A DNA stretch of 64,000 nucleotides from Oceanicola sp. 22II-s10i. Lineage in GTDB: Bacteria; Pseudomonadota; Alphaproteobacteria; Rhodobacterales; Rhodobacteraceae. The translations under genes and the position numbers were made by a program. The stretch is from NCBI RefSeq assembly GCF_002210105.1, contig NZ_AQQU01000001.1, forward strand, positions 1,462,501 through 1,526,500. Reading direction: 5' to 3'. Below the pieces are notes generated by a model, which made no database searches, was not told the origin of the DNA, and saw only the letters and a program-made list of their open reading frames with translations. This document shows positions 1 to 64,000 of this stretch, piece after piece; the stretch's first letter is position 1; each line of letters begins with the position of its first letter.

Positions 1-665
1 AGATCCCGGCGCGGCAGGCCGGGGCCGAGGCTGCCCGCCCGCAGACGCACCGGCGCCTCTTCGGGCCGGGTGGCGGCCGGCACCGTCTGCGACAGAACGA
101 AACGCACCGGGGCCAGCGCCCCGTCGGCCAGGCGCAGCATGGCGCCGGGTTCCAGCGCCTCGACAGGGGTGTCGCCCGTTTCCGTCGCGATCCGCGTGCC
201 AAGGCCGAAACAGGCGGGTGACGACGTGGCATAGGCGTAGCTGCCGCTGACACCATCCGTCCGGCCGATCACCGTCAGCGCCTCGCCGAAGGGCGGGACG
301 GGGCCCTGAACGACGAAGCCCTCGATGTTCCAGGCATCGTTGGACATCGAGATGAACTGGAGTGTGTAGGTGTTGTTGTCGCCATCGCGGACGATGAGTT
401 CGTATTCCGACTCGATGATGGTGCCGTCGGGATAGGTCACCCCGTTCAGCGTATAGCTGCCGTCCGTGGTCTGCGGGCCGGGATCGTCGTCGTCGAAGGT
501 GTTGTTGGTGGGATCGTCGACCCGGATCACCTGGGTTTCCGCCCCCGGTGTGATCGTGACGGTGTCGCTGTTCATTGCGAACTGGTAGCCGCCGTTGTCA
601 TCGAACGTCGCAGCACTCGTGGTGATCCACGAGATGTCGAAGACCTCGAGATTGAAAATCGCCAT
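1..665 (-). CDS. Hint-domain protein, 3' part missing
   Basis: The frame runs from an ATG at 665 to the window edge without a stop, so about 221 N-terminal residues are visible. Residues 1-150 form a low-complexity, Asp/Asn/Gly/Thr-rich beta-type region with no recognised domain. At residues 150-180 comes PACFGLGTRIATETGDTPVE, the start of a Hint (hedgehog/intein) domain with the nucleophile-type Cys152. Such Hint_2 proteins are common in Rhodobacteraceae, usually as secreted or surface proteins with RTX-like N-termini; their autoprocessing role is inferred from the fold and is not proven. No signal peptide is visible, as expected if export is by a type I system (inference). The C-terminal half of the Hint domain lies outside the window. 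It is divergent from fbp. Confidence 0.8.
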   Translation of the reverse strand, partial: MAIFNLEVFDISWITTSAATFDDNGGYQFAMNSDTVTITPGAETQVIRVDDPTNNTFDDDDPGPQTTDGSYTLNGVTYPDGTIIESEYELIVRDGDNNTYTLQFISMSNDAWNIEGFVVQGPVPPFGEALTVIGRTDGVSGSYAYATSSPACFGLGTRIATETGDTPVEALEPGAMLRLADGALAPVRFVLSQTVPAATRPEEAPVRLRAGSLGPGLPRRD

Positions 666-840
666 GGCGCAGCTGCCCGTGCCGGGTTTTCGGCATTGTT
701 TCCCGTCAGATAGCGCGCGCAGGTTAAGGCAGGGTTAAATTGAGCCAGCTCACGGTTTCTTGAGTGGCAATCCACGCTGGCGCCATCCGGCAAAGAGTGG
801 GATAACCCGCGCGACCAATGATCAGCCGCCGGAGTATCCC

Positions 841-1779
841 ATGTCCGCCATCGCGCCCGACCACATTCCCGCCCGTCTCTACCCCGTGATCGACGCGCTC
901 TGCGCCACCGGAATCGACGTGGCGCTGACCATCGCGCGCGGGCCGCTCGGCCAGTCGCTGGCCGAGGGCGTGGGCGAGAATACGGGCGGCGACCAGCAGA
1001 AGGCGCTGGACGTGCTGGCGGACGAGGCGTTCGAAAAGGCGCTCGGCCCGGCCGGGGTGAAATATTACGCCAGCGAGGAGCAGGAGGGCGTGCTGACCCT
1101 CGGCGACGGTCCCTTTGCGCTGGCGATCGACCCGCTGGACGGGTCGTCGAACATCGACGTGAACGTGTCGATCGGCACCATCTTCTCCGTGTTCGAGGCA
1201 AAGGACGGGGCCGAGGAGAGCTTCCTCCGCCCGGCGTCGGAACAGATCGCGGCGGGCTACATCATCTACGGTCCGCAGACGGGCCTCGCCGTGACCTTCG
1301 GCGACGGCACGCTGATGTTCGTGCTGGACCCGGTGACCAAGGTCTTCGAGCTGGCCGAGGCCCGGATGTCGGTGCCCGAGGCGGCCAAGGAATATTCGAT
1401 CAACGCGGGCAACCGCCGCCACTGGCCGGGCTGGGTGAAGAGCTTTGTCGAGGAATGCGAGGCGGGCAAGGACGGCCCGCGCGGCAAGGATTACTCGTTC
1501 CGCTGGGTCGCCTCGCTGGTGGCTGAGACGCATCGCATCCTGACGCGGGGGGGCACGTTCCTCTATACCGGCGACGCACGCCCGGCCTATGCCAAGGGCC
1601 GCCTGCGGATGGTCTACGAGGTCGCGCCGATGGCGATGCTGATCGAACAGGCGGGCGGCATGGCGACCGACGGCAAGCGCCCGATCCTGTTGCTGACGGC
1701 GGACGAGTTGCACGGCAAGCAGCCCTTCGTGTTCGGCTGCCGCCAAGAGGTGGAACGCGTCTCGGAACTGCACGGCTGA
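841..1779 (+). CDS. fbp: Class I fructose-1,6-bisphosphatase
   Basis: Hydrolyses fructose-1,6-bisphosphate to fructose-6-phosphate plus phosphate in gluconeogenesis (and the Calvin cycle where present), in the cytoplasm with Mg2+. The 313-residue protein carries the class I metal-binding motifs: SEEQE at residues 78-82 and DPLDGSSNID at 97-106. The C-terminal half keeps the substrate-site stretch GRLRMVYEVAPM. The length is slightly shorter than the usual 330 residues. An in-frame start 27 codons upstream exists, but the ATG at 841 follows a GGAG at the right distance and gives the family N-terminus. The next gene is rpe, which also acts in sugar-phosphate metabolism, so a shared carbon-metabolism locus is plausible. 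The gap to rpe is 76 bp and the genes may or may not be cotranscribed. Confidence 0.95.
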   Translation: MSAIAPDHIPARLYPVIDALCATGIDVALTIARGPLGQSLAEGVGENTGGDQQKALDVLADEAFEKALGPAGVKYYASEEQEGVLTLGDGPFALAIDPLDGSSNIDVNVSIGTIFSVFEAKDGAEESFLRPASEQIAAGYIIYGPQTGLAVTFGDGTLMFVLDPVTKVFELAEARMSVPEAAKEYSINAGNRRHWPGWVKSFVEECEAGKDGPRGKDYSFRWVASLVAETHRILTRGGTFLYTGDARPAYAKGRLRMVYEVAPMAMLIEQAGGMATDGKRPILLLTADELHGKQPFVFGCRQEVERVSELHG

Positions 1780-1855
1780 GCGAGCGCCGCGTGAGGCCCT
1801 TCACACGCGGCCCGCGCGACGACATATAAAACGCCTGCACGCATAGGAGCCTGCC

Positions 1856-2542
1856 ATGACCTTCGACCGCCGCGTCAAGATCGCCCCCTCGATCCTCTCC
1901 GCCGATTTCGCCGATTTCGGGCGCGAGATTCAGGCCATCGAGGCGCAGGGGGCCGACTGGGTCCATGTCGACGTGATGGACGGGCATTTCGTCCCGAACC
2001 TGACCTTCGGCCCGCCCGCCGTGAAGGCGTTCCGTCCGCATGTGAAAACGGTGATGGACGTGCACCTGATGATTTCGCCCGTCGATCCCTACATCCAGGC
2101 CTATGCCGATGCCGGGGCCGACGTGCTGACCGCGCATGTCGAGGCGGGGCCGCATATCCACCGGACGCTTCAGGCGATCCGCGGCGCGGGGATGAAGGCC
2201 GGCGTGGCGCTGAATCCCGGCACACCGGCCGAGGCGGTGGCCCATGTGCTGGACCTCTGCGATCTGGTCTGCGTGATGACGGTCAACCCCGGCTTCGGCG
2301 GGCAGAGCTTCATCGACATGACCGCCAAGGTCCGCCAGCTGCGGTCGATGATCGGCGACCGCCCGGTGCATATCGAGATCGACGGCGGGGTCACGCCGGA
2401 GACCGCGCCCAAGGTGGTCGAAGCCGGGGCGGACGTTCTGGTCGCCGGCTCCGCCGTGTTCAAGGGCGGGTCCGTGTCGAAGCCCGAGGTCTATGGCGAG
2501 AACATCCGCGCAATCCGGCTGAGCTGCGACACGCTGGTCTGA
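1856..2542 (+). CDS. rpe: Ribulose-phosphate 3-epimerase
   Basis: Interconverts ribulose-5-phosphate and xylulose-5-phosphate in the pentose phosphate and Calvin cycles. This is a cytoplasmic TIM-barrel enzyme of 228 residues, the normal family length. Visible signatures are KIAPSILSADFADFG near the N-terminus, HVDVMDGHFVPNLTFGP with catalytic Asp and metal-binding His/Asp, VMTVNPGFGGQ in the middle, and EIDGGV with the second catalytic Asp. A loop GSAVFKG near the end binds phosphate. The ATG at 1856 follows an AGGAG Shine-Dalgarno sequence. A methyltransferase gene begins 6 bp after the stop, which suggests cotranscription. No anomaly was seen. Confidence 0.97.
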   Translation: MTFDRRVKIAPSILSADFADFGREIQAIEAQGADWVHVDVMDGHFVPNLTFGPPAVKAFRPHVKTVMDVHLMISPVDPYIQAYADAGADVLTAHVEAGPHIHRTLQAIRGAGMKAGVALNPGTPAEAVAHVLDLCDLVCVMTVNPGFGGQSFIDMTAKVRQLRSMIGDRPVHIEIDGGVTPETAPKVVEAGADVLVAGSAVFKGGSVSKPEVYGENIRAIRLSCDTLV

Positions 2543-2547
2543 GCGGC

Positions 2548-3225
2548 GTGAGCGATCAGCCGCCCGGCGCGCACGAGGGCTATGCCGCCCGCGTGGCGCG
2601 ACAGATTCCCGGCTTGCACGATCTGCACCGGATGGCCGGCCTGCTGCTGGCCGAACGTGTGCCTGCGGATGGCCGGGTGCTTGTCCTCGGTGCCGGGGGC
2701 GGGCTGGAGCTGCTGGCGCTGGCGCGGATGCAGGCGGGGTGGCGGTTCGTAGGCGTGGACCCGTCCGATGTCATGTTGCGGCAGGCGCGGGATTTGCTGG
2801 GCGATCTGGCCGGTCGGGTCACGTTCCACGAGGGCTATATCGATGACGCGCCCGAGGGGCCGTTCGACGGTGCGGTCTGCCTGTTGACGCTGCATTTCCT
2901 GCCAGAGGCCGAGCGGCTGGCCACGCTGCGGGCGCTGGCCGATCGGTTGCGGAAGAACGCGCCTTTCGTCGTGATGCACCACAGTGTCGAGGACGGGGCG
3001 GAGGGCGATGCCGCGCTCGTCCGCTACGTGGCGTTTGGGCAGGCGGAGACGGACGCAGCGGCGGCTGAGGCGAGCGCGAAGGCGTTTCGCGAGCGTCTGC
3101 CGATGCTGACGCCCGAAGGCGACGAAGGGCTGTTGCGGCAGGCCGGGTTCGGCGGGGTGCGGGGCTTTTACACCGCGTTTTCGCTGCGTGGGTGGGTGTG
3201 CTGCCGACAGGGTGGCGCGGAGTAG
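2548..3225 (+). CDS. Class I SAM-dependent methyltransferase
   Basis: Predicted cytoplasmic methyltransferase of 225 residues with unknown substrate. Motif I, VLVLGAGGGLE, is at residues 45-55; an acidic residue ends strand 2 at Asp71 (GVDPS); and a motif IV-like stretch is GPFDGAVCLLTLHFL. This arrangement fits the Methyltransf_11/25 type of Rossmann methyltransferase. The GTG start at 2548 is only 6 bp after rpe, so translation is probably coupled to it. A 9-bp-stem hairpin follows the stop within 55 bp. The same family includes tRNA and small-molecule methyltransferases, and nothing in the sequence separates these. Confidence 0.85.
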   Translation: MSDQPPGAHEGYAARVARQIPGLHDLHRMAGLLLAERVPADGRVLVLGAGGGLELLALARMQAGWRFVGVDPSDVMLRQARDLLGDLAGRVTFHEGYIDDAPEGPFDGAVCLLTLHFLPEAERLATLRALADRLRKNAPFVVMHHSVEDGAEGDAALVRYVAFGQAETDAAAAEASAKAFRERLPMLTPEGDEGLLRQAGFGGVRGFYTAFSLRGWVCCRQGGAE

Positions 3226-3255
3226 GCGGCGCAGCCTTGGAGCTTGGGCGGGGAG

Positions 3256-3278
3256 ATCATCCGGTCAAGCCGGATGAT
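3256..3278. terminator. Bidirectional hairpin between converging genes
   Basis: A perfect 9-bp stem ATCATCCGG/CCGGATGAT with a 5-base loop (TCAAG) lies between the 3' ends of the methyltransferase gene and sdaA. There is no strong T-run on either side, so it is a terminator candidate only by position and symmetry. Confidence 0.5.
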
Positions 3279-3374
3279 GACGTTTCTTCGCGCGACCGTT
3301 TCGCGACTGGGGCCAGAAAACTCGAACAATTCGGACCGGCCACAGGGCGTGGCTCATCCCGCCCTATCGCCACC

Positions 3375-4745
3375 TCAGCAATTCGGCACGTTCACCGCCA
3401 GCCCGCCGAGCGCCGTCTCCTTGTATTTCTCGTGCATGTCCGCCCCGACCTGCCGCATCGTCTCGATCGCCGCGTCCAGCGGCACCAGGTGCGACCCGTC
3501 GCCCCGCAAAGCCAGCGAGGCCGCCGAGACGGCCTTGATCGCCCCCAGCCCGTTCCGCTCGATGCAGGGCACCTGCACCAGCCCCCGGATCGGATCGCAA
3601 GTCATGCCCAGATGATGCTCCAGCGCGATCTCGGCGGCGTTCTCGATCTGCTCGGGCGTGCCGCCCATCACGGCGCAGAGCCCGGCCGCCGCCATGGCCG
3701 AGGCCGATCCGACCTCGGCCTGGCACCCGGCCTCGGCGCCCGAGATCGAGGCGTTGAACTTGACCAGCCCGCCGATCGCGGCGGCGGTCAGGAAGAAATC
3801 GGCCAGTTTCGCCTCCGACGCGCCCGGCACATGGTGCAGCCAGTAGCGGATCACCGCTGGCACCACTCCCGCCGCCCCGTTCGTCGGCGCGGTCACGACC
3901 TGCCCGCCGGCCGCGTTCTCCTCGTTCACCGCCATGGCATAGGCCGAGATCCAGTCGTTGACGACGTGGGGCGGCGGCTGGTTCTGCCCGCGCTCGGCCA
4001 GCAGCGCGTCGTGGATCGCGCCCGCCCGGCGGCGCACGTTCAGCCCGCCCGGCAGGATGCCGTGCCCCTGAAGCCCGCGGTCGATGCAGTCGTTCATCGC
4101 CTGCCAGATCCGCCCGATCCCGGCCTTCAATGATCCGGTCCCCCGCGCCGCCTCGTTCGCGGCCTTCATCCCGGCGATGCTGAGGCCCGAGCGATGCGCC
4201 ATCTCCAGCATCTCGGCGGCGGACTTGAAGGGGAAGGGCACCGGGGTGCCCTCGTCGGTCGGGGTGCCCTCGGCCAGTTCCGCCGCCGTCACCACGAAGC
4301 CGCCGCCGATGGAATAATAGGTCTGCTGCAGGATCACGTCGCCCTGCGCGTCGGTGGCCGACAGGATCATGCCGTTGGGATGGCCGGGCAGCGGCGGGCC
4401 ATAGTCGAAGACCAGATCCTCCTCGGGGATGAACCCCAGCTCCGGCAGACCCTCCGGCGCGACCCGGCCGGTTTCGCGGATCGTGGCCAAGGCAGCCTCG
4501 GCGCGGTTGGCGTCGTAGTCGGCGGGGCGGAACCCGGCGAGGCCGAGGATCACGGCCCGGTCGGTGGCATGCCCCGCGCCGGTGAAGGCCAGCGATCCGT
4601 GCAGGCTGGCGCGCAGGCCGCGCGGTCGGAACGGCGCGGCGCGCAGGTCGTCGAGGAACCGCGCGGCGGCGACCATCGGGCCCATCGTGTGTGACGAGGA
4701 CGGGCCGATCCCCACCTTGAAGACGTCGAAGACGGAAAGGAACAC
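3375..4745 (-). CDS. sdaA: L-serine ammonia-lyase, single-chain [4Fe-4S] type
   Basis: Deaminates L-serine to pyruvate and ammonia in the cytoplasm, using an oxygen-sensitive [4Fe-4S] cluster. The 456-residue protein has the N-terminal beta domain (residues 1-150, containing [12 protein letters not shown]) and the C-terminal alpha domain (170-456). Cys341, Cys383 and Cys394 match the three cluster ligands known in the Legionella enzyme. The protein ends in NVPNC, so Cys456 matches the C-terminal cysteine that enters the active site there ('tail-in-mouth'). The GTG start at 4745 follows a CGGAG at 8 bp spacing. It is divergent from the response-regulator gene, and the 170-bp gap must hold promoters for both. 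No sign of truncation. Confidence 0.96.
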
Positions 4746-4915
4746 GTCGCGGACTCCGGTTGCAGGTTCTGGGCCATAGACGCAGCCCCCCGCCCGGCAC
4801 GCAATGCGAAAGGCGACCCTTCCGGTATTGCCTGCGGCGGGAACGTTAACCTGTGGTTAGGCAACTGGCGCTTAGGCTTCGATACATCCTGACTCATCAA
4901 GCGGGGGAACTTCTC

Positions 4916-5626
4916 ATGGACATCACAGACTCAACCGGGCCCCGGCCGACGGCGGACAGGCCCTTGCTCGGCATGACCGTCCTGGTCGTCGAGGACAGCC
5001 GCTTCGCCTCCGAGGCGCTGCGCCTGCTCTGCCTGCGGTCCGGCGCGCGGATACGGCGGGCGGACTGCCTTATGTCGGCCCGGCGGCACCTTCAGGTCTA
5101 CCGGCCGACCGTCGTGATCGCGGATCTCGGCCTGCCGGACGGATCGGGGGCGGACCTGATCGCCGAACTGGCGGCCACGCCGCGCCGGGTCGAGGTTCTG
5201 CTCGGCCTCAGCGGCGACGACGGGGGCGAGGCGCTGGCGCGCGGCGCCGGGGCGGACGGGTTCCTGGCCAAGCCGGTCGAAAGCCTGGCCCGGTTCCAGA
5301 CGGCGATCCTGAACCACCTGCCGCATCACCGTCAGCCCGCGGGGCCACGCATGGTCACGGCGGAACGGGTCGAACCCGACCGGATCGCCTTTCGCGAGGA
5401 CATGGAATACGTGGCCGAGATGATCGACGGGGTGCGCGACGATGCCGGGCTGGACTATGTCGCCCAGTTCCTCGGCGCCGTCGCACGCAGCGCCAGCGAT
5501 GCGGCGTTGGCCGATGCGGCGGGCGCGCTGGCCGATGCGCGGCGGGCGGGGCGGGCGATCCAGCCGGACGTCGCCCGGCTGGCCGGTCTGGTGCAGGCGC
5601 GCCTGTCGATGCCGGTGGCGATCTGA
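4916..5626 (+). CDS. Stand-alone response regulator receiver protein
   Basis: Receiver-domain protein of 236 residues. The receiver fold covers about residues 20-140: an acidic pair in VLVVEDS (21-28), the phospho-acceptor Asp70 in IADLGLPDGSG, and the conserved Lys119 in FLAKP. The remaining roughly 100 residues contain no recognisable DNA-binding or GGDEF output domain. They are helical and Ala-rich, and could be an HPt-like or protein-docking module (inference). The chosen ATG follows a purine-rich GGGGGAAC; an upstream in-frame start would add 21 residues without domain content. No histidine kinase is adjacent, so it is an orphan regulator. It is divergent from sdaA. Confidence 0.85.
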   Translation: MDITDSTGPRPTADRPLLGMTVLVVEDSRFASEALRLLCLRSGARIRRADCLMSARRHLQVYRPTVVIADLGLPDGSGADLIAELAATPRRVEVLLGLSGDDGGEALARGAGADGFLAKPVESLARFQTAILNHLPHHRQPAGPRMVTAERVEPDRIAFREDMEYVAEMIDGVRDDAGLDYVAQFLGAVARSASDAALADAAGALADARRAGRAIQPDVARLAGLVQARLSMPVAI

Positions 5627-5679
5627 CCACCCCGGCAAAGGGCGTGGTCACACACGGTGTCGCGCCGGTTCAATATGCG

Positions 5680-5711
5680 CGGGTGCGGCACGAGATTGCG
5701 ACCCGCACCCG
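5680..5711. terminator. Hairpin between converging response regulator and GST genes
   Basis: A 9-bp stem CGGGTGCGG/CCGCACCCG with a 14-base loop sits in the 185-bp convergent intergenic region. It lacks a T-run, so it may be a rho-dependent pause site or a bidirectional stop. Nothing else was seen in this gap. Confidence 0.35.
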
Positions 5712-5811
5712 GGACAGCGCGCCATCAGGACCGTCGCGGCGGCCCCGCCCGAGAATGCTCGGCAGGACGGCCACGACGATCACCCGTCTCCGGCGCTCGT
5801 GACCTGCCAGT

Positions 5812-6510
5812 TCAGCTTTCGGGACGGGGCGGCACGTTCTGACCGGCCTGTACGGCGGGCCGCGCCATGAAGCGGTCGACATAGGGCTGCAGGTTCTTGA
5901 ACCCGTCCCAGCCGAGCAGTTCTTTCGCGTCGTAGAAATCCAGCGCCTGGATCCACGGCACGATCGCGATGTCGGCGATGGAATACTCGCCCGCGATCCA
6001 CTCGCGCCCCTCGAGCGCGCCGTCCAGCACGTTCAGCAGGCGTTTCGCCTCGCCCACGAAGCGTTCGCGCGGGCGCGGATCCTCGATGTCCTTGCCGGCG
6101 AACTTGTAGAAATAGCCCAGCTGGCCCAGCATCGGGCCGAGCCCGCCCATCTGCCACATAAGCCACTTGATGGCCTCGTATTTCCCGGCGCCCGGCGGCA
6201 GCAACTTGCCGGTCTTCTCGGCCAGGTAGATCAGGATCGCTCCGCTTTCGAACAGGCCGACGGGTGCGCCGTCCGGTCCGTCCGGGTCGATGATCGCGGG
6301 GATCTTGTTGTTCGGCGACAGCGACAGGAACTCGGGGCTTCGGACGTATTCGTCACCCAGCGGGACCAGATGCGCCTCGTAGGGCAGGCCGATCTCTTCC
6401 AGCATGATGCCGATCTTCTTCCCGTTCGGCGTGGGGAAGGAATAGAGCTGCAGGATGGACGGGTCCTTGGCCGGCCAGCGGTCGTTGATCTTCATTTCCG
6501 TGATGGACAT
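5812..6510 (-). CDS. Glutathione S-transferase, YfcG/YghU (Nu)-like
   Basis: Cytoplasmic glutathione transferase of 232 residues with an N-terminal thioredoxin-like domain (residues 19-105) and an all-helical C-terminal domain (110-225). The glutathione-binding features PNNKIPAI and the ESGAILIYLA motif (Glu-Ser) are present. The segment LYSFPTPNGKKIGIMLEE is typical of the YfcG/YghU group, which acts as disulfide-bond oxidoreductase and organic hydroperoxide reductase on glutathione; that activity is known for the E. coli relatives and only inferred here. The ATG at 6510 gives the usual family start. It is divergent from mscL with a 144-bp gap. Confidence 0.92.
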   Translation of the reverse strand: MSITEMKINDRWPAKDPSILQLYSFPTPNGKKIGIMLEEIGLPYEAHLVPLGDEYVRSPEFLSLSPNNKIPAIIDPDGPDGAPVGLFESGAILIYLAEKTGKLLPPGAGKYEAIKWLMWQMGGLGPMLGQLGYFYKFAGKDIEDPRPRERFVGEAKRLLNVLDGALEGREWIAGEYSIADIAIVPWIQALDFYDAKELLGWDGFKNLQPYVDRFMARPAVQAGQNVPPRPES

Positions 6511-6654
6511 CGGGACTCCCCGTGAAAAGCGGTTGCAGAAATACACATATGGCGACCGGCGCGCGCAAAACACCGTTCGATTTGTGCAGAGCTTTGCTAA
6601 GCTTTGTGCGGCGCCGCAGGGTCGGGCGCCGGACAACAACAAGGGCGTGGGGAC

Positions 6655-7092
6655 ATGCTGAACGAATTCAAGGCTTTCATCGCCAAGGGCAATGTCATGG
6701 ACATGGCCGTCGGCATCATCATCGGCGCGGCGTTCACGGCGATCGTGAAATCCATGGTCGACGACCTGTTGAACCCGATCATCGGCCTGTTCACGGGCGG
6801 GATCGACTTTACCAACAACTTCGTCGTTCTGTCCGGCAGCGGCCCCTTCGACAGCCTCGACGCGGCACGCGAGGCCGGCGCGGCGGTCTTTGCCTACGGC
6901 GCCTTCATCATGGCCGTCATCAACTTCCTGATCGTGGCCTTCGTGGTCTTCATGCTGGTCAAGGCCGTCAATCGCGCCAAGGAAAGCGTGATCGCGGAGG
7001 AAAAGGCCGCACCCGCCGAGGAGAAACCGGCAGGGCCCACCCAGCTGGACGTTCTGCTGGAGATCCGCGACCAGCTCAAATCCCGCGCCTGA
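6655..7092 (+). CDS. mscL: Large-conductance mechanosensitive channel
   Basis: Inner-membrane homopentameric channel that opens on membrane tension during hypo-osmotic shock and releases solutes. The 145-residue protein has the N-terminal amphipathic helix ([20 protein letters not shown]), TM1 (about 14-43), a periplasmic loop (50-75), TM2 (about 78-104) and a charged cytoplasmic C-terminal helix ([11 protein letters not shown]). Length and order are typical. The start at 6655 gives the conserved N-terminus; an upstream in-frame ATG would add 17 non-conserved residues. Divergent from the GST gene and followed 103 bp later by the Lrp/AsnC gene. Confidence 0.97.
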
Positions 7093-7140
7093 CCGCGCTA
7101 ATATCGTGTGAAAGGCGGGAACAGCTCTCGCCTTTCCCGC

Positions 7141-7168
7141 ATTCTGCCGAATATTCTGCGCACCGAAT
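7141..7168 (+). promoter_or_regulatory. Candidate operator upstream of the Lrp/AsnC gene
   Basis: ATTC half-sites and their complements alternate here: ATTC-N4-GAAT (7141-7152), the palindrome GAATATTC (7149-7156) and ATTC-N8-GAAT (7153-7168). The cluster ends 27 bp before the regulator's start, a position typical for autoregulation by Lrp/AsnC proteins. The last element also fits the ATTC-N8-GAAT spacing described for SqrR-type repressors. Which protein binds cannot be told from sequence. Confidence 0.45.
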
Positions 7169-7195
7169 GACGAAGTGCGAAAGGATCTCCGGCCC

Positions 7196-7654
7196 ATGTC
7201 CCTCGACTCCATAGATCGTTCGATCCTGCGGGTGCTGCAAAGGCAGGGGCGGATTTCCAACGCGGATCTGTCGGCGCGGGTGAACCTGTCGCCCTCGGCC
7301 TGCCACCGCCGGGTGCAGCGGCTGGAGACGGATGGCTACGTGAAGGACTACGTGGCCCTTCTGGACGCCCGCAAGCTGCAGGTCGCCACGACGGTCTTTG
7401 TCGAGATCACCCTGCAGGGCCAGTCGGACGAGGTGCTGGATGCCTTCGAGACCGCCGTGGCCCGGATCCCGGACGTTCTGGAGTGCCACCTGATGGCCGG
7501 CTCGGCGGATTACATCCTGAAGGTCGTGGCCGAGAACACCGAGGATTTCGCGCGGATCCACCGCCAGCATCTGACGCGGCTGCCGGGGGTGGCGCAGATG
7601 CAGTCGTCCTTCGCGCTGCGGACGGTGTTCAAGACGACGGCGCTGCCGGTCTGA
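7196..7654 (+). CDS. Lrp/AsnC family transcriptional regulator
   Basis: DNA-binding regulator of 152 residues, the typical Lrp length. The N-terminal helix-turn-helix is at residues 6-50 (DRSILRVLQRQGRISNADLS ... ACHRRVQRLE) and the C-terminal RAM ligand-binding/oligomerisation domain at about 66-140 (HLMAGSADYILKVV is typical). The effector is probably an amino acid or similar small molecule, unknown here. The ATG at 7196 is preceded by AAGGA at 10 bp; a GTG at 7175 is an alternative start adding 7 residues. Upstream lie ATTC/GAAT half-sites that may be its own operator. A hairpin repeat follows the stop and separates it from the GMC oxidoreductase gene. Confidence 0.93.
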   Translation: MSLDSIDRSILRVLQRQGRISNADLSARVNLSPSACHRRVQRLETDGYVKDYVALLDARKLQVATTVFVEITLQGQSDEVLDAFETAVARIPDVLECHLMAGSADYILKVVAENTEDFARIHRQHLTRLPGVAQMQSSFALRTVFKTTALPV

Positions 7655-7675
7655 GCGATCGCGCCAGTGGAGAGG

Positions 7676-7726
7676 CCGGGGGCTCTGCCCCCGGACCCCC
7701 GAAGTATTTGAGACCAGAAGAAGCAG
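7676..7726 (+). repeat. Dispersed hairpin-tail repeat, copy 1 (subfamily I)
   Basis: Stem CCGGGGGC/GCCCCCGG with loop TCT (7676-7694), then a conserved tail CCCCCGAAGTATTTGAGACC with AGAAGAAG after it. The same hairpin-plus-tail plan recurs at 24309-24365 and, inverted, at 39573-39629. It lies between the lrp-like gene and the GMC oxidoreductase gene, both on the plus strand, and could act as a terminator. Confidence 0.8.
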
Positions 7727-7817
7727 GGGACCTGCGCGATGCCGTCAGACGGGGCGCGCGGCCGTGGATGGACAGACGGGCGTCGCGCGGCCAAGGTTGC
7801 GCGAGGGGAGGCGCCTT

Positions 7818-9404
7818 ATGGACTGGGATTACATCATTGTCGGGGCGGGCAGCGCGGGATGCGTGCTGGCCAAGCGGCTGGGCGAGGCGGGGCACCGGGT
7901 GCTGCTGCTGGAGGCCGGCGGGCGGGACAATTACCACTGGGTGCATATCCCGATGGGCTATCTCTACTGCATCGGCAATCCGCGCACCGACTGGATGTTC
8001 CGCACCGAGGCCGAGGCGGGGCTGAACGGGCGGCAGCTGCTCTATCCGCGCGGCAAGCTGCTGGGGGGATGTTCGTCGATCAACGGGATGCTCTACCTGC
8101 GGGGTCAGGCGGCCGATTACGACGGCTGGCGACAGCGCGGGCTGGCGGGCTGGGGGTGGGAGGACGTCCTGCCCTATTTCCTGAAATCGGAGGACTACGT
8201 CGAGGGCGCCAGCGACATGCATGGCGAGGGCGGTGAGTGGCGGGTCGAGAACCAGCGGCTGCACTGGGACGTGCTGGACGACTGGATGGCGGCGGCCGAG
8301 GCAGCGGGGATCCCGCGCACCACGGATTTCAACCGGGGCGACAACGAGGGCGTCGGCTATTTCCGCGTGAACCAGCGGGCCGGGTTCCGGATGAACACCG
8401 CCAAGGCCTTCCTGCGGACCGCGAAGGCGCCGGGACTTAAGGTCGAGACCGGGGCGCATACGCGTCGGGTGCTGGTCGAGGAGGGGCGCGCGGTTGGCGT
8501 CGAATACCTGCGCGACGGGCAAGTCGTTACGGCGCGCGCCAAGGGCGAGGTGATCCTGTCGGCAGGCGCGGTGAACTCGCCGCATATCCTGCAGCTCAGC
8601 GGGTTGGGCCCGGCGGCGCTGTTGCAGGAGCGGGGCGTCGGGGTGATCCGCGATCTGCCGGGCGTGGGGCGGAACCTGCAGGACCACCTGCAACTGCGCC
8701 TGTCGTGGCGGCTGCGCGATGCCAAGACGCTGAACACGCTGGCCTCCACCCTGTTCGGCAAGGCGTTGATCGGGGCGGATTACCTGTTCCGCCGCCGCGG
8801 GCCGATGACGATGGCGCCCTCGCAGCTCGGCGCCTTCACCCGCTCGCGCGAGGGGCTGGCGACGCCGGACCTCGAATACCATGTTCAGCCGCTGTCGCTC
8901 GACGCCTTCGGCCAGCCGCTGCACAGCTATCCGGCGATCACCGCATCGGTCTGCAACCTGCGTCCCGAGAGCCGGGGGACGATCGAGCTGGCCTCGCCCG
9001 ATCCGATGCAGGCCCCGAAGATCGCGCCGAATTATCTGTCGACGGAGGGCGACCGGCGGGTGGCCATCGACGCGATCCGGCTGACCCGCCGGATCATGAC
9101 GCAGAGCCCGATGGCGCGCTACGCCCCCGAAGAGGTGAAGCCGGGCGCGGAATATGACACCGACGCCGATCTGGCGCGGGCGGCGGGCGACGTGGGGACC
9201 ACGATCTTTCACCCGGTCAGCACCGTCAGGATGGGGCCGGAGGACGACGCGCCGCTGGATGCGCGACTTCGCGTCAAGGGGATCGGAGGGTTGCGCGTGG
9301 TCGATGCCAGTGTCATGCCCACGATCACCAGCGGCAACACCAACTCTCCGACCATCATGATCGCCGAGAAGGCCGCCGACATGATCCTCAAGGACAGCGC
9401 CTGA
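7818..9404 (+). CDS. GMC family FAD-dependent oxidoreductase (choline dehydrogenase-like)
   Basis: Flavoprotein of 528 residues that oxidises an alcohol to an aldehyde or acid; substrate unknown. The FAD-binding Rossmann motif is IIVGAGSAG at residues 6-14 with Glu32 for the ribose. The first GMC signature surrounds YPRGKLLGGCSSINGMLYLR, and the second is GEVILSAGAVNSPHILQLSG. Catalytic-type His465 (TIFHPVSTVRMG) and Asn509 (SGNTNSP) have the 44-residue spacing of the choline oxidase His/Asn pair. Similarity to BetA-type and long-chain alcohol dehydrogenases does not fix the substrate. The ATG at 7818 follows a GAGGGGAG. The next gene starts 1 bp after the stop, so they are almost surely cotranscribed. 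Confidence 0.93.
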   Translation: MDWDYIIVGAGSAGCVLAKRLGEAGHRVLLLEAGGRDNYHWVHIPMGYLYCIGNPRTDWMFRTEAEAGLNGRQLLYPRGKLLGGCSSINGMLYLRGQAADYDGWRQRGLAGWGWEDVLPYFLKSEDYVEGASDMHGEGGEWRVENQRLHWDVLDDWMAAAEAAGIPRTTDFNRGDNEGVGYFRVNQRAGFRMNTAKAFLRTAKAPGLKVETGAHTRRVLVEEGRAVGVEYLRDGQVVTARAKGEVILSAGAVNSPHILQLSGLGPAALLQERGVGVIRDLPGVGRNLQDHLQLRLSWRLRDAKTLNTLASTLFGKALIGADYLFRRRGPMTMAPSQLGAFTRSREGLATPDLEYHVQPLSLDAFGQPLHSYPAITASVCNLRPESRGTIELASPDPMQAPKIAPNYLSTEGDRRVAIDAIRLTRRIMTQSPMARYAPEEVKPGAEYDTDADLARAAGDVGTTIFHPVSTVRMGPEDDAPLDARLRVKGIGGLRVVDASVMPTITSGNTNSPTIMIAEKAADMILKDSA

Positions 9405-9405
9405 C

Positions 9406-9984
9406 ATGACCGACACGCCCGCAGACATCGTCATCGCCTACTGGTCCGGCTCGGGCTCCGTGAGCCTCGCCGCCCAGCTGATCGCCGAAGGTGCGCGGGC
9501 CGAGGGGGTTGAGGTCACGCTGACCGATGTCTCGGCGCTGGACGACGCGGGCTGGCAGACGTTGCACGGCGCCGCGGCCATCGTGTTCGGCACGCCGACC
9601 TACATGGGCGGGCCCGCGGCAGGGTTCAAAGCCTTTCTCGACGCGACGGGCGACCGGACATGGGTCAAGCGGATGTGGCTGGACAAGCTGGCGGGCGGAT
9701 TCACCAGCGGGGTGAACACAGGCGGCGACAAGCTCGCGACGCTGTCCTCGCTGTCGGTCTTTGCCGCCCAGCACGGCATGGTCTGGATCGGTCAGGACCT
9801 GATCGGCGCGCCGGTCGTCAAGGACAACGCGGGGCTGAACCTGTCGGGCACCTTCCTCGGGCTCGCGGTCAATTCCGATGGCGAGGGCGGTCTGACTCCC
9901 GGCTGCGAGGCCTCGGCCCGGCATTACGGCGCGCGGATGGCCCAGGCCGTCAGACGCTGGAACGGCGCTGTCGCCGCCGGTTGA
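9406..9984 (+). CDS. Flavodoxin / NADPH-dependent FMN reductase family protein
   Basis: Cytoplasmic flavoprotein of 192 residues in the WrbA/flavodoxin-like superfamily. The FMN phosphate-binding loop appears as YWSGSGSVSLAAQLIAEGA (residues 11-29), and the isoalloxazine-binding segment as FGTPTYMGGPAAGFKAFLD, the GTPTYxGxxA pattern of WrbA-type reductases. It probably reduces quinones or flavin at the expense of NAD(P)H (family knowledge). It starts 1 bp after the GMC oxidoreductase stop; a role in handling electrons or quinones for that enzyme is possible but is inference only. Confidence 0.85.
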   Translation: MTDTPADIVIAYWSGSGSVSLAAQLIAEGARAEGVEVTLTDVSALDDAGWQTLHGAAAIVFGTPTYMGGPAAGFKAFLDATGDRTWVKRMWLDKLAGGFTSGVNTGGDKLATLSSLSVFAAQHGMVWIGQDLIGAPVVKDNAGLNLSGTFLGLAVNSDGEGGLTPGCEASARHYGARMAQAVRRWNGAVAAG

Positions 9985-10081
9985 ACCTTTTTCATTCTCG
10001 CGGCGTTCATCCCGGTAACAATTCCGTTCCCGGCGCCGCCTGCGCGTGCATATGGTGCCTAGTCAGTTTCAGGGGGTCGCC

Positions 10082-10924
10082 ATGCGTCTCAAGGGTGTGC
10101 GCCGCAGCGCCAATGTCGATGATCGTCGCCGGATGGGTGGCGGGGGCGCCATCGGCGGGCTCGGGATCGGCGGCGTGCTGCTGGTTCTGGCCATCGGCTA
10201 CTTCACCGGCATCGACGTCACACCGCTTCTGACCGATTCGAGCGGCACGCAGGGCGCACAGGTCGAGCGCGAGCTGACGCCCGAAGAAGAGGCGGCGGGC
10301 GACTTCACGATGCGCGTTCTGGCGACGACCGAGGACGTGTGGCGGCAGAAGCTGCCGGACCAGGCCGGGATCGAATACACCCCGCCGCAGCTGGTCCTGT
10401 TCTCGGGCCGGACGCAAAGCCCTTGCGGCGATGCCTCGGGCGCGACGGGGCCGTTCTACTGCCCGATCGACAGCCGCGCCTATATCGACACGGCTTTCTT
10501 CGCGATGCTGGCGCAGCGCCTTGGTGCGCAGGGCGATTTCGCGGCAGCCTACGTGGTGGCGCATGAGGTCGCGCACCATGTGCAGAACGAACTGGGCATT
10601 CAGGGCAAGGTGAACCAGATGCGGCAGGCGGCCAGCCAGACGCAGGCCAACGCGATAACCGTGCGGCTGGAACTACAGGCGGATTGCCTGTCCGGGGTCT
10701 GGGCCTCGGGCGTTGAGGGCCTGCTGGAGCCCGGCGACGTTCAAGAAGCGCTGAACGCTGCCCGCCAGATCGGCGATGACACGCTGCAGCGCAATGCGGG
10801 GCAGGTGCCTCAGCCGCATACCTTCACGCACGGCACGGCCGAGCAACGCTCCAGCTGGTTCGCGCGTGGCTACGAGAGCGGCGACATCAATTCCTGCGAC
10901 ACGTTCAGGGCGCAGGACATCTGA
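10082..10924 (+). CDS. YpfJ-type neutral zinc metallopeptidase
   Basis: Predicted membrane-anchored zinc peptidase of 280 residues. A short Arg-rich cytoplasmic N-terminus is followed by a Gly-rich segment and one membrane helix at about residues 24-43. The extracytoplasmic domain carries HEVAHHVQ at 161-168 (zinc ligands His161 and His165, catalytic Glu162) and a downstream LELQADCLSGVWA that should give the third ligand. This matches the 'putative neutral zinc metallopeptidase' (YpfJ) family, whose substrates are unknown. The ATG at 10082 gives the family start MRLKG; an upstream in-frame ATG adds 12 residues. It converges with rsgA, with 3 bp between the stops. Confidence 0.93.
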   Translation: MRLKGVRRSANVDDRRRMGGGGAIGGLGIGGVLLVLAIGYFTGIDVTPLLTDSSGTQGAQVERELTPEEEAAGDFTMRVLATTEDVWRQKLPDQAGIEYTPPQLVLFSGRTQSPCGDASGATGPFYCPIDSRAYIDTAFFAMLAQRLGAQGDFAAAYVVAHEVAHHVQNELGIQGKVNQMRQAASQTQANAITVRLELQADCLSGVWASGVEGLLEPGDVQEALNAARQIGDDTLQRNAGQVPQPHTFTHGTAEQRSSWFARGYESGDINSCDTFRAQDI

Positions 10925-10927
10925 CGC

Positions 10928-11977
10928 TCAGCCCCCCTTGTCGCGCCGGTGCGCGGCCTGCGTGACGCGGATATGCTTGTGAAACCGCTTCTGCCGCGCC
11001 CGGCCCTCGGCCACGGTTTCGGTCGCGTGCCGGTCCTCGGCCTTCAGCTTGCGCCAGCGCGCCAGCCGGTCGGGGTCCAGCGACCCGTCCGCGATCGCCG
11101 CCTGAACGGCGCAACCGGGTTCCTTTTCATGCGCGCAGTCGCGGAACCGGCACTCGGCGGCAAGGTCGAGGATCTCGGAGAACACCGCGTCGATCCCCTC
11201 GGCGGCGTCCATCACGCCCATTTCGCGCATGCCCGGCGTGTCGATCAGCCAGCCGCCCGCAAGTGTCCGGTGCAGCGACCGGGCGGTGGTGGTGTGGCGT
11301 CCGCGCGCGTCGTCCTCGCGGATGTCGCCCGTCGCCTGCACGGTGCCGCAGATCGCGTTGGTCAGGGTCGACTTGCCGGTGCCCGACATACCGACCAGCG
11401 CGACGGTCTTCCCCGGCCCTGACCAGGGTTCGAAATGGCTGGCCGCGTCTGCCGCCTTGGCGTTCAGCAGGATCACCTCGACCCCGCGTGCGGCCTTGCG
11501 TGCGTCCTCGGCATAGCGCTGCGCCGTTTCGGCAAGGTCGGCTTTGGTGATGACAATTACAGGCTCGATATCGGCCTCGTAAGCTAGCGCCAGCGCCCGT
11601 TCCAGCCGCGGCACGCTGAAGTCGTCGTTGCAGGAGGTCACCACGAACAGCGTGTCCACGTTCGCCGCGATGAGCTGCGCGTGTATCTCGCGCCCGGAGG
11701 CGCGGCGTGACAGCTCGGTCCGCCGCTCCAGCACCCGTGCGGCGCGCCCGGTCGCCGGATCGGCCAGCACCCAATCCCCGACCGCCACGTCGCCCGCGCC
11801 GATCTCGGGGGGCAGGGTCAGCGACAGCGGGCCGCCCTCGCTCAGCGCGGTCAGCCGGTCGCGCTGGACCTCGGCCACGCGGGCGGGCGTCAGGGTTTCG
11901 AGGTCCTGAAGGTCGAGTTGGGACAGAAAGAACTGGGACCAGCCGAGCGCACGCAGGTCGGGTGAGGGCAGGGTCAT
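10928..11977 (-). CDS. rsgA: Ribosome small-subunit-dependent GTPase A
   Basis: Circularly permuted GTPase that helps mature the 30S ribosomal subunit by releasing RbfA and checking the decoding centre (family knowledge). The 349-residue protein has an OB-fold domain (about 45-100), then the permuted GTPase motifs: G4 (VITKADL) comes before G1 (GMSGTGKSTLTN), followed by the T-rich switch region (RGRHTTT) and G3 (DTPGM). A zinc-knuckle region CRFRDCAHEKEPGCAV lies near the end. The ATG at 11977 gives the conserved start; further upstream codons lie close to the ffs gene and look unlike coding sequence. It converges with the YpfJ-type peptidase gene. Confidence 0.95.
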   Translation of the reverse strand: MTLPSPDLRALGWSQFFLSQLDLQDLETLTPARVAEVQRDRLTALSEGGPLSLTLPPEIGAGDVAVGDWVLADPATGRAARVLERRTELSRRASGREIHAQLIAANVDTLFVVTSCNDDFSVPRLERALALAYEADIEPVIVITKADLAETAQRYAEDARKAARGVEVILLNAKAADAASHFEPWSGPGKTVALVGMSGTGKSTLTNAICGTVQATGDIREDDARGRHTTTARSLHRTLAGGWLIDTPGMREMGVMDAAEGIDAVFSEILDLAAECRFRDCAHEKEPGCAVQAAIADGSLDPDRLARWRKLKAEDRHATETVAEGRARQKRFHKHIRVTQAAHRRDKGG

Positions 11978-12050
11978 CGGGGCGGTGCGAACATGCGGAT
12001 CATCCGCATACAATAGCGCGGCTCCGGGCAGGGGGGCAAAGGGGAAAGGT

Positions 12051-12144
12051 GAGAGGCTGGACAACGACCCAAGCGGGACTCGTTACGGCTGCTTCCTTCC
12101 GGACCTGACCGGGTTGGCGAGGCACTTGCCCGCGCCAACCTCTC
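12051..12144 (-). ncRNA. ffs: Signal recognition particle RNA (4.5S type)
   Basis: Read on the minus strand, the segment contains the SRP RNA domain IV core GGTCAGGTCCGGAAGGAAGC, including the GGAA tetraloop and the symmetric loop that bind Ffh. The ends pair: GAGAGGTTGG at the 5' side (12144 downward) with CCAGCCTCTC at the 3' side (12060-12051). The length of about 94 nt fits the short bacterial form without an Alu domain. It sits between the PAP2 gene and rsgA on the same strand. The exact transcript ends are inferred from the terminal pairing. Confidence 0.95.
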
Positions 12145-12195
12145 AATCCGCGATATAGGGCGGAGAAACCGGATTCGCAACCCGTCCGCGCCGGA

Positions 12196-12915
12196 TCACC
12201 TTTCGGTCCGGGTCTCCGGCTCAATCTGGCCGCTGCGCCCGAGGTAGCGCGCGATCAGCCAGACGCCGAAAGCCCAAGCCGCCCCCAGCGACCAGCCCGC
12301 CAGGACGTCGGACGGCCAGTGCACGCCCAGGTAGACCCGGCTGATCCCGACCAGCATCGTCAGGATCGCCGCCACCACGATGCACAGCGCCCGCACCCGC
12401 ATGTCGCTTTGTGTCCGGGCCAGCATGACGGCCAGCGTCAGGTAGGTGATCGCGGCCATCATGGAATGGCCCGAGGGGAACGAAGCCGTCACCACCTCGA
12501 CCCCGTGCGGCACCAGATCGGGGCGGGGGCGCGAGAATCCGGACTTCGCCAGGTGCGACAGCGCCTGTCCGCCGAGGATTGCGGCGGCCAGCAGCACCAC
12601 CGAGGCGCGCTGCCGCTTGAGCAGCAGGAAGGCGATGACCGACAGCGAGATCAGGGTCAGCACCGTCACCCCGCCAAGCGCGGTCAGGTCGCGCATCGCG
12701 ACCTCCACCTGCCGCCCGCCGATCGGGTTGTCGGGCTGCCCCGGCGACCGGAGCGCCATCAGCACCGCCTCGTCGAAGGCATGCAGGTCGCCTTCCAGCA
12801 TCTCGGCGGCAAGGGCGACGAAGGCCCAGAGCGCGCCGGCGATCACGAAGATCGCGACGAGGGTGGCGGTTTCGACCCGTCGGGCGGCGGCGGAGATGTG
12901 GGTGCGCAGCGTCAT
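12196..12915 (-). CDS. PAP2-family membrane phosphatase
   Basis: Integral membrane phosphatase of 239 residues with about five to six membrane helices. The three PAP2 catalytic motifs are present: KSGFSRPRP (residues 124-132), PSGH (147-150), and SRVYLGVH (192-199) with Arg193 and His199. Family members dephosphorylate lipid phosphates such as phosphatidic acid, phosphatidylglycerophosphate or undecaprenyl pyrophosphate at the outer face of the inner membrane; the substrate here is not decidable from sequence. The ATG at 12915 fits a short cytoplasmic N-terminus. It is divergent from the small periplasmic protein gene, and ffs lies just downstream. Confidence 0.93.
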   Translation of the reverse strand: MTLRTHISAAARRVETATLVAIFVIAGALWAFVALAAEMLEGDLHAFDEAVLMALRSPGQPDNPIGGRQVEVAMRDLTALGGVTVLTLISLSVIAFLLLKRQRASVVLLAAAILGGQALSHLAKSGFSRPRPDLVPHGVEVVTASFPSGHSMMAAITYLTLAVMLARTQSDMRVRALCIVVAAILTMLVGISRVYLGVHWPSDVLAGWSLGAAWAFGVWLIARYLGRSGQIEPETRTER

Positions 12916-13002
12916 CCGGGAAATTATGGATCGCCCGCGCGTCCCGGCAAGCGTCAGGGCGCCGCAGGTTTGATCTGGGTCATGTCGCGGCGCGTCAGGC
13001 GT

Positions 13003-13026
13003 ATATATTCAGCGTCGAGAATATAT
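13003..13026 (+). promoter_or_regulatory. Perfect palindrome fitting an SqrR/BigR-type operator
   Basis: ATATATTC (13003-13010), an 8-base spacer, and GAATATAT (13019-13026) form a perfect inverted repeat whose core is ATTC-N8-GAAT. That is the consensus described for the Rhodobacter sulfide/persulfide repressor SqrR, an ArsR-family BigR relative. It ends 19 bp before the ATG of the next gene and would overlap its promoter. An imperfect FNR-like sequence, TTGATCTGGGTCAT, lies at 12970-12983. Confidence 0.65.
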
Positions 13027-13045
13027 CTCTCACCCGGAGGCTCCC

Positions 13046-13750
13046 ATGAAATCCGCCCTTCTCGCCGCTCTGATTTGCGCCCTGCCGCTGGCCGCCCATG
13101 CCGGGCCTTTCGCCGAGTTCGAAGGCCAGCTGCGCACCGCCTATGCCGACTACCGGACAGCGCTCTTCGCCAGCAACTCGGGCAAGGCCGAAGCGACCGT
13201 CGCATCCATCGCCGCATTCTCCGAGAAATGGGCCGCGCTCGAAACCCGGTGGTCGCAGACCGTGCCGCCGCAGTACGAGGAGGATCCGGCCTTCTTCGCG
13301 ACGCTCGACACGGTGGACCGGGTGATCGCCGACGCCTCGGCACAGGCGGTGTCCGGTCAGCTGACCGAGGCGCACGAAACGCTGGAACAAGTCCGCGACC
13401 AGATCGGTGCCCTTCACCTGCGGAACGGGATCGTCACCTTCTCCGACCGGATGAACGCCTACCACGCCCGGATGGAGGAAGCGCTGGCCGAGGACCTGAC
13501 GCGGCACCCGGACGGAGGACTTGCCTTTCTGCATGAGGAAGCCGCCGTCCTGGCCTTCCTGGCCGAACAGATCGCGACCCACCCGGCTCCCGAGGCGCTG
13601 AGCGAAGGTTATGAGCCCCTGCTGACCGCCATGCGCGACTCGGTGTCCATGCTGCTCGACGCGACTCGCAAGGGCGACCTCGACGCGGCAAAGGCGGCGC
13701 TCGGAAAACTCAAGGCGCCCTATTCCAAGTTCTTCGTGAAATTCGGCTGA
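13046..13750 (+). CDS. Small periplasmic helical protein, unknown function
   Basis: Unrecognised protein of 234 residues. A clear Sec signal peptide, MKSALLAALICALPLAAHA, should be cleaved after AHA, leaving a mature protein of about 215 residues in the periplasm. The mature part is almost entirely predicted helix, with heptad-like spacing, and ends in SKFFVKFG. It has the feel of a four-helix-bundle periplasmic protein such as a cytochrome c' or an iron/copper-binding relative. However, there is no CxxCH haem motif and no cysteine in the mature chain, and Met residues are few. The SD GGAGG is at 13036-13040. The upstream ATTC-N8-GAAT palindrome suggests induction by sulfide or persulfide (inference). 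Confidence 0.8.
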   Translation: MKSALLAALICALPLAAHAGPFAEFEGQLRTAYADYRTALFASNSGKAEATVASIAAFSEKWAALETRWSQTVPPQYEEDPAFFATLDTVDRVIADASAQAVSGQLTEAHETLEQVRDQIGALHLRNGIVTFSDRMNAYHARMEEALAEDLTRHPDGGLAFLHEEAAVLAFLAEQIATHPAPEALSEGYEPLLTAMRDSVSMLLDATRKGDLDAAKAALGKLKAPYSKFFVKFG

Positions 13751-13848
13751 ACCGCACGCACGCAAGGTGTCAGGCTAGTCATAAGGTCTGCACCGCATAG
13801 GCGAGGATGGCGCGAGGCTGGACCGCCAAGTGTCAGGTTCTAACTGGT

Positions 13849-14211
13849 ATGTCGCAAAGCAGTTCAGACGACGAGGGCATACCTGTGAAGCTGACACAAA
13901 ACCTGAAAGGCCTCCTGCGAGCTTCGATCCATGTACGTGGCGAGGAGAAGGAGATGCCGATGAGCCGCCTCCAGATCCTGCTGCATGTCGCGTCCCGATC
14001 CGAGTCCGGAGGCGCTCTGGTGCGCGATCTTGTGAAGGAATCGGGCATCAACCAGTCATCGGTGGCGCGAGCGCTGTCGATGCTGGGCGCCGCGCAGATG
14101 GATGGACTTATCGAGCAGGTGCCAGACCCCGAAGACCCGCGCCGCGTTAGGGTTCACCTCACCCGAAGAGGCGAAAGCTTCTTGTCGGGCGTCAGCAATG
14201 TAATGGGCTGA
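13849..14211 (+). CDS. MarR/winged-helix-like regulator
   Basis: A 120-residue protein with a winged helix-turn-helix: SRLQILLHVASRSES (recognition scaffold), then VRDLVKESGINQSSVARALSML and a wing DPEDPRRVRVHLTRRG, the pattern seen in MarR-type regulators. The MarR dimerisation helices are short or missing, so it may be a phage- or plasmid-type relative. The start is uncertain: ATG 13849 was chosen, but GTG 13885 or an upstream ATG at 13807 are possible. Base composition and codon choice look less GC-biased than in neighbouring genes, a hint of recent acquisition. No obvious target gene is adjacent; the COQ9 gene converges on it. Confidence 0.7.
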   Translation: MSQSSSDDEGIPVKLTQNLKGLLRASIHVRGEEKEMPMSRLQILLHVASRSESGGALVRDLVKESGINQSSVARALSMLGAAQMDGLIEQVPDPEDPRRVRVHLTRRGESFLSGVSNVMG

Positions 14212-14250
14212 CGCCAACGTTTGAGGTCGGTCACACCTCAAACGCTCCTT

Positions 14251-14931
14251 TTACCCCATATGCCCCGGCATATCCTCGGGCCGCCCCTTGGGCGCGCGGA
14301 TCATCCCCATCAGGGCCATCGGCCCGGCCAGCACCGCCGAGGCGAGCTTGTTCTCGCGCACCGCCGCCTTGGCCTTCTCGATCCGCATCACGTCGTCGAT
14401 CCGCCGGTCGATGAACTCCGACGTCGCGTGGTGACCGGGCGAATCGTCGCCCAGCCAGTAGAGCACCACCGAGCCGTAGACCCCCGACAGGGTCGCGCGT
14501 TTCGTGTACCAGTTCACGTCGTCCGAGGTGTCGCCAAGGGCGCGCCAGATCGCATCGGCCGTGCCCCAGAGCGCCTTCGCCCCGTCGCCCGCGTTCTGCG
14601 GCAACGCGAAGAGCGTCATCCCCCGCCGCACCAGTTCCTTGTCCGGCACCGCGTCCAGCCGGAACCGGATCGCCTGTGCCACCCGTTCGCTGTAGCGCAG
14701 GCTGGACAGGTCCGCCTCCTGCATCCGGCGCACCATTTCTGCGTCGCCGCGCTTGTGGAACGCCAGCGCGAGGTCCACGGCGCCGCGGGGGAACAGCGCC
14801 TGCGCCAGTCCGTAATCCACGCCCGAATCCTCGGCTGCGGCCTTCAGCGTGCCCGCCGACCAGCCGTCGAAAGGCACGTGGGCCAGCGCCGCGTCGAGCA
14901 GTTTATCGGCAGTATCCGTTGTCCCGGTCAT
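14251..14931 (-). CDS. COQ9 family ubiquinone biosynthesis protein
   Basis: Lipid-binding accessory factor of ubiquinone synthesis, 226 residues. In mitochondria COQ9 presents the polyprenyl intermediate to the hydroxylase COQ7, and bacterial relatives are assumed to do the same. The sequence has the family's TetR-like N-terminal helices (ADKLLDAALAHVPFDGWSAG) and the C-terminal COQ9 domain with DDVNWYTKRATLSGVYGS, a highly typical stretch. The ATG at 14931 was chosen; an in-frame upstream start would add 11 residues. It is divergent from rpsU, with about 110 bp for both promoters. Confidence 0.93.
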   Translation of the reverse strand: MTGTTDTADKLLDAALAHVPFDGWSAGTLKAAAEDSGVDYGLAQALFPRGAVDLALAFHKRGDAEMVRRMQEADLSSLRYSERVAQAIRFRLDAVPDKELVRRGMTLFALPQNAGDGAKALWGTADAIWRALGDTSDDVNWYTKRATLSGVYGSVVLYWLGDDSPGHHATSEFIDRRIDDVMRIEKAKAAVRENKLASAVLAGPMALMGMIRAPKGRPEDMPGHMG

Positions 14932-15041
14932 GACTTCAGCCTCCGCATGTGGTCTACTGGACAAATAGGGCGGCCCCCGCTATAAGGCCACCTCCTGCAA
15001 ATTCTCTTGCAACTCTAACCTAGGAAGGTGGTGACAACCAC

Positions 15042-15248
15042 ATGCAGGTCTCTGTTCGCGACAACAACGTCGATCAGGCGCTCCGCGCCCTGAAGAAAAA
15101 GCTCCAGCGCGAAGGCGTGTTTCGGGAAATGAAGCTCAAGCAGCATTTCGAGAAACCCTCCGAGAAGAAAGCGCGCGAGAAAGCCGAAGCGATCCGCCGC
15201 GCCCGCAAGCTGGCGCGCAAGAAAGCGCAACGCGAAGGCATGCTCTGA
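15042..15248 (+). CDS. rpsU: 30S ribosomal protein S21
   Basis: Small basic ribosomal protein of 68 residues, near the 3' end of 16S rRNA in the platform of the 30S subunit. The N-terminus [20 protein letters not shown] and the Lys/Arg-rich C-terminal helix ([20 protein letters not shown]) are standard. The SD GGAAGG (15023-15028) is followed at once by a small hairpin GTGGT-GACA-ACCAC (15028-15041) that abuts the ATG, which could modulate initiation (inference). A terminator-like hairpin follows the stop, so the gene is probably monocistronic. Divergent from COQ9. Confidence 0.97.
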
Positions 15249-15278
15249 GGCTTTTCCTTGGACAGAACGTAAGTTCAG

Positions 15279-15315
15279 ACGACCCCCGCGGCCCCGCCCC
15301 GGGGGTTTGTCGTTT
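15279..15315 (+). terminator. Terminator-like hairpin after rpsU
   Basis: ACGACCCCC (from 15279) can pair with GGGGG-TTT-GTCGT (ending 15313), giving a GC-rich bulged stem followed by TTT. It ends about 65 bp after the rpsU stop. Confidence 0.55.
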
Positions 15316-15376
15316 CTGAGGGGCGGTTTGCCCGATCCCGTCTCCAACCCCACCGACTTTGCCCGAGGACACACCG

Positions 15377-16201
15377 ATGACCAGACTGACCGAAGAGGGA
15401 CAAAGGATCATTGCCGACGTCGCATCCCGTCACGGGATCAGCGTGGACGCCGCTTGCCAGATGCTCGATGCCGTCGCCGCCGGGCATGGGTCGCAGGCGC
15501 AGTTCAACATCGCGGAACTCGGCGGCATGGGGCAGTGGTCGCAGGGCGGCATGACGATGGTGGGCGACATGTTCAACCACGGGCTGGCCGCCCGCGTGAA
15601 CGCGCTCTGCGCCGAACTGTCGGACATCGTCCAGTCTCAGCCCGTCTTCACCCGTCCCGCCGCGTCGCAGTCGCAGTCCCAGTCGCCCGGCGGCGGGGTC
15701 AGCCTCTTCGTGCCCTCGGGCAGCGACTGGCCTGCCGAACTGGGCACGCCTGCCTCGGTCGGGGCGCAGAATGACATGCGCTATGCCTATTTCCCCGACC
15801 GCCAGAGGCTGGCCGTGGATGTCGGCGGCCGGATCACGGTCTACGACACAGGCGATCACCGGATCAGCGGCTTCGGTCAGGCGCAGAGCGGCGGGCAGAG
15901 CCTGAGCTTCAACAGCCAGTACGGCCTGATCGACCTGTCGCAGCTGCACCGTGTGGATGACGGTGCGGCCGCGGTCGCGCAGGCGCCGGTCCCGGAGACC
16001 ATGCCCGAACAGGCCGAGGCAAAGCAGGCGCCTAATGACGAGCCCGTTACCGCGCAACCTGAGGCCCAGCCGAAGGGCGGGGCGATGTCCGACGATCAGA
16101 TCTTCGACCGGATCGAGCGGCTGGCCGGTCTGCTGGAAAAGGGCATCATCACCCAGTCGGAATTCGACGCGAAAAAGACCGAACTGCTCGCCCGCCTCTG
16201 A
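15377..16201 (+). CDS. SHOCT-domain protein
   Basis: A 274-residue protein ending in a SHOCT (short C-terminal) motif at about residues 245-274: DRIERLAGLLEKGIITQSEF then DAKK and LLARL. SHOCT motifs are thought to mediate oligomerisation or binding. Residues 1-60 are helical (RLTEEGQRIIADVASRHGIS), and about 60-200 hold a Ser/Gln/Gly-rich region with beta character and no recognised enzyme motif. There is no signal peptide or membrane helix, so it is probably cytoplasmic. Function unknown. It converges with the transglutaminase gene, 9 bp between stops. Confidence 0.8.
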   Translation: MTRLTEEGQRIIADVASRHGISVDAACQMLDAVAAGHGSQAQFNIAELGGMGQWSQGGMTMVGDMFNHGLAARVNALCAELSDIVQSQPVFTRPAASQSQSQSPGGGVSLFVPSGSDWPAELGTPASVGAQNDMRYAYFPDRQRLAVDVGGRITVYDTGDHRISGFGQAQSGGQSLSFNSQYGLIDLSQLHRVDDGAAAVAQAPVPETMPEQAEAKQAPNDEPVTAQPEAQPKGGAMSDDQIFDRIERLAGLLEKGIITQSEFDAKKTELLARL

Positions 16202-16210
16202 GCCGGCAGC

Positions 16211-16984
16211 TCAACACCGGCGCACCGCGATCTCCTGCGACACCAGCGTCGCTGCCGACTCGGTCTCCATGAAGGCCACGTCGCAGGCGTCGCGCCCGAC
16301 CGCGATGATGACCGCCTCGTGGCCTTCGGTCATCCCGGTCGCGTCCACGATGTGCCAGTCTCCATCCAGCCAGACCTGGGCGACGGCGTGGAAGTCCGGC
16401 GGCTCCACCCCCGGTGCATAGACCGAGACATAGCGCGCCGGGATGTTGGCCGCCCGCGCCAGCGCGCAGACAACGTGGGCATAGTCCCGGCACACGCCCT
16501 CCCGGGCTGCGAAGGTGTCGATTGCGGTCGTCGCGGCGGTCGAGGTGCCGGGCAGATAGGTCATCTCCTCGGCCACCCAGTCCCGGATCGCCGCGACCCG
16601 CGCGCCGCCCTCAAGCGCGCCGAAACGGCGCGAGACGAAACCGGGGAACATGTCGGACTGACAGAACCGCGAGGGTCTCAGATAGGTCCAGACCCGCCCC
16701 GGCAGTTTGCTGATCGGGGTCGGCGGCAGTTGTTCCAGCGGCACCTTCGGCTGCGTCACATCCACCTTCGCCCGGTAGGACAGCTGCAGAAGATCACCCT
16801 GCACATGCACCCAGATCCGCCGCCCGATGCCATCCTCGCCCGCGATCGGCGTGATCTGCGCGCCTTCGACCACGAGGGTCTCGTCCAGCACGGTCTGTCC
16901 CGGCAGGTTTGCGGCCTCGATCGTCAGCAGCACGGCGGGGCCGGTCAGCTCGTACTCAAGTGCGACGTCGATCTCGATTGGCAT
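16211..16984 (-). CDS. Transglutaminase-like cysteine protease family protein
   Basis: A 257-residue protein with an N-terminal beta-sandwich (residues 1-85, bacterial transglutaminase-like N-terminal type) and a transglutaminase-like core. The catalytic triad is visible as Cys165 in REGVCRDYAH, His199 in PPDFHAV and Asp214 in HIVDATG. Bacterial members act as peptidases or amide hydrolases, mostly of unknown substrate. No signal peptide is seen, so it is predicted cytoplasmic. The chosen ATG at 16984 gives MPIEIDVALEYEL; upstream codons look non-coding. The MATE gene lies 101 bp upstream on the same strand. Confidence 0.9.
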   Translation of the reverse strand: MPIEIDVALEYELTGPAVLLTIEAANLPGQTVLDETLVVEGAQITPIAGEDGIGRRIWVHVQGDLLQLSYRAKVDVTQPKVPLEQLPPTPISKLPGRVWTYLRPSRFCQSDMFPGFVSRRFGALEGGARVAAIRDWVAEEMTYLPGTSTAATTAIDTFAAREGVCRDYAHVVCALARAANIPARYVSVYAPGVEPPDFHAVAQVWLDGDWHIVDATGMTEGHEAVIIAVGRDACDVAFMETESAATLVSQEIAVRRC

Positions 16985-17085
16985 ATGCGCTCCGATCCGG
17001 GGGTGAGGAACCGTGGCAACCCGCAGCCGCCCGCAAGGTTCCACCCCTCACACGATCCGCCGGAGCGGGGTACGATTGCAACCGC

Positions 17086-18474
17086 TCAGCGCACCGGCGC
17101 GACGTCCGGCCGCCACCGCGCCACCCGCACCGCCAGCGCCGACAACAGGCCGTAGCCCACCATCGCCGCCGCGATCGCCGCGAAGACCCAGGCCAGCGGG
17201 GCCCCGGCCTGCACCGCCATCGCACAGCCCGCCGCCGCGATGGTCAGGCGTGCCGTCACAGCCAGAACCGGCAGCAGGACCTTGCCCGAGCCCTGCGAGG
17301 CGAAATACAGCGCCAGCCCGAAGCCGAGGAAGGCATAGAACGGCGCGACATGCGTCAGATAGCCGGTCGCGGCCTCGCGCACCGGCGACGCCTCGGGGCC
17401 GAGGAACAGGCCCAGCCACAGGTTCGGGAACATCGCCACCGTCACCCCGATCAGCCCCGCGCAGGCCCCGGCCATCGTCGCCGCCGTCCACGCCACCGCC
17501 CGCGCCCGCGCGACGTTCCCGGCCCCGATGTTGGTGCCGACCATAGCCGTCGCCGCCGCGCCGAAGCCGAAGGTGACGGGGATCATCAGGAACTCCAGCC
17601 GCGCGCCAAGGCCGTAACCCGCCAGCGCCTCGGCCCCGTAGCGTGCGACGAAGCCTGTCACGACCAGCGTCGTCATGATCGTCTGCACCGGCGACAGCGC
17701 CGCGACGGTCGCGACCTTCAGGATGGGTGTAAAGAACCGCACTGCGGGCCGCAGGTTGGAAAAGATCGAAAACCCCAGCCCCCCGCGGGCGAAATAGACC
17801 ATCAGCACCGCCGCCACGATCCCGTGGCTCAGCAGGAACCCGAGCGCCAGCCCCGGCACGCCGAGCTGAGGGAACGGGCCCCAGCCAAGCGCGAAGGCGC
17901 CTGAAAAGAACGGCGCGAGTGCGGAAATTCCAAGCAGAGACAGCGACGGCAGCAGCATGTTCCCCGTCCCCCGCATCAGCGAGGCCGAGATCTGCGACAG
18001 CCAGACCAGCGCCGCGCCGGGGAAATAGACCACGCCCCACGCCAGCGCGAGCGCCAGAACGTTCCCTTCGCCCCCCAGCAGGCCAAAGATCGGCGCGCCG
18101 AAGGGAATGAAGATCGCCGCCATCAGTAGCCCCATCCCGACCGCGATCATCAGCGCATGGAACGCCACGCGCCCCGCCCGTTCCTCGTCGCCGGCGCCGA
18201 GCGCGCGGGCCACGGCGGCGGAGGTCGAACCGCCGAAAGCCCCGCCCGCCAAGGTCTGCGTCAGCATGACGAAGGGAAACACAAGCGCCACGGCGGCCAG
18301 CGCGTCGATGCCGAGCTGGGCGGCCCAGATGCCCTCGGCCACGCTGATGAAAGTTGTGGCGACCATGCCGATCACGTTCGGCGCGGCCATGCGCCCCAGC
18401 GTCGGGGCGACCGGCCCCTCCAGCATCGCGCGGGTGCGGGCCAGACGGCGGTCGCGGCTCATATCGTTCGGCAT
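17086..18474 (-). CDS. MATE family multidrug exporter
   Basis: Inner-membrane antiporter of 462 residues with twelve predicted membrane helices in two six-helix halves, driven by H+ or Na+, exporting cationic drugs or metabolites. Family-typical segments include PTLGRMAAPNVIGMVATTFI near the N-terminus and the repeat-half features GYGLGARLEFLMIPVTFGFG and MVGTNIGAGN. Substrate unknown. The ATG at 18474 was chosen because the reading frame upstream crosses the HxlR gene. It is divergent from an HxlR regulator with two inverted 16-bp sites in the 93-bp gap, so the regulator probably controls this exporter. Confidence 0.93.
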   Translation of the reverse strand: MPNDMSRDRRLARTRAMLEGPVAPTLGRMAAPNVIGMVATTFISVAEGIWAAQLGIDALAAVALVFPFVMLTQTLAGGAFGGSTSAAVARALGAGDEERAGRVAFHALMIAVGMGLLMAAIFIPFGAPIFGLLGGEGNVLALALAWGVVYFPGAALVWLSQISASLMRGTGNMLLPSLSLLGISALAPFFSGAFALGWGPFPQLGVPGLALGFLLSHGIVAAVLMVYFARGGLGFSIFSNLRPAVRFFTPILKVATVAALSPVQTIMTTLVVTGFVARYGAEALAGYGLGARLEFLMIPVTFGFGAAATAMVGTNIGAGNVARARAVAWTAATMAGACAGLIGVTVAMFPNLWLGLFLGPEASPVREAATGYLTHVAPFYAFLGFGLALYFASQGSGKVLLPVLAVTARLTIAAAGCAMAVQAGAPLAWVFAAIAAAMVGYGLLSALAVRVARWRPDVAPVR

Positions 18475-18497
18475 GGCGGTCTCCTTCGCACGCAGTA

Positions 18498-18543
18498 AGT
18501 TCCAAAAAAGAACCCGAAGGCAAGAAAATTCCTTTTCGGAACT
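18498..18543 (+). promoter_or_regulatory. Pair of opposed operator-like sites between MATE and HxlR genes
   Basis: Site 1 at 18498-18513 reads AGTTCCAAAAAAGAAC; site 2 at 18528-18543 is its near complement (AGTTCCGAAAAGGAAT on the minus strand). Each is itself an imperfect inverted repeat with a TTCC-type arm. The two are 30 bp apart start to start and fill the middle of the divergent promoter region. Binding by the HxlR protein is inferred from position. Confidence 0.6.
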
Positions 18544-18567
18544 CACTCCCCGCGGTAGGTTTCGCAT

Positions 18568-19008
18568 ATGAAGTGGAAAGAGCTGGAACATGAGACCTGT
18601 CCCGTGGCGCGCGGCCTGTCGGTCGTGGGCGACCGCTGGACGCTGCTGGTCCTGCGCGACTGCTTTCGCGGGGTGAAGCGGTTCGACGATTTCCAGACCA
18701 GCCTCGGAATCACCCGGCACGTTCTGGCCGACCGGCTGAAACGGCTTGAGGAAACCGGCGTCCTCGAACGCCGCCTCTATTCCGAGGCGCCGCCGCGCCA
18801 CGAATACCGCTTGACCGACAAGGGCCGCGCGCTCTACCCGATCCTCGTGTCGCTGGTGACATGGGCGGAACAGCACCAGCCGCATGCCGAGGCCGCGCCC
18901 TTTGTCTATCGCGACCGCGCCACGGGCGACCTGCTGGACCCGATTCTGGTCGACCGCATCACCGGCGCGCCGATCGAGCCGCATCGCGTGACGGCAGGTC
19001 GCGACTGA
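18568..19008 (+). CDS. HxlR family transcriptional regulator
   Basis: Winged-helix DNA-binding protein of 146 residues. The HxlR signature is clear: CPVARGLSVVGDRWTLLVLR at residues 11-30, then FDDFQTSLGITRHVLADRLKRLE with the recognition helix, and the wing LYSEAPPRHEYRLTDKG. Cys11 lies at the position used for redox or aldehyde sensing in some HxlR proteins, but function here is unknown. It is divergent from the MATE exporter, the usual arrangement for a local regulator and its target. Two opposed 16-bp sites lie between them. Confidence 0.93.
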   Translation: MKWKELEHETCPVARGLSVVGDRWTLLVLRDCFRGVKRFDDFQTSLGITRHVLADRLKRLEETGVLERRLYSEAPPRHEYRLTDKGRALYPILVSLVTWAEQHQPHAEAAPFVYRDRATGDLLDPILVDRITGAPIEPHRVTAGRD

Positions 19009-19108
19009 AGCCCCCGAAAACCGCCGATCATCTCCGTCCGACCGCCCCCCGGCGCTGGACCTCGGACCCCCGCGCCATTAGGTTGGCCCGGATCACGACG
19101 GGGACCCG

Positions 19109-20887
19109 ATGACCACAGCCGACAAGCCCGCCTACCAGGTGCTGGCCCGGAAATACCGGCCCGAGACATTCGCCGATCTGGTCGGTCAGGATGCGATGGT
19201 CCGCACCCTCAGGAACGCCTTCAAGGCGGACCGGATCGCGCAGGCCTTCATCATGACCGGCATCCGGGGGACGGGTAAGACCACGACCGCGCGGATCATC
19301 GCCAAGGGCATGAACTGCGTGGGTCCCGACGGCAACGGCGGGCCGACGACGGATCCCTGCGGGGTGTGCGAGCCCTGCCGCGCGATCATGGAAGGCCGCC
19401 ATGTCGACGTGCTGGAAATGGACGCCGCGTCGAACACCAGCGTGAACGATATCCGCGAGATCATCGACAGCGTCCACTACCGGGCGGCCTCCGCGCGCTA
19501 CAAGATCTACATCATCGACGAGGTCCACATGCTCTCGACCAGCGCGTTCAACGCGCTGCTCAAGACGCTCGAGGAACCGCCGGCGCATGTGAAGTTCATC
19601 TTTGCCACCACCGAGATCCGCAAGGTTCCGGTCACGGTCCTGTCGCGCTGCCAGCGGTTCGACCTGCGCCGGATCGAACCCGAGGTGATGATCGGCCTGC
19701 TGCGCAGGATCGCGACGGCGGAAGAGGCCGAGATCACTGACGACGCGCTGGCGCTGATCACCCGCGCCGCCGAAGGCTCGGCCCGCGACGCGACCTCACT
19801 GCTCGATCAGGCGATCAGCCACGGGGCAGGCGAGACCGGGGCGGAGCAGGTCCGCGCGATGCTCGGGCTGGCGGATCGGGGGCGGGTGCTCGACCTGTTC
19901 GAGATGGTGATGCGCGGCGATGCGGCGGGCGCGCTCGGCGAGCTGTCCGCGCAATATGCAGACGGGGCGGACCCGATGGCGGTGCTGCGCGATCTGGCCG
20001 AGATCACGCACTGGATCTCGGTCGTGCAGATCACCCCGGATGCCGCCGAGGATCCGACCATCGGCCCCGACGAACGCGCGCGTGGCTCCGACCTTGCCGG
20101 TCGACTGCCGATGCGGGTGCTAACCCGGATGTGGCAGATGCTGCTGAAGGCGCTGGAGGAGGTCTCGCAGGCCCCGAACGCGATGATGGCCGCCGAGATG
20201 GCGATCATCCGCCTGACCCATGTCGCCGACCTGCCCTCGCCCGAGGAACTGCTGAAACGGCTGCAGGACAGCCCGCCGCCTCCGATGCCGCCGGGAGGTC
20301 CCGGCGGCGGCGGGGGGCTCTCCGCGCCGTCCGGCGCGTCTCGCGGCACCGACGCGCGTGCGGATGCGGCACCGGCGCAATACCGGCGTGACACCGATGT
20401 GGTGTCCGGCCCCTCCAGCACCGCCCAAGCGGTTGCCGTCGACCAGGCGCTGGCCCGCTATCCGACCTTTGACCACGTGGTCGAACTGATCCGCGCCAAC
20501 CGCGACGTGAAGCTGCTGGTGGAGATCGAGACGACGCTCCGCCTCGCCCGCTACAGCCCCGGCCGGATCGAGTTCGTGCCGACGAACAACGCGCCGCCCG
20601 ACCTCGCGCAGCGGCTTGGCCAGCGGCTCCAGACGTTCACCGGCAATCGTTGGGCCGTGACGATCGTGAACGAGGGCGGAGCCGAGACGATTGCCGAGGT
20701 GCGCGATGCCAAGGCCCGCGCGCTGAAGGAAGAGGCGGCGGCGCATCCGCTGGTGAAGGCGGTGTTCTCCGCCTTTCCCAAGGCCCGGATCGAGGCCGTC
20801 CGCACGCAGGACGAGATCGCCGCCGAGGCAGAGGCCGAAGCCCTGCCCGAGGTCGAAGACGAATGGGATCCCTTCGAGGAGGAGTGA
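19109..20887 (+). CDS. dnaX: DNA polymerase III subunits gamma and tau
   Basis: Clamp-loader ATPase of the replisome, 592 residues. The AAA+ domain has Walker A GIRGTGKTT at residues 51-59, a zinc module with Cys70, Cys84, Cys87 and Cys90, Walker B DEVH at 137-140, and sensor/arginine-finger regions after that. Domain III ends near 370. A Pro/Gly-rich linker (about 387-410) leads to the tau-specific C-terminal part. The length equals a full tau; no obvious slippery frameshift heptamer was noticed, so a separate gamma form is not predicted. It heads a dnaX-ybaB-recR cluster conserved in many bacteria. Confidence 0.96.
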   Translation: MTTADKPAYQVLARKYRPETFADLVGQDAMVRTLRNAFKADRIAQAFIMTGIRGTGKTTTARIIAKGMNCVGPDGNGGPTTDPCGVCEPCRAIMEGRHVDVLEMDAASNTSVNDIREIIDSVHYRAASARYKIYIIDEVHMLSTSAFNALLKTLEEPPAHVKFIFATTEIRKVPVTVLSRCQRFDLRRIEPEVMIGLLRRIATAEEAEITDDALALITRAAEGSARDATSLLDQAISHGAGETGAEQVRAMLGLADRGRVLDLFEMVMRGDAAGALGELSAQYADGADPMAVLRDLAEITHWISVVQITPDAAEDPTIGPDERARGSDLAGRLPMRVLTRMWQMLLKALEEVSQAPNAMMAAEMAIIRLTHVADLPSPEELLKRLQDSPPPPMPPGGPGGGGGLSAPSGASRGTDARADAAPAQYRRDTDVVSGPSSTAQAVAVDQALARYPTFDHVVELIRANRDVKLLVEIETTLRLARYSPGRIEFVPTNNAPPDLAQRLGQRLQTFTGNRWAVTIVNEGGAETIAEVRDAKARALKEEAAAHPLVKAVFSAFPKARIEAVRTQDEIAAEAEAEALPEVEDEWDPFEEE

Positions 20888-20978
20888 TCCCGCCTTGCGC
20901 CGCGCCGCCCGCGCGGCCATCTGACAGACAAGGGGTTCACCAACCGGGACCCGCAGGACCGAGACAGGAGTGACACGG

Positions 20979-21323
20979 ATGTTCAAAGGCTTCGGACAGA
21001 TGGGCGACATGGCCCAGATGCTGAAAAACGCGCAGGAACTGCAGGTCAAGATGACCGAGCTGCAGGAACAGATGCACACCATCATCGTCGAGGGCAGCTC
21101 CGGCGCCGGCCTCGTCAAGGCGCGCTGCACGGCCAAGGGCGAACTGAAGGGGCTGGACATCGACCCGTCGATCTTCAACCCGGAGGAAAAGGAAGTGGTC
21201 GAGGACCTGATCCTCGCCGCGATCAAGGACGCGCAGACCAAGGCGGCACAGCGGCATCAGGACGAGATGAACAACCTGACCGAAAGCATGGGCCTGCCGC
21301 GGGACATCAAGTTCCCGTTCTGA
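20979..21323 (+). CDS. YbaB/EbfC family nucleoid-associated protein
   Basis: Small DNA-binding protein of 114 residues that forms 'tweezer'-shaped dimers and coats the nucleoid (family knowledge). Features are [20 protein letters not shown] at the start, a central beta-sheet with [12 protein letters not shown] and C-terminal helices. The ATG at 20979 has GGAG 9 bp upstream; a GTG at 20970 in the same frame has no room for a ribosome site. It lies between dnaX and recR, the order seen in many genomes. Confidence 0.95.
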
Positions 21324-21369
21324 CGGCGCACCGGGCGGCCCCGGCCGCCCGCCCAACGGATCCCGCACA

Positions 21370-21963
21370 TTGAGCTCCACCCGCGACATCGACGCGCTGA
21401 TCGAGATGATGGCCCGCCTGCCGGGCCTCGGGCCGCGCTCGGCCCGCCGCGCGGTGCTGCACATGATCCGCAAGAAGTCGCTGGTGCTGATCCCGCTGGC
21501 CGAGCTGATCCACAAGGTCGGCGCGACGGTCCGCGAATGCGCGCTCTGCGGCAACCTCGGGTCCGACGACCTCTGCGACATCTGCACGTCGGAAAAGCGG
21601 GCCAACGGCGAGATCTGCGTGGTCGAGGATGTGGCCGACCTGTGGGCGATGGAGCGGTCGGGCGTGTTCCGGGGGCGGTATCACGTCCTTGGCGGGACCC
21701 TTTCCGCGCTGGACGCCATAGGGCCCGAGGACCTGCGCATCCCGCGCCTGATCGGACGGGTTGCGGACGAGGGGATTACCGAGGTGATCCTTGCGCTGAA
21801 CGCCACGGTCGACGGCCAGACGACGGCGCATTACATCGCGGATCAGCTTGAGGGGCGGGTGCGCCTGACCTCGCTGGCGCAGGGCGTCCCGGTCGGCGGC
21901 GAACTCGACTATCTCGACGACGGGACGATCTCGGCGGCGCTGCGGGCGCGCAAGACGCTCTGA
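21370..21963 (+). CDS. recR: Recombination protein RecR
   Basis: Zinc-finger and Toprim protein of 197 residues that works with RecO and RecF to load RecA at gapped DNA. The N-terminal helix-hairpin-helix has [15 protein letters not shown] (residues 17-31); the C4 zinc finger uses Cys57, Cys60, Cys69 and Cys72; and the Toprim domain includes [14 protein letters not shown]. The C-terminal Walker-B-like region [15 protein letters not shown] is intact. Translation appears to start at TTG 21370. Last gene of the dnaX cluster. Confidence 0.96.
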
Positions 21964-22032
21964 CGCGGTCTCAGGGGCGCGCGCGCCGCTTCGGTTGGCC
22001 GGGGCCCCCGAGGGGCCACCGGCCGGATCGGA

Positions 22033-22995
22033 TCAGGCGCTGGCAGCGATCAGTTCGGCCTGTTTCACGATGACCTCGGCCTGCTTGATCGACGCGATAT
22101 CGACCAGGCGGCCCTTGTAGACCACGGCACCCGCACCGCTTTTCTGCGCCTCTTCCATCGCAGCGAGGATTTCCCTGGCCTCGGCCACCTTGTGCTCGGG
22201 CGGGGTGAAGACCTCGTTCGCCAGCGCGATCTGCTTGGGGTGGATCGCCCATTTGCCGACCATGCCCAGCGTGGCCGAGCGCAGCGCCTGCGCGCGGAAG
22301 CCGTCATCGTCCGAGAAGTCGCCGAACGGCCCGTCGACCGGCAGGACGCCGTGGGTCCGGCAGGCGGCGACGATGGCGGCCTGCGCCCAGTGCCACGGGT
22401 CGGACCAGTACTTCTGGCCGGCCTGCAGCATATAGTAGTCTTCCTGCGTGCCGCCGATCCCGGTGGTCTGCATCCCCATGGACGCCGCGAAATCCGCGGC
22501 GCCGAGGCTCATCGCCTGCAGGCGGGGCGAGGCGGCGGCGATGGCCTCCACATGCGCGATCCCGGCGGCGGATTCGATGATGACTTCCAGCCCGATCGGC
22601 TTCTTGCGGCCCTTGGCGCGCTCGATCGCGGTGACGAGGGCGTCTACGGCATAGATGTCCTCGGCGCAGCCGACCTTGGGGATCATGATCATGTCGAGCC
22701 GGTCCGACGCCTGTTCCAGCAGGTCGACGACGTCGCGATACCAGTAGGGCGTGTCGAGCCCGTTGATCCGCACGCTGAGCGTCTTCTTGCCCCAGTCGAT
22801 ATCGCCGATCGCCTCGATCGCCAGCTTCCGGGCCATTTCCTTGTCGTCGGGCGCGACCGCATCCTCGAGGTCGAGGTTGATCACGTCTGCGGCCGAGGTG
22901 GCCATCTTGGGCGGCAGCTTGGTGTTCGACGCGGGTCCGAACAACTGGCAACGGTTCGGGCGGGCGACGGGCTGGGGCTGGATGCGGAACGACAT
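22033..22995 (-). CDS. mcl1: L-malyl-CoA/beta-methylmalyl-CoA lyase (Mcl1 type)
   Basis: Cleaves beta-methylmalyl-CoA to glyoxylate and propionyl-CoA, and malyl-CoA to acetyl-CoA and glyoxylate, in the ethylmalonyl-CoA pathway of acetate assimilation (known for Rhodobacter). The 320-residue protein is a HpcH/HpaI aldolase-family (CitE-like) TIM barrel. Visible motifs are RCQLFGPASNTKLPPKMA, the acidic metal site VINLDLEDAV, and GLEVIIESAAG with a metal-ligand Glu. The long C-terminal lid with GKWAIHPKQIALANEVF is typical. Length matches the Rhodobacter Mcl1. Divergent from the dgcN gene, though no metabolic link is evident. Confidence 0.92.
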   Translation of the reverse strand: MSFRIQPQPVARPNRCQLFGPASNTKLPPKMATSAADVINLDLEDAVAPDDKEMARKLAIEAIGDIDWGKKTLSVRINGLDTPYWYRDVVDLLEQASDRLDMIMIPKVGCAEDIYAVDALVTAIERAKGRKKPIGLEVIIESAAGIAHVEAIAAASPRLQAMSLGAADFAASMGMQTTGIGGTQEDYYMLQAGQKYWSDPWHWAQAAIVAACRTHGVLPVDGPFGDFSDDDGFRAQALRSATLGMVGKWAIHPKQIALANEVFTPPEHKVAEAREILAAMEEAQKSGAGAVVYKGRLVDIASIKQAEVIVKQAELIAASA

Positions 22996-23263
22996 GGCGC
23001 TAACTCCGGGTCATGAAATTTCGTCTGGATCGTCCGCAGGGTTATGGAAATGCGCCGCGTGCCGCAAGGCTGATTTGCGGCTGCAGCGATGCACGACCGG
23101 CAAGGATCGTGCGTCGCATGACAGGCGCAGATTCTTCGGCGAGGCTGCACATTCTTCGAACAATCTTGCACGGCGCCCCGCCGCGATGCTGCAATTGCAA
23201 ACCCATTGCGGGGCGAATCCGCTTTCCTGAAAGGAAGAAAATTCTCACCATGGGGACCCCGTC
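22996..23263. other. Divergent intergenic region mcl1 / dgcN
   Basis: A 268-bp gene-free gap that must hold both promoters. It contains a perfect 10-bp palindrome TGCAATTGCA (23190-23199) and an imperfect dyad TGCA...TTCGAA...TGCA around 23145-23170, either of which could bind a regulator. A purine-rich GAAAGGAAGAAAA stretch lies about 35 bp before dgcN. No RNA gene was recognised. Confidence 0.5.
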
Positions 23264-24265
23264 ATGATCGAAACGCCATACCTCCTGTTCCTGGGCGACG
23301 CGCCCGACCCGCTGGCGGCCAAGGTCGCGCAGGGCATCCGCGACTGGCGGCCCGACAACGCGGTCGGTCAGTTCCGCATGGAAGGCTGCAAGGCCGACAT
23401 GAAGCTGCCGGACATGACGCTGGCCGAGGCCAAGGCGGCGGGCGCCAAGACGCTGGTGATCGGCGTGGCGAACCGTGGCGGCATCATCAGCCAGGCCTGG
23501 AAGAAGGTGCTGATCGAGGCGCTGGAAGAGGGGTTCGACCTCGCCTCCGGCCTGCACAACCTGCTGCGCGACGAGCCGGACCTGAAGGCGGTGGCCGAGG
23601 CGACCGGGCGGACGCTACACGACGTGCGGGTGCCCTCGGTGAAATATCCCATTGCGAACGGCGAGAAACGGACCGGCAAGCGCTGTCTTGCCATCGGGAC
23701 GGATTGTTCGGTCGGCAAGATGTACACGGCGCTCTGCATGGACCGCGAGATGAAGGCGCGCGGGCTGAAGTCCTCGTTCCGGGCGACCGGGCAGACCGGC
23801 ATCCTGATCACTGGCGAGGGCGTGCCGCTCGATGCCGTGATCGCGGATTTCATGGCGGGGTCGATCGAATGGCTGACGCCGGACAATGACGCGGATCACT
23901 GGGACATGATCGAGGGGCAGGGCAGCCTGTTCCACGTGTCCTATTCCGGCGTGACGCTGGCGCTGGTGCACGGCGGCCAGCCGGATGCGCTGGTGCTGTG
24001 CCACGAGCCGACCCGCCCGCACATGCGCGGTCTGCCGGGTTACAAGCTGCCCAGCCTCGAGGACGTTATGGAGGTCGGTCTGCGTCTGGCGAAGGTCGGC
24101 AACCCGGACTGCGTGGTCGTCGGCGTATCGGTGAACACCCAGCACATGGGCGACGAGGAATCGCTGGCCTATTGCGCCGAGGTCGAGAAGCGGATGGGGC
24201 TGCCCTGCGTCGATCCCTACCGGCACGGCGCGGGCAAGCTGGTGGATGCGCTGATCGCGGTCTGA
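23264..24265 (+). CDS. dgcN: DUF1611 protein, D-glutamate N-acetyltransferase DgcN
   Basis: A 333-residue DUF1611 protein. Members of this family paired with an enolase-superfamily epimerase have been described in marine bacteria as DgcN, which acetylates D-glutamate to N-acetyl-D-glutamate. An N-terminal Rossmann-like domain (residues 1-125) precedes a P-loop domain with GTDCSVGKM at 145-153 and a His-rich region near 246-256 (CHEPTRPHM). The partner gene dgcA and a D-amino acid transaminase follow, which strongly supports the assignment over the older 'NAD-dependent epimerase' label. The 105-bp gap to dgcA holds two hairpins that could reduce read-through. Confidence 0.88.
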   Translation: MIETPYLLFLGDAPDPLAAKVAQGIRDWRPDNAVGQFRMEGCKADMKLPDMTLAEAKAAGAKTLVIGVANRGGIISQAWKKVLIEALEEGFDLASGLHNLLRDEPDLKAVAEATGRTLHDVRVPSVKYPIANGEKRTGKRCLAIGTDCSVGKMYTALCMDREMKARGLKSSFRATGQTGILITGEGVPLDAVIADFMAGSIEWLTPDNDADHWDMIEGQGSLFHVSYSGVTLALVHGGQPDALVLCHEPTRPHMRGLPGYKLPSLEDVMEVGLRLAKVGNPDCVVVGVSVNTQHMGDEESLAYCAEVEKRMGLPCVDPYRHGAGKLVDALIAV

Positions 24266-24273
24266 CCTGATTG

Positions 24274-24288
24274 TGCGCCTGCGGCGCA
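24274..24288 (+). terminator. Small hairpin after dgcN
   Basis: Stem TGCGCC/GGCGCA with loop TGC, 8 bp after the dgcN stop and followed by a pyrimidine-rich CCTTTACTTGTTT. Weak terminator or attenuator candidate, immediately upstream of the larger repeat hairpin. Confidence 0.35.
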
Positions 24289-24308
24289 TGCCTTTACTTG
24301 TTTGGTGA

Positions 24309-24365
24309 CGAGGGGGCTTTGCCCCCTCGCGCTCCCCCAAAGTATTTATGACCAGAAGAAGGACC
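24309..24365 (+). repeat. Dispersed hairpin-tail repeat, copy 2 (subfamily I)
   Basis: Perfect stem CGAGGGGGC/GCCCCCTCG with loop TTT (24309-24329), then the conserved tail CCCCCAAAGTATTTATGACC and AGAAGAAGGA. It ends 5 bp before the dgcA ATG, so the tail's AGAAGGA supplies the probable ribosome-binding site of dgcA. Confidence 0.85.
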
Positions 24366-24370
24366 GGGGT

Positions 24371-25336
24371 ATGGACATAGCGGTAAGCGCCGAGACGTTC
24401 CGGCTGGCGCAGGTCTTTACCATCTCGCGCGGGAGCCGGACCGAGGCGAAGGTGCTGACGGTGCGGATCACCGACGGTGACGTCACCGGCTGGGGCGAAT
24501 GCGTGCCCTACGCGCGCTATGACGAGACGCTGGAGAGCGTGACCGAGGAGATCCGGGGGCTGCCGGAGGTCTTCGACCGCGAGGCGCTCTATGGGCTGCT
24601 GCCGCCGGGGGCGGCGCGGAACGCGGTGGATTGCGCGTTGTGGGACCTGGCCTGCAAGCGGTCGGGCGTGCGGGCCTGGGACCTGGCGGGCCTGCCCGCG
24701 CCGGGGCCGGAGATCACCGCCTATACGCTGTCGCTGGCCGAACCGGCGGAGATGGAGGCACAGGCGGCGAAGAATGCGTTCCGGCCGCTCTTGAAGATCA
24801 AGCTGGGCACGCCCGACGACATGCCGCGGCTTGAGGCCGTGCGGCGGGGCGCGCCGAAGTCGACGATCATCGTCGATGCGAACGAGGGCTGGTCGGCGGA
24901 GGTCTATGCCGACCTGGCGCCGCATCTGGTCCGGCTCGGCGTGGCGCTGGTGGAGCAGCCGCTGCCCGCCGGTGACGACGAGGCGCTGATCGGCATGGAG
25001 CGGCCCGTGCCGGTCTGTGCGGACGAGAGCTGTCACGACCGGGACAGCCTGCCGAAGCTGAAGGGCAAATATGACGTCGTGAACATCAAGCTCGACAAGA
25101 CCGGCGGGCTGACCGAAGCGCTGCGTCTGCGCGAGGCTGCCATGGCGGAAGGTTACAAGGTGATGGTCGGCTGCATGGTCGGCACCTCGCTGGCGATGGC
25201 GCCCGCCGTGCTGGTGGCGCAGGGGGCGATGGTGACGGATCTTGACGGCCCGCTCCTGTTGGCCGAAGACCGGCCCACGCCTCTGCACTACGACGAGAAG
25301 GGCGTGTATCCGCCCGAGCCCGCGCTCTGGGGCTGA
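24371..25336 (+). CDS. dgcA: Enolase-superfamily epimerase, N-acetyl-D-glutamate racemase DgcA
   Basis: Converts N-acetyl-D-glutamate to the L form in the DgcN/DgcA route (described in marine bacteria); earlier annotations call such proteins L-Ala-D/L-Glu epimerase. The 321-residue protein has a capping domain and a modified TIM barrel. The catalytic Lys pair region LLKIKLG (Lys142/Lys144) and opposite Lys240 (NIKLDKTGG) are present, with metal ligands Asp169 (IIVDANEGW), Glu195 (VEQPLP) and Asp218 (CADES). The ATG at 24371 is set by the AGAAGGA from the repeat just upstream. The D-amino acid transaminase starts 15 bp downstream. Confidence 0.88.
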   Translation: MDIAVSAETFRLAQVFTISRGSRTEAKVLTVRITDGDVTGWGECVPYARYDETLESVTEEIRGLPEVFDREALYGLLPPGAARNAVDCALWDLACKRSGVRAWDLAGLPAPGPEITAYTLSLAEPAEMEAQAAKNAFRPLLKIKLGTPDDMPRLEAVRRGAPKSTIIVDANEGWSAEVYADLAPHLVRLGVALVEQPLPAGDDEALIGMERPVPVCADESCHDRDSLPKLKGKYDVVNIKLDKTGGLTEALRLREAAMAEGYKVMVGCMVGTSLAMAPAVLVAQGAMVTDLDGPLLLAEDRPTPLHYDEKGVYPPEPALWG

Positions 25337-25351
25337 CATAGGAGAGATGAG

Positions 25352-26215
25352 ATGAGCCGCACCGTCTATGTGAACGGGGATTACCTGCCCGAGGAAGAGG
25401 CGAAGATCTCGATCTTCGACCGGGGCTTCCTGATGGCGGACGGCGTCTATGAGGTGACGAGCGTCCTGGGCGGCAAGCTGATCGACTTCGACGGTCATGC
25501 GAAGCGTCTGGAACGGTCGCTGAAGGAACTCGACATGGCCGCGCCCGTCACGATGGACGAGCTGCTGGCGATCCACCGCGAGCTGGTGGCGAAGAACGCG
25601 ATCGTCGATGGGGCCGTCTACCTGCAGGTCACGCGCGGGTCGGCGGGCGATCGTGACTTCGCGTTTCCGGATCCTGAGAAGGTGCCGTCCTCGCTGGTGC
25701 TGTTCACCCAGTCGAAGCCCGGCATGGCGTACGATCCGAAGGTGCAGAAGGGGATCAGCGTCATCTCGATCGACGATATCCGCTGGGGGCGGCGCGACAT
25801 CAAGACTGTGCAGCTGCTGTATCCGTCGATGGGCAAGATGATGGCCAAGGCCGCCGGGGCCGACGACGCGTGGATGGTCGAGGACGGCATGGTGACCGAG
25901 GGCACGTCGAACAACGCCTATATCGTGAAGGGCGGCAAGATCATCACCCGCGCGCTGTCGAACGACATCCTGCACGGAATCACCCGTGCCGCCGTGCTGC
26001 GCTTTGCGCGCGAGGCGCAGATGGAAGTCGAGGAGCGGTCATTCTCGATCGACGAGGCCAAGGACGCGGACGAGGCATTCATCACCTCGGCCTCGACCTT
26101 CGTCATGCCGGTCGTGAAGATCGACGGGGCCGCGGTCGGCGAAGGCAAGCCGGGACGCGTGGCGCTGCGGCTGCGGGAAATCTATCTCGACGAGAGCTGC
26201 AAGGCAGGCATCTGA
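25352..26215 (+). CDS. dat: D-amino acid aminotransferase
   Basis: PLP-dependent fold-type IV transaminase of 287 residues that moves the amino group of D-amino acids to 2-oxoglutarate, giving D-glutamate. The PLP lysine is Lys151 in RRDIKTVQLL; the cofactor Glu is in VTEGTSNN (about residues 181-188); and the phosphate-binding region is near ALSNDILHGITR. The N-terminal SIFDRGFLMADGVYEV is typical of D-amino acid rather than branched-chain transaminases. In this operon it would feed D-glutamate to DgcN and DgcA. A strong hairpin follows the stop. Confidence 0.92.
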   Translation: MSRTVYVNGDYLPEEEAKISIFDRGFLMADGVYEVTSVLGGKLIDFDGHAKRLERSLKELDMAAPVTMDELLAIHRELVAKNAIVDGAVYLQVTRGSAGDRDFAFPDPEKVPSSLVLFTQSKPGMAYDPKVQKGISVISIDDIRWGRRDIKTVQLLYPSMGKMMAKAAGADDAWMVEDGMVTEGTSNNAYIVKGGKIITRALSNDILHGITRAAVLRFAREAQMEVEERSFSIDEAKDADEAFITSASTFVMPVVKIDGAAVGEGKPGRVALRLREIYLDESCKAGI

Positions 26216-26230
26216 TCCCAGGTCTCTGCC

Positions 26231-26264
26231 GCCGGACCGTCCCTTTGGGAACGAACGGTCCGGC
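26231..26264. terminator. Strong hairpin between converging dat and thioesterase genes
   Basis: A 10-bp perfect outer stem GCCGGACCGT/ACGGTCCGGC encloses an inner CCC-TTT-GGG stem. It starts 15 bp after the dat stop. No T-run follows, so it is probably a bidirectional stop for converging transcription. Confidence 0.55.
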
Positions 26265-26362
26265 GGGCGGACGGGAAACGGCCCAGCGGGGCGGGAGGCC
26301 CCGTTCCGGTCCCACGTCCATGCGCGACGCGCCGGTCAGGCCCGGCGTCACGGCGCAATACT

Positions 26363-26857
26363 TCACGATGCGGCGGGCCGGATCAGGCAGGACGAGGTGC
26401 CGAGCGCCAGCACCCGGCCCGAGGAATCGACCGCGCGGCCTTCGCTGGTGGCGATCTGGCGGCCGCGGGTCTGGACCTTGGCCGTGACGATGATCTCGCC
26501 CGAGGCGGGGGTGATCGCCTTGACGAACTTCACGTCGGTATCCAGCGAGACATAGCTTTCCCCCGGCGCGATCGTCGTGTGAACGGCGCAGCCGAGCGCG
26601 CTGTCGAGCAGGGTCATGATCCAGCCGCCGTGCACGATGCCCATGGGGTTCAGGAACGCGCCCGTCGGGGTGCCGCGGAACTCGGCCTCGCCCTCTGCCA
26701 CGCGGGAGATCACGAAATTCAGCGTTTCGGCCATGCTCGGGGCGGGCAGGGCGCCTGCGAGCATCGCGTTCAGCTGCTCCAGCCCCGTAAGGTGGGCGAT
26801 CTGGTCGGGACGCGCCTGACCGATCACGAATTCGGGCTTGGACTGGGTGGTCTGCAT
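26363..26857 (-). CDS. PaaI-type hotdog thioesterase
   Basis: Single-hotdog acyl-CoA thioesterase of 164 residues. The HGG active-site signature lies in MGIVHGGWIMTLLDSALG, with the preceding Asn in FLNPMG. C-terminal strands include VSLDTDVKFVKAI. It probably hydrolyses aromatic or short-chain acyl-CoA; the substrate is not given by sequence. The ATG at 26857 was preferred over an upstream ATG inside the operator region. It is divergent from a MarR regulator with two identical 12-bp palindromes in the 76-bp gap, one of which overlaps the alternative start, so repression by that protein is likely. Confidence 0.92.
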   Translation of the reverse strand: MQTTQSKPEFVIGQARPDQIAHLTGLEQLNAMLAGALPAPSMAETLNFVISRVAEGEAEFRGTPTGAFLNPMGIVHGGWIMTLLDSALGCAVHTTIAPGESYVSLDTDVKFVKAITPASGEIIVTAKVQTRGRQIATSEGRAVDSSGRVLALGTSSCLIRPAAS

Positions 26858-26875
26858 CGGATAGTCTCCGGTTGA

Positions 26876-26910
26876 ATGCATATGCATGGAATAATTGCAT
26901 GCATATGCAT
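26876..26910 (+). promoter_or_regulatory. Two identical 12-bp palindromes, candidate MarR operators
   Basis: ATGCATATGCAT occurs at 26876-26887 and again at 26899-26910, each a perfect palindrome. Their centres are 23 bp apart, close to two DNA turns, so two dimers could bind the same face. They occupy the divergent promoter between the thioesterase and MarR genes. Confidence 0.75.
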
Positions 26911-26933
26911 AGAGTCAAGAAGGGTTTCGCTGC

Positions 26934-27398
26934 ATGGCGGAAAATGAGGCGCAACACTCTGAAATGACGCCGGAACTTGCCGAGGTGATGACCGGTGCCT
27001 GTTACTGTCTCGCGGCACGGAAAGCGGCGCGGAAGCTGGTACGGCTCTATGATTCCGCGCTTGCGCCCCATGGGCTGACCGTCGCGCAGTTCTCGTCGCT
27101 GGCGTGGATCAAGGCGATGAAACGGCCGACCGTGCAGCGTATGGCGGACCGGATGGAGCTGGATCAGTCCGCCCTTTCGCGCGGCCTCGTCCCGCTGGAG
27201 CGGGAGGGGCTGGTCACGTCGGAGCCGGACCCCGAGGATGGCCGCCGAAAGGTGCTGCGCCTGACGCCCAAGGGCGAGGCGCGGCTGAGCGATGCGGCGG
27301 TCGCGTGGAAACAGGCGCAGCGGCAGGTCGAAGAGACGCAGGACGATGGCGGCATCGACGACCTCGTCGATGCGCTGAGCCGGCTGGGCGCGGTCTGA
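26934..27398 (+). CDS. MarR family transcriptional regulator
   Basis: Winged-helix repressor of 154 residues. Dimerisation helices (residues 18-45), the DNA-binding helices QRMADRMELDQSALSRGLVP and the wing PDPEDGRRKVLRLTPKG are all clear. MarR proteins next to acyl-CoA enzymes usually sense an aromatic acid or its CoA ester (family knowledge). It is divergent from the PaaI-type thioesterase, and the two tandem palindromes between them are the probable operators, also allowing autoregulation. Confidence 0.93.
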   Translation: MAENEAQHSEMTPELAEVMTGACYCLAARKAARKLVRLYDSALAPHGLTVAQFSSLAWIKAMKRPTVQRMADRMELDQSALSRGLVPLEREGLVTSEPDPEDGRRKVLRLTPKGEARLSDAAVAWKQAQRQVEETQDDGGIDDLVDALSRLGAV

Positions 27399-27414
27399 GC
27401 GACCGGCGGCGGGG

Positions 27415-27924
27415 TCAGACCGCCGCCGCCCGGTGCATCTGCACCGCCGGGAACCAGACGCCCGGCGCGACCCGCATGTCGATCCGTCCCGAGGCCTCGA
27501 ACCCGAGCGCGCGGTAGAAGGGCTGACCCGTCAGCGTGCTCTGACACCTCAGCAGGCTGACCCCTGCGGCTTCGGCGGAGGCGATGACCTCGGCCATCAA
27601 CCGTCGCCCGAGGCCGCGTCGTGCGTGGTCGGGATCGGTCGCGACCTGACGGACGTGACCCTCGCCGCGCCGGGCGGGGCGGCCGTGGGGGGACAGGTCG
27701 GTCCAGCCGCCCGAGGCGACGATGCGGCCTGCGTCCTCGGCCACGAAATAGGTGCCGCAACCCAGGATCGACGGATTCGGCCGGGTGATGAGGGGCAGCG
27801 CGTCGCGCAGGATGCCGGGATCGTAATCTGGGGCGAGAAGGGCGCGGTAGGACCGCGCGACGAGAAGGCTTATCGCGTCGAGGTCGTCGCGGGCGGCGGG
27901 GCGGATCGTGATCGTGTGGCACAT
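27415..27924 (-). CDS. GNAT family N-acetyltransferase
   Basis: Acetyl-CoA-dependent N-acetyltransferase of 169 residues, substrate unknown. The acetyl-CoA pyrophosphate-binding motif is in VRQVATDPDHARRGLGRRLM, and the C-terminal part contains GQPFYRALGFEASG, the usual beta-bulge/alpha4 signature. The ATG at 27924 gives MCHTITIRPAARDD; 17 further upstream codons are in frame but look non-coding. It converges with the MarR gene, 16 bp between stops. The L33 gene lies about 100 bp downstream on the plus-strand map but upstream in the sense of transcription. Confidence 0.9.
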   Translation of the reverse strand: MCHTITIRPAARDDLDAISLLVARSYRALLAPDYDPGILRDALPLITRPNPSILGCGTYFVAEDAGRIVASGGWTDLSPHGRPARRGEGHVRQVATDPDHARRGLGRRLMAEVIASAEAAGVSLLRCQSTLTGQPFYRALGFEASGRIDMRVAPGVWFPAVQMHRAAAV

Positions 27925-28028
27925 GGTCGTGCTCCTGGTCCCGAGGGGAGGGGGCGCGACCTGCTGAAAACACAAGAGCCGCGCTTTGGGCGGCGCGGCT
28001 CTGCATCGTCTTGGTCTGGTTGGCGATC

Positions 28029-28196
28029 TTACTTGATCTTGCCTTCCTTGTATTCGACGTGCTTCCGCGCAACGGGATCGTACTTACGTACGGTCATCTT
28101 CTCGGTCATGGTGCGGGCGTTCTTCTTGGTCACGTAGAAGTGGCCCGTGCCCGCGGACGAGTTCAGGCGGATCTTGATGGTGGTCGGCTTCGCCAT
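28029..28196 (-). CDS. rpmG: 50S ribosomal protein L33
   Basis: Ribosomal protein of 55 residues beginning [20 protein letters not shown], with the typical [19 protein letters not shown] core. It has no cysteines, so it is the zinc-independent (C-minus) form. A longer in-frame extension upstream is Arg-rich and not conserved-looking. Single gene, with a hairpin-tail repeat about 130 bp upstream of the start. Confidence 0.97.
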
Positions 28197-28322
28197 GTGT
28201 CTTCTCCTGCGGCGGGACGGGTAGCGGCCCCGCGAAATCTCACGAAGCATGCCTTTTACCCGGGATCAGGCGCGAGTCAACCGGGGATCGGGTGGATTTC
28301 GGCGGAAAATCGGAGGGGGAAG

Positions 28323-28392
28323 GAGGGGGGCCAGCCCCCCGTCGGCCCATGGGGGCCGACTCCCCCCGGAGTTTATCGGGCCAGATGAACGA
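28323..28392 (+). repeat. Dispersed hairpin-tail repeat, copy 4 (subfamily II)
   Basis: GGGGGGC-CA-GCCCCCC, then a second stem GTCGGCCC-ATG-GGGCCGAC, then the tail CCCCGGAGTTTATCGGGCCA with GATGAA. The tail matches the one at 36311-36331 almost exactly. It lies between the 3' end of dtd and the rpmG 5' region, both on the minus strand. Confidence 0.75.
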
Positions 28393-28404
28393 GGGGATCC
28401 GGTT

Positions 28405-28848
28405 TCAGGTGGCAGTGTCGAGCCAGATTGTGACCGGGCCGTCGTTGGTCAGCGAGACCTGCATGTCGGCGCCGAAGCGGCCGGTTTCGACCTTGGGGCC
28501 GAGCGCGGCGAGGGCGCGGGCGAAATGCTCGTAGAGCGCGTTGGCGAGGTCGGGGGCGGCGGCGCCGGAAAAGCCGGGGCGGTTGCCGCGCGAGGTGTCG
28601 GCGGCCAGCGTGAACTGGCTGACGACGAGGGCTTCGCCGCCGGTGTCGGAGAGGGCGCGGTTCATCTTGCCCGCTTCGTCGTGGAAGATGCGGAGCCTGG
28701 CGATCTTGGCGGCGAGGCGGTCCGCCGTCGCCTCGTCGTCGCCGGGCATGGCGCAGACGAGGATCAGCAGGCCGGGGCCGCACTGGCCGACGATCTGACC
28801 ATCGACGCGGACGGCGGCCTCGGTCACGCGCTGGAGCAGGGCACGCAT
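28405..28848 (-). CDS. dtd: D-aminoacyl-tRNA deacylase
   Basis: Hydrolyses D-aminoacyl-tRNAs, and glycyl-tRNA(Ala), to protect translation from D-residues. The 147-residue protein has the family start [17 protein letters not shown], the SQFTL motif at residues 78-82, and the cross-subunit NDGPVT motif at about 135-140. Length is standard. The nitroreductase gene ends 5 bp upstream, so dtd is probably the last gene of that operon. A D-amino acid catabolic cluster lies 2 kb away, which gives a loose functional echo but no evidence of coregulation. Confidence 0.96.
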
Positions 28849-28853
28849 CCCGG

Positions 28854-29549
28854 TCAGCCGCGCATGTCGAGGATGTCGGCCAGCGGCGCGCGGTCGGTGC
28901 GGAAGCCGTTGGCGGGATGCGATGTGTCCTCGTAGCCGAAGGTCAGCGCGCAGAGCACCATGCGGTCCTCGGGGATGGCGAAATGGTCGTGCAGCATCGG
29001 CGCCATTGAGGCGACGGCGGCCTGCGGGATGCAGCCCACGCCCGCCGCCTCGGCCGCGAGGCAGAAGGCGAGGATGAAGCCGCCGCAGTCCATCGCGCCG
29101 TAGGGGCCAAGCTCGGTGCCGGAGGTCAGGATCGCCGTATGCGGCGCGCCGAACAGGCGGAAGTTCTCGGCGGCCTGTTTCGCGGACCCGGCCCGGTCGC
29201 CCTTGGTCACCCCGACGGCATCGTAGAGCTGCCAGCCGCAGGTCCGGCGGCGTTCCTGGTGCTGGCCGGTGTAGGCCGAGGGGAAGGGCAGGTCGGGCCT
29301 GCCGCCCTCGGGGCTGCCCATGCCGGCGAGGAGCTTGTCGCGCAGGATGTCGGTTTCCGCCGGACGGGTCACGATGACCTGCCAGGGCTGCGAGTTGCAC
29401 CACGACGGGGCGCGGCCCGCCGTCTCGACGATCCTGGCGATCACCTCGTCCGGCACCGCGTCGGGCAGGAAGCCCCGGCACGAATGGCGGCGGCGCAGGA
29501 GGGTGTCGAGGCTGTCGAGTTCTGTCATCTGTAGGTCCATTCCGTTCAT
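28854..29549 (-). CDS. Nitroreductase family protein
   Basis: FMN-dependent NAD(P)H oxidoreductase of about 231 residues. The phosphate-binding RRRHSCRGF and the segment [19 protein letters not shown] are typical of nitroreductases; a [15 protein letters not shown] stretch and the C-terminal [17 protein letters not shown] complete the fold. Substrate unknown. The start is uncertain: ATG 29549 overlaps the preceding stop as ATGA, which fits translational coupling; ATG 29528 (MTELDSLD) is also plausible. It lies between the zinc-ribbon gene and dtd. Confidence 0.9.
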
Positions 29550-30631
29550 CCGTTCTGTGCCGCGAAATAGCCGATCACGCCCGCGACGATCAGGCCGAGG
29601 ATCACCGCGAAGGCGATCTTCCACGCCGACCACGGCCGTTCGCCCTGCACCCGGCCCGTGCGGCCGTTGACCACGAAGCGGTAGGTCTGCCCGCGATACT
29701 TGTAGGCGGCGAGCCAGACGGGCAGCAGCACGTGCTTGAAGGTCACGTCGCTGATCGCGGTGTTGATCCCGTGCACCCGCTGCGCGTCGCCGCCGATGTC
29801 GAACTTGACGTCCCGTTCGATCACCCGGTCCATGTGCTGGCGCGCCTCGGTGTAGCCGTCCTCCAGCTCCACCTGATAGGCCTCGGCCTTGAACCCGGCG
29901 AGGAACTCGGGGCGGTAGGGCTCCATCGCCGCAAGGTCCCAGGGTTCCAGCGCGTCCGTGTAGCGTTTCGGCAGCGAGCGCGACGCGAGGACCAGAACGT
30001 CGTCGAAGAAGCGGGCGACCCGGCCCGCGGCAGGACGCCAGCGGATCTTCTGGACCTGCACCTGCTGGGGCTTGCCGTCGCGCATGACGGTCCGGGTCTC
30101 GTAGTAGATCGTGCCGCGTTCGCCGGAGTAGCTGGACTTGGTGTCTGCGTCGAAGGTCCAGTAGGGGACGTAGATGCCCTGCATCTTGCGCCCCTTGCGG
30201 GCGTATTCCTGCAGACCGTTGGGCGCGAACCAGAGCCCGCCCAGCCAGTCCGTCATTGCCTTGCGCGCGTCGGGTTCGTTCAGGGCGAAAGGCAGGACGC
30301 CCTTGGGCTTGATCTGCCTGTGGGTGCCGGTGCCGGTGACCACGGGGGTGGCGCAGAACGGGCATTCGGTGGCGTGGACGTCGGTTTCGAATTCGATCAG
30401 CGCGCCGCAGTTCGGGCATTTTGAGGTGCGCTGTTCCTCGGTCTCGGCCTCGGGCAGCCGGGCCTCGATCGCGGCGCGGAAGTCGAGTTCCCTGATTGCC
30501 GGGACATGGGCCTGCGTGCCTTCCATGGGCTCGGTATGGCCGCAGAAATCACAGACCAGCTGGCCTGCCGCGGGGTCGAAACGGTAGTCTGCCCCGCAGT
30601 TCGGGCAGGGAAATCTGTGGTCGTCGCTCAT
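29546..30631 (-). CDS. Double zinc-ribbon protein with C-terminal membrane helix (YdjG-like)
   Basis: A 361-residue protein with two zinc ribbons: Cys9, Cys12, Cys27, Cys30 and Cys72, Cys75, Cys90, Cys93. A middle domain with [20 protein letters not shown] and [20 protein letters not shown] follows, then one membrane helix (about 335-357) near the C-terminus. These features match the 'TFIIB-type zinc ribbon / primosomal N'-like' proteins related to Bacillus YdjG, which works with an SPFH protein (YdjI) and PspA in membrane stress. The C-terminal helix suggests it is anchored with the zinc ribbons in the cytoplasm. Here an SPFH gene lies two genes upstream, supporting the comparison; no pspA is in the window. 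Confidence 0.82.
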
Positions 30632-30731
30632 CCGTCTCCCCCGGTCGTTTCGGGGCCAAGCTAGTGTGACCGCGCGCCGAGGGAAACCGGGAAACGCGCG
30701 GGCCTGACGGGCAGGCCCGGCTGCGGCCGGC

Positions 30732-31208
30732 TCAGACCCGCGACCCGCCGGGACGCATCCGGGCGAGCAGGTTGTCCTTGAGCACGAACTGGTGATAGAG
30801 CGCCGCCGCCGTATGGGCGAGGATGGCAATGATCAGCAGGTTGATCAGCACCTCGTGCAGGTCCGCCGCGATGTCGAGCCGCAGGTAGAAGGCGAAGCCG
30901 CCCGCCCAAGGTCCGAGGATCGCCAGCGCGTAGATCGCCCAGTGCGTCAGGGTCGCCGCCCTGCGCTGCCACTTCGGATCGCTGGCCGGGGGCGGCGGTG
31001 CGCCGAGCCAGAGGCGCAGCAGCAGGCGCAGGATCATCAGGAAGAAGACACTGAGGCCGAGGATGCCATGCAGTGGCAGCGCGGCGGTGGCCGGCAGCTT
31101 TTCGTAGCCGTGCATCTGGTCGCCGAGCAGCCATGCCCCGGCGATAAGGACGAGGATCAGCCAGTGCAGGGCGATCTGGATCAGCGAGTATCCCGTGCGC
31201 GTGGTCAT
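30732..31208 (-). CDS. Cytochrome b561 family protein
   Basis: Inner-membrane dihaem electron carrier of 158 residues with four predicted helices. Candidate haem-ligand histidines are His15 (ALHWLILV), His47 (LPLHGILG), His118 (DLHEVLIN) and His132 (LAHTAAAL), matching the bacterial b561 (CybB) pattern. Relatives oxidise quinol or superoxide or serve as quinone reductases. It starts 3 bp after the SPFH stop, so the two are cotranscribed, an unusual pairing that suggests a redox role next to an SPFH membrane scaffold (inference). Confidence 0.92.
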   Translation of the reverse strand: MTTRTGYSLIQIALHWLILVLIAGAWLLGDQMHGYEKLPATAALPLHGILGLSVFFLMILRLLLRLWLGAPPPPASDPKWQRRAATLTHWAIYALAILGPWAGGFAFYLRLDIAADLHEVLINLLIIAILAHTAAALYHQFVLKDNLLARMRPGGSRV

Positions 31209-31211
31209 GGC

Positions 31212-32336
31212 TTACATCCCCGGAGGCGGCGGCGGCATGATGGTGAAGAGCTGGGCCAGTTCGGCCACGTCCTCGGCCTTTTTCCAGCCGTCCTGACCGG
31301 CAGTCCAGACGTAGGTTTCGCGGGTCAGCTTGCCGTCGGTGACCATCCGCCCGAGCGACGCCTTGGAGAAGGGGCCCGAAGTCTGGCCGTTCTCGGCGAT
31401 GTGCCAGACATGTTCGACCGGCGGGGGTGGCGGCGGGGCCGCGGCTGCGGGCGGCTGTTGCGCTGCGGCCGGGGCAGCGCCCCACGGGCCCTGCTGGCCG
31501 AGCGCCGCGCCCATGGCCATGCCGATGCCCGCGCCGATCCCTGCGCCCATGCCTGAGTTCGGGGTCTCGGCCGCCTTGCCGAGCGCTTCGGCCGCGGCGA
31601 ACTGGGTGTACTTGCCGAGGTCACCGACGATTCCCATCGAGGTGCGCTTGTCCAGCACCTCCTCGACCGCGGGCGGGAGCGAGATGTTCTCGACGTAGAG
31701 CTCGGGCATTTCCATCCCGTAAGACGACAGGGTGCCGGAGATCTCCTTGGCCACCAGCTTGCCGAGGTCACGGGTGTTGGCCGCCATGTCGAGCACCGGA
31801 ATGCCCGATCCCGCGATCACGCGGCTGAATTCCTGCACGATGATGTTGCGGATCTGGAAGCTGATCTCGTCCATCGTGAACTCGCCGTCGGTGCCGACGA
31901 TTTCCTGCATGAACCGGGCCGGGTCTGTCACCCGCACCGCGTAGGTGCCGAAGGCGCGCAGGCGGACCGGGCCGAATTCCGGGTCGCGGGCGATGATTGG
32001 GTTCTTGGTCCCCCACTTCAGATCGGTGAAGCGGGTGGTGTTGACGAAGTAGATCTCGGACTTGAACGGCGATTTGAAGCCGTGGTCCCAGTGCTGCAGC
32101 GTCGTCATGATCGGCATGTTGTTGGTCTCGAGCATGTAGAGACCGGGCGTGAAGACGTCGGCCAGCTGTCCTTCGTGGACGAAGACCGCCGCCTGACCTT
32201 CGCGCACCGTCAGCTTGGCGCCATACTTGATCTCGTGTCCGTGGCGCTCGAACCGCCAGACCAGCGTGTCGCGGGTGTCGTCGACCCAGTGAATGACGTC
32301 GATGAATTCGCCGCTCAGGAAATCGAAAATGCCCAT
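31212..32336 (-). CDS. SPFH-domain protein with C-terminal GYF_2 domain (YdjI-like)
   Basis: A 374-residue protein. Residues about 20-250 form an SPFH/band-7 domain of the 'virion core protein' type (VREGQAAVFVHEGQLADVFT; PGLYMLETNNMPIM), without an N-terminal membrane helix. Gly/Ala-rich and Pro-rich linkers (about 255-310) lead to a GYF_2-like domain (WHIAENGQTSGPFSKASLGR ... TYVWTAGQDGW), a peptide-binding module. SPFH proteins form membrane-associated scaffolds; the Bacillus relative YdjI acts with PspA and YdjG. It is followed at 3 bp by cytochrome b561 and probably shares a promoter upstream at about 32370-32395. Function in this genus has not been seen described. Confidence 0.88.
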   Translation of the reverse strand: MGIFDFLSGEFIDVIHWVDDTRDTLVWRFERHGHEIKYGAKLTVREGQAAVFVHEGQLADVFTPGLYMLETNNMPIMTTLQHWDHGFKSPFKSEIYFVNTTRFTDLKWGTKNPIIARDPEFGPVRLRAFGTYAVRVTDPARFMQEIVGTDGEFTMDEISFQIRNIIVQEFSRVIAGSGIPVLDMAANTRDLGKLVAKEISGTLSSYGMEMPELYVENISLPPAVEEVLDKRTSMGIVGDLGKYTQFAAAEALGKAAETPNSGMGAGIGAGIGMAMGAALGQQGPWGAAPAAAQQPPAAAAPPPPPPVEHVWHIAENGQTSGPFSKASLGRMVTDGKLTRETYVWTAGQDGWKKAEDVAELAQLFTIMPPPPPGM

Positions 32337-32367
32337 GATGCAATCCTTTCAGGCCCGGTCGTCGGGA

Positions 32368-32395
32368 ACTATGGCAACTTTTCCGGCCCCTGCAA
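32368..32395 (-). promoter_or_regulatory. Candidate sigma70-type promoter for the SPFH operon
   Basis: On the minus strand TTGCAG (32395-32390) and CATAGT (32373-32368) are separated by 16 bp, about 30 bp before the SPFH start. Match is moderate and alternative alignments exist. Confidence 0.3.
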
Positions 32396-32412
32396 AGACG
32401 GGGCGGTTCGTG

Positions 32413-32811
32413 TCAGAACCACAGATCGGCCACCCTGCGGCCGTCCGGGGGTAGATCGTCGAACGTGTGCAGCCCGTCGAACCGGGCCAGCGGCAGATCG
32501 GCCACGGCATCGGGATCCGTGGCCATGCGCAGGTTGGCCGCCAGCTTGCGGCGACCGAGCGGGCCGGGTTCGCGTTCGATGTAGTGGGTCAGGCATCCGC
32601 AGGTCGGGCAGAAGCAGAAATCGCTCGGCCCGCCAAAGGTATAGGTGCGCGTTGCTCCGCTGACGGTCACGACGCTGTCGGCCCAGCCGTAGATCCAGAG
32701 CGCCCCGTAGCGGCGGCAGATCGTGCAGTTGCAGCTGGTCGCGTCATCCGGACGGCCCGCATAGGTCCACCGGACCGCGCCGCAGTGGCAGGCGCCCTCG
32801 ATCACGGTCAA
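32413..32811 (-). CDS. GFA (glutathione-dependent formaldehyde-activating-like) family protein
   Basis: Zinc-binding protein of 132 residues in the GFA/CENP-V family. The ligand set is complete: Cys8 and Cys10, Cys27/Cys29/Cys32, and Cys68/Cys71 (CHCGAVRW; SCNCTICRRYG; FCPTCGC). Most family members have no confirmed formaldehyde function, so the name is not a functional claim. Translation probably begins at TTG 32811 (or GTG 32805), 4 bp after the stop of the DUF2927 gene, since upstream in-frame codons overlap that gene. This makes it the last gene of the TelA operon. Confidence 0.85.
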   Translation of the reverse strand: MTVIEGACHCGAVRWTYAGRPDDATSCNCTICRRYGALWIYGWADSVVTVSGATRTYTFGGPSDFCFCPTCGCLTHYIEREPGPLGRRKLAANLRMATDPDAVADLPLARFDGLHTFDDLPPDGRRVADLWF

Positions 32812-32815
32812 CGGT

Positions 32816-33769
32816 TCAGCTCGGCCCGCCGGACAGCCCGGCGACGATCTGGGAAACGATCGGGCGCGCCTGGTCGGGCGACATGCCGGGGCGCAGGCGG
32901 GGATCGTAGAGAATCCGCAGCAGCATCTCGTCATGGGTGGTCAGCAGCGCGAACTCGTCGTCGTCGTTGAAGATCGACGGCCGCGCCTCGGGGCTGTCGT
33001 TGGCCAGGCCGAGGCCCTGTGCCAGTTCCTCGTGATAGCATGACTTGCGCATAAGGTCGGGATGTTCGGCCCGGACCAGCGCGATGGCACGGCGGTATTC
33101 GTAATCCGTGCCGCTGCCCGAGAAGGCGACGACGAGGCAGTGGATCGACCGCGGCAGGGTGCGGAAGATGTCCAGCGCGTTCTCCGAGATGTTGGGCACA
33201 AGCTGGCGGATGCGGGCAACGGCCTGGGGGCGTTCGTCCTCGTTCATCACAAGGATGTTGAAGTTGGCGGTGGAGGCGACGGGCGTGACGAGTATCGAAT
33301 GTCCCGTCAGCCGGGCCAGCCGTGCGGCATAGCCCGCGACGGTGCGCCGGTCCTCGTCGCGCACGTCCTGCGGAACGCTCGGCCCGAACTCCACGGCCAT
33401 GCGCACCGGCACCGACCAGCGGCGCAGGTGCGAAGGCGAATCCTTGGCCACGCGCAGCCCGGCCCCGCGCGCATATTCGTCGTAAAGCGCGATGCGTTCG
33501 AAGTTCCGCGCCAGCATGGCCGCGGTATAGGGCGTGTCCACGCCGCCGCCGTCCTGCCGCAGCAGGCCCTGCACCAGCAGATCGGCCTGCACCCGCGCGT
33601 AATAGGTGCTGAGCTCCTTCGACGCGGCCGAAGGCTCGGCCGGTTTCGCAGGCGGGACCAGTGCCGCCGGGCGTGCCTGTGGCGTCACCCGCGGGGACGC
33701 GGTTTCGTCACAGGCCGCCAGCAGTCCAAGGACCGCGAAGGCCGCAAATAGCGTCCGGCGTGTGCCCAC
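32816..33769 (-). CDS. DUF2927 lipoprotein, possible metalloprotease-like
   Basis: A 317-residue predicted lipoprotein. The signal ends in a lipobox LAAC with Cys20; a Pro/Ala-rich linker follows to about residue 50, then one DUF2927 domain. The conserved CYHEELAQGLGLANDSP (His246, Glu247) and THDEMLLRILYDPRLRPGM (His279, Asp280) stretches resemble metal-binding sites, as in zincin-like proteins with an HExxx start, but the full HExxH is absent. Rhodobacteraceae often carry several DUF2927 genes of unknown function. It starts 10 bp after telA, indicating an operon. Confidence 0.85.
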   Translation of the reverse strand: MGTRRTLFAAFAVLGLLAACDETASPRVTPQARPAALVPPAKPAEPSAASKELSTYYARVQADLLVQGLLRQDGGGVDTPYTAAMLARNFERIALYDEYARGAGLRVAKDSPSHLRRWSVPVRMAVEFGPSVPQDVRDEDRRTVAGYAARLARLTGHSILVTPVASTANFNILVMNEDERPQAVARIRQLVPNISENALDIFRTLPRSIHCLVVAFSGSGTDYEYRRAIALVRAEHPDLMRKSCYHEELAQGLGLANDSPEARPSIFNDDDEFALLTTHDEMLLRILYDPRLRPGMSPDQARPIVSQIVAGLSGGPS

Positions 33770-33779
33770 CCCTGTTACC

Positions 33780-34976
33780 TCACGCCTGCGGGGGAACTGC
33801 TGTGGCGGCGGAATCGCCCAGCCCGGTCGACCGCGCCTTGGCGGATGCCAGCGTATCGCGCAGTTCCGCCTCCATCTTCTTCAGCTCTTCCTCGGCGGCG
33901 GCGCGCTTGGCCTTGCCTTCGTCCGCGATCTGCAGGCTTTCCTGGATCGTGCCGATCAGGTCCGCGTTGGCCTGTTTCACCGCCTCGATGTCGAAGACGC
34001 CGCGTTCCATTTCCTGACGGATCACCTTGTTGGTGTCGCGCAGGTTCTTGGCATTGGCGGTCAGCAGTTCGTTGGTCAGGTCGTTCGCCTCGCGCACGGC
34101 GCCGGCGGCTTCGGCGCTGCGCTGGATGGTCACCGCCTGTGCCAGCTGGGTTTCCCAGAGCGGCACGGTGTTCACCAGCGTCGAGTTGATCTTGGTGACC
34201 AGCGACTTGTCGTTCTCCTGCACCAGCCGGATCGAGGGCAGCGACTGCATCGTCACCTGCCGGGTCAGCTTCAGGTCGTGCACCCGGCGTTCGAGGTCGT
34301 CGCGCGCCGCGCGCAGGTCGCGCAGCTCCTGCGCCTTCATCACCTGGGCCTCTTCCGGCGCGGCCTGAACCTCGGCCTCCTTGGCCGGGATGTCGCCTTC
34401 GTCCAGTTCCTTCAGCTTCTGCTCGCCCGCCGCGATGTAGAGCGCCAGTTCGTCGTAGAAGTTCAGCGTCTTGTCATAGAGCATGTCCAGCGACTTGATG
34501 TCCTTCATCAGCGTGTGCTCGTGCTTCAGCAGGTCGTCGGTGATCCGGTCGATCTGGCCCTGCACCTCTTCGAACTTGGCCGTGAACTTGGCGAAGGGCG
34601 CGGCGCGGCCCAGCAGACGTTCCCAGAAGGACCGTTCCCGCCGGACGTCCAGTTCGGAGACCGAGAAGCCCCGGATCGTCGTGACGATGTTGCGCAGGCT
34701 GTCGCCCGCGGGGCCCACGTCCTTGTTGCGGACGTCGGCGAGCATCGCCTGGCTGATCTCCTGCAGTTCGGCCTGCGCGGCAGAGCCGAAGGACACGATG
34801 GAGTTCGTGTCGCTCATGTCGAGTTCCGCCATCCGGGTGCGGATCGCGTTGGCGGTGCTGTCGTCGGCGCCGTCATAGGTCACGACGTCCGTGGACGGTT
34901 CGGGCAGGACGACGGCGGTGACTTCCTCGACCATCTTTCCCGATTCGGCGGCCTTGGCGCGCACGGTCTCTGACAT
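33780..34976 (-). CDS. TelA/KlaA toxic anion resistance family protein
   Basis: A 398-residue, largely helical cytoplasmic protein with long coiled-coil stretches. Family features include SDTNSIVSFGS near residue 50, ERSFWERLLGRAAPFAKFTA (about 115-134), a Glu-rich middle segment and a C-terminal region of repeated amphipathic helices ending KKMEAELRDTLASA. TelA proteins were named for plasmid tellurite resistance and are linked in Bacillus to envelope stress and lantibiotic or antimicrobial tolerance; the molecular function is not known. The ATG at 34976 has GGAG 8 bp upstream, inside the end of the xpaC-like gene. Operon with XpaC is conserved in Bacillus (xpaC-yaaN). Confidence 0.9.
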   Translation of the reverse strand: MSETVRAKAAESGKMVEEVTAVVLPEPSTDVVTYDGADDSTANAIRTRMAELDMSDTNSIVSFGSAAQAELQEISQAMLADVRNKDVGPAGDSLRNIVTTIRGFSVSELDVRRERSFWERLLGRAAPFAKFTAKFEEVQGQIDRITDDLLKHEHTLMKDIKSLDMLYDKTLNFYDELALYIAAGEQKLKELDEGDIPAKEAEVQAAPEEAQVMKAQELRDLRAARDDLERRVHDLKLTRQVTMQSLPSIRLVQENDKSLVTKINSTLVNTVPLWETQLAQAVTIQRSAEAAGAVREANDLTNELLTANAKNLRDTNKVIRQEMERGVFDIEAVKQANADLIGTIQESLQIADEGKAKRAAAEEELKKMEAELRDTLASAKARSTGLGDSAATAVPPQA

Positions 34977-34981
34977 GTCCC

Positions 34982-35881
34982 TCACTCCATGTTGGCGGGC
35001 GCGCGGACGCCCTCGCGTTGCAGTCGTTCTCTCAAGACGTCGATTTCGACCGTCAGGTCGGTGCGGTCGTCGCCCAGCAGTTTCTGGGTCCGGGCCGCGA
35101 AGTTCTCGTCCAGATCGGTCAGCAGCGACTCGTATTGCGCGCGGGCCGCGGTGCTCTTGTTGCGGGTGTAGACGTCGACGAACTTCACCGTCGCGTCACG
35201 CGCACCCATCAGGTAGACGCCCAGGAACTTGCGGGCGGCGGTCAGGTCGCGCGGATCGTTCTCGACCGTGCGGATCATTTCGCGCGCACGGGCGTCGAAG
35301 GCGGCGACGCGACCGGTCAGGGCGCGGTCGCGCAGGGTCGCGATCTGGCTTTCGATGGTCCTGAGGTAGGCTTCGGCCTCGTCCACCACGCGGGCTACGC
35401 GGTCCTGCTGGAACTGGTCGATTCCCTCGGCATTCTTGTCACGAAGCGGATCCGGCCCGAAGCTGGCCAGGTGCAGTGCCCCGGTGACGACGGCGTAGAT
35501 CGCGGCATGCAGCGGCGCGGCGCCGTGGATGCCGGCGGCCAGCCCGGTGCCGAGCGCGATGGAGACCGAGCCGAGTATCTTTCGCGGCAGGGCGGGACGG
35601 CGGGCGATCTTGCGCGCGTCATATGCGGCCTCGGCCCTGAGCCCCTCGCGCGTCAGCCACGCGCCGAGCCCCCACAGACCGGCGCCGACCAGACCGAGGG
35701 CAAGTCCGACGGCCCCGGCGCCCACCGACATGAAAGCCAGAATCACGGGCGGCACGAAAAGGATATTCGACCGCGCCCCTGCGGGATCGGGCCGCGCGGC
35801 AGGCCGCTGCGGCGCTGGGGCCGCGCCTTTCTGCGGGCCCTTTCCGTCGGGGCTGAATTCTCCGCCGAATCGCTGCGCCAT
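34982..35881 (-). CDS. XpaC family membrane protein
   Basis: A 299-residue protein of the XpaC ('5-bromo-4-chloroindolyl phosphate hydrolysis') family; the old name reflects a plate phenotype, not a shown enzyme. A Pro/Ala-rich N-terminus (1-38) is followed by hydrophobic segments at about 40-75 and 103-140. A long helical, coiled-coil-prone cytoplasmic region (about 160-290) contains FQQDRVARVVDEAEAYLRTI. It begins with ATG 35881, overlapping the stop of the preceding small gene as TGATG, and ends 5 bp before telA. The pairing with TelA matches Bacillus. Confidence 0.85.
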   Translation of the reverse strand: MAQRFGGEFSPDGKGPQKGAAPAPQRPAARPDPAGARSNILFVPPVILAFMSVGAGAVGLALGLVGAGLWGLGAWLTREGLRAEAAYDARKIARRPALPRKILGSVSIALGTGLAAGIHGAAPLHAAIYAVVTGALHLASFGPDPLRDKNAEGIDQFQQDRVARVVDEAEAYLRTIESQIATLRDRALTGRVAAFDARAREMIRTVENDPRDLTAARKFLGVYLMGARDATVKFVDVYTRNKSTAARAQYESLLTDLDENFAARTQKLLGDDRTDLTVEIDVLRERLQREGVRAPANME

Positions 35882-36081
35882 CACTCGGCCCCCACCCAGC
35901 CGGTGGCGACGCCCGTCATGATGACGATCAGCAGCACGTAGGCGACCTTCTGGATGGCAGAGCTCCGCCGTGCCGGCAGGGTGCCGGAGCTGGCCGAAGG
36001 CTTGCTCCACGCCGATGCGATGAGCGAGGCCGCCGCGACGAGGGCGGCGAGAAGGACGATCACGAGGATCAGGCGGGACAT
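35881..36081 (-). CDS. Small two-helix membrane protein
   Basis: A 66-residue protein not recognised as a known family. It has an N-terminal membrane helix (RLILVIVLLAALVAAASLIA), a short basic loop (PARRSSAIQKV) and a second helix (AYVLLIVIMTGVATGWVG). Its stop overlaps the XpaC start (TGATG), so it is translationally coupled and is the first gene of the xpaC-telA operon. By position it could be an accessory membrane subunit of XpaC (inference). Confidence 0.8.
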   Translation of the reverse strand: MSRLILVIVLLAALVAAASLIASAWSKPSASSGTLPARRSSAIQKVAYVLLIVIMTGVATGWVGAE

Positions 36082-36299
36082 GTATCCCTCCGCCAGACTG
36101 TAGCTGTCGGCAACATAAGCACCGATTCACGGCGGCGCCAGTATGCAGTCCGTGACGACAGACCTGCCGGTGTTTCGCCGCCACTGCCTCATGGCGGGCC
36201 GTGTGACGGTGAGCGACGTGGCCGGCAGGCCGGAGCGTGTTGATGCCGGGCGAAATCGCCGCCGAATTCCGCCCGCAGGGGGCGGCCTTCGACGGCGAT

Positions 36300-36336
36300 G
36301 CCTCCGGCGGGAGTTTATCGGGCCAGATGAAGGCGG
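36300..36336 (+). repeat. Dispersed hairpin-tail repeat, copy 5 (subfamily II)
   Basis: The tail CCGGCGGGAGTTTATCGGGC with CAGATGAAGGCGG matches copy 4 almost base for base across AGTTTATCGGGCCAGATGAA. The upstream G/C-rich stem (about 36271-36299) is more diverged than in copies 1-4. It abuts the 3' end of rluB, as copy 4 does with dtd. Confidence 0.7.
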
Positions 36337-36337
36337 A

Positions 36338-37198
36338 TCAGGTCCGGCGCGGACGCCGTTGCGTGGGTTTTGGCTTGGGCGGCTCCTCGGGGGCCATGCC
36401 GAGCTGGTCGCGCAACACGCGGGGGCGGACTTCCTCGACCGCTCCGGGTTTCAGCTGGCCCAGCTGGAACGGTCCGTAGGACAGGCGGATCAGGCGGTTC
36501 ACCGTCAGTCCGATGGCCTCCATGGCGCGGCGGATCTCGCGGTTCTTGCCCTCGCGCAGGCCGATTGTGACCCAGGCGTTCGCCCCCTGCTGCCGGTCGA
36601 GCGTGACCTGCATCGGCTGGAATTTCTCGCCGTCGACCGTGGTGCCCTTGCGCAGCGGTTCGAAATCCTCGTCCTGGGGCCGGCCATTTACCCGGACCCG
36701 GTATTTCCTGAGCCAGCCGGTCGAGGGCAGTTCCAGCTTGCGCTTGATCTCGCCGTCGTTGGTCAGCAGCAGCAGCCCTTCGGAATTGAGGTCCAGCCGC
36801 CCGATGCTCATCACCCGCGGCATGTCCTCGGGCAGCTCGTCGAAGATCGTCCGGCGGCCCTTGTCGTCCCGTGCCGTCGTCACCAGCCCGGTCGGCTTGT
36901 GGTAGAGCCACAGCCGCGCCGGTTCCGGCGCCTCCAGCGGCTTGCCGTCGACGGTGACCTTGTCCCTGGCGGTGACGTTCAGCGCGGGGCTGTCCAGCAC
37001 CTTGCCGTTCACGCTGACACGGCCCTCGGCGATCATCTTTTCCGCGTCGCGGCGCGAGGCGATGCCGGCGCGCGACAGCACCTTGGCGATGCGGTCGCCT
37101 TCGGGGCCGCTCTTCGGCGGATCCTTGGGCGCGGGCGCGGCGGTTCTGGGGCGCTGCGGGCGCGCGGGACGCGGGGGACGTGCGGGTTTGTCGGCCAT
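36338..37198 (-). CDS. rluB: 23S rRNA pseudouridine synthase, RluB/RsuA type
   Basis: Makes pseudouridine in rRNA. The 286-residue protein has a basic Pro/Ala-rich N-terminal extension (1-34), an S4 RNA-binding domain (about 36-95, KVLSRAGIASRRDAEKMI) and a catalytic domain with GRLDLNSEGLLLLTNDG, whose Asp136 is the nucleophile. It is in the RsuA/RluB/RluE/RluF group; RluB (position 2605 in E. coli) is the best guess, with RsuA or RluF less likely. The ATG at 37198 is divergent from tadA, 75 bp apart. Confidence 0.88.
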   Translation of the reverse strand: MADKPARPPRPARPQRPRTAAPAPKDPPKSGPEGDRIAKVLSRAGIASRRDAEKMIAEGRVSVNGKVLDSPALNVTARDKVTVDGKPLEAPEPARLWLYHKPTGLVTTARDDKGRRTIFDELPEDMPRVMSIGRLDLNSEGLLLLTNDGEIKRKLELPSTGWLRKYRVRVNGRPQDEDFEPLRKGTTVDGEKFQPMQVTLDRQQGANAWVTIGLREGKNREIRRAMEAIGLTVNRLIRLSYGPFQLGQLKPGAVEEVRPRVLRDQLGMAPEEPPKPKPTQRRPRRT

Positions 37199-37273
37199 GC
37201 CCCCGCTTAGCCTGTTTCGATGCAGGGCGGAAGCGGGCTTGCGGGGCGGGCGGGGCGCTGGCATCTGGAGAGG

Positions 37274-37726
37274 ATGAGGTTCGCCCCCCACATGGACACC
37301 GCGCTGGACGAGGCGCGTGCCGCCGCCGCGCGCGGCGAGGTGCCGGTCGGCGCCGTTCTGGTCGCGCCTGACGGGCAGGTCGTCGCACGGGCGGGCAACC
37401 GGACCCGCGAACTCAGCGATCCCTCCGCGCATGCCGAGATGCTCGCGATCCGTCAGGCCTGCGCCGCGGCGGGCAGCGAGCGGCTGCCGGGTCATGTCCT
37501 CTATGTCACGCTGGAACCCTGCGCCATGTGCGCCGCCGCCATCGCCGCGGCCCGCATCGCCCGCGTGGTCTATGGCGCGTCGGATCCTAAGTCCGGCGGC
37601 GTGGCGCACGGGGCGCGCGTCTTCAGCCACTCACAGGCGCACCATGCGCCCGAGGTCATCGACGGCATCGCCGCATCCGAGGCCGAGGCGCTCCTGAGGG
37701 ACTTCTTCCGCGACCGGCGCGGCTGA
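37274..37726 (+). CDS. tadA: tRNA-specific adenosine deaminase (nucleoside deaminase)
   Basis: Zinc deaminase that converts adenosine 34 to inosine in tRNA-Arg(ACG). The 150-residue protein has HAE at residues 53-55 and PCAMC at 82-86, the zinc and catalytic motif set, plus GEVPVGAVLV near 21. Length is standard for TadA; general cytosine deaminases of the same fold are possible but rluB as neighbour also points to RNA modification. The ATG at 37274 has a close GGAG; ATG 37292 is an alternative. Followed at 57 bp by a thioesterase gene. Confidence 0.92.
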   Translation: MRFAPHMDTALDEARAAAARGEVPVGAVLVAPDGQVVARAGNRTRELSDPSAHAEMLAIRQACAAAGSERLPGHVLYVTLEPCAMCAAAIAAARIARVVYGASDPKSGGVAHGARVFSHSQAHHAPEVIDGIAASEAEALLRDFFRDRRG

Positions 37727-37783
37727 TTGACTTCGCCCCGGCCTCGGGGCGTTATGCGCCCCGCGATGGACAGGAGGGATCGG

Positions 37784-38566
37784 ATGCCGAACTTGAAGGA
37801 CGTGCTGGCGGGGTTTCAGGGCGAGGGCGCGACGCAGTGCGTCGAGGCGCCGGACAACTGGAAACAGGGCCGCACGCTCTATGGTGGCATGACCGCGGCG
37901 CTGTGCTGGCACGCGGCGACCCGCGCCGTCCCCGACCTGCCGCCGCTGCGCGCGGTGCAGGTGGCCTTCGTCGGCCCGGCACAAGGGATGCTGGACTTCC
38001 GCGTCGAACTGATCCGCCGTGGCCGCAACTCCGCCGTGCTCGAGGTCGTCTGCGACGGCGAGGCGGGACCGGCGGCGCGCGTGCTCTTCACCTGCGCGAA
38101 CCCGCGCGAGAGCAGCGTCTCGCACGACCTGACGCCGATGCCCGACGCCGGTCAGCCAGAGGGGATCGAGGACTTCCACCGCAATCCGATGCCGGAGCTG
38201 GCGTTCCCGAGCAATTTCGACATCCGCCTCGTCAGCGGCGGCCGCCCCCTGTCCGGTGGATCGCCCGACCTGCTGGTCTGGACGCGGATCAAGGACGACG
38301 CGGGCGTCGACCCGGTCACTGCGCTGCTCGCGCTGGCGGACGTCCTGCCGCCGGGCGCGATGGCCGAGATGACGCAGCGCGGGCCGGTTTCGACGATGAC
38401 CTGGGGCGTGGATTTCAACCAGCCGGTGACCTCGCGCGGCTGGCACCTGCTGCGCACCAACAGCGAACAGGCCGCCGACGGCTATTCATTGCAGGCCAGC
38501 CAGATGTGGGACGAACAGGGCCGCCGCGTGCTGGTCGCCCGCCAGGTGGTCGCGATCTTCGGCTAG
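37784..38566 (+). CDS. TesB-like acyl-CoA thioesterase, paralog 1
   Basis: A 260-residue protein with two hotdog halves, as in the 4HBT_3/TesB-like family. Segments include QGRTLYGGMTAALCWHAATR (N-terminal half) and GPVSTMTWGVDFNQPVTSRG and DGYSLQASQMWDEQGRRVLV (C-terminal half). The ATG at 37784 follows an AGGAGGGA ribosome site. It is clearly paralogous to the next gene: both share MQ/KQGRTL-GG, RRGxNSA, STMTWxVDF and SEQAADGYSLQ. Substrate unknown; probably medium-chain or methyl-branched acyl-CoA. Confidence 0.9.
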   Translation: MPNLKDVLAGFQGEGATQCVEAPDNWKQGRTLYGGMTAALCWHAATRAVPDLPPLRAVQVAFVGPAQGMLDFRVELIRRGRNSAVLEVVCDGEAGPAARVLFTCANPRESSVSHDLTPMPDAGQPEGIEDFHRNPMPELAFPSNFDIRLVSGGRPLSGGSPDLLVWTRIKDDAGVDPVTALLALADVLPPGAMAEMTQRGPVSTMTWGVDFNQPVTSRGWHLLRTNSEQAADGYSLQASQMWDEQGRRVLVARQVVAIFG

Positions 38567-38659
38567 AGCCTTCGCATACATGGCGTTCTCGGGGCCGGCG
38601 TTGACGCCGGTCCCGCCGCTTCCAACTCTCGCCCGGCTGAGGGACCGAAAGGGGAAGCG

Positions 38660-39445
38660 ATGGCGTTCATCGGGGACATCCTCGCCGATTGCACGGGCGA
38701 GGGGATGGAAACGCGGGTGGAGTGCCGCCCGGAATGGATGCAGGGCCGGACCCTGCTGGGCGGGCTGACCGCCGTGCTGCAGGTCCATGCCGCGCAGCGC
38801 GCCTTTCCGGACCTGCCGCCGCTCCGGTCCTCGCAGTTCAGCTTCTCGGGCCCCGCGACCGGCGAACTGGTCCTGACCGCCGAACTGCTGCGCCGGGGCA
38901 AGAACTCGGCCATCATCTCGGTCGACGCACGCTCGGGCGACGTGCTGGCGGGCCGCGCCCTGCTGACCTTCGCGGCGGCGCGCGACAGCGTCATCACCCA
39001 CGACCTCAAGCCCGCGCCGCAGGTCATCACCCCGGACGAGGCGCCCGCCTACCATCCGCCGGGCCATCAGCGGGCGGGGGGCTTCCCGATGAACTTCGAC
39101 CTCCGCCGCCTCGGCGGCCGCCGCCCGATGGAGGGCGGCGAGTGCGAGGTCTACCTCTGGTCGCGGCTGATCAACGACGAGGGCATGGACCCGGTGATGA
39201 TCCCGCTGGTCCTCGGCGACGGCCTTCCACCCGCCGCGATGGTGCAGATGACGGAAAAGGCGCCGATCTCGACGATGACCTGGACGGTGGATTTCTTCCA
39301 CCCGGTCACGTCACGGGGCTGGCACATCCTTCGCTCGGTCAGCGAACAGGCCGCCGACGGCTACTCGCTGCAACACACCGACATCTGGGACGAAGCCGGC
39401 CGCCGCGTCGCCGTGGCCCGGCAGGTCGTAGCTGTCTTCAACTGA
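38660..39445 (+). CDS. TesB-like acyl-CoA thioesterase, paralog 2
   Basis: A 261-residue double-hotdog protein, paralog of the preceding gene and probably the product of a tandem duplication. Shared features are WMQGRTLLGGLTAVLQVHAA, ELLRRGKNSAIISVDARSG, APISTMTWTVDFFHPVTSRG and SEQAADGYSLQHTDIWDEAG. The two differ mainly in the middle linker. The 93-bp gap between them has a GC-rich hairpin (38592-38613) and may allow separate expression. It converges on a UPF0173 gene through a repeat-bearing gap. Confidence 0.9.
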   Translation: MAFIGDILADCTGEGMETRVECRPEWMQGRTLLGGLTAVLQVHAAQRAFPDLPPLRSSQFSFSGPATGELVLTAELLRRGKNSAIISVDARSGDVLAGRALLTFAAARDSVITHDLKPAPQVITPDEAPAYHPPGHQRAGGFPMNFDLRRLGGRRPMEGGECEVYLWSRLINDEGMDPVMIPLVLGDGLPPAAMVQMTEKAPISTMTWTVDFFHPVTSRGWHILRSVSEQAADGYSLQHTDIWDEAGRRVAVARQVVAVFN

Positions 39446-39572
39446 GGCCGTGCTGTCAGCCGCTGCTCGTGGAGCAGTCGTGGTAGACAAAGGCCGCACG
39501 ACGGCGCGCGGCTGCGCCGACGCCCCGCCCGCCGTCCCGCGGGGCACAGCCTCCGCGACACTCACAGGTTCC

Positions 39573-39629
39573 CCTGCTTCCTCTGGCTATAAATACTTTG
39601 GGGGAGCGCGAGGGGGCAAAGCCCCCTCG
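39573..39629 (-). repeat. Dispersed hairpin-tail repeat, copy 3 (subfamily I, inverted)
   Basis: On the minus strand: stem CGAGGGGGC/GCCCCCTCG with loop TTT, identical to copy 2, then the tail CCCCCAAAGTATTTATAGCC with AGAGGAAG. It lies in the 213-bp gap between the converging thioesterase-2 and UPF0173 genes, along with a CTGCTC-GTG-GAGCAG hairpin at 39463-39477. Nothing coding was seen in that gap. Confidence 0.85.
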
Positions 39630-39658
39630 CTCCGGCCGCGCCGCACGCGGCGCGGAAC

Positions 39659-40342
39659 TCAGATCTCGATGGCCTCGAGAACCTCGGGCGTCCGCACATC
39701 GACCCCCGGCAGACCCGCCTTCAGCTCCTCGGCATCCTGCGCCAGTGCCGGGAACGTCTTGTAATGCATCGGGATCACCATCTTGAAGTTGAAGAAGGTC
39801 TTCGCCGCGAAGGCCGCCCGCTTCATGTCCATGGTGTAGAACCCGCCGGCGGCGAGGATGCCGATATCCGGCGCATGCAGCGCGTTGAAGACGCCCATGT
39901 CGGCCATCACGTCGGTGTCGCCCGAGAAGTAGATCGTGTGCCCTTCGCCCGAGATCACGAAGCCCGATTCCGACCCGGCGTATTTCCCGTCCGGCGTCGA
40001 GGAGGAATGCGTCGCGTTCACCATGGTGACGGTCACGCCGCCCAGGTCGATCGTGCCGCCCTTGTTGAAGCCGGTGCACTTTAGCGCATCGTCCTGCGCG
40101 CCGAGCCAGCCCATCAGTTCGACCATGCCGTAGACCGGGATCCCCAGTTCCTTGGCGATGCCCGCGACATCGCTCACGTGATCGCCGTGCCCGTGGGTGA
40201 CGAAGATGTGGGTCGCGCCGCCGATCGCCTCGTCGCGGCGGTCCTTGGGAAAGGTCGGGGCCGAGAGGAACGGGTCGATCAGCAGGACCTTGCCCCCGAT
40301 CTCGATGCGGAACGAGCCGTGGCCGAGCCAGATGAGTTTCAT
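39659..40342 (-). CDS. Metal-dependent hydrolase, UPF0173 (MBL-fold)
   Basis: Metallo-beta-lactamase-fold hydrolase of 227 residues. The metal motif is THGHGDH (His50, His52, Asp54, His55 with flanks), followed by NATHSSSTP (metal-ligand His) and FSGDTDVMADM with a bridging Asp. The C-terminal MHYKTFPALAQD is typical of UPF0173. Substrate unknown. The ATG at 40342 gives the conserved MKLIWLGHGSFRI start. It is divergent from the EVE gene. Confidence 0.92.
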   Translation of the reverse strand: MKLIWLGHGSFRIEIGGKVLLIDPFLSAPTFPKDRRDEAIGGATHIFVTHGHGDHVSDVAGIAKELGIPVYGMVELMGWLGAQDDALKCTGFNKGGTIDLGGVTVTMVNATHSSSTPDGKYAGSESGFVISGEGHTIYFSGDTDVMADMGVFNALHAPDIGILAAGGFYTMDMKRAAFAAKTFFNFKMVIPMHYKTFPALAQDAEELKAGLPGVDVRTPEVLEAIEI

Positions 40343-40498
40343 TGCGGATGTCTCCTCCGTGTCTGTTCGCGGGAAGGGTAGGGCGGCGGGGCGGGGCTGT
40401 CCATCTGATGACGGCGATTGGCAGCATCCGGGTGGACCGGCACTGGACAGCGGGCGCCGCAGACCCCAGATCCGCTTTGTCCCCAAAGGAGTTCCGGA

Positions 40499-40939
40499 AT
40501 GACGGCCTACTGGATCGGCGTGGCGGCCCGTGCCCATGTCCTGCGCGGAGTCGCGGGCGGCTTCTGCCAGCTTGGCCATGGCCGGATGGCCCCCATCCGG
40601 CGCCTGTCGCCCGGCGACTGGCTGGTCTACTACGCCCCGCGCGAGACGGTCGAGGGCAGGGACCCGGTGCAGCGCTTCGTCGCGATCGGGCGGGTGCGCG
40701 ATGGCGACAGCTACGAGGCCGAACAGGGCGAGGGGTTCCACCCGGCCCGCCGCGACGTTCACTACCTCGATGCGGAGGAGGCCGCGGTCAGGCCGCTCCT
40801 CGAAAAGCTGTCTTTCGTGCGCGATCCCAAGCACTGGGGCATGGCGTTCCGGGGCAGCCTGATCTCGGTGTCCGAGGAGGATTTCATGACGATTGCCGAT
40901 GCGATGGGTGTCGGCGTTCCGGTCGGGGCGGAGGCCTGA
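40499..40939 (+). CDS. EVE-domain protein
   Basis: A 146-residue EVE (PUA-like) domain protein, family UPF0310. The aromatic-cage-type features WIGVAARAHVLRGVAGGFCQ, PGDWLVYYAPRE and FRGSLISVSEEDF are typical. EVE domains bind modified bases in DNA or RNA and are found in restriction-like and RNA-modification settings (family knowledge); a stand-alone protein like this may read modified RNA or DNA, not proven. The downstream ceramidase starts at the next base after the stop, so the two are likely cotranscribed. Confidence 0.9.
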   Translation: MTAYWIGVAARAHVLRGVAGGFCQLGHGRMAPIRRLSPGDWLVYYAPRETVEGRDPVQRFVAIGRVRDGDSYEAEQGEGFHPARRDVHYLDAEEAAVRPLLEKLSFVRDPKHWGMAFRGSLISVSEEDFMTIADAMGVGVPVGAEA

Positions 40940-41584
40940 ATGGACTGGACACGCGCGGTCGACGCCTATTGCGAACGTCTTGGTCCCGGCTACTGGGCCG
41001 AGCCGGTGAACCTTCTGACCAACCTCGCCTTCATGATCGCCGCGGTCATCATGTGGCGACGCGTGGAGGGGCGGACGACCGGACGGGCACTGTCGGCGAT
41101 CCTCTTCGTGATCGGCGTCGGATCGTGGCTGTTCCATTCGCACGCGCAGGCGTGGTCCGGCCTCGCGGACGTCGTGCCGATCATGGTCTTCATCATCGCC
41201 TATATCTTCGTGGCGAACCGGGACTACCTCGACCTCGTGCCGTGGCGCGCGGCGGTCGGGGCGGTGCTGATGTTCATCCTCATCGGCCTGATGGGCTGGC
41301 GCTTCGGGGATTACGAATGGCTGGGCAGCTCGGCGGCCTATGCGCCGGTGCCGCTGGTCATCATCGCCTATGGTACCATCCTGCGCCGTCGCATGCCCTA
41401 CGTGTCGCGCGGATTGTGGATCGGTGCCGTGCTGCTGATGGTGTCGCTGACCTTCCGCACGGTGGACATGCAGGTCTGCGCGGCCTGGCCGCTCGGGACG
41501 CACTTCATGTGGCACATCCTGAACGCGGTGATGCTCGGCTGGATGATCGAGGTCTGGCGCCGCTGGGTGGAACTGCATCGCTGA
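40940..41584 (+). CDS. Ceramidase / CREST-superfamily membrane hydrolase
   Basis: A 214-residue integral membrane protein with about seven helices. The CREST-superfamily active-site residues are all visible: Ser62, His66 (SWLFH), Asp77 (GLADVV), and His188/His192 (THFMWH). These match the zinc-amidase alkaline ceramidases; bacterial members often have undetermined substrates. Whether this organism makes ceramide-like lipids is not known, so the activity may be on another N-acyl lipid. It begins immediately after the EVE gene stop (no gap). Confidence 0.85.
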   Translation: MDWTRAVDAYCERLGPGYWAEPVNLLTNLAFMIAAVIMWRRVEGRTTGRALSAILFVIGVGSWLFHSHAQAWSGLADVVPIMVFIIAYIFVANRDYLDLVPWRAAVGAVLMFILIGLMGWRFGDYEWLGSSAAYAPVPLVIIAYGTILRRRMPYVSRGLWIGAVLLMVSLTFRTVDMQVCAAWPLGTHFMWHILNAVMLGWMIEVWRRWVELHR

Positions 41585-41627
41585 GCAGGATCGCGAATCG
41601 CCGAGCGCGGACCGGCAGGTGGCAGCG

Positions 41628-41936
41628 TCACCTCCGCCGCGCGCCGATACGGCGGGCGAGCAGGAAGGCGAGGCTGGCCAGCAGGCAGGACCCGGCCCAG
41701 ATGGCGGCAAGGATGACGAGGGCGAGCGCCTCCATCCCCGTCGCCTGCGGATAGGCGTCCGTGAAGATGAGCCATGCCAGCAGACCGCCAGCCGCCAGGG
41801 CCAGCGCGGTGACCGCCGCAAGCGCAGTCATCAGCCCGCGCGGCCGGTTCCGCCAGCCCGCGCGCGCCGCCAGGGGCAGGGCCAGCAGGGCCGCGGCCAG
41901 GAAGGCGAGTTCCAGCAGTTGGGTCAGGGCAATCAT
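41628..41936 (-). CDS. Small membrane protein, unknown
   Basis: A 102-residue protein not assigned to a family. It has three hydrophobic segments (ELAFLAAALLALPLAARAG; GLMTALAAVTALALAAGGLL; MEALALVILAAIWAGSCLLA) and a basic C-terminus RRIGARRR. Positive residues at the loops fit an inner-membrane topology. The ATG at 41936 gives MIALTQLLELAFL. It converges with the ceramidase gene and is divergent from gatC. Confidence 0.7.
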   Translation of the reverse strand: MIALTQLLELAFLAAALLALPLAARAGWRNRPRGLMTALAAVTALALAAGGLLAWLIFTDAYPQATGMEALALVILAAIWAGSCLLASLAFLLARRIGARRR

Positions 41937-42086
41937 CGCGCCGTGTCGCTTTCCATGAACTCCGACAGTCCGCAGGACCCTGCCGCGACGGGTCCAATGC
42001 CGCAAGGGTTTGGCCCGCGCCGCCTTGCGGCGAACCCCGCACGGGGATAAACCACCGCAAATCCGAAAACCCATCCGTGAGGACCC

Positions 42087-42374
42087 ATGTCCATCGACAC
42101 CGACACCGCCGCCCGCGTGGCCAAGCTCGCCCGGATCAAGGTCGAACCCGAGGCGCTGCCCGCGCTCGCCCAGGAGTTCAACACCATCCTCGGTTTCATC
42201 GAGCAGCTGAACGAGGTCGACGTCGAGGGCGTGGAGCCGATGACCAGCGTGGAGCCGATGCGGTTGAAGCGGCGCGAGGATGTCGTGACCGAGGGCGGCC
42301 AGCAGGACAAGATTCTCGCCAACGCCCCCGACGCCCGCGAGGGCTTCTTTGCCGTGCCGAAAGTGGTGGAGTGA
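42087..42374 (+). CDS. gatC: Asp-tRNA(Asn)/Glu-tRNA(Gln) amidotransferase subunit C
   Basis: Small stabilising subunit of the GatCAB amidotransferase, 95 residues. The start [20 protein letters not shown] and the segment [20 protein letters not shown] are diagnostic. The enzyme makes Gln-tRNA(Gln) and Asn-tRNA(Asn) by the indirect route. gatA follows after 4 bp; gatB is not in this window. Confidence 0.96.
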
Positions 42375-42378
42375 GCCG

Positions 42379-43863
42379 ATGACCGATCTGAACACGCTGA
42401 AGATCGCCGAGGCGCGCGACGCGCTGCGCAAGGGCGAGGTGACGTCAGTCGAACTGACCGAGGCCTGCCTGAAGGCCATCGAGGGCGCGAAGGCACTGAA
42501 CGCCTTCGTCCACGATACGCCCGAGATCGCGATGGAGCAGGCCAGGGCCGCCGATGCCCGCAACGCGCCGGACGCCCCGTCGCTGAACGGCATTCCCTTG
42601 GGGATCAAGGACCTGTTCTGCACCAAGGGCGTCCCGTCGCAGGCGGCGTCCTTCATCCTGAACGGCTTCAAGCCCGAGTATGAATCGACCGTCACGCAGA
42701 ACCTGTTCGACGCGGGTGCGGTGATGCTGGGCAAGCTGAACATGGACGAATTCGCCATGGGTTCGTCCAACGAGACCTCGACCTACGGCAACGCGGTGAA
42801 CCCGTGGCGGCGCGGCAACGACGACACGGCGCTGACGCCGGGCGGGTCCTCGGGCGGGTCCGCCAGCGCGGTGGCCGCCGACCTGTGCCTCGGCGCGACC
42901 GGCACGGACACCGGCGGGTCGATCCGCCAGCCCGCCGCCTTCGTCGGCATCACCGGGATCAAGCCGACCTATGGCCGGTGTTCCCGCTGGGGCATCATCG
43001 CCTTCGCCTCCTCGCTCGATCAGGCGGGGCCGATGGCGAAGGACGTGCGCGACACTGCGATCATGCTGAACGCGATGTGCAGCCACGATCCCAAGGATTC
43101 GACCAGTGCCGACATTCCGGTGCCGGATTTCGAGGCCGCGCTGACCGGAGACATCCGGGGCAAGACCATCGGGATTCCCCGCGAATATCGCATGGACGGG
43201 ATGCCCGAGGAGATCGACGCGCTGTGGACGCGCGGCAAGGAGATGCTGCGCGACGCCGGGGCCAAGATCGTCGACATCAGCCTGCCGCACACGAAATACG
43301 CGCTGCCGGCCTATTACGTGATCGCGCCGGCGGAGGCGTCGTCGAACCTCGCCCGCTATGACGGCGTGCGCTACGGCCACCGCGCCCGGCTGGCGCAGGG
43401 CGACGGCATCACCGAGATGTATGAAAAGACCCGCGCCGAGGGCTTCGGCAAGGAGGTCCAGCGCCGCGTGATGGTCGGGACCTACGTGCTGTCCGCCGGG
43501 TTCTACGACGCCTATTACAACCGGGCCCGCCGGGTCCGGACGCTGATCAAGAAGGACTTCGAAGATGCCTTCGCGCAGGGCGTGGACGCGATCCTGACGC
43601 CCGCGACGCCGTCCGCCGCCTTCGGGCTGGGCGAGATGGCAGAGGCCGATCCGGTGCAGATGTACCTGAACGACGTTTTTACCGTGACGGTGAACCTCGC
43701 CGGGCTGCCGGGGATCGCGGTGCCCACGGGGATCGACCGTCAGGGCCTGCCGCTGGGGCTGCAGCTGATCGGACGTCCGTATGAAGAGGGCGATCTGCTC
43801 AACACGGCCTATGCGCTGGAAACCGCCGCAGGGTTTGTGGCGAAACCGGCGAAATGGTGGTAA
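42379..43863 (+). CDS. gatA: Asp-tRNA(Asn)/Glu-tRNA(Gln) amidotransferase subunit A
   Basis: Amidase-signature subunit that releases ammonia from glutamine for the transamidation. The 494-residue protein has the Ser-cisSer-Lys triad: Lys77 (GIKDLF), Ser157 in GGSSGGS, and Ser181 in [11 protein letters not shown], with the spacing known for GatA. The length is normal. The ATG at 42379 sits 4 bp after gatC. A lipoprotein gene starts about 40 bp after the stop. Confidence 0.97.
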
Positions 43864-43904
43864 ACAGACTGCAAGACGAGAATATGAGCAGACAGGACCG
43901 TCCC

Positions 43905-44684
43905 ATGAGATTTCTGACTTCCGGTCTGGCGCTGACCGCCGCCGCCGTGCTTGCCGCGTGCACCCAGCAGGTGCCCGACAGCGGGGCCGGCGTGGGTTTC
44001 AACGAATACGATTCCTACGTCGCCCGGCGCGAAGCCGAACTGCGTGGTCAGAGCGTCGCTGCCCTGCCGCCCGCACAGGCGGTGTCGAGCGAGACGCTGG
44101 GCTCCGCCCCGGCCGGTGCGCCGATGTCGGCCACCGGTGGCGCGCTGAACGGCACCGCGCCCGCAACGACCGGCGGCGACAGCCCCTCGGACATCGCGCG
44201 CGAAACGCAGGCGGCGCTGGCGGCGTCTTCGGCCAATTCCGGCCAGACGCCGGTGCAGGCCGATCCGAACAACCCGCCGCCCGAGGCCGTGAACTCCTTC
44301 GGCATCTCGCGCGAGAACGATTTCGGCGCGGTCGGCGAACAGCGCTCGATCGAGGATGACAAGCAGCGGATCGCCAGCGTGCGTTCGCAGTACCAGCAGG
44401 TTCAGCCGACGGCGCTGCCCGAACGCACCGACACCGGGCCGAACCTTGTCACCTACGCCCTGTCGACGAACAACCAGCCGGGGCAGAAGGTCTATTCTCG
44501 GTCCGGCTTCACCTCGGCCGAACGCAGCCGCGCGAACTGCGGGCGCTATGCCTCGCCCGACCTCGCGCAGTCGGACTTCCTGAAGAGCGGCGGGCCGGAG
44601 CGCGACCGCAAGGGGCTGGACCCGGACGGCGACGGGTTCGCCTGCACATGGGATCCGCGCCCGTTCCGCAACGCGCGTGGCTGA
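43905..44684 (+). CDS. Lipoprotein with C-terminal excalibur-like domain
   Basis: A 259-residue predicted lipoprotein with signal MRFLTSGLALTAAAVLAAC (lipobox LAAC, Cys19). A long Ala/Ser/Pro/Gly-rich, unstructured middle part is followed by a C-terminal region with CGRYASPDLAQSDFLKSGGP and DPDGDGFACTWDP. The DPDGDGFAC motif is the calcium-binding loop of excalibur-type domains. Probably an outer-membrane- or periplasm-facing anchored protein of unknown role. ATG 43905 was preferred (AGGA at 7 bp); ATG 43884 is an alternative. The amidase gene overlaps its end by 8 bp. Confidence 0.82.
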   Translation: MRFLTSGLALTAAAVLAACTQQVPDSGAGVGFNEYDSYVARREAELRGQSVAALPPAQAVSSETLGSAPAGAPMSATGGALNGTAPATTGGDSPSDIARETQAALAASSANSGQTPVQADPNNPPPEAVNSFGISRENDFGAVGEQRSIEDDKQRIASVRSQYQQVQPTALPERTDTGPNLVTYALSTNNQPGQKVYSRSGFTSAERSRANCGRYASPDLAQSDFLKSGGPERDRKGLDPDGDGFACTWDPRPFRNARG

Positions 44685-45381
44685 GGACGCACCCGCGCCG
44701 GATCACCCCGGCGCGGTCTGGCATCCCTCGCCCAACTTCGGGCCGCGCCGACATGGCGGCGACCCGAACCTGATCGTCATCCACTACACTGCGATGAAGA
44801 GCGCCCGCGCGGCGCTCGACCGTCTGTGCGACCCCGCGCCGGCGGATGGCGGGGCCGTGTCGGCGCATTACCTTGTCTGTGAGCGGGGCGAGGTCTGGCA
44901 GATGGTGGCCGAGCGTGACCGGGCCTGGCACGCGGGGGCGGGCAACTGGGCTGGCTGCGAAGACGTCAATTCGCATTCGGTCGGGATCGAGCTGGCGAAC
45001 GACGGCGACAGCCCCTTCGCCGCGCCGCTGATGGATACGCTGGAGGGGTTGCTGACCGGGATCATGACGCGCTGGCGGATCGGTCCGGCAGGCGTGATCG
45101 GCCATTCGGACATGGCACCGGGGCGCAAGATCGACCCCGGCCCGCGCTTCGACTGGCGGCGGCTGGCGCGGCAGGGGCTGGCTGTCTGGCCCGAGCAGGG
45201 CGCGGCGGGGGATTTCGACGCGGACCTTGCGGCGATCGGGTATCGGGCGCCGGAAGGCGCGGACGATGCACTGATGCTGGACACGTTCCGGATGCGCTTC
45301 CGGCCATGGGGCCGGGGCCCGCTGACCGAGGCGGACCGCTGCGCGGCGCGGGCCGTGGCGGCGGCCTGCCGGGCCGGATGA
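44677..45381 (+). CDS. N-acetylmuramoyl-L-alanine amidase (AmpD/AmiD type)
   Basis: Zinc amidase (Amidase_2) of 234 residues that cuts between MurNAc and the stem peptide, in cell-wall recycling or turnover. Zinc ligands and catalytic residues are visible: His36 (IVIHYTAM), Glu105 (SVGIELAND), His143 (GHSDMAPG) and Asp153 (KIDPGPRFDW). A C-terminal helical region (residues 185-234), LAAIGYRAPEGADDALM, looks like a peptidoglycan-binding-type bundle, as in AmiD. No signal peptide is seen, which favours a cytoplasmic AmpD-like role. The GTG start at 44677 overlaps the lipoprotein stop, implying coupling. Confidence 0.9.
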   Translation: MAEDAPAPDHPGAVWHPSPNFGPRRHGGDPNLIVIHYTAMKSARAALDRLCDPAPADGGAVSAHYLVCERGEVWQMVAERDRAWHAGAGNWAGCEDVNSHSVGIELANDGDSPFAAPLMDTLEGLLTGIMTRWRIGPAGVIGHSDMAPGRKIDPGPRFDWRRLARQGLAVWPEQGAAGDFDADLAAIGYRAPEGADDALMLDTFRMRFRPWGRGPLTEADRCAARAVAAACRAG

Positions 45382-45404
45382 AAACCTGCGTCTGACATTC
45401 CGAT

Positions 45405-45418
45405 TTGATTGAGGTCAA
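45405..45418 (+). promoter_or_regulatory. FNR/FnrL-type box
   Basis: TTGATTGAGGTCAA matches the FNR consensus TTGAT-N4-ATCAA at nine of ten positions. It is centred about 60 bp before the ATG of the DUF3775 gene, fitting an activator site. Oxygen-dependent control of that gene is inferred. Confidence 0.6.
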
Positions 45419-45471
45419 AGCCGGGGCTTCCGTCCGGTGGCACGCTGACAGCGTGAACAGGAGGGGATGTC

Positions 45472-45795
45472 ATGGACATTTCGGAACGCAAGATCGCGCA
45501 GGTCGTGCTGATGGCGCACGAGATGGATCGCGCCGAGGGCGAGCTGCGCGCCTTTATCGAAGCGCTGAACGAGGACGAGGCGGCGAACCTCGTCGCCGTC
45601 TACTGGATCGGCCGCGGCACCTTCGACGCCGACGACTGGGACGAAGCGGTTGAAACCGCGTTCAACGAGGCCTCCGCCCCGACGGCGGATTACCTGCTGG
45701 GCTCGCCGCATCTGGCGGACCATCTGGAGGCGGGGATGGAAGCGCTCGGGCTGGAAATCTCGGATGACGAGGACGACCTGATGCGGGGCACCTGA
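45472..45795 (+). CDS. DUF3775 family protein
   Basis: Acidic protein of 107 residues, mostly helical, of the DUF3775 family (alphaproteobacterial, function unknown). It begins MDISERKIAQVVLMAHEMDR and has YWIGRGTFDADDWDEAV in the middle and an Asp-rich tail. An AGGAGGGG ribosome site precedes the ATG. An FNR-like box sits upstream, suggesting low-oxygen expression. The SulP gene starts 10 bp after the stop, so the two are probably cotranscribed. Confidence 0.88.
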   Translation: MDISERKIAQVVLMAHEMDRAEGELRAFIEALNEDEAANLVAVYWIGRGTFDADDWDEAVETAFNEASAPTADYLLGSPHLADHLEAGMEALGLEISDDEDDLMRGT

Positions 45796-45805
45796 GGCCA
45801 CGCAT

Positions 45806-47068
45806 ATGCGGCCCAAGATACTGAGCACGCTGCCGGGTTACACCCGCGCGGCGTTCCGCGCCGATGTGCTGGCCGGGATCACCGTCGCGATGGTGGCCCT
45901 GCCTCTGTCGCTGGCCATCGCCATCGCCTCGGGCGCGGATCCGGGGGCGGGGATCGTGACGGCGGTGGTGGCGGGGTTCCTGATCTCGGCCTTCGGTGGC
46001 AGCCGGGTGCAGATCGGCGGGCCGACGGGGGCCTTCATCGTCGTGGTCTACGGTGTGATCGCGGCGCATGGCTATGACGGGCTGGTGCTGGCGACGCTGA
46101 TGGCGGGGGTGATCCTGCTGATCGCGGGCCTGTCGCGCGCGGGGGCGCTGGTGCGCTGGATACCGGAGCCGGTGATCCACGGGTTCACCATCGGGATCGC
46201 CGTCATCATCGGGACCAGCCAGATCAAGGATGCGCTCGGGCTTCAGACCGCGGCGCTGCCCGCCGATTTCCTGCACAAGATCGCGGTCATGTGGGGCGCA
46301 CGGGCCACGGTGTCATGGGCCGCTCTGGCGGTCACGGGGGCGACGGTCGTGCTGATCGTCCTGTTTCGCCGCGCCGCGCCGAAATGGCCGGGACTGATCG
46401 TGGCAGTCGCCCTGACCTCGGGCGCGGCAGCGGTGCTGAACCTGCCGGTGGATACGATCGGAGGACGGTTCGGGGCGTTGCCGGATCATCTGCCGATGCC
46501 GCACCTGCCCGAGGTGACGCTCGAACGGCTCAAGGATCTGCTGCCCTCGGCGCTGGTGATCGCCTTCCTCGCCGGGATCGAGTCGCTGCTGTCGGCGATG
46601 GTCGCGGACCGGATGATCGGCGGTCACCACCGCCCGAACGCCGAGATCCTGGCGCAGGGGGTGGCGAACGTCGGCTCGGCGCTGTTCGGCGGGCTGCCCG
46701 CGACGGGGGCGATTGCACGCACGGCGACCAACGTGCGGGCCGGGGGGCGAACGCCGGTGGCGGGGATGGTGCATGCGGTGACGATTCTCGCCGTGATGAT
46801 GCTGGCCGCGCCGCTGGCCGGGATGCTGGCCATGCCCGCGCTGGCCGGTGTGCTGATCCTGACCGCGTGGAACATGGCCGAACCGCAGCACTGGCGCGGG
46901 CATCTGGGCCTGCCGCGCGCTGACCTGGCGGTGCTGGCGCTGACGCTGGTGCTGACGGTGGTGGCCGACCTGACGGTCGCCATCGGAGTCGGCACCGCCT
47001 GCGGTCTGGCGCTGCGGCTCAGGCGGCGCAATGTGCCGCCCGCCGACTGGACCCCGCCCGACCGCTGA
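45806..47068 (+). CDS. SulP family anion transporter
   Basis: Inner-membrane transporter of 420 residues with about 12-14 helices, related to SulP/SLC26 carriers of sulfate, bicarbonate or organic acids. Signature stretches are ALPLSLAIAIASGADPGAGI and VQIGGPTGAFIVVVYG. The cytoplasmic STAS domain common in this family is absent: the chain ends soon after the last helix (RRRNVPPADWTPPDR). Substrate unknown. Possibly in one operon with the FNR-box-preceded DUF3775 gene. Confidence 0.92.
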   Translation: MRPKILSTLPGYTRAAFRADVLAGITVAMVALPLSLAIAIASGADPGAGIVTAVVAGFLISAFGGSRVQIGGPTGAFIVVVYGVIAAHGYDGLVLATLMAGVILLIAGLSRAGALVRWIPEPVIHGFTIGIAVIIGTSQIKDALGLQTAALPADFLHKIAVMWGARATVSWAALAVTGATVVLIVLFRRAAPKWPGLIVAVALTSGAAAVLNLPVDTIGGRFGALPDHLPMPHLPEVTLERLKDLLPSALVIAFLAGIESLLSAMVADRMIGGHHRPNAEILAQGVANVGSALFGGLPATGAIARTATNVRAGGRTPVAGMVHAVTILAVMMLAAPLAGMLAMPALAGVLILTAWNMAEPQHWRGHLGLPRADLAVLALTLVLTVVADLTVAIGVGTACGLALRLRRRNVPPADWTPPDR

Positions 47069-47104
47069 CGCATGATGCGCCCCGGAGCAGCAAGGGAGGG
47101 GCGC

Positions 47105-47905
47105 ATGATCGCCGAGGCGCAGGATTTTCTGGTCGAGACGCGGTCGCTTAACGATCTGACCGCCGGGATGGAGGCCGGGGACTTTACCCGACCGACGGCC
47201 TTCAAGGGGTGGAGCACGGATGACGTGCTGCAGCACCTGCACCACTACAACATCCTCGCCGACCTCTCGATGTTCGATCCGGACAGGTTCCGCGTGGAAT
47301 ACGGCCGGGCCAAAGGGCTGCGGGACGAGGGGCTGGGCATGGTCGGCGCCTCGCGGCAGATCCTTGGCGAACTGACCGGCCACGCGCTGCGCGACGCGCT
47401 GATCGCGCAGGCCGAGGCGATGGCGCCGCGCTGGCTGGAGGCCGATCCCGCGACACGCGTGGAATGGGCGGGGCCGAGCATGTCGGCACGGTCCTCGATT
47501 TCGGCCCGGCTGATGGAGACCTGGGCGCACGGGCAGGAGGTCTGGGACCTGCTGGGCCGGGTGCGGGAGGACGGGGACCGGATCCGTTCGATCGCGGTGC
47601 TGGGGGTGAATACCTTCGGCTGGACCTTCAAGACGCGCGGGATGGAGCCACCCGGAGAACGTCCGACAGTGCGGCTGGTCGCTCCGTCCGGGGAGGAATG
47701 GGCATTCGCCGGGGGTGAGGACGTGGTCGAGGGCTCGGCGACCGAGTTCTGCCAGGTGGTGACGCAGACGCGGAACATCGCGGATGTCGGGCTGACGGTG
47801 CGGGGGCCGGTGGCCGAGGCGTGGATGGCGAACGCCCAGTGCTTCGCCGGGCCGCCGAACCCGCCGCCAGCGCCGGGCACACGCGGGCCGGGGGTGCATG
47901 CCTGA
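47105..47905 (+). CDS. TIGR03084-type / maleylpyruvate-isomerase-like metal-binding protein
   Basis: A 266-residue protein with an N-terminal DinB/MDMPI-like four-helix domain. Candidate metal ligands are the His cluster VLQHLHHYN and ETWAHGQEVWD. The C-terminal part is an SCP-like or MDMPI_C-like domain (about 170-255; FAGGEDVVEGSATEFCQVV). This arrangement matches the TIGR03084 family, functionally uncharacterised; mycothiol or another thiol partner is unlikely to be the same as in Actinobacteria. The ATG at 47105 was preferred over one 33 bp upstream. Confidence 0.82.
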   Translation: MIAEAQDFLVETRSLNDLTAGMEAGDFTRPTAFKGWSTDDVLQHLHHYNILADLSMFDPDRFRVEYGRAKGLRDEGLGMVGASRQILGELTGHALRDALIAQAEAMAPRWLEADPATRVEWAGPSMSARSSISARLMETWAHGQEVWDLLGRVREDGDRIRSIAVLGVNTFGWTFKTRGMEPPGERPTVRLVAPSGEEWAFAGGEDVVEGSATEFCQVVTQTRNIADVGLTVRGPVAEAWMANAQCFAGPPNPPPAPGTRGPGVHA

Positions 47906-47940
47906 CGAACAGGCTCCACACGGTCTGAAGATGAGGTCGA

Positions 47941-48050
47941 ATCAACCGTGGTTCGGGCGACCAGCCCGGACCGCGCCTGCCCTTCCCCTCGGGCGGGCGC
48001 ATGGGTGCCGCCCACGCATGCCTCAGGCAGGAGGGGCGTGTCGCCATGAA
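47941..48050. repeat. Intergenic repeat copy A (about 110 bp)
   Basis: Begins ATCAACCGTGGTTCGGGCGA and ends GTGTCGCCATGAA. It contains an imperfect hairpin GCGCCTGCCC/GGGCGGGCGC and the dyad GCATGCCTCAGGCAG. It is about 90% identical to copy B, 219 bp downstream. Confidence 0.85.
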
Positions 48051-48159
48051 TCACTCCGCTCGGATGGACAGCGGCGCCCGCTCAGGCTCGAAGACGGCCC
48101 TCCGCGGAGATCTCTACCCACTATGCGGTTCTGATAATGAGTTTCTTCCCCTGCGCCGG

Positions 48160-48269
48160 ATCAGCCGTGGTTCGGGCGACCAGCCCGGACCGCGCCCGCC
48201 CCTTCCCTCGGGCGGGCGCATGGGTGCCGCCCGCTCATGCCTCAGGCATGAGGGGCGTGTTGCCATAAA
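48160..48269. repeat. Intergenic repeat copy B (about 110 bp)
   Basis: Begins ATCAGCCGTGGTTCGGGCGA. It has a perfect 10-bp stem GCGCCCGCCC/GGGCGGGCGC (48192-48219, 8-base loop) and a second hairpin CATGCCT-C-AGGCATG. Base changes against copy A tend to restore stem pairing, as expected for a structured RNA or DNA element. Confidence 0.85.
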
Positions 48270-48435
48270 ACGCGCGGTTCGGGCGCTGCTAGGCGCCCGC
48301 CCAGGGGCGGTCACGGTCCTCTGTGCAGATCTCAGAGCGTGGCGGGACTGTTGTCCCAGCTTCGAACATGCATAGCCCGGTGATCGTCCCGCACCTCACC
48401 CGCCGGAGTGCGGCCACGGTCCTGCGTGCCACCGC

Positions 48436-50415
48436 TCAGAGCGTGATGCGGAAACGGGCGAAGCCGTCGGGGCCGTCTCCGGCGGGTTCGATCCTGACGC
48501 CCGGCACCTTGTCGGCATAGTCCGCCGCCTTCGGCCCGGTGTCGAACAACACCGTCGTTCCCGGCAGCGGTGCGAAGGTCCAGTTCGCGTCGGCGGAGGG
48601 CTCGATCGTCCCCTTCTCCACGATATACCGCACGATGATGTCGCGGTTGGTGTCCGGCCCCTCGAAGACCACCGTATCCCCCATGGCGCCGGGGAAGGCA
48701 CCGCCGCCGCCCGCGCGGTAGTTGTTGGTGGCGACGATGAACTCCATGTCATCCGTCACCGGGGCGCCGTCGTGGGTCAGGTTGACGATCCGGCTCGCGT
48801 CGGCGTTCAGCGGCTCGCCCTTGGCGGTAAAGCGCGAGGGCTGGCTGAGGTCGATCTGATACCGCACCCCGTCGATCACGTCGTAATTGTAGCTCGGGAA
48901 GTCCGGGTTCAGCAGCAGGGCGTCCTGCGCACCGGGCTCGATCCGGTTGAACGCCCCGGCGGAGCGTTCCAGCCAGCCCTTCAGCTGCGCGCCGGTGATC
49001 CGCACGGCGCGGATCGTGTTGGGATAGAGGTATAGGTCGGCCACGTTCTTGATCGCCACGTCGCCCGCGGGGACGTCGGTGTAATACTCCGGCCCGCCCC
49101 GACCCCCGGCCTTGAAGGGCGCGGCGGCTGACAGGACCGGCAGCCTCTCGTGCGCGGTGCCCTTCATCATCTCGGTCACGTACCACGCCTGCGCGATGGA
49201 GACGATCTGGACCGACGGGTCGTCGGCCACCAGCGCGAAATACGAATGCAGCGGCGCGGCGGTCCTGCCGACCGGGCGGCGGACATAGGCAAGGGTCTGT
49301 TCATGTTCGGCCTCGACCGAGGCGAGCACGGCCGGTTCGCTCTCCACCAGGGCCGAGACGGAGCGGTCCTCGTTCCGTTTCGAGATCGGGCGGACCGAGA
49401 CGTCATGGGTCAGCACCCGCCATTCATTGCCGTCCCGTTCCAGCATCAGGTCGATCACCCCGAGGTGCGAGCCCCAGAACCCGCCCATGGTCGCGGGCTT
49501 GCCGTGGATCGTGCCCTTGCCGACGTCCACGCCCGCGAATCCGTCATAGGTCGGCGAGGGGAAGACGAGGTGCGAATGGCCGGTCAGCACGGCGTCGATG
49601 CCGTCGATCTCGGCCAGAGGGACGGATGCGTTCTCCATCCCTTCGGTGTGCCTGGCTGAGCCGATGCCGGAATGCGACAGGGCGATCACGATGTCCGCGC
49701 CCTCCTCGCGGATTTGGGGCACCCAAGCGCGGGCGGTTTCGACGATGTCACGCGCCTGAACGTTGCCTTCCAGATGGCGGCGGTCCCATGTCATGATCTG
49801 CGGCGGGACGAAACCGATGACGCCCACGCGGATTGGATGCTCGGCCCCGGCCCCGTCCAGCACCACGCGGTCGAGGATCACGTAGGGCTTCACCAGCGTG
49901 GCATCCGCCGTCGGCGTCGCCCCCCGTTCCTTGACGACATTGGCCGAGACGACCGGAAACTCGGCCCCCGCGACGGATTTCATCAGGAAATCCAGCCCGT
50001 AGTTGAATTCGTGATTCCCCAGCGTCGAGGCATCGAAACTGAGCGCGTTCATCGCCTTGATGACCGGGTGCAGGTCGCCGTCCTTCATCCCGCGTTCGTA
50101 GGCGATGTAATCGCCCATCGGGTTGCCCTGCAGGAAGTCGCCGTTGTCGACCAGCAGGGCATTCGTCGCCTCGGCCCGGATGGCGGCCACATGGGCGGCG
50201 GTCCGGGCCAGCCCCACCGTGTCGTCGGGCCTGTCGGTGTAATAGTTGTAGGGAAAGACGTGCACATGGAGATCGGTCGTCTCCATGATCCTGAGATGCG
50301 CCTGCTGCGCGGAGGCCCGCGCAGAGAAGGGGTGAAGTGCGATCAAACCGGCACCCGCGAATGAGCCGGACAGAAATGCCCGGCGTGTCCAACCGTTCCC
50401 GGACCCGTTGCCCAT
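48436..50415 (-). CDS. cpdB: 2',3'-cyclic-nucleotide 2'-phosphodiesterase / 3'-nucleotidase
   Basis: Periplasmic bifunctional enzyme, 659 residues, that converts 2',3'-cyclic nucleotides to nucleosides and phosphate. A Tat-type signal peptide is visible: [20 protein letters not shown] with the twin Arg pair. The metallophosphoesterase domain has [32 protein letters not shown] and GHSHLVF; the C-terminal 5'-nucleotidase domain has [15 protein letters not shown] and the NDxxF-type pocket region. ATG 50415 has GGGAG at 7 bp and was preferred over GTG 50439. A single Pho-box-like half site CTGTCAC (minus strand, 50466-50460) lies upstream; weak evidence for phosphate control. Confidence 0.93.
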
Positions 50416-50637
50416 CCCGACTCTCCCGATTCTGTTCACTGTCGAGAGTAGCGGTGTCTGTGACAGGTGCGTGTCCGAATTGTATTCGCGCGTGTCTTAC
50501 GGGCAGATCTTCGCACAATGGCCGCGCAAAGTATACCGGCCTGCGACCCGGCTTCGGGTGTGTGACCTGTTTGCGCGGCGTTGTATTCCGCCGGGGCAGG
50601 CGGCAGGGTGGCGCCGGACAAGAGGGAGAGGCGACGG

Positions 50638-51615
50638 ATGCGGATCGCGGAAGAGGTGACCTTCGGGGGATCGGGGCTGGACCGGGCGGCCGAGCTTCGG
50701 GGCAATGACGACGTGCTGCGCTTTGCGCGCGGGGCCGGATCGTCGCGCTGTATCGTGCTGTGGAAGGGCAACCCGCTGCTGGAAAGCGGATCGGACGCGC
50801 CGGTTCTGGCGCGGCTGCCGATGGACCATCCGCTGCTGGCGGTCGGAGACGAGGAACCGGTTCTGCTGGGCCGGGACGAAACCGGTCTGCTGTTCGCGCA
50901 GGACATTTCCGGCTGGGAACCCGAGGGCACGCCGTTCCTCGAATCCGGTCCGGGCCGCAGCCGCAGCCAGCCGCTGCCCAATCACCCGGAACAGGACGAG
51001 GCGCATCTGTTCGTCGAATTGCGGGCGGTCATGGCCGATCTGACGACCCGCGACGCGGAGCTCGCGGCCACGGCCAAGGCGCTCTACAACTGGCACTCCA
51101 CGCACAAGTTCTGCGCCCGTTGCGGACAGCCCAGCCAGATCGTCATGGCGGGCTGGCAGCGCAGTTGCGACGTCTGCGGCGGCCAGCATTTCCCGCGCAC
51201 CGATCCGGTCGTCATCATGCTGATCGTGCACAACAACAACGTCCTGCTGGGCCGGTCGCGCGGATGGCCGCAGGGGATGTGGTCGCTGCTGGCGGGCTTC
51301 GTCGAGCCGGGTGAGACGCTGGAGGCGGCGGTGCGGCGCGAGGTGATGGAGGAAACGCAGGTGCCCGTCGGGCGCGTCGAATACCTGTCGAGCCAGCCCT
51401 GGGCCTTTCCTAATTCGCTGATGTTTGGCTGCTACGGAGAGGCGACGGGCGATGCCATCACCGTCGACCCGGCCGAGCTTGAGGATGCGATCTGGGTCCC
51501 GCGCGAAGAAATGGCGGATGTATTCGCGGGGCAACACCCTGTGATCCGTTCGCCGCGCCGGGGCGCAATTGCAGAGTTTCTGCTGCGCAACTGGCTTGCG
51601 GACCGGCTGGATTGA
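50638..51615 (+). CDS. nudC: NAD(+) diphosphatase / RNA decapping hydrolase NudC
   Basis: Nudix hydrolase of 325 residues that cleaves NAD(H) and removes NAD caps from RNA (family knowledge). A C4 zinc ribbon (Cys159, Cys162, Cys177, Cys180), the Nudix box GFVEPGETLEAAVRREVMEE (220-239) and the NudC-specific SQPWAFPNS (252-260) are all present. The N-terminal domain is diverged, as usual. The ATG at 50638 follows GAGGGAGAG. Divergent from cpdB, 222 bp apart, and followed by a small SRPBCC-like gene. Confidence 0.94.
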   Translation: MRIAEEVTFGGSGLDRAAELRGNDDVLRFARGAGSSRCIVLWKGNPLLESGSDAPVLARLPMDHPLLAVGDEEPVLLGRDETGLLFAQDISGWEPEGTPFLESGPGRSRSQPLPNHPEQDEAHLFVELRAVMADLTTRDAELAATAKALYNWHSTHKFCARCGQPSQIVMAGWQRSCDVCGGQHFPRTDPVVIMLIVHNNNVLLGRSRGWPQGMWSLLAGFVEPGETLEAAVRREVMEETQVPVGRVEYLSSQPWAFPNSLMFGCYGEATGDAITVDPAELEDAIWVPREEMADVFAGQHPVIRSPRRGAIAEFLLRNWLADRLD

Positions 51616-51670
51616 GGGGACTATCCGCGCCGGGGGGCCTAACCTAGAGCAGAACAGGAACAGGCGCAGA

Positions 51671-52138
51671 ATGAAATTCGTTGCCAAAGAGGACATCGAG
51701 GCACCGATCGAACTGGTGTTCATGGAAGTCTCGGATTTCGAGGCGTTCCAGCGCCAGGCCATGCGCCGTGGCGCGAAGATCGTGCGCAAGGACCAGCTTG
51801 ACCAGCCTGCGCCGGGGATGAAGTGGGATGCCAAGTTCGATCTGCGCGGCCGTCGCCGCGAGGTGGAGCTGACGCTGACCGAATACGAAAAGCCGACCCT
51901 GATGAAGTTCGAGGCGGTGTCGCCCAGCATTCACGCCTTCGGCAACGTGGAACTGGTCGCGCTGTCGCGCAACCGGACGCGCCTGCGGCTGGATATCGAG
52001 ATCAAGCCGCAGAACCTGTCGGCCCGCCTGCTGGTCCAGTCGCTGAAACTGGCCAAGACGAACCTGACCAAGCGCCTGCAGCTCAAGGTCACCGATTATG
52101 CGCAGACCCTGCAGGAACGGGCCAAGAAGCGCGCCTGA
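51671..52138 (+). CDS. SRPBCC-like (START/PYR-type) hypothetical protein
   Basis: A 155-residue cytoplasmic protein beginning MKFVAKEDIEAPIELVFMEV, the usual N-terminus of SRPBCC-fold proteins (helix-grip lipid- or ligand-binding fold). Beta strands such as RREVELTLTEYEKPTLMKFE and a long C-terminal helix (ARLLVQSLKLAKTNLTKRLQ) complete the fold. No catalytic residues can be named. It follows nudC by 55 bp and converges with pheA. Confidence 0.8.
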   Translation: MKFVAKEDIEAPIELVFMEVSDFEAFQRQAMRRGAKIVRKDQLDQPAPGMKWDAKFDLRGRRREVELTLTEYEKPTLMKFEAVSPSIHAFGNVELVALSRNRTRLRLDIEIKPQNLSARLLVQSLKLAKTNLTKRLQLKVTDYAQTLQERAKKRA

Positions 52139-52141
52139 GCC

Positions 52142-52975
52142 TCAGCGCCGCCGCGCGTCGGCGGGATAGGTGCCAAGGATTTCCAGTTCGGTCGTGAAAT
52201 ACCCCAGCTCGTCCAGCGCGCGCTGCACGGCCGGATCGTCGGGATGCCCTTCGATATCGGCGTAGAACTGCGTCGCGGTAAAGCTACCGTCCTTCATGTA
52301 GCTTTCCAGCTTGGTCATGTTCACGCCGTTGGTCGCGAAACCGCCCATGGCCTTGTAAAGCGCGGCGGGGATGTTGCGGACCTCGAAGACAAAGGTCGTG
52401 ATCATCCCGTGATCGCCGCGCGGGGTCATGTCCTTTTCCCGCGACATCAGCAGGAACCGGGTGGTGTTGTGGCCGTGATCCTCGAGATCCTTGGCCAGCA
52501 CGTTCAGGCCGTAGGTCGCTGCAGCCAGTTCGCTGGCCAGCACGCCCGAGGTAATGTCGCCCGCCTTGGCCAGTTCCGCCGCGGCGCCCGCGCTGTCTGC
52601 GGCGGCCTCGGCCTCGATCCCGTTGGCCCGGAGGAACCCGCGCGCCTGCGGGATCAGGACCAGGTGGGCGCGCACCTTCTTCACGTCGGCCAGCCGCACG
52701 CCCGGCATCGCCATCAGCGCGATGCGGACGCGGACAAAGTGTTCCTCGATGATGTAGAGCCCGGAATGCGGTAGCAGCGAATGCATGTCCGCAACCCGCC
52801 CGTAGGTCGAATTTTCGACCGGCAGCATCGCGAGATCGGCAACGCCGGAGCGCACGGCGTCCATCGCATCCTCGAAGGTGCGGCAGGGCACGGCTTCGTG
52901 ATCCGGGCGCGCGGCGACGCAGGCTTCGTGGGAATAGGCGCCAAGTTCGCCCTGAAATGCGATGCGTCCGGTCAT
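52142..52975 (-). CDS. pheA: Prephenate dehydratase
   Basis: Makes phenylpyruvate from prephenate in phenylalanine synthesis; 277 residues, monofunctional (no chorismate mutase domain). The catalytic domain (residues 1-185) contains GRIAFQGELGAYSHEA and a PVENSTYGRVAD segment with the family Thr/Ser pattern; the ACT regulatory domain (about 195-270) has FEVRNIPAALYKAMGGFATN and the Phe-binding KLESYM. Feedback inhibition by phenylalanine is expected from the ACT site. Divergent from the cytochrome c gene, a neighbourhood common in Rhodobacteraceae. Confidence 0.95.
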   Translation of the reverse strand: MTGRIAFQGELGAYSHEACVAARPDHEAVPCRTFEDAMDAVRSGVADLAMLPVENSTYGRVADMHSLLPHSGLYIIEEHFVRVRIALMAMPGVRLADVKKVRAHLVLIPQARGFLRANGIEAEAAADSAGAAAELAKAGDITSGVLASELAAATYGLNVLAKDLEDHGHNTTRFLLMSREKDMTPRGDHGMITTFVFEVRNIPAALYKAMGGFATNGVNMTKLESYMKDGSFTATQFYADIEGHPDDPAVQRALDELGYFTTELEILGTYPADARRR

Positions 52976-53101
52976 TGATCCTTGTCCCTCTGCGCCCCGT
53001 AGGGGCGTTTGGTCGCGCTAACTACACCTTGCGCATCCGGAGGTGAAGCGGATACATAGCCCCGCAAACACTCGGACTCCAACAAAGGGCGCGCGAAATC
53101 C

Positions 53102-53614
53102 ATGTTCGATACGATGACGATGACCAAGGTCGTTGGCGGCTTCTGCGGGGCGCTGCTGGTTTTCCTGCTGGGGAACTGGGTGGCTGAAACGCTTTACACC
53201 ACCGGCGGCGGCCACGGCGACGAACATGCTCAGGCCTACGTGATCGAAACCGGGGCCGAGGAATCGTCCGGCGCCGCGGAAGAAGGCCCGTCGTTCGAAG
53301 AGGTCTTTGCCTCCGCCGACGTCGAAGCCGGCTCCAAGGTGTTCGGCAAGTGCCGCGCCTGCCACAAGATCGACGGCACCAACGCCACCGGCCCGCATCT
53401 GGACGGCGTCGTGGGCCGTGCCATCGACGCGGTCGACGGGTTCGCCTATTCCGGCGCGCTGGAGCAGCTCGGCGACACCTGGACCCCCGAGGTCCTGAAC
53501 ACCTTCCTCGAAAACCCGCGCAGCGCGGCTCCGGGCACCAAGATGTCCTTTGCCGGTCTCCGCAAGGTCGAAGAGCGGGCTGACCTGATCGCCTATCTTC
53601 AGACCCTGAACTGA
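53102..53614 (+). CDS. cycM: Membrane-anchored class I cytochrome c (CycM / c_y-like)
   Basis: Electron carrier of 170 residues, held in the membrane by an uncleaved N-terminal helix (about 8-30, VVGGFCGALLVFLLGNWVAE). An acidic/Ser-rich linker (40-66) leads to a class I cytochrome c domain with CRACH (Cys84, Cys87, His88) and axial Met148 (PGTKMSFAG). Such cytochromes carry electrons from bc1 to terminal oxidases in Rhodobacter and Bradyrhizobium. A strong terminator follows, so it is monocistronic. Confidence 0.93.
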   Translation: MFDTMTMTKVVGGFCGALLVFLLGNWVAETLYTTGGGHGDEHAQAYVIETGAEESSGAAEEGPSFEEVFASADVEAGSKVFGKCRACHKIDGTNATGPHLDGVVGRAIDAVDGFAYSGALEQLGDTWTPEVLNTFLENPRSAAPGTKMSFAGLRKVEERADLIAYLQTLN

Positions 53615-53640
53615 TCCGTCCGGCCATCCGCCGGTCAAGG

Positions 53641-53675
53641 GGCCGCCGACCTTTTGTGTCGGCGGCCTTTTTATT
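53641..53675 (+). terminator. Rho-independent terminator after cycM
   Basis: A perfect 10-bp stem GGCCGCCGAC/GTCGGCGGCC with a 7-base loop (CTTTTGT) is followed by TTTTTATT. It is the clearest intrinsic terminator in the window. Confidence 0.92.
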
Positions 53676-53758
53676 GCGCGGATGACGGGTAAATCACGGC
53701 GTCGTCACGCAATCTCAACTTGAACGTGGTCCGGCCCACACTTTAGCTTATCTCGAAG

Positions 53759-53774
53759 GGCGAAAGCTTTCGCC
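53759..53774 (+). promoter_or_regulatory. Perfect 16-bp palindrome before yejA
   Basis: GGCGAAAGCTTTCGCC ends 6 bp before the GGAGG ribosome site of yejA. It could be a repressor operator or a hairpin in the leader that competes with ribosome binding. A possible -35 (TTGAAC, about 53720) lies upstream. Confidence 0.5.
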
Positions 53775-53790
53775 GGACCCGGAGGACAGG

Positions 53791-55725
53791 ATGCACCCGA
53801 CTCAAAGCCGCGCCCGTGGCGCAGCACCCCGAACCCTTGCCCGCCGAATCCCCCGCGTCGCCACGACGTTGGCGCTCGGCGTGCTGACGGCGGCGGTGCT
53901 GGCCGCGCAACTGCCCGCGCAGGACAATGCCGAGGTCATCAAGAGCCACGGCTACAACTACTTCGGCGAACTGAAATATCCGGCCGATTACGCCCATTTC
54001 GACTATGTGAACCCCGAGGCGCCCAAGGGCGGCGAGATCGCGCTGGACGCATCGGGCACCTTCGACAGCCTGAACCCCTATACCCGCAAGGGGCGGGCGG
54101 CGGCGCTGTCGTCGACGATGTACGAAAGCCTGATGGACGGCAGCGCGCCGGCCGACGAATACGGCTCCCAGTACTGCCTGCTGTGCGAAAGCCTCGAATA
54201 CGACGCGGGCAAGACCTACGTCATCTTCCACATGCGGCAGGACGCCAAGTTCTCGGACGGCACCCCGCTGACCGCGCACGATGTCGTGTTCACCCATGAC
54301 CTGTTCCTCGAACAGGGTCTGCCGTCCTACGCGATCGCGGTGAAGAAGCGGGTGCTGGGCGCCGAGGCGCTGGACGATTACACGGTCAAGTTCACCTTCG
54401 CCGACGACATGTCGCGTCGGTCGCTGATCGACCAGGTCGGATCGACGCCCGTCTTCTCCAAGGCGTGGTACGAGGAAACCGGCGCCCGTCTGGACGAGCC
54501 GCGGCTGGAAACCTCGCCCGGTTCAGGCCCCTACATGATCGACAACTTCGAGGTGAACCGCCGCATCGTCTACAAGCGGAACCCGGAGTACTGGGGCAAG
54601 GACCTGCCCATCAACGTGGGGCGGCACAACTTCGACCGCATCCGGATCGAGTACTTCGCGGACGAGACCGCCGCCTTTGAGGCGTTCAAGGCGGGCGAAT
54701 ACACGTTCCGCGAGGAAGGCAATTCCCGCTACTGGGCGACCGCCTACGACTTCCCCGCCGCACAGCGCGGGCTTGTGCGGACGGAGGAGATCCCCGACGG
54801 GTCGCCGCCCGCCAACTCGGGCTTCGTCTTCAACCTCGGGCGCGAGACGCTGAAGGACAAGCGCGTCCGGCAGGCGCTGGCGCTGGCCTACAACTTCGAA
54901 TGGACGAACGAGAGCCTGCAATACGGCCTGTTCAAGCAGCGCTCGTCCTTCATCCAGGACACCCCGCTGGAAGCCAAGGGCGTGCCCGAAGGCACCGAGC
55001 TGGAACTGCTGAAGTCGCTCGGCGACCTCGTCCCCGAAGAGGTGCTGACGCAGGAACCGGTGATGGCGCACACCTCGGACGCGGCCCGTCTGGGCGACCG
55101 CCGCAACCTGCGGCAGGCGATGCGTCTGCTGGACGAGGCCGGCTGGCCGGTCGGTAGCGACGGCATGCGCCGGAACGAGGCGGGCAACCTGCTGACGATC
55201 GAGATCCCGATCAACTCGTCCGGGTCCGGGACGCTGGAATCCGTGGTGGAGACATTTGTCCAGAACCTGCGCCAGATGGGCGTGGACGCGAAGATGGAAA
55301 AGGTCGACCCCTCGCAATACACCAACCGCCGCCGCGACCGCGATTACGACGTGATTTTCGACGCCTACCGCGTGTTCCTCGGCGCCGGCACCGGTCTGCG
55401 GCAGGTTTTCGGGTCGGGCGAGGCCGAGTTCTCGCTGTTCAACCCGGCCGGGCTTGCCTCGCCGCTGGTGGACAAGCTGATCGACAAGGCGCTGGAAACC
55501 AACAGCCAGGAAGAGCAGGACAACGCGATGCGTGCGCTCGACCGGGTGCTGCGGAACGAATTCTTCATCGTGCCCGCTTGGTACAAGGCGGATCACTGGG
55601 TGGCCTACTGGGACATGTACGATCACCCCGAAACGATCGCGCCCTATGACCTCGGGTATCTCGACTACTGGTGGTACGACGCCGAGAAGGGCGAACAGCT
55701 TCGGGCCACCGGCGCGCTGAGGTAA
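53791..55725 (+). CDS. yejA: Oligopeptide ABC transporter substrate-binding protein YejA
   Basis: Periplasmic SBP family 5 protein of 644 residues. An Arg-rich start and a hydrophobic signal core ([20 protein letters not shown]) precede the mature part, which has [20 protein letters not shown] and [20 protein letters not shown], the YejA signature. In E. coli YejABEF imports oligopeptides and microcin C. SD GGAGG lies 7 bp before the ATG. It heads yejABEF, with 7 bp to yejB, and a perfect palindrome in its leader suggests regulation. Confidence 0.94.
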
Positions 55726-55732
55726 GCCCGAG

Positions 55733-56839
55733 ATGGGAGCCTATATCCTTCGCCGGCTGCTGCTGGTGATCCCGACGCTGCTCGGGATCATGATCATCAA
55801 CTTCACCCTGACCCAGTTCGTGCCGGGCGGGCCCATCGAACAGATCATCGCCGAGCTTCAGGGCGAAGGCGACGTGTTTCAGGGCATCTCGGGCTCGGGG
55901 TCGGACGGGGGCGCGACCGGGCCGGGGCAGGGCGTCGGCGCGGTCGGATCTGACAGCAAGTACGAGGGCGCACGCGGCCTGCCGCCCGAGTTCATCGAGC
56001 AACTGGAGCGGGAATTCGGCTTCGACAAGCCGCCGCTCGAACGGTTCCTGAACATGATGTGGAACTACATGCGGCTCGACTTCGGCGAGAGCTATTTCAA
56101 CAAGCGCGGCGTGCTGGAACTGGTGGCGGACAAGCTGCCCGTGTCGATCACGCTGGGCCTGTGGTCGACGCTGATCGCCTATATCGTCTCGATCCCGCTG
56201 GGGATCCGCAAGGCGGTGCGCGACGGGTCCAAGTTCGACACATGGACCAGCGGCGTGATCATCGCGGCCTATGCGATCCCCGGCTTCCTGTTCGCGATCC
56301 TGCTGCTGGTGCTGTTCGCGGGCGGGTCCTACTGGCAGATCTTCCCGCTGCGCGGCCTGACCTCGGACAACTGGGACCAGCTGTCGTGGGGCGGCAAGAT
56401 CCTCGACTACTTCTGGCACATCACGCTGCCGGTGCTGGCCTCGACCATCTCGTCCTTCGCCACGCTGACGCTGCTGACCAAGAACTCGTTCCTTGACGAG
56501 ATCAAGAAGCACTACGTGATGACCGCCCGCGCCAAGGGGCTGTCGGAAAGCCGCGTGCTCTATGGCCACGTCTTCCGCAACGCGATGCTGATCGTGATCG
56601 CGGGTTTCCCGGCGCTGTTCGTCAGCGTGTTCTTCGGCGGGTCGATCATCATCGAGACGCTGTTCTCGCTCGACGGCCTCGGCCGGCTCGGGTTCGAGGC
56701 GGCTGTGGCGCGGGATTACCCGATCATCTTCGGGACGCTCTTCGTCTTTTCACTGCTGGGGCTGGTCGTGGGGATCCTGTCGGACCTGATGTATGTCTTT
56801 GTCGATCCGCGGATCGACTTCGAACGGCGGGAGGGCTGA
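55733..56839 (+). CDS. yejB: Oligopeptide ABC transporter permease YejB
   Basis: Inner-membrane permease of 368 residues with a first helix at [20 protein letters not shown] and the usual extracytoplasmic insert of YejB (residues 45-100, Gly/Ser-rich; [20 protein letters not shown]). The remaining five helices carry the EAA-like loop near [20 protein letters not shown] (about 265-285), which docks on YejF. It starts 7 bp after yejA and is followed by yejE at 2 bp. Confidence 0.95.
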
Positions 56840-56841
56840 GC

Positions 56842-58140
56842 ATGGCGAACGGCAACGATCCCGACGACAAGGCCCCGAAGGGCGTCTATCACACCGGCAC
56901 CGCCCACGTGCCGCCGTCCCGTCCCATCCGTGGGGCCGAGCCGGCGGATACCGGGCATTTCCATGAGGAACGGCCCGAGCCCGGTCTGACCGGGCACCTG
57001 GGTCCGCAGCCGCAGGCCGTCACATCGCGCTCGATGTACATGTCGCCGCTCAACAAGCGGCGCTGGCGGAACTTCCGTCGGAACGGGCGGGCGTTCTGGT
57101 CGCTGGTGATCTTCACCATCCTGTTCACCCTGTCGCTGTTCGCCGAGTTCATCGCCAACGACAAGCCGATCATCGTGTCCTACCGGGGCGAGCTCTTTAC
57201 GCCGATCTTCAACTTCTACCCCGAGACGGCGTTCGGCGGCGATTTCCAGACCGAGGCGATCTACAGCGACCCCGAGGTCCAGTGCCTGATCGCCAGCGGC
57301 GGGCTGGATGCCTGTTTCGACGATCCGGACGGCGTCAGCCTCGACGTGCTGGACGGCGAATTCGAAGGCCAGCCCGTTGAAACCGGCTGGGCCATCTGGC
57401 CGCCGATCCCCTATTCCTACGACGCGCCGGTCGATCGTCCGGGCGCCGCGCCGCTGCCGCCGAACGGGCAGAACCTGCTGGGCACCGACGACACCAAGCG
57501 CGACGTGCTGGCGCGGGTGATCTACGGCTTCCGCCTGTCGATCCTGTTCACGCTGCTGGTGACGACCTGCGCCAGCCTGATCGGCATCGCGGCGGGCGCG
57601 GTGCAGGGCTATTTCGGCGGCTGGATCGACCTGACCTTCCAGCGGATCATCGAGATCTGGCAGGGGATGCCGATGCTCTACGTCATCATCATCCTATTCG
57701 CGATCCTCAGTCGCGGCTTCTGGCTATTGGTCATATTGATGATCGTCTTCGGCTGGCCCGCACTGGTCGGCGTGGTCCGGGCCGAATTCCTGCGGGCGCG
57801 GAACCTCGAATACGTGCGGGCGGCCAAGGCGCTCGGGGTGTCGAACACCACGATCATGTTCCGCCACATGCTGCCGAACGCGATGGTGGCGACGCTGACC
57901 ATGCTGCCGTTCATTGTGACCGGCACCATCGGCTCGCTCGCCTCGCTCGACTTCCTCGGTTTCGGCCTGCCGTCCTCTTCGCCCTCGCTGGGTGAACTGA
58001 CGCTGCAGGCCAAGCAGAACCTGCAGGCGCCGTGGCTGGGCTTTACCGCCTTCTTCACCTTCGCGATCATGCTGTCGCTGCTCGTCTTCATCTTCGAAGG
58101 CGTGCGGGATGCCTTCGACCCGAGAAAGACCTTTCAATGA
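56842..58140 (+). CDS. yejE: Oligopeptide ABC transporter permease YejE
   Basis: Permease of 432 residues, longer than the usual 340 because of a charged, Pro-rich N-terminal extension (residues 1-70) before SPLNKRRWRNFRRNGRAFW. Helices start at about 85; the periplasmic insert (100-205) has a DGVSLDVLDGEFEG segment; and the EAA loop is at EYVRAAKALGVSNTTIMFRH. The extension may be partly spurious, but no better start is obvious; ATG 56842 lies 2 bp after yejB. The stop overlaps the yejF start (ATGA). Confidence 0.94.
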   Translation: MANGNDPDDKAPKGVYHTGTAHVPPSRPIRGAEPADTGHFHEERPEPGLTGHLGPQPQAVTSRSMYMSPLNKRRWRNFRRNGRAFWSLVIFTILFTLSLFAEFIANDKPIIVSYRGELFTPIFNFYPETAFGGDFQTEAIYSDPEVQCLIASGGLDACFDDPDGVSLDVLDGEFEGQPVETGWAIWPPIPYSYDAPVDRPGAAPLPPNGQNLLGTDDTKRDVLARVIYGFRLSILFTLLVTTCASLIGIAAGAVQGYFGGWIDLTFQRIIEIWQGMPMLYVIIILFAILSRGFWLLVILMIVFGWPALVGVVRAEFLRARNLEYVRAAKALGVSNTTIMFRHMLPNAMVATLTMLPFIVTGTIGSLASLDFLGFGLPSSSPSLGELTLQAKQNLQAPWLGFTAFFTFAIMLSLLVFIFEGVRDAFDPRKTFQ

Positions 58141-59720
58141 GCGTTCTCGAGGTGAAGGACCTGCGTGTCGGATTCCGGCAGGACGGCAGGGTGGTCGAGG
58201 CGGTCAAGGGCGTCTCGTTCAGCGTCGACAAGGGCGAGACGGTCGCGATCGTGGGCGAATCCGGGTCGGGCAAGTCCGTCTCGGCCCTGTCCACCGTGGC
58301 GCTTCTGGGTGACAACGCGCAGGTGACGGGGTCGGTGACCTTCGAGGGCAAGCAGATGATCGGCGCCTCCGAGCGCGAGCTGCGCGCGGTGCGCGGCAAC
58401 GACATCAGCTTCATCTTCCAGGAGCCGATGACCTCGCTCAACCCGCTGCACACGATCGAGAAGCAGTTGGGGGAAAGCCTCGCCCTGCACCAGGGCCTGA
58501 CCGGCGACGCGCAACGGGCGCGCATCCTCGAACTGCTGAACCGGGTCGGCATCCGCGACCCCGAGGAACGGCTGGGCGCCTATCCGCACCAGCTGTCGGG
58601 CGGGCAGCGGCAGCGGGTGATGATCGCGATGGCGCTGGCCAACAAGCCGGTGCTGCTGATCGCGGACGAGCCGACGACCGCGCTCGACGTGACGATCCAG
58701 GCGCAGATCCTCGAACTGCTGGCCGAGCTGAAGCGCGAAGAGGGCATGGGCCTGCTGTTCATCACCCACGACCTCGGCGTCGTGCGACGGATCGCGGATC
58801 GCGTCTATGTCATGCAGCACGGCGAGGTGGTGGAGACGGGGCCGACCGAGGAGATCTTCGTCAACCCGCAGCACCCCTACACCCAGAAGCTGCTGGCGGC
58901 GGAATCCGTCGGTTCGCCCGGACCGGTCGCCGACAAGGCGACGGAGATGGTGCGGACCGAGCATCTGAAGGTCTGGTTCCCGATCTATCGCGGCCTGTTC
59001 CGCAAGACGGTGGGCCACGTGAAGGCGGTGAACGACGCGTCGATCAGCGTGCAGGCGGGCGAGACGCTGGGGATCGTGGGCGAATCCGGCTCGGGCAAGA
59101 CGACGCTGGCGCTGGCGATCATGCGCCTGATCGCGTCCGAGGGCGGGATCACCTTCGACGGTCGCGACATCCGCTCACTGTCCACGCAGGACCTGCGGCG
59201 GCTCAGGGCCGACATGCAGATCGTGTTCCAGGATCCCTTCGGCAGCCTCAGTCCCCGGATGACCGCGGAGCAGATCATCGCCGAGGGTCTGACCGTCCAC
59301 AAGCTTCCCACCGACAAGCCGCAGCGCGAGCTGGTGGCCGAGGTGATGCAGGAGGTCGGTCTGGACCCCGCCACGATGGACCGTTACCCGCATGAATTCA
59401 GCGGCGGCCAACGGCAGCGGATCGCGATCGCGCGGGCGATGATCCTGCGGCCCAAGCTGGTGGTGCTGGACGAACCGACCTCGGCGCTCGACATGACGGT
59501 GCAGGTGCAGATCGTCGACCTGCTGCGCGGGCTTCAGCAGAAATACGGGCTGGCCTACCTCTTCATCTCGCACGACCTCAAGGTGGTGCGGGCGATGTCG
59601 CACCGCGTCGTGGTGATGAAGCAGGGCGACATTGTCGAACAGGGCACGGCGACCGAGATCTTCGACGCGCCGAAAGAGGATTACACCCAGCGTCTGCTGG
59701 CCGCCGCGTTCCAGCGCTAG
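58137..59720 (+). CDS. yejF: Oligopeptide ABC transporter ATP-binding protein YejF
   Basis: Cytoplasmic protein of 527 residues with two complete ATPase modules. First: Walker A GESGSGKS (40-47), LSGGQRQRV and DEPTTALD. Second: GESGSGKTT (about 315-323), FSGGQRQRI and DEPTSALD. Both are intact, so one YejF dimer-like chain energises the YejB/YejE pore. ATG 58137 overlaps the yejE stop. The next gene converges, with 4 bp between stops. Confidence 0.95.
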
Positions 59721-59724
59721 GCGG

Positions 59725-62328
59725 TCAGTCCGGCAGCGACTGCGCGTAGAGCCAGCCGATCTCGGCCTCCAGCGAGCGCATGGCGTCGGTGGTGAACTGG
59801 CCCGTCGCATCCGCCAGCGGGCCGTATGTGTCCTGCCGCCATGCGCGGTCGGTGTCCACCGCCTCGGTGATGCTGTGCCACGACTGCGGGAAGCGACCCG
59901 ATATGCCGTGCGCCTCGGCCTCCAGCATCGACAGCGCGGCCAGTTCGTCGCGCCGGTCCTGTCCGTCGTCGGGCAGGATCGCGCGGTAGTCGGCGATGGT
60001 GGCCAGCGCGGCATCGGGCTGGGCATACATCGCGCGCAGATGCGCGTGGATGTAGCGCATGTAGAGCGCATCGTCCGGCGACAGGCGCGCCATGAAGTCG
60101 GGCCGGTCCAGCCAGCCGCGGATGATGTCCGCCCCGGCCAGCAGGTCGTCGGTGCCGGGCTGTTCGATGGCATAACTCAGGATCACCTGATGTGCGGCCC
60201 ATGGCCGGGCGGTCATCGGGTCGATCATGTCATAGGCCTGCCGGGCGTAGGTCGCAGCACCCCGGTCGTCGCCCATGTTGCCGGTGATCGTGGCGAGGCG
60301 GTTGAGGAACATCGCCTCCAGATCGGCGGGGCTGTTGTCGCGTTCACGCAGCAGCCGGATCGCCTCGGCCAGCCAGTCGCGCGCCTCGGCGAACCGGCCG
60401 AGGGTGCTGAGCTGGCTGGAGACGTTCGAGAAGTTCCACATGTTCCACGGATGATCGCGCGGCAGCACGCCCGAGATCGTCAGCGCGAGCGAGGCGCGTT
60501 CCGACAGGCGGTCCTCGATCCCGGTCTGGTCCGGCGTCTCGGACAGCATGTCGAAACGCATCTGGTCCGCGAGAAGCTGAAGCCCGCCGGGGGCGCGGTT
60601 CCGGGCACGGACGGGTGCGAGGATCGCCTCCGCCGCGTCGAAGGGCATGTCGTCGTAGAGGCTGGGCGCGATCAGCGCCGCGGCGAAATCGGCGCTGGCG
60701 GAAGGCGAAGGGAGCCTCTGCCACAGGGCGATCCATTCGGCGATCAGCGCGCGGGTCGCGGCACCGGTGTCGCCGGTCAGGTCCACGCGGGCGGTGATCT
60801 CCAGCGCGCGAGCAAGGAGGGCGGTGTCGGGTGACAGGCCGGGCAGGGCGGCGGTCAGCCGGGCGCGTTCGCCGGCGACCTCGGTCGCGGGGCGGCTGGA
60901 GCCGAAGGAGACGGCGGTCACCGCGATCAGGTCGAGGAACGGGTCGGTGTCGGACAGCGTCCCGCCCATCCCCGCGCGCGCCATGCGGCGGGCGAACTCG
61001 ACGGATTGCAGGGCGGAGTCGGTCTGGCCGAGCAGCGCCTCGAAATAGGCGCGGCTGGCGGCGATCATCGGATCGGGGGCGCCCTTGGACAAAGCGTCGA
61101 AGGCCATGATCAGGTTGCCCTGACCGCCTGACATCACGGTGCGCAGCACCGCCTCGCCGCCCGGATCCAGCAAAGCCTCGGCGGCAACGGGGCGCAATTC
61201 CGGGGCCAGCGCGAAGGCGGCCATGCCGGGGGCGTCCACGTCGATCAGCGCGGCGATCTGGGTGACCATCCGGTCCGATCGGGGCAGCGAGTTGCGGGCC
61301 GTGGCATAGGCGCGGCGATAGTGGTCCTGCGCCTCGGCGGTGCGGTCCAGCGCGTCGGCGAAGCGGCCGCGCGTGGCGATCAGCCGGGCGCGGTCACGGT
61401 CGGGGATGTCGGCGGTCGTCAGCCGCTCCTCGGCCTCGGCGAGGATGCGCGCGCCGCCGGCCATGTCGCCACGCCGGGCGAAGACGCGGGCCAGCAGGTC
61501 GGCCATGTCGGCGTAGTCGGCGTCATAGCGCCCCTCGGCGATGGCCGTTTCGCGCAGGGTTTCCAGCACCTCGGCCGCTTCGTCGTAGGCTTCGGCGCGG
61601 TAGAGAATCCTCCCGTGCAGTGCCCGGAACAGGGCCATGTTCTCGGCCGTCAGGTGGTCGGTTGCCAGCGCGACCTTTATCAGGATGCGCGACCGTTCCA
61701 GAAGGTCGGTGATGTCCGGATCGCTGACCGACAGGTCGAGCGACAGCGCCTCGATCTCCAGCTTCAGCATGTCGGCGTCGGTGATCCCGTCGCTCTCCTG
61801 CCGCGTCTGCCAGTAGGCGCCGCGCAGGCCGGTGGCGTCAGGGGCGCGCGTGCGCGTGGCGGCGACGGCGAGGTGGTAGAGCCCGCGCCGGAAGTCCCGC
61901 GCAAGGTCTGGCATTTCCGCCGCCTTCTCCACGGCGGGCCGCAGGGTGGCCAGCGCATCGGCGGGGCGTTGCAGGCGGACCAGCGCGATGCCCTGCAGGA
62001 TCAGGGCGCGGATGCGGAACGGATGGTCCCGCGTCGCGGCGGTGTCGAGCAAGTGCGCGGCCTGACCGGCCATGCCCTCGGCCCGGTCGATGGCGCCGTG
62101 GCGGTAGAAGAGCTCGGCCAGCCGCAGGGCGGGATAGGCCAGCACGTCCGGCGGTGTCCCGGCGGGCAGGGCGCGGCCGATCTCGACGATGGTGCGGCGG
62201 GCGTCTTCGGGCTGTGCCGCCAACGCGGCATCCACGTCGCGCATGACCTCGGGCAGGGTCTGCGACACGGCGGCACCGGGCGGGGCGAGCGTAAGGATCG
62301 CCGCCAGTATGCCGCCGCGCAGGATCAT
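59725..62328 (-). CDS. Large secreted helical-repeat protein, unknown (paralog 1)
   Basis: An 867-residue protein of no recognised family. A signal peptide (MILRGGILAAILTLAPPGAA) suggests export. The mature chain is a long row of Ala-rich helix pairs of TPR/SEL1-like spacing (for example AYDEAAEVLETLRETAIAEG, FARRGDMAGGARILAEAEER), without catalytic motifs. The C-terminal 200 residues match those of the next gene: YARQAYDMIDPMTARPWAAH, DFMARLSPDDALYMRYIHAH, and an ending IGWLYAQSLP. The start ATG 62328 overlaps the previous stop (ATGA), so translation is coupled. It converges with yejF. Confidence 0.8.
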   Translation of the reverse strand: MILRGGILAAILTLAPPGAAVSQTLPEVMRDVDAALAAQPEDARRTIVEIGRALPAGTPPDVLAYPALRLAELFYRHGAIDRAEGMAGQAAHLLDTAATRDHPFRIRALILQGIALVRLQRPADALATLRPAVEKAAEMPDLARDFRRGLYHLAVAATRTRAPDATGLRGAYWQTRQESDGITDADMLKLEIEALSLDLSVSDPDITDLLERSRILIKVALATDHLTAENMALFRALHGRILYRAEAYDEAAEVLETLRETAIAEGRYDADYADMADLLARVFARRGDMAGGARILAEAEERLTTADIPDRDRARLIATRGRFADALDRTAEAQDHYRRAYATARNSLPRSDRMVTQIAALIDVDAPGMAAFALAPELRPVAAEALLDPGGEAVLRTVMSGGQGNLIMAFDALSKGAPDPMIAASRAYFEALLGQTDSALQSVEFARRMARAGMGGTLSDTDPFLDLIAVTAVSFGSSRPATEVAGERARLTAALPGLSPDTALLARALEITARVDLTGDTGAATRALIAEWIALWQRLPSPSASADFAAALIAPSLYDDMPFDAAEAILAPVRARNRAPGGLQLLADQMRFDMLSETPDQTGIEDRLSERASLALTISGVLPRDHPWNMWNFSNVSSQLSTLGRFAEARDWLAEAIRLLRERDNSPADLEAMFLNRLATITGNMGDDRGAATYARQAYDMIDPMTARPWAAHQVILSYAIEQPGTDDLLAGADIIRGWLDRPDFMARLSPDDALYMRYIHAHLRAMYAQPDAALATIADYRAILPDDGQDRRDELAALSMLEAEAHGISGRFPQSWHSITEAVDTDRAWRQDTYGPLADATGQFTTDAMRSLEAEIGWLYAQSLPD

Positions 62329-64000
62329 TCCGGCGGTTCGGGCGGCAGGGTCTGGGCGTAGTCCCAGCCGATGATCGCCTCCCACGCGGCGCGGTTGCGG
62401 ACCTCGGTCGCGCTGACGTCCTCGCCGTCGCCGTCGCGGATGGTGTCGCGGCGCCAGTCTTCCTTGATATCGTTGGACCGGGTGATGTCGCGCCATGCCG
62501 CCGCGTTGTCCTTGGCCCAGTAGACCGCGATGGCCCGCGTCATCACCAGCGACGACCGGTCGGGCCGCCATTCCAGACCGTCGTCCGGCACCTTGCTTTC
62601 GGCGGCGTCGAGCTGGGCCAGCACCTCGTCGATGGGGGCATAGTTGGCCAGCATGTCGGCATAGGACTGGTGCATGTAGATCTGGTCGCGGGCAGGCAGG
62701 CGCTTCATGAACGCCTCATTCTCGATGAAGGGGCGCAGCACTTCGCCCCCGCGCTTGGCGTCGTCGTGACGCTGCCGCGAGGCGTAGGCGTAGGTCATGA
62801 TGACCCCGGCGGCCAGATCGCCGCGCGCGGTCATCGGGTCGATCATGTCGAATGCCTCGCGCGCGAGGGTCGCCGCGATTTCGACCTGCCCGGTTCCCAT
62901 CAACAGGCTGGACTGCCGGGTGATGAGGAAGGCCAGCGTGTCCTTGCGGTGATAGGGGTTCGCCCGCCAGCTGTCCGTCGCACGCTGCATCCATTGCAGG
63001 GCATCGCCCCACATGTTGCGGTTCCAGAAGGCATTGGCGACGTTGAACTGGGTCGCGGCGACAAGGGCATGGTCGCGCGGCACCTCGTCGAGGATCGAGG
63101 TGGCGATGCCGCTCAGCTCCGAAATCGCGAGGTTCGAGGTGAAATAGGCGGGCGAGGAGAACGACCGCGTCAGCAGCATCGTGTCCTGCACCAGCGAGAG
63201 CCGGTTGCCTGGATCGAGGTCCAGCCAGCCCAGCATCTTCTCCATCCATTCGTCGCCCTCGGCGGGGCCGAAGTAGGAATAGATCATCTCGCAGGTCAGG
63301 GCGTAGGCCCATTTCTCCAGCACTGTCGGAGGGTCGGTGCGGGGGTCCGGCTGCACCTCCATCCAGCGGCGCAGGTCGGCGCGGACGCCGGCCTCGTTCC
63401 CGGACTGGTATTTCGACAGGGCCCGCAGCGTCAGGTAGAGGCTGAGCTGCGGCCGCGGCAGGGTGGCCTCGCGCGCCTGCAGCCGGGCGATCGCGTCGCC
63501 CGCCTTGTCCGCCAGATGGACGGTGCCCCAGACCTTGGCCACGAGGTCGATCAGGTCGAAGATCGCGGCATTGGCCGGGATCGACGACCCGAGCGTCGTG
63601 CGCGCCTTGCGCCGCGCCTCGTCCAGTGCGGTCTGGCTTTCGGAATAGGCGCCGACCATCGCCTTGTAGAGCGCGAGATTGACGAGGTATTCCGGCGACT
63701 GGTCCTCGTCCCGCTGGGCGTAGGCGTCCAGCAGCCGCTCCAGCCCGGCATAGTTCCCTTCCAGGAACATGCGGATCGTGTCCTCGCCCCCGCTCTTGAG
63801 TTCGTAGGACGCCTGGTCGATCACGCCCAGCTCGGCGGCCAGCGGATAGCCCTGCATCCCCGGATCGGCAGGGTCGATCAGACCGGCGTAGTATTTCACC
63901 TTGTTGTCCGTCACCCGCCGGTTGCGGCGCAGTTCCGAATAGGCGCGGCGGAAGTAGTCCTGCGCGTCCAGTTCGTTTTTCTGCCACTGGTAGGTGAAGG
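62325..64000 (-). CDS. Helical-repeat protein, unknown (paralog 2), 5' end outside window
   Basis: At least 558 residues are visible; the frame stays open to the window end (reading FTYQWQKNELDAQDYFRRAY before the codons at 63914), so the true start is beyond 64000. It is almost all helix, with TPR-like pairs such as EDQSPEYLVNLALYKAMVGA. The C-terminal third is paralogous to the next gene: LAREAFDMIDPMTARGDLAA, AFMKRLPARDQIYMHQSYAD and IGWDYAQTLPPEPPE at the end. A GTG at 63914 could be mistaken for the start but has coding-looking sequence upstream. Function unknown; the pair is probably one operon. Confidence 0.8.
   Translation of the reverse strand, partial: FTYQWQKNELDAQDYFRRAYSELRRNRRVTDNKVKYYAGLIDPADPGMQGYPLAAELGVIDQASYELKSGGEDTIRMFLEGNYAGLERLLDAYAQRDEDQSPEYLVNLALYKAMVGAYSESQTALDEARRKARTTLGSSIPANAAIFDLIDLVAKVWGTVHLADKAGDAIARLQAREATLPRPQLSLYLTLRALSKYQSGNEAGVRADLRRWMEVQPDPRTDPPTVLEKWAYALTCEMIYSYFGPAEGDEWMEKMLGWLDLDPGNRLSLVQDTMLLTRSFSSPAYFTSNLAISELSGIATSILDEVPRDHALVAATQFNVANAFWNRNMWGDALQWMQRATDSWRANPYHRKDTLAFLITRQSSLLMGTGQVEIAATLAREAFDMIDPMTARGDLAAGVIMTYAYASRQRHDDAKRGGEVLRPFIENEAFMKRLPARDQIYMHQSYADMLANYAPIDEVLAQLDAAESKVPDDGLEWRPDRSSLVMTRAIAVYWAKDNAAAWRDITRSNDIKEDWRRDTIRDGDGEDVSATEVRNRAAWEAIIGWDYAQTLPPEPPE

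Follow-up and report, generated by a model that had tools for sequence, protein, structure and literature searches.

Do the two membrane-protection pairs that are kept separate in Bacillus, XpaC with TelA and an SPFH protein with a double zinc-ribbon protein, work as one machine where their genes lie in a single run? The question was raised by a run of minus-strand genes at 28405-36081 in a 64,000-nucleotide stretch of the Oceanicola sp. 22II-s10i genome (the window). TelA and XpaC are widespread and, according to an excerpt of PMC12791056, without an established mechanism; of the Bacillus Psp network, the half formed by the SPFH and zinc-ribbon proteins is understood only in part. No description of a block of SPFH, TelA and XpaC was found in the open-licence literature; a 2012 comparative paper on Ter systems could mention the neighbourhood.

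Gene layout and boundaries of the run

All ten reading frames that a sequence-only reading had listed were recovered from open reading frames and Pfam matches. The run opened with a small TM protein of 66 aa (35881..36081) with two hydrophobic stretches by hydropathy and no Pfam or NCBIfam match, which thus stayed without a family; its gene overlapped by 1 base that of XpaC (34982..35881; PF10112, 86.4 bits), and TelA (33780..34976; PF05816, 362 bits) followed after 5 bases, with PF10112 directly before PF05816 on the same strand. Next came a predicted DUF2927 lipoprotein with a GTG start (32816..33769; PF11150, 217.6 bits; lipobox LLAAC by eye) after 10 bases, a GFA-family protein with a TTG start (32413..32811; PF04828, 40.1 bits) after 4 bases and, after 76 bases, the SPFH protein (31212..32336; Band_7_1, PF13421, 343 bits; GYF_2, PF14237, 77 bits). 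A small cytochrome b561 (30732..31208; PF01292, 77.9 bits) was separated from SPFH by 3 bases and from the YdjG-like double zinc-ribbon protein (ZnR, 29546..30631; Zn_ribbon_RRN7, 34 bits) by 100 bases. The ZnR gene overlapped by 4 bases that of a nitroreductase-family protein (28854..29549; PF00881, 93.9 bits), and the run closed, 5 bases on, with the housekeeping neighbour dtd, D-aminoacyl-tRNA deacylase (28405..28848; PF02580, 190 bits; TIGR00256 over cut-off). The coordinates also bore out the spacing given in that reading, gaps of mostly 0-10 bp or overlaps and only the 76 and 100 being larger.

A promoter search covering the sigma-70 type returned no sigma-70-like promoter in 28200-36400, and no consensus for a separate SPFH promoter was seen in the window. 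Upstream of SPFH, no shared promoter-like motif was recognized by eye in the 23 of 61 family loci in which the SPFH start was located (the other 38, where the start pattern was missed, were dropped). On its own strand, the run was framed by a 22-base element in two exact copies, one 6 bases behind the upstream unit (36310..36331, a possible 3'-end element of that unit) and one 15 bases behind dtd (28368..28389, a possible 3' end of the run). The upstream unit was named from its reading frame as a pseudouridine synthase. Each of the 7 exact copies followed a long open frame of its own strand at a distance of no more than 250 bases, as did 1846 of 4000 random window positions, and support for a 3'-end role of the element is therefore weak.

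Conservation within the Rhodobacteraceae

Of the 117 family genomes having both TelA and SPFH, 115 encoded them on the same strand and no more than 4 kb apart. Restriction of the neighbourhood to this strain, which had been named beforehand as the result that would count against a joint system, was not observed; the two halves form one conserved neighbourhood that reaches far beyond one strain and recurs in loci outside the family. Among 60 family loci, XpaC was present in 58, DUF2927 in 56, dtd in 42, the small TM protein in 26, b561 in 16, nitroreductase in 14 and GFA in 2; a TerC gene headed the block in 11 (the copy in locus L102 scored 132.5 bits with PF03741). The conserved core is xpaC-telA-SPFH/GYF_2-zinc-ribbon, with DUF2927 added at the level of the family; the small TM protein, TerC, b561, nitroreductase, GFA and dtd are neighbours that come and go, and GFA is an idiosyncratic insertion between DUF2927 and SPFH. 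The proposal that all ten genes make up one system thus shrank to four core genes with DUF2927 as a family-level fifth, and the redox arm assigned to that system dropped out of the core on the counts for b561, nitroreductase and GFA. Unrelated neighbours (dtd, rsuA, tadA) also keep family-level synteny, and conservation at that level therefore says little about function.

Distribution beyond the family and descent of the block

Four Alphaproteobacteria from outside the family (L062-L065) showed the four-gene order between other flanking genes, and searches there for b561, nitroreductase, GFA, DUF2927 and TerC found none. Of 50 loci whose NCBI names do not assign them to the Rhodobacterales, 21 had the full order, again with different flanks (6 alpha, 11 gamma, 2 Campylobacterota, 2 unplaced). 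Among them L187 and L194, unplaced Alphaproteobacteria, have DUF2927 and flanks like those of Rhodobacteraceae and could be family members; the stricter figure without them is 19 of 48. Locus and genome samples overlap (L180 is G250, L188 is G267, L161 is G110 and L172 is G014). Each pair also occurs without the other in several lineages: SPFH had no TelA upstream in 21 of the 50 non-Rhodobacterales loci, and TelA-XpaC stood without SPFH in L070, L071 and L073. In a sample of 398 Pseudomonadota, none of the 27 non-family genomes with strong SPFH, 25 of which have at least 2.5 kb of upstream sequence, had TelA beside it. The joint block is therefore a minority arrangement, and a general TelA-SPFH linkage in Pseudomonadota was rejected; the SPFH-zinc-ribbon pair is spread more widely than the block and is often alone. 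Across 187 non-family Alphaproteobacteria, all 6 genomes with a strong Band_7_1 match were among the 12 with a strong TelA match (p 1.7e-8, a value that ignores kinship; strong means over 200 bits, a threshold chosen once the scores were known), and in 2 of these 6 (G132 and G267) the two genes sit apart.

On an SPFH tree of 94 rows, TelA linkage needed only 4 changes, and 35 of the 36 linked rows fell in one branch of 39 rows. A TelA tree, built without Firmicute TelAs, placed the SPFH-linked TelAs in one 40-row branch with support 100, apart from the SPFH-unlinked alphaproteobacterial TelAs that it included. With all or nearly all linked copies confined to a single clade of each tree, the block arose by one joining or a few and was retained thereafter.

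Core proteins

XpaC has one clear hydrophobic stretch (46-64) by hydropathy, with more hydrophobic sequence by eye and then a helical domain; a sequence comparison with solved structures gave weak stretches in the Tako8 and Ika8 chains (best E 1.2e-5). TelA has no hydrophobic segment over the hydropathy threshold, and its AlphaFold2 model consists of long helices (pLDDT 81.4). The model had no Foldseek match at E <= 0.001; its best VIA match, a chimeric coiled-coil protein (Z 12.6, rmsd 3.1, 209 aligned), lies in the range usual for unrelated helical models, and matches 2-11, mostly alpha-pore-forming toxins (Z 11.1-12.5), lie in a range common for helical models. Neither PspA nor Vipp1 (helical hairpin, PspA/ESCRT-III fold) was among the 50 matches listed, and no solved-structure relative of TelA was found by sequence at E under 0.2.

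Pfam, alignment and a tail survey gave the order of the SPFH protein as Band_7_1 domain, proline-rich linker, GYF_2 domain and polyproline tail; its solved-structure relatives by sequence (7z3c, 7rup) match only the GYF part. ZnR carries two CxxC...CxxC ribbons, whose eight cysteines were invariant in an alignment of 52 sequences, and a C-terminal membrane helix at 339-357 by hydropathy and model. Its model (pLDDT 93.5) has an extended beta domain as the main body, and no solved-structure relative was found by sequence at E under 0.09. The model had no match with Foldseek E <= 0.001 or VIA-align Z >= 5 and matched mostly through the first ribbon (Z about 4); the predicted beta domain is accordingly left unplaced, and newness of the fold is not claimed.

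Interpretation and alternative explanations

We give about an even chance to the reading that the genes form one co-inherited operon whose core, xpaC-telA-SPFH/GYF_2-zinc-ribbon, is a membrane-attached assembly protecting the cytoplasmic membrane. Gene content, order, conservation and co-inheritance, together with the absence of PspA and TPM from the run's own genome at the thresholds used, were observed; a single transcript, complex formation, membrane protection and the role of each part are what this pattern suggests, and the joining of the two pairs in one inherited four-gene block suggests that they work as one machine. ZnR, by its C-terminal membrane helix and with its ribbons in the cytoplasm, and XpaC, by its membrane N-terminus, would anchor a soluble SPFH oligomer, which would bring TelA, a peripheral protein built of long helices, to sites of membrane damage or stress. 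The oligomer may be stabilized by GYF_2 domains that hold the polyproline tails of adjacent SPFH chains. It is doubtful, though conceivable, that the four proteins amount to a PspA-independent membrane-repair machine, in which ZnR-anchored, GYF-polyproline-locked SPFH rings load TelA as a PspA-like membrane-acting polymer; if true, this would give a defined role to TelA, a family without known mechanism.

Simple operon accretion would explain the run without joint action: XpaC-TelA and SPFH-ZnR would be independent and share a promoter for convenience, and dtd, nitroreductase and b561 would be neighbours in the same sense. The SPFH loci without TelA upstream, the absence of linkage in the phylum sample, the three TelA-XpaC loci without SPFH and the frequent company of dtd all fit this explanation, but from alpha and gamma to Campylobacterota the four genes stay in the same order on the same strand despite different flanks, and in each tree nearly all linked copies share a single clade, as expected of a kept functional unit. 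Accretion is held to be rather unlikely. Still less probable is a block that serves metal loading or tellurite/oxyanion tolerance together with TerC, membrane effects being secondary. The name of TelA and the TerC genes heading some family loci point that way, as do the metalation of exported enzymes by TerC (PMC10550928, excerpt) and the 2-fold tellurite sensitivity of a Listeria telA-homologue mutant; however, the same mutant was 4-fold sensitive to nisin, the larger effect (PMC12791056, excerpt, citing Collins 2010), and TerC is missing from the run's locus and was not found in L062-L065, the copy in the run's own genome lying on another contig.

We regard as very improbable a role in regulation or signalling, in which ZnR would be a membrane-tethered regulator on an SPFH platform, its ribbons binding nucleic acid or a regulator. 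A regulatory role has been suggested for the YdjG ribbon (PMC9239133, excerpt), the first ribbon resembles in fold the ribbons of RNA polymerase subunits (best VIA Z 4.1, rmsd 2.3, 36 residues), and an SPFH relative in L226 has a C-terminal HTH_17 domain where GYF_2 would stand. Against this, no DNA-binding match was seen for the extended beta domain that forms the ZnR body, and no regulated gene is known. Zinc ribbons are, moreover, common protein-protein modules. For the membrane-protecting assembly, the joined block makes it testable in genetically tractable Rhodobacteraceae whether TelA acts through an SPFH platform.

Comparison with known systems

Like the run, pspA-ydjGHI of Bacillus subtilis places a Band_7_1 SPFH protein (YdjI) beside a double zinc-ribbon membrane protein (YdjG). 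ZnR was classed as YdjG-type on the basis of its ribbons, its C-terminal helix and a relative in an Enterococcus gene row; that row (L224) reads Band_7_1 SPFH, ZnR and TPM and links ZnR to the Bacillus arrangement. An Enterococcus-based TPM profile matched none of the loci examined except L224 itself. YdjI recruits PspA to the membrane, and YdjG/YdjH are needed (PMC8581546, excerpt). In contrast to Bacillus, the run's genome had no match at E <= 0.001 to PspA (PF04012) or TPM (PF04536, the family of YdjH), and its SPFH-ZnR genes are preceded by XpaC and TelA. In Bacillus the SPFH/zinc-ribbon pair serves PspA together with YdjH, a TPM protein, a place that XpaC-TelA would fill here. Replacement of PspA throughout the family was rejected: PspA exceeded the cut-off in 39 of 121 family genomes, all 39 also having SPFH, so replacement is not general and holds for the run's own genome and for 78 of the 117 SPFH-bearing family genomes, in which no PspA exceeded the cut-off. 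The SPFH proteins differ in their ends, GYF_2 with a polyproline tail in the run and a zinc ribbon in Bacillus (PMC11237479, excerpt).

The TelA operons of L067, L072 and L075 resemble the run in that TelA shares a row with a PF10112 protein (the L067 copy scored 55.6 bits), but their partners are a vWA protein (L067) and solute-binding-like proteins by eye (without a Pfam match in L075) rather than SPFH-ZnR. The Firmicute pairs, XpaC with YaaN in B. subtilis and lmo1966-1967 in Listeria, bring together the same two families, and the Listeria pair is under LiaSR control along with a PspC gene (PMC12791056, excerpt), which, with the nisin sensitivity of the telA-homologue mutant, speaks for the membrane-protecting reading; in the run, unlike these, the pair is joined in one block with SPFH-ZnR. 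The corresponding prediction for Bacillus is that YaaN and YdjI, although encoded in separate operons, could meet at the membrane.

The ten-gene run and its ends

The ten-gene run, from 36081 to 28405 on the minus strand, was confirmed with frames, families and gaps all as first described; the window belongs to contig C1 of a 5.1 Mb genome. A 22-base element was found in seven exact copies genome-wide (reversed control pattern, 0), two of them on the minus strand at 28368–28389, 15 bases behind dtd, and at 36310–36331, 6 bases behind the upstream frame, and the remaining five downstream of long open frames read in their own orientation, at 8 to 204 bases from the stop. The element is followed by GGGGGG or CGCCGGAG. 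Because the loose test applied, a position behind a long co-oriented open frame, was passed by 1846 of 4000 random positions as well, the copies were treated as possible 3′-end elements and the ten genes as a putative single transcription unit.

Conservation within Rhodobacteraceae

The family sample was drawn at order level and comprised 121 genomes, all of a single family (Rhodobacteraceae). TelA was found in 119 (118 full-length; that of genome G085 was a short degenerate match) and Band_7_1 SPFH above the cut-off in 117; G011 and G106 had neither a clear TelA nor a clear SPFH, and G081 had TelA and no SPFH. SPFH lay downstream of TelA, on the same strand and within 4 kb, in 115 of the 117 family genomes having both, with a median spacing between the two domains of 1.1 kb for linked pairs; the genes were separated by a 13.6-kb gap in G110 and lay on different contigs in G048. 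The neighbourhood of TelA/XpaC with SPFH/zinc-ribbon genes, for which the sequence-only reading had proposed a survey of Rhodobacterales genomes, is conserved well beyond this strain.

Neighbours were counted in 60 family loci centred on TelA, using same-strand genes only: SPFH was present in 59, XpaC in 58, DUF2927 in 56, the double zinc-ribbon protein (ZnR) in 53 (four of the seven misses being close to a contig end), dtd in 42, the small TM protein in 26, b561 in 16, nitroreductase in 14 and GFA in 2. By these counts the conserved family row is xpaC-telA-DUF2927-SPFH-ZnR, of which the ten-gene form in the window is one decorated version. Conservation at family level is insufficient by itself to show function, since it frequently extends to rsuA, tadA and dtd. 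A TerC-family membrane protein stood at the head of the block as a same-strand neighbour in 11/60 family loci (L082, L084, L089, L090, L095, L100, L102, L109, L117, L122 and L127; the L102 copy was confirmed by Pfam), and a second, divergent XpaC paralogue upstream of XpaC in L098, L107, L113 and L138, and also in L194 and L197.

The block outside the family

The class-wide sample comprised 190 genomes, 187 of them non-family. Strong TelA (>200 bits, a limit chosen after the scores had been seen) occurred in 12/187 and strong Band_7_1 in 6/187, all six among the twelve (hypergeometric p 1.7e-8, kinship ignored). The two genes adjoined in four of these six genomes (loci L062–L065), each time in the row XpaC-TelA-SPFH-ZnR, and were not adjacent in G132 and G267. 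DUF2927, b561, nitroreductase and dtd were all absent from the row in the four loci checked. The proposal that the whole run with its redox arm is one system was given up on the family counts of b561 (16/60) and nitroreductase (14/60) and on the absence of both in L062–L065.

A search of named genomes with an SPFH alignment gave at least 584 loci; the 80 best, from many phyla, were analysed, a choice biased toward this SPFH type. Among these best 80, TelA lay upstream of SPFH in 25 of the 50 loci not classed as Rhodobacterales and did not in 21, and four loci were too short to judge; all four core genes were present in 21/50 (Alpha- and Gammaproteobacteria, Campylobacterota and two unplaced), or 19/48 after two doubtful rows had been taken out. 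In the loci of Planctomycetota, Bacteroidota, Gemmatimonadota and Verrucomicrobiota among the same 80, no TelA was seen next to SPFH; ZnR was present in most.

In the phylum-wide sample (398 genomes; SPFH threshold E ≤ 1e-12), SPFH was found in 53 genomes, 27 of them non-family. TelA was next to SPFH in 0/27 (upstream sequence was too little in two), which ruled out a general TelA-SPFH linkage in Pseudomonadota. In these 27 genomes the ZnR match was strong in 13, weak and ZnR-like (25–34 bits) in nine and missing in four, and one locus was cut off. On these counts the pair with the wider distribution is SPFH-ZnR, to which XpaC-TelA became joined in some lineages.

Three further arrangements were observed. 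Another zinc-ribbon protein of ~230 aa replaced ZnR behind SPFH in L159, L176, L190, L206, L214 and L215 (4/6 Thermodesulfobacteriota); a Vibrio coralliilyticus plasmid (L225:1093-7154) carried an SPFH-ZnR pair near a TIR-domain gene and other uncharacterised proteins; and in a separate TelA operon (L067:5568-10289, L072:5247-10370 and L075) TelA was accompanied by a vWA protein, an XpaC-family (PF10112) protein and a fourth protein, solute-binding-like in appearance, the L075 copy of which gave no Pfam match.

Trees of linked and unlinked copies

Both trees were quick trees with some long branches. The SPFH tree (94 rows: 36 TelA-linked, 51 unlinked, 7 of undetermined label) required four changes of the TelA label, and 35/36 TelA-linked rows fell in one 39-row branch (support 96) together with three unlinked rows and one undetermined row. 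The TelA tree (48 rows: 35 SPFH-linked, 11 unlinked, 2 outside the count) likewise gave four changes of the SPFH label; SPFH-linked TelAs lay in one 40-row branch (support 100), separate from other alphaproteobacterial TelAs and including the unlinked rows L073, L077, L078, L080 and L081. TelA and SPFH distances correlated over the 35 linked loci (r 0.70), as is partly expected from shared ancestry alone. Most simply read, this would mean that the genes were joined once or a few times and then inherited together for long, either vertically or by transfer of the block.

Protein features

Eight cysteines of ZnR were invariant in 52/52 sequences, and its confidently predicted model (pLDDT 93.5) had two ribbons, strands of ~30 residues and a C-terminal helix at 336–360, which was strongly hydrophobic by hydropathy. 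Hydropathy gave no segment above threshold in TelA or SPFH. The predicted TelA model had three long helices at moderate confidence (pLDDT 81.4), and a fold search with it gave no informative match. Like other SPFH proteins of this family, SPFH (31212–32336) has GYF_2 and a polyproline tail at its C-terminal end; among solved structures, the GYF_2 part matched 7z3c, the GYF domain of gliding protein X, at E 2.1e-9. After removal of four short or weak entries from 178 SPFH proteins, a PPP-containing tail was present in 156/174, and the 18 without it included apparently cut-off frames and forms with other C-termini. GYF domains are binders of proline-rich peptides, and GYF_2 may bind SPFH's own polyproline tail. 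One relative of this SPFH (L226) had a helix-turn-helix domain at its C-terminus instead. In DUF2927 (32816–33769) the motif HEExxQxxGxxND was found in 82/87 copies; we take it to resemble zinc-peptidase motifs, with Gln in place of the second His.

Relation to known systems

In Bacillus, according to PMC8581546, recruitment of PspA to the membrane requires the SPFH protein YdjI, and YdjG and YdjH as well. PMC11237479, whose main text mentions neither TelA nor XpaC nor SPFH by these terms, describes the Bacillus pspA-ydjGHI operon with its band-7 protein, double zinc-ribbon protein and TPM protein. When a plasmid collection was searched, Enterococcus gallinarum was found to carry a relative of the window ZnR (28% identity over 98%, E 7e-34) in an SPFH-ZnR-TPM row, where SPFH is Band_7_1 with a C-terminal region weakly matching a double zinc ribbon and TPM comes third, like the arrangement described for Bacillus; this relative ties the window ZnR, by sequence similarity, to the YdjG arrangement. 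Neither PspA nor TPM was matched at E ≤ 0.001 in the window's genome. In Listeria, XpaC-TelA is part of a regulon for envelope stress (PMC12791056). Taken with the role of YdjI, YdjG and YdjH, the Enterococcus row and the absence of PspA and TPM, this suggests that XpaC-TelA could be the working partner of SPFH-ZnR in the window's genome. A PSP system of the pspA-ydjGHI type has PspA and TPM, both of which the window's genome lacked by these tests; the block is thus not a PSP system but a variant of the SPFH/zinc-ribbon kind.
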